A stretch of 8,104 nt of DNA from positions 1 through 8,104 of the forward strand of contig JAJZQR010000240.1 of NCBI GenBank assembly GCA_021806765.1, written 5' to 3'. This document shows, one piece after another, positions 1 through 8,104 of this stretch; position 1 is the first letter of the stretch, and the number at the start of each line of letters is the position of its first letter. The position numbers and the translations under genes are program-made. Source of the stretch: Chloroflexota bacterium. GTDB lineage: Bacteria > Chloroflexota > UBA6077. Below the pieces are notes generated by a model. The model had not been told where the DNA came from and searched no databases. It saw only the letters and a program-made list of their open reading frames with translations.

Positions 1-189
1 GATGGACGGGAGACTACGCTCCTTCGGGCGGACTATGCCGTCCGGGCGGTGCAGCTACCTGCCGGCAGCCATAGGGTCCGCTTCTCCTACGAGCCTCTCT
101 CCCTCAAGCTCGGTCTCGGTTTGACCGTTCTCGGCCTCGCTGCGCTGGTGGCGCTGCTGCTGCCCCGCCGTCTGCTCCGGCGTCGCTGA
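1..189 (+). CDS. C-terminal fragment of a YfhO-like membrane protein
   Basis: The frame is open from base 1 to a TGA at 187-189 and gives the last 62 residues of a longer protein. It reads as a beta-rich segment (ADYAVRAVQLPAGSHRVRFSYEP), then one hydrophobic helix (LGLGLTVLGLAALVALLLP), then a very basic tail (RRLLRRR). A final 'DYAFRAV-LPAG-H-V-F-Y-P' strand pair followed by a last transmembrane helix and a positive cytoplasmic end is the usual close of YfhO-family membrane proteins, large multi-pass proteins linked to glycosylation of cell-surface polymers. The family assignment rests on this short tail only; the catalytic or transport part lies outside the window. It converges on the minus-strand propeller gene and has no visible link to the transport cluster. 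Confidence 0.6.
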   Translation, partial: DGRETTLLRADYAVRAVQLPAGSHRVRFSYEPLSLKLGLGLTVLGLAALVALLLPRRLLRRR

Positions 190-262
190 CCCCCCTGAAC
201 GATCCCTATCCCGTGACTTGCTGCAATTTGCGGCAGTTGCGAGGTAGGTGTTCGACCGATGG

Positions 263-322
263 GTGCTGAGTGCTGAGTGCTAGCTCCTGAGTCCTCAGCA
301 CCCAGCACCCAGCACTCAGCAC
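263..322. repeat. Heptamer-repeat inverted repeat (long hairpin) in a convergent gap
   Basis: The left arm at 263-281 is built from the heptamer GTGCTGA repeated; the right arm at 304-322 is built from AGCACCC/AGCACTC units, with one more unit at 297-303. The 19-nt arms pair at 18 of 19 positions, the exception being A276 against C309. Because each arm is a short tandem repeat, they can also pair in shifted registers. The element lies between two convergent genes and could act as a bidirectional terminator, but no T-run follows either arm. It could also be a dispersed intergenic repeat. Confidence 0.75.
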
Positions 323-357
323 TACTTGAAGCTCCCAACGACTCGACCGCGTGAGTC

Positions 358-2328
358 TCATGATTGATCGGTCGGGTCCCACCTCCACAGCTGGCCGCCC
401 AGCGTCAGGGCGTAGACGACCCCGTTCTCGAGGAATCGGGGCGAAGGCGCTACGGCCACCGGGGAGCGATCACCCAGGGTTTCTCCCAGCCTCTGCCACC
501 TGGCGCCTTCGTCCTGAGAAACGAAGACACCGTCGCCGCCGGCCGCCAGCAGCGTGTGGCTTCGAGCGAAGTCGGGGACAGCGACCAGGGAAACCACCGG
601 GAGGCCATGGGTTCCGACCCAGGCCGGCAGCCAGATGGGCCTTATCCCCTCGCGCGTTCGCTCCGTGGCATCGGGAACGATGTGATAGACGGCCTCGGCG
701 TTACCTATGAAGAACTTCTGGTCCTGGCTGAAGGTGTCCGGCACTGCCAGAATCGCCGTCCTGGTGTCGCTGTCCCTGGAGAAGAGGAGCGACCAGGGCG
801 CATCGGGCAGGGTGCGGCTCCAAACCCGCAGCCGGCCTCGCCGGTAGTACAGGGGCACCCGCCAGGTGGCTACCAGCAGGACGTGCTTCCCATCGGCGTC
901 GAGGGCGAGGGTGGCCGCCACCAGAGTCTCGTCGTCGGCGGGAGCCTCCAGCGGGCTCCAATTGGCTCCTCCATCTGCAGACCAGTAAACCGCATTGGCC
1001 GCTGCTGCAGCCATGACGCTATCCTCGGAGAAGGTCGGGGACAGGGCCAGCAGGTTCAACCCCTGGCCGCTCAAGCCCAACCCGTGCCAGCTGGCTCCCC
1101 GGTCGAGGCTCTGGTAAAGGCCATTGGAGGTGGTGGCGTAGAGCCGTCCGTCGGTGGCGAAGGAGGGGGAAAGGGCCAGGGCGCTGATGGTGATCCCCTG
1201 AATTCCGGCTGAAGCCGGTTGCCAGCTCTGGCCGCTGTTCTCGGAGCGGAACACCCCCTCGGTGAGTCCCCAGGTGAAGAGGGTGGAATCGGAGTCGAAC
1301 TCTGGTGACAGGGCGAGGTTGACCAGATAGGTGGCGTCCAACCCCTGGTTGGCTCTCTCCCAGCTCCTCCCGCCGTCCCGGGACTCGATCACGCCTCCAC
1401 CGACCAGCCCTGCCAGGATGACCCGGCCGGCGGGCTCTGCTTCGGCACCCCTGTCGGAGACGGCGAGGCTCAGCACCATCTCAGGCTCAGCGGCAACGAG
1501 GCTCCACGATTGCCCCCCATCGGGGGACAGGCTGATGCCCTGACCGACGGCTGCGGCTATCACCGGGTCCTGGGGGAACTCGGGAGAGAGGGCGAGGGCG
1601 TTGATGGACAGGTCCGGCAGACCGGAGTTGAGGGAGTGCCAGCTGGCCCCGCCGTCGGCGGAGCCGAGTATGCCCTCCTTCTCCGTTCCCGCAAAGATCC
1701 TGCGGTCGGTGGCAAAGTTCGGTGAGATCACCAGACACTGGATGCTGTTGTCGGGTTGAGATGCCCAGACCTGCTTCCAGGAGTTGCCACCGTTGGTGGT
1801 CTGCTGAAGCCCGCCCTCCGTAGCGACGAAGGCGGTTCGGTCCTTTTCGAAGGCGGGTGACATGGCCAGGCCGATGACGGAGAGGTCCGGCAACCCGGAA
1901 TTGCACGGTTTCCACTCATCGCCCCCGTTTCCCGAGAAGAACACGCCGTCGGCCAGGGTGCCGGCCATGACGGCGATGCCGCCGGCAGTGGGGACAGCGG
2001 CCAGGGCAACCACGCCGGATCCATCGCCCACCCGGCCCAGGAGGGTCCAGCTATCCCCTCCGTCGGTGGAACGATGCACGCCTCCATCCGCTGCTCCCGC
2101 GAACAGGGTGCGATCCTTCGGGAAGAACGGAGAGCAGACGATGGACTGGGCAGCGAAGCTGCTGAGCGGATCGCCGCTGATCTTCCAACTCTTGCCGCCA
2201 TCCTCCGAGCGGAAGATGCCGGCATTGGTGGCTGCAAAGGCCAGTTGGTCCTTCCGGAAATCCGGAGATAGGACTATCGCTGGAATGGTGCCACCCTGGC
2301 GTCCAGTCAGGGGAACCCAATGACCCAC
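358..2328 (-). CDS. Asp-box (BNR) repeat beta-propeller protein, no signal peptide
   Basis: A 656-residue protein made almost wholly of repeats. Eleven Asp-box motifs (S-x-D-x-G-x-S-W type) begin near residues 41, 87, 132, 177, 223, 268, 316, 362, 407, 450 and 604, about 45 residues apart. Each is typically preceded by an 'ALSPxFxxDxxxFA' strand. This is the fold of sialidase-like, VPS10/sortilin-like and Ycf48-like propellers. No catalytic sialidase residues are obvious, so a scaffold or binding role is more likely than glycosidase activity; the function is unknown. The GTG at 2326-2328 is chosen because GGGAGGGG lies 5 nt upstream of it; a TTG at 2350-2352 would add 8 residues. The first residues are polar and enter the first blade directly, with no signal peptide or membrane segment. 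It is divergent from the GntR gene. Confidence 0.8.
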   Translation of the reverse strand: MGHWVPLTGRQGGTIPAIVLSPDFRKDQLAFAATNAGIFRSEDGGKSWKISGDPLSSFAAQSIVCSPFFPKDRTLFAGAADGGVHRSTDGGDSWTLLGRVGDGSGVVALAAVPTAGGIAVMAGTLADGVFFSGNGGDEWKPCNSGLPDLSVIGLAMSPAFEKDRTAFVATEGGLQQTTNGGNSWKQVWASQPDNSIQCLVISPNFATDRRIFAGTEKEGILGSADGGASWHSLNSGLPDLSINALALSPEFPQDPVIAAAVGQGISLSPDGGQSWSLVAAEPEMVLSLAVSDRGAEAEPAGRVILAGLVGGGVIESRDGGRSWERANQGLDATYLVNLALSPEFDSDSTLFTWGLTEGVFRSENSGQSWQPASAGIQGITISALALSPSFATDGRLYATTSNGLYQSLDRGASWHGLGLSGQGLNLLALSPTFSEDSVMAAAAANAVYWSADGGANWSPLEAPADDETLVAATLALDADGKHVLLVATWRVPLYYRRGRLRVWSRTLPDAPWSLLFSRDSDTRTAILAVPDTFSQDQKFFIGNAEAVYHIVPDATERTREGIRPIWLPAWVGTHGLPVVSLVAVPDFARSHTLLAAGGDGVFVSQDEGARWQRLGETLGDRSPVAVAPSPRFLENGVVYALTLGGQLWRWDPTDQS

Positions 2329-2333
2329 TTGAT

Positions 2334-2341
2334 CCCCTCCC
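2334..2341 (-). promoter_or_regulatory. Shine-Dalgarno that fixes the propeller gene start
   Basis: On the minus strand GGGAGGGG is followed by the 5-nt spacer ATCAA and then GTG at 2328-2326. This is a better purine-rich site and spacing than anything before the alternative TTG at 2352-2350, so the GTG is preferred. Confidence 0.6.
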
Positions 2342-2466
2342 TTGGCTCGCAAGCCCCCTTCTTGGACCGACGGGGGTCTGCGGTAATCTGCGAACGCCCG
2401 TGCATCGGCGACGGTGTCGCCGGGAGGACGGACGATGATCGACCGGATGAAGGTCTCGGAGGCCTG

Positions 2467-2495
2467 ATAATAGCAGCTTGCGGCGCGAATGCCTA
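2467..2495 (-). promoter_or_regulatory. Probable sigma-70-type promoter of the propeller gene
   Basis: Read on the minus strand, TAGGCA (2495-2490) and TATTAT (2472-2467) are separated by 17 bp, matching the -35 and -10 consensus at 4 of 6 and 5 of 6 positions. Transcription would begin near 2460, giving a leader of about 130 nt before the GTG at 2328. Confidence 0.5.
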
Positions 2496-2523
2496 CCCCA
2501 CCGAAGCGCCCGCGATTTCCCAG

Positions 2524-2552
2524 TTGACGAGAAGGGGGGATCGTACTACACT
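2524..2552 (+). promoter_or_regulatory. Probable sigma-70-type promoter of the GntR/racemase genes
   Basis: TTGACG (2524-2529) and TACACT (2547-2552) are separated by exactly 17 bp. The -35 matches at 5 of 6 positions and the -10 at 4 of 6, keeping the TA---T frame. The predicted start near 2559 leaves about 53 nt of leader before the ATG at 2612 and falls inside the palindrome at 2557-2568. Confidence 0.6.
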
Positions 2553-2556
2553 GCCG

Positions 2557-2568
2557 ACTGTCGACAGT
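2557..2568. promoter_or_regulatory. Palindromic operator candidate for the GntR/FCD regulator
   Basis: ACTGTCGACAGT is a perfect 12-bp palindrome placed 4 bp after the -10 hexamer. Many GntR/FadR-type operators have the form GT-(few bases)-AC with dyad symmetry, which this fits (TGTCGACA core). A weaker outer repeat ACTAC (2545-2549) / GTAGT (2567-2571) surrounds it, and CCGACT (2554-2559) / AGTCGG (2569-2574) is an alternative pairing. A protein bound here would cover the transcription start, so autorepression is the natural inference. Confidence 0.55.
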
Positions 2569-2611
2569 AGTCGGGATCCTGTCGCCAATACTGCAAGGTG
2601 GTGTTCGGCAG

Positions 2612-3328
2612 ATGGATCAGGCCGTCTTCCCCTCCCTCCAGCAGAGCACCCTGCGGATGTCCGCCCTCAGCGTCATTCGGGACAACATCCTCAGCGGGGC
2701 GCTCCGGCCGGGGCAACAGTTGGTTCAGGCGGAGATCGCGGCTCAGATGAACGTCAGCCGTGCCCCTATCCGTGAGGCCTTGCGGCAGTTGGAAGAAGAG
2801 GGGCTCGTCGAGAGTATTCCCTATCGGGGTACCTTCGTATCCAGGGTGACGCAACGCGACATCCTCGAACTGTACAGCCTCCGGGGGGCTCTGGAGTCCA
2901 TGGCGGCGCGGCTGGCCATCTCTCGCTGCAACGAGCAGGACATCGCCCAGTTGGAGGCTATCGTCGCCCGCATGTCGGAGGCCGCGGACGCAGCCGACTA
3001 TCAGGCCATCAACGTAGCCGATCTGGAGTTTCACACTCAGCTGTGCGTTCTCTCCGATCACCAGCATCTGTTGAGAACCTGGAAGATCAACGCCAACCTG
3101 ATCCGGCGGATCCTCTCCTTCCGCAACAGGCTCAGCACCCCCCATGTGGTCGTCGCCATGCACAAGCCCATCGTGGAGGCCATCGGGAACAGGGATGCGG
3201 TTGCGGCCCAGCGGGCCATCGAGGCCCACTGTATCGACTCGGGCGAAGCCCTGTCCTCCATCTGGCCCGACGACGAGGCCGATCTCGGTAGAGAGGTTGC
3301 CCACATCTATGCGGATCTTGGTCATTAA
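2612..3328 (+). CDS. GntR family transcriptional regulator, FadR subfamily (FCD domain)
   Basis: A 238-residue protein of normal length for the family. Residues 14-78 form the winged helix-turn-helix: 'SALSVIRDNILSGALRPGQQL' (written here in part), then recognition-helix sequence VSRAPIREALRQLEEEGLV and the wing RGTFVS. Residues 82-215 form the all-helical FCD effector domain, with the usual metal ligand set Asp137, His141 (DLEFH), His184 (MHKPI) and His206 (EAHC). FCD proteins bind small carboxylates through this metal, so a ring-opened ureide or downstream acid is a reasonable inducer. AAGGTGG at 2595-2601 lies about 10 nt before the ATG. Its 3' end overlaps the racemase start by 20 nt, which ties the two in expression and marks it as the likely local regulator. 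Confidence 0.93.
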   Translation: MDQAVFPSLQQSTLRMSALSVIRDNILSGALRPGQQLVQAEIAAQMNVSRAPIREALRQLEEEGLVESIPYRGTFVSRVTQRDILELYSLRGALESMAARLAISRCNEQDIAQLEAIVARMSEAADAADYQAINVADLEFHTQLCVLSDHQHLLRTWKINANLIRRILSFRNRLSTPHVVVAMHKPIVEAIGNRDAVAAQRAIEAHCIDSGEALSSIWPDDEADLGREVAHIYADLGH

Positions 3329-4007
3329 CCCGAACACCTCCGTTGCCATGACCCGGGCCATCGCCCGGGAGTTGCTGGCGGTGAAGAGGCCGGACACCGA
3401 ACTGGAGGTGGTGAACCCCGAGGAGGGGCCCGAGGCCATCGAGTGCGCCTACGACGAGAGTCGGGCCGTCCCAGAGATGCTCAAGTTGGTCCAGAAGGCC
3501 CCCGAGCAGGGGTTCGATGCCGTGGTCATCGCCTGCTTCTCCGATCCCGGTCTGGACGCCGCCCGGGAGTTGGTGGAGATCCCGGTGGTGGGCATCCAGG
3601 AGGCCTCCATGTACCTGGCCGCCATGCTGGGGTCCTCCTTCGGCGTCCTGACCACTCTGGAACGGCGGGTGCCGGTGCGCAGGCAGTACGCGGCCAGCCT
3701 CGGGCTGGGTGAGAAGTTGGTGGCCACGCCCGTGTTGAACATCCCCGTGGCCGAAACCGTCGGCAGTCTGACCCGGATGAAGGAAACGGCTCTGGCCAGG
3801 TCCCGGGAGGCCCTGGAGAAAGGGGCCGAGGTGCTGATCCTGGGATGCGCCGGCCTCGGGGATTGGGCCCATGACCTGCAGCAGCAGATGGGTGTTCCGG
3901 TCATTAACCCCAACGCCGCAGGACTCAAGATCGCCGAACTGCTGGTAGACCTGAAGCTGGCCCAGAGCAAGGTCTGCACCTTCCAGCGTCCGCGCCACGT
4001 CGTTTAG
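3309..4007 (+). CDS. Hydantoin/allantoin-type racemase (Asp/Glu racemase superfamily)
   Basis: A 232-residue protein starting MRILVINPNTS, the standard N-terminus of the hydantoin racemase branch. The two catalytic acid/base cysteines are visible: Cys76 in VVIACFSDPG and Cys180 in LILGCAGL. These are almost exactly the positions of the known hydantoin racemases (Cys76/Cys181) and close to those of allantoin racemase. The family racemises 5-substituted hydantoins, or allantoin, at C5 without a cofactor in the cytoplasm. The frame is open further upstream to 3144, but the ATG at 3309 matches the family N-terminus and overlaps the gntR end by 20 nt, suggesting translational coupling. The sequence alone does not separate hydantoin from allantoin as substrate. 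The hydantoinase-like gene at 7446 supports a cyclic ureide pathway. Confidence 0.88.
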   Translation: MRILVINPNTSVAMTRAIARELLAVKRPDTELEVVNPEEGPEAIECAYDESRAVPEMLKLVQKAPEQGFDAVVIACFSDPGLDAARELVEIPVVGIQEASMYLAAMLGSSFGVLTTLERRVPVRRQYAASLGLGEKLVATPVLNIPVAETVGSLTRMKETALARSREALEKGAEVLILGCAGLGDWAHDLQQQMGVPVINPNAAGLKIAELLVDLKLAQSKVCTFQRPRHVV

Positions 4008-4009
4008 AA

Positions 4010-4023
4010 CCCCTGCCCAGGGG
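4010..4023 (+). other. Small hairpin directly after the racemase stop
   Basis: CCCCTG-CC-CAGGGG can form a short GC-rich stem 2 nt past the stop codon. There is no T-run after it, so at best it is a weak terminator or an RNA end-stabiliser. The 219 bases to the next start (4008-4226) also hold a 5-bp stem CGCGG/CCGCG at 4073-4087. I found no convincing promoter or known riboswitch in the gap. Confidence 0.35.
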
Positions 4024-4213
4024 CGTGGTCTCGCGGCCCGGAGAGGTCCTCAGCTTTCGTTTGCTGCGCTGTCGCGGAATGGCCGCGCTTAATCCTATTC
4101 GCATCAGAGGGGAGGTGGTGAACTGCCAACCGGGAAGAGTCGGATCCAATGCTGTCTCTATCGCGCAGCCCCATCGTGTCGGTTGTCCAATCCGTGAGAT
4201 TGCCACAGCAAAC

Positions 4214-4220
4214 AAGGAGG
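4214..4220 (+). promoter_or_regulatory. Strong Shine-Dalgarno that fixes the S-component start
   Basis: AAGGAGG with a 6-nt spacer precedes the ATG at 4227-4229. It decides for this start over the in-frame ATG at 4149, which would add 26 polar, arginine-rich residues and has no comparable site. Confidence 0.85.
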
Positions 4221-4226
4221 ACTGGA

Positions 4227-4832
4227 ATGGCAAATGCTGCCGTCGCGAAGGAAAGGCCGAGGTTTACGATCCCTCTGGCGAAGATGTCTCTCAAGGCGTG
4301 GCCTGGCCGCACGGACACCAAAGGCATCGTCAGTTCGCTCATGCTCTCGCTGGTGATGATTGGCATCCTGCAGTTCGGAGAGAGGCTGGATACCATCCTC
4401 ACCGGCGGGCTATTCCCCGTGTCGGGCCGGGTCATCTCCATCACCATGATCGGCCTCGGAACGATGCTGTATGGCGTCGTCGGTGGTCTCATCGTCTCGG
4501 AGATCAATCCCCTGATCGCCACCGCCACGGGCACCAGCCCCATTGCTCCCTTCTTCTTCCTGACCAACGCCGTCCAGGTGCTGTCCGCCTATATCACCGG
4601 TAAGATCTTCGACGACGTCATAACCTGGAAGGCGACCATAACGAATGGCGTTCTGGCCACTGTCTTTCTCGTCGCGCTGTACATCCCGCTGCACATCCTT
4701 TACTTCCACATGCCGGTCGAGAAGATGATGTCCCTGTACGCCATGCAGAGTCTGTTCTCCCTCACAGTTCCCGCCGTCCTCCTTCGAATCCTGCTGAAGG
4801 TGGTTAGGGACGCGGGATTCGTGGAGGAGTAG
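4227..4832 (+). CDS. Putative substrate-binding (S) component of an ECF transporter
   Basis: A 201-residue, strongly hydrophobic protein with five to six probable membrane segments: about residues 33-50, 69-91, 104-125, 138-160 and 170-192, the last possibly split. The N-terminal 30 residues are basic and soluble. The segment after the second helix, SEINPLIATATGTSPIAPFF, is rich in small and polar residues and may line the substrate site. Size, helix number and position directly before an EcfT gene and two ECF ATPase genes make it the S subunit that would choose the substrate. I do not recognise it as any of the vitamin S families (RibU, ThiT, BioY, FolT, PanT). Its flanking racemase and hydantoinase-like genes suggest a cyclic ureide such as a hydantoin or allantoin; this is inference from context. 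Confidence 0.7.
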   Translation: MANAAVAKERPRFTIPLAKMSLKAWPGRTDTKGIVSSLMLSLVMIGILQFGERLDTILTGGLFPVSGRVISITMIGLGTMLYGVVGGLIVSEINPLIATATGTSPIAPFFFLTNAVQVLSAYITGKIFDDVITWKATITNGVLATVFLVALYIPLHILYFHMPVEKMMSLYAMQSLFSLTVPAVLLRILLKVVRDAGFVEE

Positions 4833-4875
4833 AGGGAGACACCAAGCCCTCCAGTCAGAGTCAACTGTCTGACGC

Positions 4876-4902
4876 GCCAGCGGGGACCGCGTCCCCGCTG
4901 GC
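4876..4902 (+). other. Perfect 12-bp GC hairpin between the S and T genes
   Basis: GCCAGCGGGGAC and GTCCCCGCTGGC pair without mismatch around a 3-nt CGC loop, in the 95-nt gap between the S stop and the T start. CTTCCCCC follows rather than a T-run, so a standard intrinsic terminator is doubtful. Partial termination or an mRNA-stabilising stem, keeping S above the shared T/A module, would fit the position. Confidence 0.6.
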
Positions 4903-4927
4903 CTTCCCCCATCACCGGGAGGTAACG

Positions 4928-5725
4928 ATGCCCAAGTTCCTGTTCGCTTCAGCGCTGGAGGAGGACGGGGTCACCTTCTTCTCCAGGCTCCATCCCACTA
5001 CCATGTTGATAGCCCTGGGCTGCATGGTGGTGATCATCTTCTCGACCCTGAACTTCCTGGCCCTGGTGGGGCTCATGGCCTTCCTCTTCCTCATCGTGCT
5101 CCTCGACGGTATGCCGAGGCAAAGCACCTTCACCGTGCTGCTGGTGGTGATCCCGCTCTGTTTCTTCATCACCATGATCCAGGCGCTGACCAATCCCAAC
5201 GAGATCGTCGCCCATCTGTACCTGTTTGGGATGGGGATCCTGGTTTCTCTGCAGGGCATCGTCCTGGGGCTATCCATCACCCTTCGCGTGGCGCTGATGG
5301 CGCTGATCATGACCATCTTCTTCACCGTGGTGCACCCGGTCAAGCTGACCAGAGCACTCTACGACATGGGGATGCCCTTCAAGTTTGCCTACACCTTCGT
5401 CCTGGCGCTTCGCTTCCTGCCGTTGATCCTGGATGAGCTGGCCACGATCAACAACGCTCAGAAGTCTCGAGGCTACGACATCGATAGGGTCAACCCGGCC
5501 ATCAAGGTGCTGAAGATGTTCCCGCTTACCATCCCGCTCATCCTGAGCGCCCTGAAGCGGGCCGACACCATCGCCCTGGCCATGGACCTGAAGGCGTTCA
5601 ACGCCTATCCCAAGCGGACCTTCTTTATCGGCCTGCAGAAGGGCAGCGCCGACACAACGGTTCGGGCCGTCAGCGTCCTGGCGATGGTGTTCTTCGTCGT
5701 AGTCACTTTCCAGGGGATACTGTAA
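4928..5725 (+). CDS. ecfT: ECF transporter transmembrane (T) component, EcfT/CbiQ-like
   Basis: A 265-residue protein with membrane helices near residues 26-60, 68-86, 96-135 and 244-262, and a long amphipathic coupling domain between about 137 and 235. The first coupling motif is present as AQKSRGYDID (Ser180-Arg181-Gly182), the usual x-R-G motif that docks on the ATPases. The second, normally an A-R-G-F-type motif, reads MDLKAFNAYPKRT, with Lys222-Ala223 where Arg-Gly is usual. The following Tyr-Pro-Lys-Arg-Thr matches the family. GGGAGGT at 4917-4923 lies just before the ATG. The protein links the S subunit to ATP hydrolysis by A1 and A2. A1 starts 2 nt after its stop, so the T, A1 and A2 genes form one tight unit. 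Confidence 0.9.
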   Translation: MPKFLFASALEEDGVTFFSRLHPTTMLIALGCMVVIIFSTLNFLALVGLMAFLFLIVLLDGMPRQSTFTVLLVVIPLCFFITMIQALTNPNEIVAHLYLFGMGILVSLQGIVLGLSITLRVALMALIMTIFFTVVHPVKLTRALYDMGMPFKFAYTFVLALRFLPLILDELATINNAQKSRGYDIDRVNPAIKVLKMFPLTIPLILSALKRADTIALAMDLKAFNAYPKRTFFIGLQKGSADTTVRAVSVLAMVFFVVVTFQGIL

Positions 5726-5727
5726 CC

Positions 5728-6549
5728 ATGTCGCTAATTGAATTCGAAAACGTCAGCTTCCGCTACTCCGGAACGAGCCGGATGATCCTTGAGGATGTGA
5801 GCTTTTCCATAGAGGAGGGGGAGTCTGTCGCCGTCTTCGGAGAGGGCAAGAGCACCCTGTTGATGTGCCTGTGCGGGGCAATTCCGCATCTGCTCCCCGG
5901 CAAGTTCTCCGGGCACGTTCGGGTCGATGGGATGGACACCGAGACTCACAGGATTGCCGAGATCTCCCGAAAGGTCGGGGTGGTGCTGCAGGATCCCGAG
6001 AACCAGCTGTTTAACCTCACCGTCGAGGGGGATGTGGTGTTCGGGATGGAGAACCTTCAGGTCCCTTCGGAGGATATGGAGGCAAGGATGCTGGAGGCGC
6101 TCCAGACGGTTCGGATGAGCGACTTCCGACGGCGGATGTCGCACGAGCTGTCCGGTGGTCAGAAACAGCGCGTCGCCATCGCCTCGGTGCTGGCCATGGA
6201 GTCGAAGATCCTGGTGATGGACGAGCCGACCCGTGAACTCGACCCGATGGGCACCGAGGAGGTGTTCGATGTGTTGAGTCGCCTGAAGCAGCAGGGCAAG
6301 ACGACCGTTATTGTCGAGAACGATCCCGAGCACTTGGCCCCGTTGGCCGATAAGATGGTGCTGTTGCGGGATGGCCGTCTGGAGATGGTCGCGGAGCCCC
6401 GAGAGTTCTACCGAAGGATCAAGGATGACAAGAAGATACGGTTTCCCCAGGTGACCCAACTGTACTTCCGGCTGGAAGACAAGATGGATCTGGGTCCGAA
6501 GGTCCCCTTGACCCTGGAGGAAGGAGTGGAACTGTTTTCCCGTGCCTAA
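5728..6549 (+). CDS. ECF transporter ATPase A1, with degenerate Walker A and H-loop
   Basis: A 273-residue ABC ATPase of the ECF/Cbi type. Visible motifs: Q-loop Gln88 (VVLQDPENQLF), signature LSGGQ at 141-145, Walker B ILVMDE at 161-166 and D-loop RELDP at 169-173. Two key sites are abnormal. Walker A reads AVFGEGKST around Lys41, whereas the family has a G-x-N-G-x-GKS/T loop; about three residues are missing and the first Gly of GxxxxGK is absent. The H-loop reads IVENDPE, with Asn198 where His is expected. The frame is intact on both sides and the downstream sequence is normal, so this is not a frameshift. The protein may still serve as a structural partner and donate its LSGGQ to A2. It overlaps the A2 gene by 8 nt. 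Confidence 0.92.
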   Translation: MSLIEFENVSFRYSGTSRMILEDVSFSIEEGESVAVFGEGKSTLLMCLCGAIPHLLPGKFSGHVRVDGMDTETHRIAEISRKVGVVLQDPENQLFNLTVEGDVVFGMENLQVPSEDMEARMLEALQTVRMSDFRRRMSHELSGGQKQRVAIASVLAMESKILVMDEPTRELDPMGTEEVFDVLSRLKQQGKTTVIVENDPEHLAPLADKMVLLRDGRLEMVAEPREFYRRIKDDKKIRFPQVTQLYFRLEDKMDLGPKVPLTLEEGVELFSRA

Positions 6550-7393
6550 TAACGACGTGATCATCGAAGTTCAGCGGTTGGGTCACACCTATCCCAACGG
6601 CGCGAAGGCGCTGAACGGGATCGATTTGCAGATCCGAAGGGGGGAGTTCCTGGGGATTATCGGCCAGAATGGGGCCGGCAAAACGACGTTGGTGAAGCAC
6701 TTCAACGGCTTACTCAAGCCAACCGCAGGTGTGGTGGTGGTCAAGGGTATAGACACCAGGGACGCGCAGGTTTCCAGGCTGGCTCGCCATGTGGGCTACG
6801 TGTTCCAGAACCCCGACCACCAGATCTTCGCCAGTAAGGTGCGAGAGGAGATCTCCTTCGGCCCAAAGAATATTGGGATGGATCGGGCCGTGATCGAGAA
6901 GAACGTTGAGGAGGCCATCGACGTACTCAATCTGAGGGATGTCGTGGACATCCATCCCTTCCGGCTCAGCCGAGGGCAGCGACAGCGGTTGGCCATCGCC
7001 GGTGTCCTGGCGATGAGACCCGAGATCTTCATGCTGGATGAGCCTACCGGTGGTCAGGATCGCGAGCAGGTGCTGCGGCTACGAGAGGTGCTTCAGCAGC
7101 TTAACGATGCCGGCCACACCATCATACTGATCACCCATGACATGGAGCTTCTGGCGGAGTCGACGCGTCGGGCTATTGTCGTCCGTGGCGGGCGGGTGAT
7201 CCTGGATGGGCCACCGGCGGAAGTGTTCAAACACACCGAGGAGCTGCGCAGGACCTTCCTGACCCCGCCTCAAGTCTCTCGGCTCACCCTGGAGCTGGGT
7301 TTCTCCCGGCCGGCTATGTCGGTGGAGGAGGCCGCGGAGGAGCTGCTAAAGCGAGCCGAAAGCCGCAGGCCCGGAGTCGAAGCGCAGGGATAG
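6542..7393 (+). CDS. ECF transporter ATPase A2, with variant LSRGQ signature
   Basis: A 283-residue ABC ATPase that pairs with A1 under EcfT. Walker A is complete (GQNGAGKTT at 41-49, Lys47), as are Q-loop Gln89 (YVFQNPDHQIF), Walker B FMLDE (Glu167) and the H-loop ITHD (His199). The signature is LSRGQ at 142-146: Arg144 replaces the second-position Gly of LSGGQ. The D-loop is GGQD. The C-terminal 50 residues (PPQVSRLTLELG region) match the usual ECF ATPase tail that contacts the partner. The start is a GTG overlapping the A1 end by 8 nt; a second GTG at 6557 is possible but would trim the first strand. With Walker A from A2 and signature from A1, one fully canonical ATP site can form. Confidence 0.93.
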   Translation: MPNNDVIIEVQRLGHTYPNGAKALNGIDLQIRRGEFLGIIGQNGAGKTTLVKHFNGLLKPTAGVVVVKGIDTRDAQVSRLARHVGYVFQNPDHQIFASKVREEISFGPKNIGMDRAVIEKNVEEAIDVLNLRDVVDIHPFRLSRGQRQRLAIAGVLAMRPEIFMLDEPTGGQDREQVLRLREVLQQLNDAGHTIILITHDMELLAESTRRAIVVRGGRVILDGPPAEVFKHTEELRRTFLTPPQVSRLTLELGFSRPAMSVEEAAEELLKRAESRRPGVEAQG

Positions 7394-7445
7394 CTCGGGT
7401 ATCCCCGTCACAGACTCAACCATTATTGTGTTGGAGTGCAGAACC

Positions 7446-8104
7446 ATGGTCAAGAGTATCGATACGGTAATCAAGGGCGGCCTGGTGGCGGCCGGCGGCT
7501 CCGTCGGCGCGGCCACGGTGGCGATAAGCGATGGGAGGATCGCTGCCTTGCTGGCCCCGGGCATGCTTCCTCCCGAGGCGGCTCAGGCCCGGCGGGTCGA
7601 CGCCACTGGCATGATTGTCATGCCCGGTGTGGTAGACGCCCACGTGCACATGCGCAATTTCAATCTCCAGGCCGACACCCATACGAGCGTGAGCACTGCC
7701 GCGGCCTTCGGTGGGGTGACTACCATTATCCCTTATCAGCAGGGTAAGGTGGGGATGCCGGTGAAGGAGTTCCTCACCATTTTGCGTGACGAGGGTGAGG
7801 CCGAGTCGCTAGTGGACTTCGCCATGCACTGCCGGCTCCAGGCCCCCGAGCGAGGTGTGACCAGACAGTTCGCCGATGCGTTCGACCTTGGGGTCACCAG
7901 CTTCAAGATGTTCATGGCCTACCGCAAGCGGGGCATCATGTGGGACGACTATAGCCTCTACGAGGCGCTGGACTACATCGGCCAGCGGGGAGGCATGTTC
8001 TGCTGCCACGCCGAGAACGGCGACATCATCGACTACCTCGAGGACAAGTACCAGGCGGAGGGCCGCTACACCCCAGAGAACTACCTGGCGGTTCGTCCCC
8101 CCGA
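7446..8104 (+). CDS. Dihydropyrimidinase/hydantoinase-family amidohydrolase (3' end outside window)
   Basis: The first 219 residues of a protein expected to be about 450-480 long; the frame is open to the window end. An N-terminal beta-sandwich part (residues 5-55) leads into the TIM barrel. Metal-site residues are visible: His66 and His68 in VDAHVHMR, the carbamylated lysine Lys154 in SFKMFMAY, and His188 in CHAENGD. Tyr159 corresponds to the substrate-contacting Tyr of D-hydantoinases, five residues after the lysine. HAENGD and KMFMAY are typical of dihydropyrimidinases and hydantoinases rather than allantoinases. Arg70 after HxH recalls dihydroorotase and allantoinase, so the exact ring substrate is open. 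It hydrolyses the cyclic amide of hydantoins or dihydropyrimidines to N-carbamoyl acids. GGAG about 9 nt before the ATG and a 52-nt gap after A2 suggest cotranscription. Confidence 0.9.
   Translation, partial: MVKSIDTVIKGGLVAAGGSVGAATVAISDGRIAALLAPGMLPPEAAQARRVDATGMIVMPGVVDAHVHMRNFNLQADTHTSVSTAAAFGGVTTIIPYQQGKVGMPVKEFLTILRDEGEAESLVDFAMHCRLQAPERGVTRQFADAFDLGVTSFKMFMAYRKRGIMWDDYSLYEALDYIGQRGGMFCCHAENGDIIDYLEDKYQAEGRYTPENYLAVRPP

What the first reader, a model, noticed from the sequence alone, without database searches (positions are those of the whole stretch)
5728..7393. Complementary degeneration of the two ECF ATPases leaves one canonical and one dead composite ATP site
In an ABC dimer each ATP lies between Walker A of one subunit and the signature of the other. 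Here A2 supplies intact Walker A, Walker B and His199, and A1 supplies intact LSGGQ: that site is complete. The second site would combine A1's shortened Walker A and Asn198 with A2's LSRGQ: every defect in the pair falls in this one site. Established knowledge: such asymmetry occurs in heterodimeric exporters such as TM287/288, BmrCD, TAP and CFTR. ECF importers are usually described with two working sites. The inference is a one-site ECF motor.
Basis: partly seen in the sequence, partly recalled or inferred. Interest (0 to 1): 0.75.

Follow-up and report, generated by a model that had tools for sequence, protein, structure and literature searches.

The report
Importer motor with one ATP site
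This gene cluster encodes a bacterial nutrient importer whose two different engine subunits appear to share a single working ATP site, because one subunit has lost the loop that normally grips ATP, and the same loss is shared by a whole family of related proteins.

Summary
Window A1 (5728-6549) has a Walker A three residues short (FGE-GKST) and Asn198 for the H-loop His. Of the 72 protein clusters nearest to it, all 70 that cover the P-loop share the contraction and all 72 have Asn; SGGQ is kept. They form one clade (quick tree, SH-aLRT 99), seen in one genome taken as Chloroflexota and two taken as Negativicutes. A2 keeps P-loop, Q-loop and His in 73 of 73 aligned rows, but its signature is LSRG[QER] in all. 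AlphaFold2 joins strand to helix through 2 residues, against 6 in a full-P-loop relative. So the A2-core/A1-signature site looks complete and the other has no ATP cradle. Corrections: non-SGG A2 signatures also occur in 68 of 104 surveyed pairs with normal A1 P-loops, and the 'dead' site keeps Lys41, Gln88, Asp165 and Glu166, so it is remodelled, not rotted. More widely, 69 of 69 well-scoring ECF pairs with two or more non-consensus motifs have them in one composite site, in either polarity. A one-site motor is the best reading; no biochemistry was possible.

The parts
5728..6549 (+). A1: ECF ATPase with contracted P-loop (273 aa)
   Evidence: best NCBIfam match ECF_ATPase_1, 227 bits, below its equivalog cut-off of 315; Pfam ABC_tran
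5836..5856 (+). A1 degenerate Walker A, FGEGKST (aa 37-43), three residues shorter than GxxxxGKST
6148..6162 (+). A1 intact signature LSGGQ (aa 141-145), which serves the complete site
6217..6246 (+). A1 intact Walker B and D-loop, MDEPTRELDP (aa 164-173)
6313..6327 (+). A1 altered H-loop, VENDP (Asn198 in place of His)
6542..7393 (+). A2: partner ECF ATPase with complete nucleotide-binding core (283 aa)
   Evidence: best NCBIfam match ECF_ATPase_2, 260 bits, below its cut-off of 330
6659..6688 (+). A2 full Walker A, IGQNGAGKTT (aa 40-49)
6965..6979 (+). A2 altered signature LSRGQ (aa 142-146), facing the A1 core
7034..7063 (+). A2 Walker B LDEPT and unusual D-loop GGQDR (aa 165-174)
7130..7141 (+). 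A2 H-loop ITHD (His199)
4928..5725 (+). T component (EcfT/CbiQ family)
   Evidence: Pfam CbiQ, E 1.5e-32
4149..4832 (+). S component (true start may be nearer the conserved PLAKMS motif); 54-59% identical to the proteins at the same place in L085-L087
   Evidence: Pfam ECF_trnsprt, weak, below cut-off; tblastn
7446..8104 (+). hydantoinase/dihydropyrimidinase-like amidohydrolase, cut by the window end
   Evidence: TIGR02033 E 1.3e-42, below its cut-off
3309..4007 (+). Asp/Glu/hydantoin racemase
   Evidence: Pfam PF01177, E 7.3e-58
2612..3328 (+). GntR/FCD regulator
   Evidence: Pfam GntR and FCD

Best explanation
The cluster encodes a dedicated S-T-A1-A2 ECF importer, probably for a cyclic ureide or N-carbamoyl compound, driven by a structurally asymmetric ATPase heterodimer. 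SHOWN: A1's P-loop is contracted by three residues and its H-loop His is Asn in the clade members examined; A2's core and A1's LSGGQ are intact; the model of A1 has no phosphate-binding loop. INFERRED: ATP binds and is hydrolysed only at the site made of A2's Walker A, Walker B and His199 with A1's LSGGQ and D-loop. The second site (A1 core plus A2 LSRG) holds no nucleotide in the normal way. It may act as a permanent hinge or latch, in which Lys41 and Glu166 could pair with each other or with A2. One ATP per cycle would then close and reopen the dimer to drive S-component expulsion and re-docking through EcfT.
Against: No binding, hydrolysis or transport data. Lys41, Thr43, Gln88, Asp165 and Glu166 are invariant in the clade rows that cover them, which a freely decaying site would not show; some nucleotide or phosphate contact could remain. 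The dimer was not modelled and coordinates were not inspected, only the secondary structure. Non-SGG A2 signatures also go with full A1 P-loops (68 of 104 pairs), so LSRG may be harmless. One A2 relative, P0143, has Walker B DK instead of DE. The survey was partly sampled by homology to A1 and A2, its rows are related, and two pairs dropped for low scores (L307 and one pair of L193) carry changes in both sites.
Confidence: 0.7

Rival explanations
1. A1 still binds ATP (or ADP) loosely through Lys41, the Walker B Asp/Glu and the adenine-side contacts, so both sites bind but only one hydrolyses, as recalled for heterodimeric exporters such as TM287/288.
For: Lys41, Thr43, Gln88, Asp165 and Glu166 invariant. 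Nucleotide occupancy at degenerate sites is recalled from exporter work. Even the normal L. delbrueckii ECF shows ATP in one site and ADP in the other (passages).
Against: The loop that wraps the beta phosphate is absent in the model, a larger change than the point substitutions recalled for exporters. H-loop and opposite signature are altered as well.
Confidence: 0.2
2. A1 is an early pseudogene or assembly error, and the real transporter uses an A2 homodimer.
For: A three-residue loss would be explained by a 9-base deletion.
Against: Present in 70 of 70 clusters covering the region, with strong conservation of the rest; genes adjacent and overlapping in the window and adjacent in L085-L087. 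A2 itself has LSRG rather than LSGG, so an A2 homodimer would have two altered signatures.
Confidence: 0.03
3. The contracted loop is a different but working nucleotide-binding turn, and the dimer uses two ATPs by new chemistry.
For: G-x-[AGSC]-K-[ST]-T is conserved as a motif of its own, and Asn198 is invariant.
Against: A 2-residue turn leaves little backbone to surround phosphates. No described fold with such a loop is known to me (recalled, not searched). His and the opposite signature are altered too.
Confidence: 0.07

Closest known systems
Group II ECF transporters (L. delbrueckii ECF-FolT2/ECF-CbrT, EcfA-EcfA')
   Same: Two different ABC ATPases on one EcfT with an S component; same ATPase fold.
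   Different: [quoted passage not shown] PMC10368641, passages). Here A1 lacks the P-loop and H-loop His, and A2 has LSRG.
Group I ECF transporters with their own ATPases (CbiMNQO, BioMNY)
   Same: S, T and A genes in one operon, one dedicated motor; the top structural match, tied with others, is CbiO 5x3x.
   Different: The described ones named in PMC6828968 (passages) import cobalt, nickel or biotin, besides other metabolites. The substrate here is unknown, and the operon carries hydantoinase and racemase genes.
Heterodimeric ABC exporters with one degenerate site (TM287/288, BmrCD, TAP, MsRv1273c/72c)
   Same: Defects of the two subunits combine in one composite site (recalled).
   Different: Exporters with full transmembrane domains; as recalled, their degenerate site loses the Walker B Glu but keeps a P-loop. 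Here Glu166 is kept and the P-loop is lost. Papers on them seen only in search listings with abstract starts.
Fused tandem ECF ATPases of Methanoculleus and relatives
   Same: Same polarity: A1 half has Q-loop Asp and often H-loop Gln, A2 half has LSRGE.
   Different: A1 P-loop is full length; the two domains are fused.

Membership tests
ECF transporter | EcfT/CbiQ transmembrane subunit in the operon | tested here: met
   Pfam CbiQ E 1.5e-32 in the window and 3.2e-26 in L086
ECF transporter | Pair of ECF-type ABC ATPases | tested here: met
   Best NCBIfam models are ECF ATPases for both, though below the equivalog cut-offs; best structural matches are ECF/CbiO ATPases (A1 only)
ECF transporter | S component | tested here: inconclusive
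   Pfam ECF_trnsprt E 2.4e-4, below the gathering score; the L086 homologue matches no Pfam family at E 1e-5; conserved next to T, A1 and A2 in L085, L086 and L087
ECF transporter with two consensus ATP sites (as described for group II) | Complete Walker A, Q-loop, Walker B, H-loop and LSGGQ in both ATPases | tested here: not met
   A1 Walker A contracted, A1 His to Asn, A2 LSRGQ
ABC ATPase heterodimer with one degenerate composite site (works like) | Non-consensus motifs of both subunits fall in one composite site | tested here: met
   A1 Walker A and H-loop plus A2 signature; A2 core and A1 signature intact
ABC ATPase heterodimer with one degenerate composite site (works like) | Loss of the catalytic Walker B Glu in the degenerate site (recalled for exporters) | tested here: not met
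   Glu166 kept in 73 of 73 rows
ABC ATPase heterodimer with one degenerate composite site (works like) | Only one site hydrolyses ATP | not testable with these tools
   Needs ATPase assays

The most novel reading that the evidence does not exclude
A natural class of ECF importers runs on a single ATP: one ATPase subunit has lost its phosphate-binding loop and acts only as signature donor and hinge. More widely, ECF motors have become one-site several times, in both polarities, by complementary degeneration of a single composite site.
Probability: 0.55. Interest if true: 0.78.

Novelty: new variant of a known kind. Interest (0 to 1): 0.66.

Why it matters
The order and number of ATP events in ECF transport is open: the L. 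[quoted passage not shown] A motor that by its own sequence can use only one site would give a direct test of whether one ATP is enough to expel the S component, without mutating a two-site machine. The survey also suggests that ECF ATPase pairs can be sorted into two-site, site-I-degenerate and site-II-degenerate types from sequence alone.

Tried and rejected
Assembly error or pseudogene: rejected. The idea that a non-SGG A2 signature arose together with the A1 loss: rejected, because 68 of 104 surveyed non-clade pairs with a full A1 P-loop have one (examples). An apparent second case of P-loop loss, P0151, is an N-terminally cut fragment and was dropped. Q-loop 'defects' of P0181 and P0228 are also cut-end artefacts (sequences); their H-loop and signature changes stand. 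The L004 cluster counts as a two-defect case only through its Q-loop Glu.

Rows dropped before counting: L063 (both domains under 90 bits, not ECF-like); for one search also 8 pairs of the first survey and 4 of the second with a domain under 150 bits (listed). Of these, L307 (altered signature in both subunits) and the first L193 pair have changes in both sites, so without the cut there would be two mixed pairs. The two surveys share one place: L186 and L012 are the same stretch of G001; it has no defect.

A search for the full-P-loop sister group in 301 genomes of the phylum of G001 found nothing; the tool warns that such an empty answer shows nothing, so the A2 partners of that group remain unknown. 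L088 came up with the A1 profile but is a fused ATPase with a full P-loop, so not a member. A model of the A1-A2 dimer was not made: a joined chain is not a sequence of this window.

Literature: the listings show no paper whose title or abstract start describes a degenerate ATP site in an ECF transporter or an ECF importer tied to hydantoinase. Most listed papers were not opened; passages of four were seen. The library holds only open-licence papers.

Full report
WHAT IS THERE. The window holds, on the + strand, a GntR/FCD regulator, an Asp/Glu racemase, an S component, an EcfT (CbiQ) subunit, two ECF-type ATPases (A1, A2) and the start of a hydantoinase-like gene. A1 and A2 overlap by 8 bases.

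NOT AN ERROR. A protein search with A1 (1673 matches, best 120 listed) returned a block of 72 clusters (P0001-P0072) that stands apart from most of the rest. Aligned with the window, the stretch from Gly38 to Lys41 has 4 residues in 71 of 71 rows that cover it (P0071 and P0072 are fragments), against 7 residues in 39 of 39 covering outgroup rows (P0101, a fragment without that region, groups with the clade). Asn198 is present in 73 of 73 rows and SGGQ in 73 of 73 (P0040 reads ISGGQ). P0001 has Ala for the D-loop Asp172. A profile search (1849 matches, best 120 listed) brought back P0001-P0070 and no new member; the other 50 listed (P0241-P0290) are longer, 453-511 aa, ATPases. In the quick tree (SH-aLRT only, long-branch warnings) 72 rows sit on one branch with support 99: the 70 labelled rows (window and 69 clusters of at least 240 aa), P0101, and F116_1, which is identical to P0061 and is the L086 A1. 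The program counted 3 label changes because those two were not labelled. The nearest group (9 rows, P0077 and relatives; joint support 92) has a full P-loop but Gln in place of His.

WHERE IT OCCURS. At E 1e-85 the A1 profile rang in 2 of 400 genomes of the phylum of G001 (taken as Chloroflexota from the title of L012) and in 2 of 300 of the class of G002 (taken as Negativicutes from L060); only 6 to 8 candidates per genome were scored. Three of these four are clade members (L085, L086, L087); L088 is a fused ATPase with a full P-loop. Names given to clade proteins by their sources are Chloroflexota (P0005), Negativicutes (P0042), Sporomusaceae BoRhaA (P0061), Firmicutes (P0066) and one Sphingomonadaceae MAG (P0008), which I did not follow up. 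L086 lies on a contig of 243,614 bases, the length given for P0061, so it is probably that organism. All three loci have S, T, A1 and A2 in this order; these proteins are 54-59%, 45-47%, 51-57% and 49-59% identical to the window's. L086 and L087 also carry an allantoinase-type hydrolase, a hydantoinase/carbamoylase-family amidase (both over the family cut-offs), an AroM-type protein, an aminotransferase and, in L087, an aspartate dehydrogenase-like gene below cut-off. Their hydrolases are only 28% identical to the window's over the part held; L085 has one 53% identical, a luciferase-like monooxygenase and a frame that by eye resembles the racemase.

THE PARTNER. Of A2's 120 listed relatives (7357 matches), the 72 under 320 aa were aligned with the window: LSRGQ 39, LSRGE 32, LSRGR 2; P-loop, Q-loop and His complete in 73 of 73; Walker B DE in 72 of 73 (P0143 has DK); D-loop GGQD 63, GGAN 7, GGMD 3. 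Not all of these 72 are known to stand beside a clade A1.

STRUCTURE. AlphaFold2 on the 37-row alignment (mean pLDDT 93.5) gives strand 33-38, two residues, helix from 41. P0077 with its full P-loop (17 rows, 90.6) gives strand 40-44, six residues, helix from 51. So the model lacks the loop that holds the phosphates. The fold is otherwise that of ECF ATPases.

IS THE ASYMMETRY SPECIAL? Two surveys. (a) 146 pairs sampled by homology (106 fused proteins, 40 loci; L063 dropped): A2 P-loop 146 of 146, A2 Gln 146 of 146, A2 His 139 of 139 assessable, A1 SGG 146 of 146; but A2 SGG 40 of 146, A1 His 103 of 146, A1 Gln 85 of 135 (two of the 50 are cut-end artefacts), A1 full P-loop 104 of 108, where 3 of the 4 exceptions are this clade and the fourth, P0151, is a cut fragment. 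Many fused proteins in the list lack the N-terminal P-loop; the search's length limit favours such cut forms. (b) 100 loci anchored on EcfT, chosen without regard to ATPase motifs (the 30 listed loci each from the phyla of G001 and G006, 20 of 30 from that of G003, 20 picked down the list from that of G418): 57 pairs in 56 loci; the first-domain P-loop is full in 56 of 56 that show it. In nine of these pairs the other site is altered: second-subunit His lost, first-subunit LSVGQ, LSVSM, LSQGQ, LSAGQ, LSIGL or LSEGL, and in L227 and L230 also Walker B Glu to Asp. After dropping pairs with a domain under 150 bits, 138 and 53 remain; those with two or more non-consensus motifs number 59 and 10, and in all 69 the motifs lie in one composite site (60 in site II, 9 in site I, 0 mixed). 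Of the dropped pairs, two (L307, one pair of L193) would be mixed. Collapsed at 50% identity, 12 clusters: 9 site II (one resting on L004's Q-loop), 3 site I, 0 mixed. The rows are related and survey (a) favours site II, so this is a strong pattern rather than a formal test.

HOW IT MOST LIKELY WORKS. A2's Walker A, Walker B, Gln and His199 with A1's LSGGQ form one complete site; A1's core with A2's LSRG forms a site without a cradle. That reading uses the established head-to-tail geometry of ABC dimers (recalled; the passages describe nucleotide on one ATPase facing the LSGGQ of the other). One ATP per cycle would then drive the opening and closing that expels and re-docks the S component. 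The invariance of Lys41, Thr43, Gln88, Asp165, Glu166 and Asn198 says that the second site has a conserved job, perhaps as a latch; this part is unexplained.

COMPARISON AND NOVELTY. In the L. [quoted passage not shown] No listed paper's title or abstract start describes a degenerate ATP site in an ECF transporter; most were not opened. One-site asymmetry is known in exporters (search listing, and recall). This is therefore a new variant of a known kind: it works like the asymmetric exporters but belongs with the ECF importers, and it removes the P-loop rather than the catalytic Glu.

Noticed in passing
L193, L194, L195, L199, L200, L202, L207 (phylum of G001, taken as Chloroflexota) and L227, L230 (phylum of G006): ECF pairs with the opposite site degenerate: second-subunit His lost (SSS, SPN, SSN, TTS), first-subunit signature LSVGQ/LSVSM/LSQGQ/LSAGQ/LSIGL/LSEGL, first-subunit D-loop altered in five, Walker B Glu to Asp in L227 and L230.
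   Followed up: partly
P0204, P0247-P0282 and relatives (fused ECF ATPases, several named Methanoculleus): A1 half has Q-loop Gln to Asp (VFDD) and often H-loop Gln, A2 half LSRGE: a parallel site-II degeneration with full P-loops.
   Followed up: partly
P0077, P0087, P0099, P0100, P0102, P0103, P0104, P0106, P0112: Nearest group to the clade in the tree: full P-loop but Gln for the H-loop His in 9 of 9; their A2 partners were not found.
   Followed up: partly
window A1 aa 41, 43, 88, 165, 166, 198: Invariant residues kept in a site that seems unable to hold ATP normally.
   Followed up: no
   Followed up: no
window 358-2352 (-): Large ORF with sortilin/BNR beta-propeller repeats (Pfam), next to but opposite in strand to the importer operon.
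   Followed up: no
L086 and L087: Importer operon with carbamoylase, allantoinase-like, AroM, aminotransferase and (L087) aspartate dehydrogenase-like genes, suggesting a ureide or N-carbamoyl amino acid pathway.
   Followed up: partly
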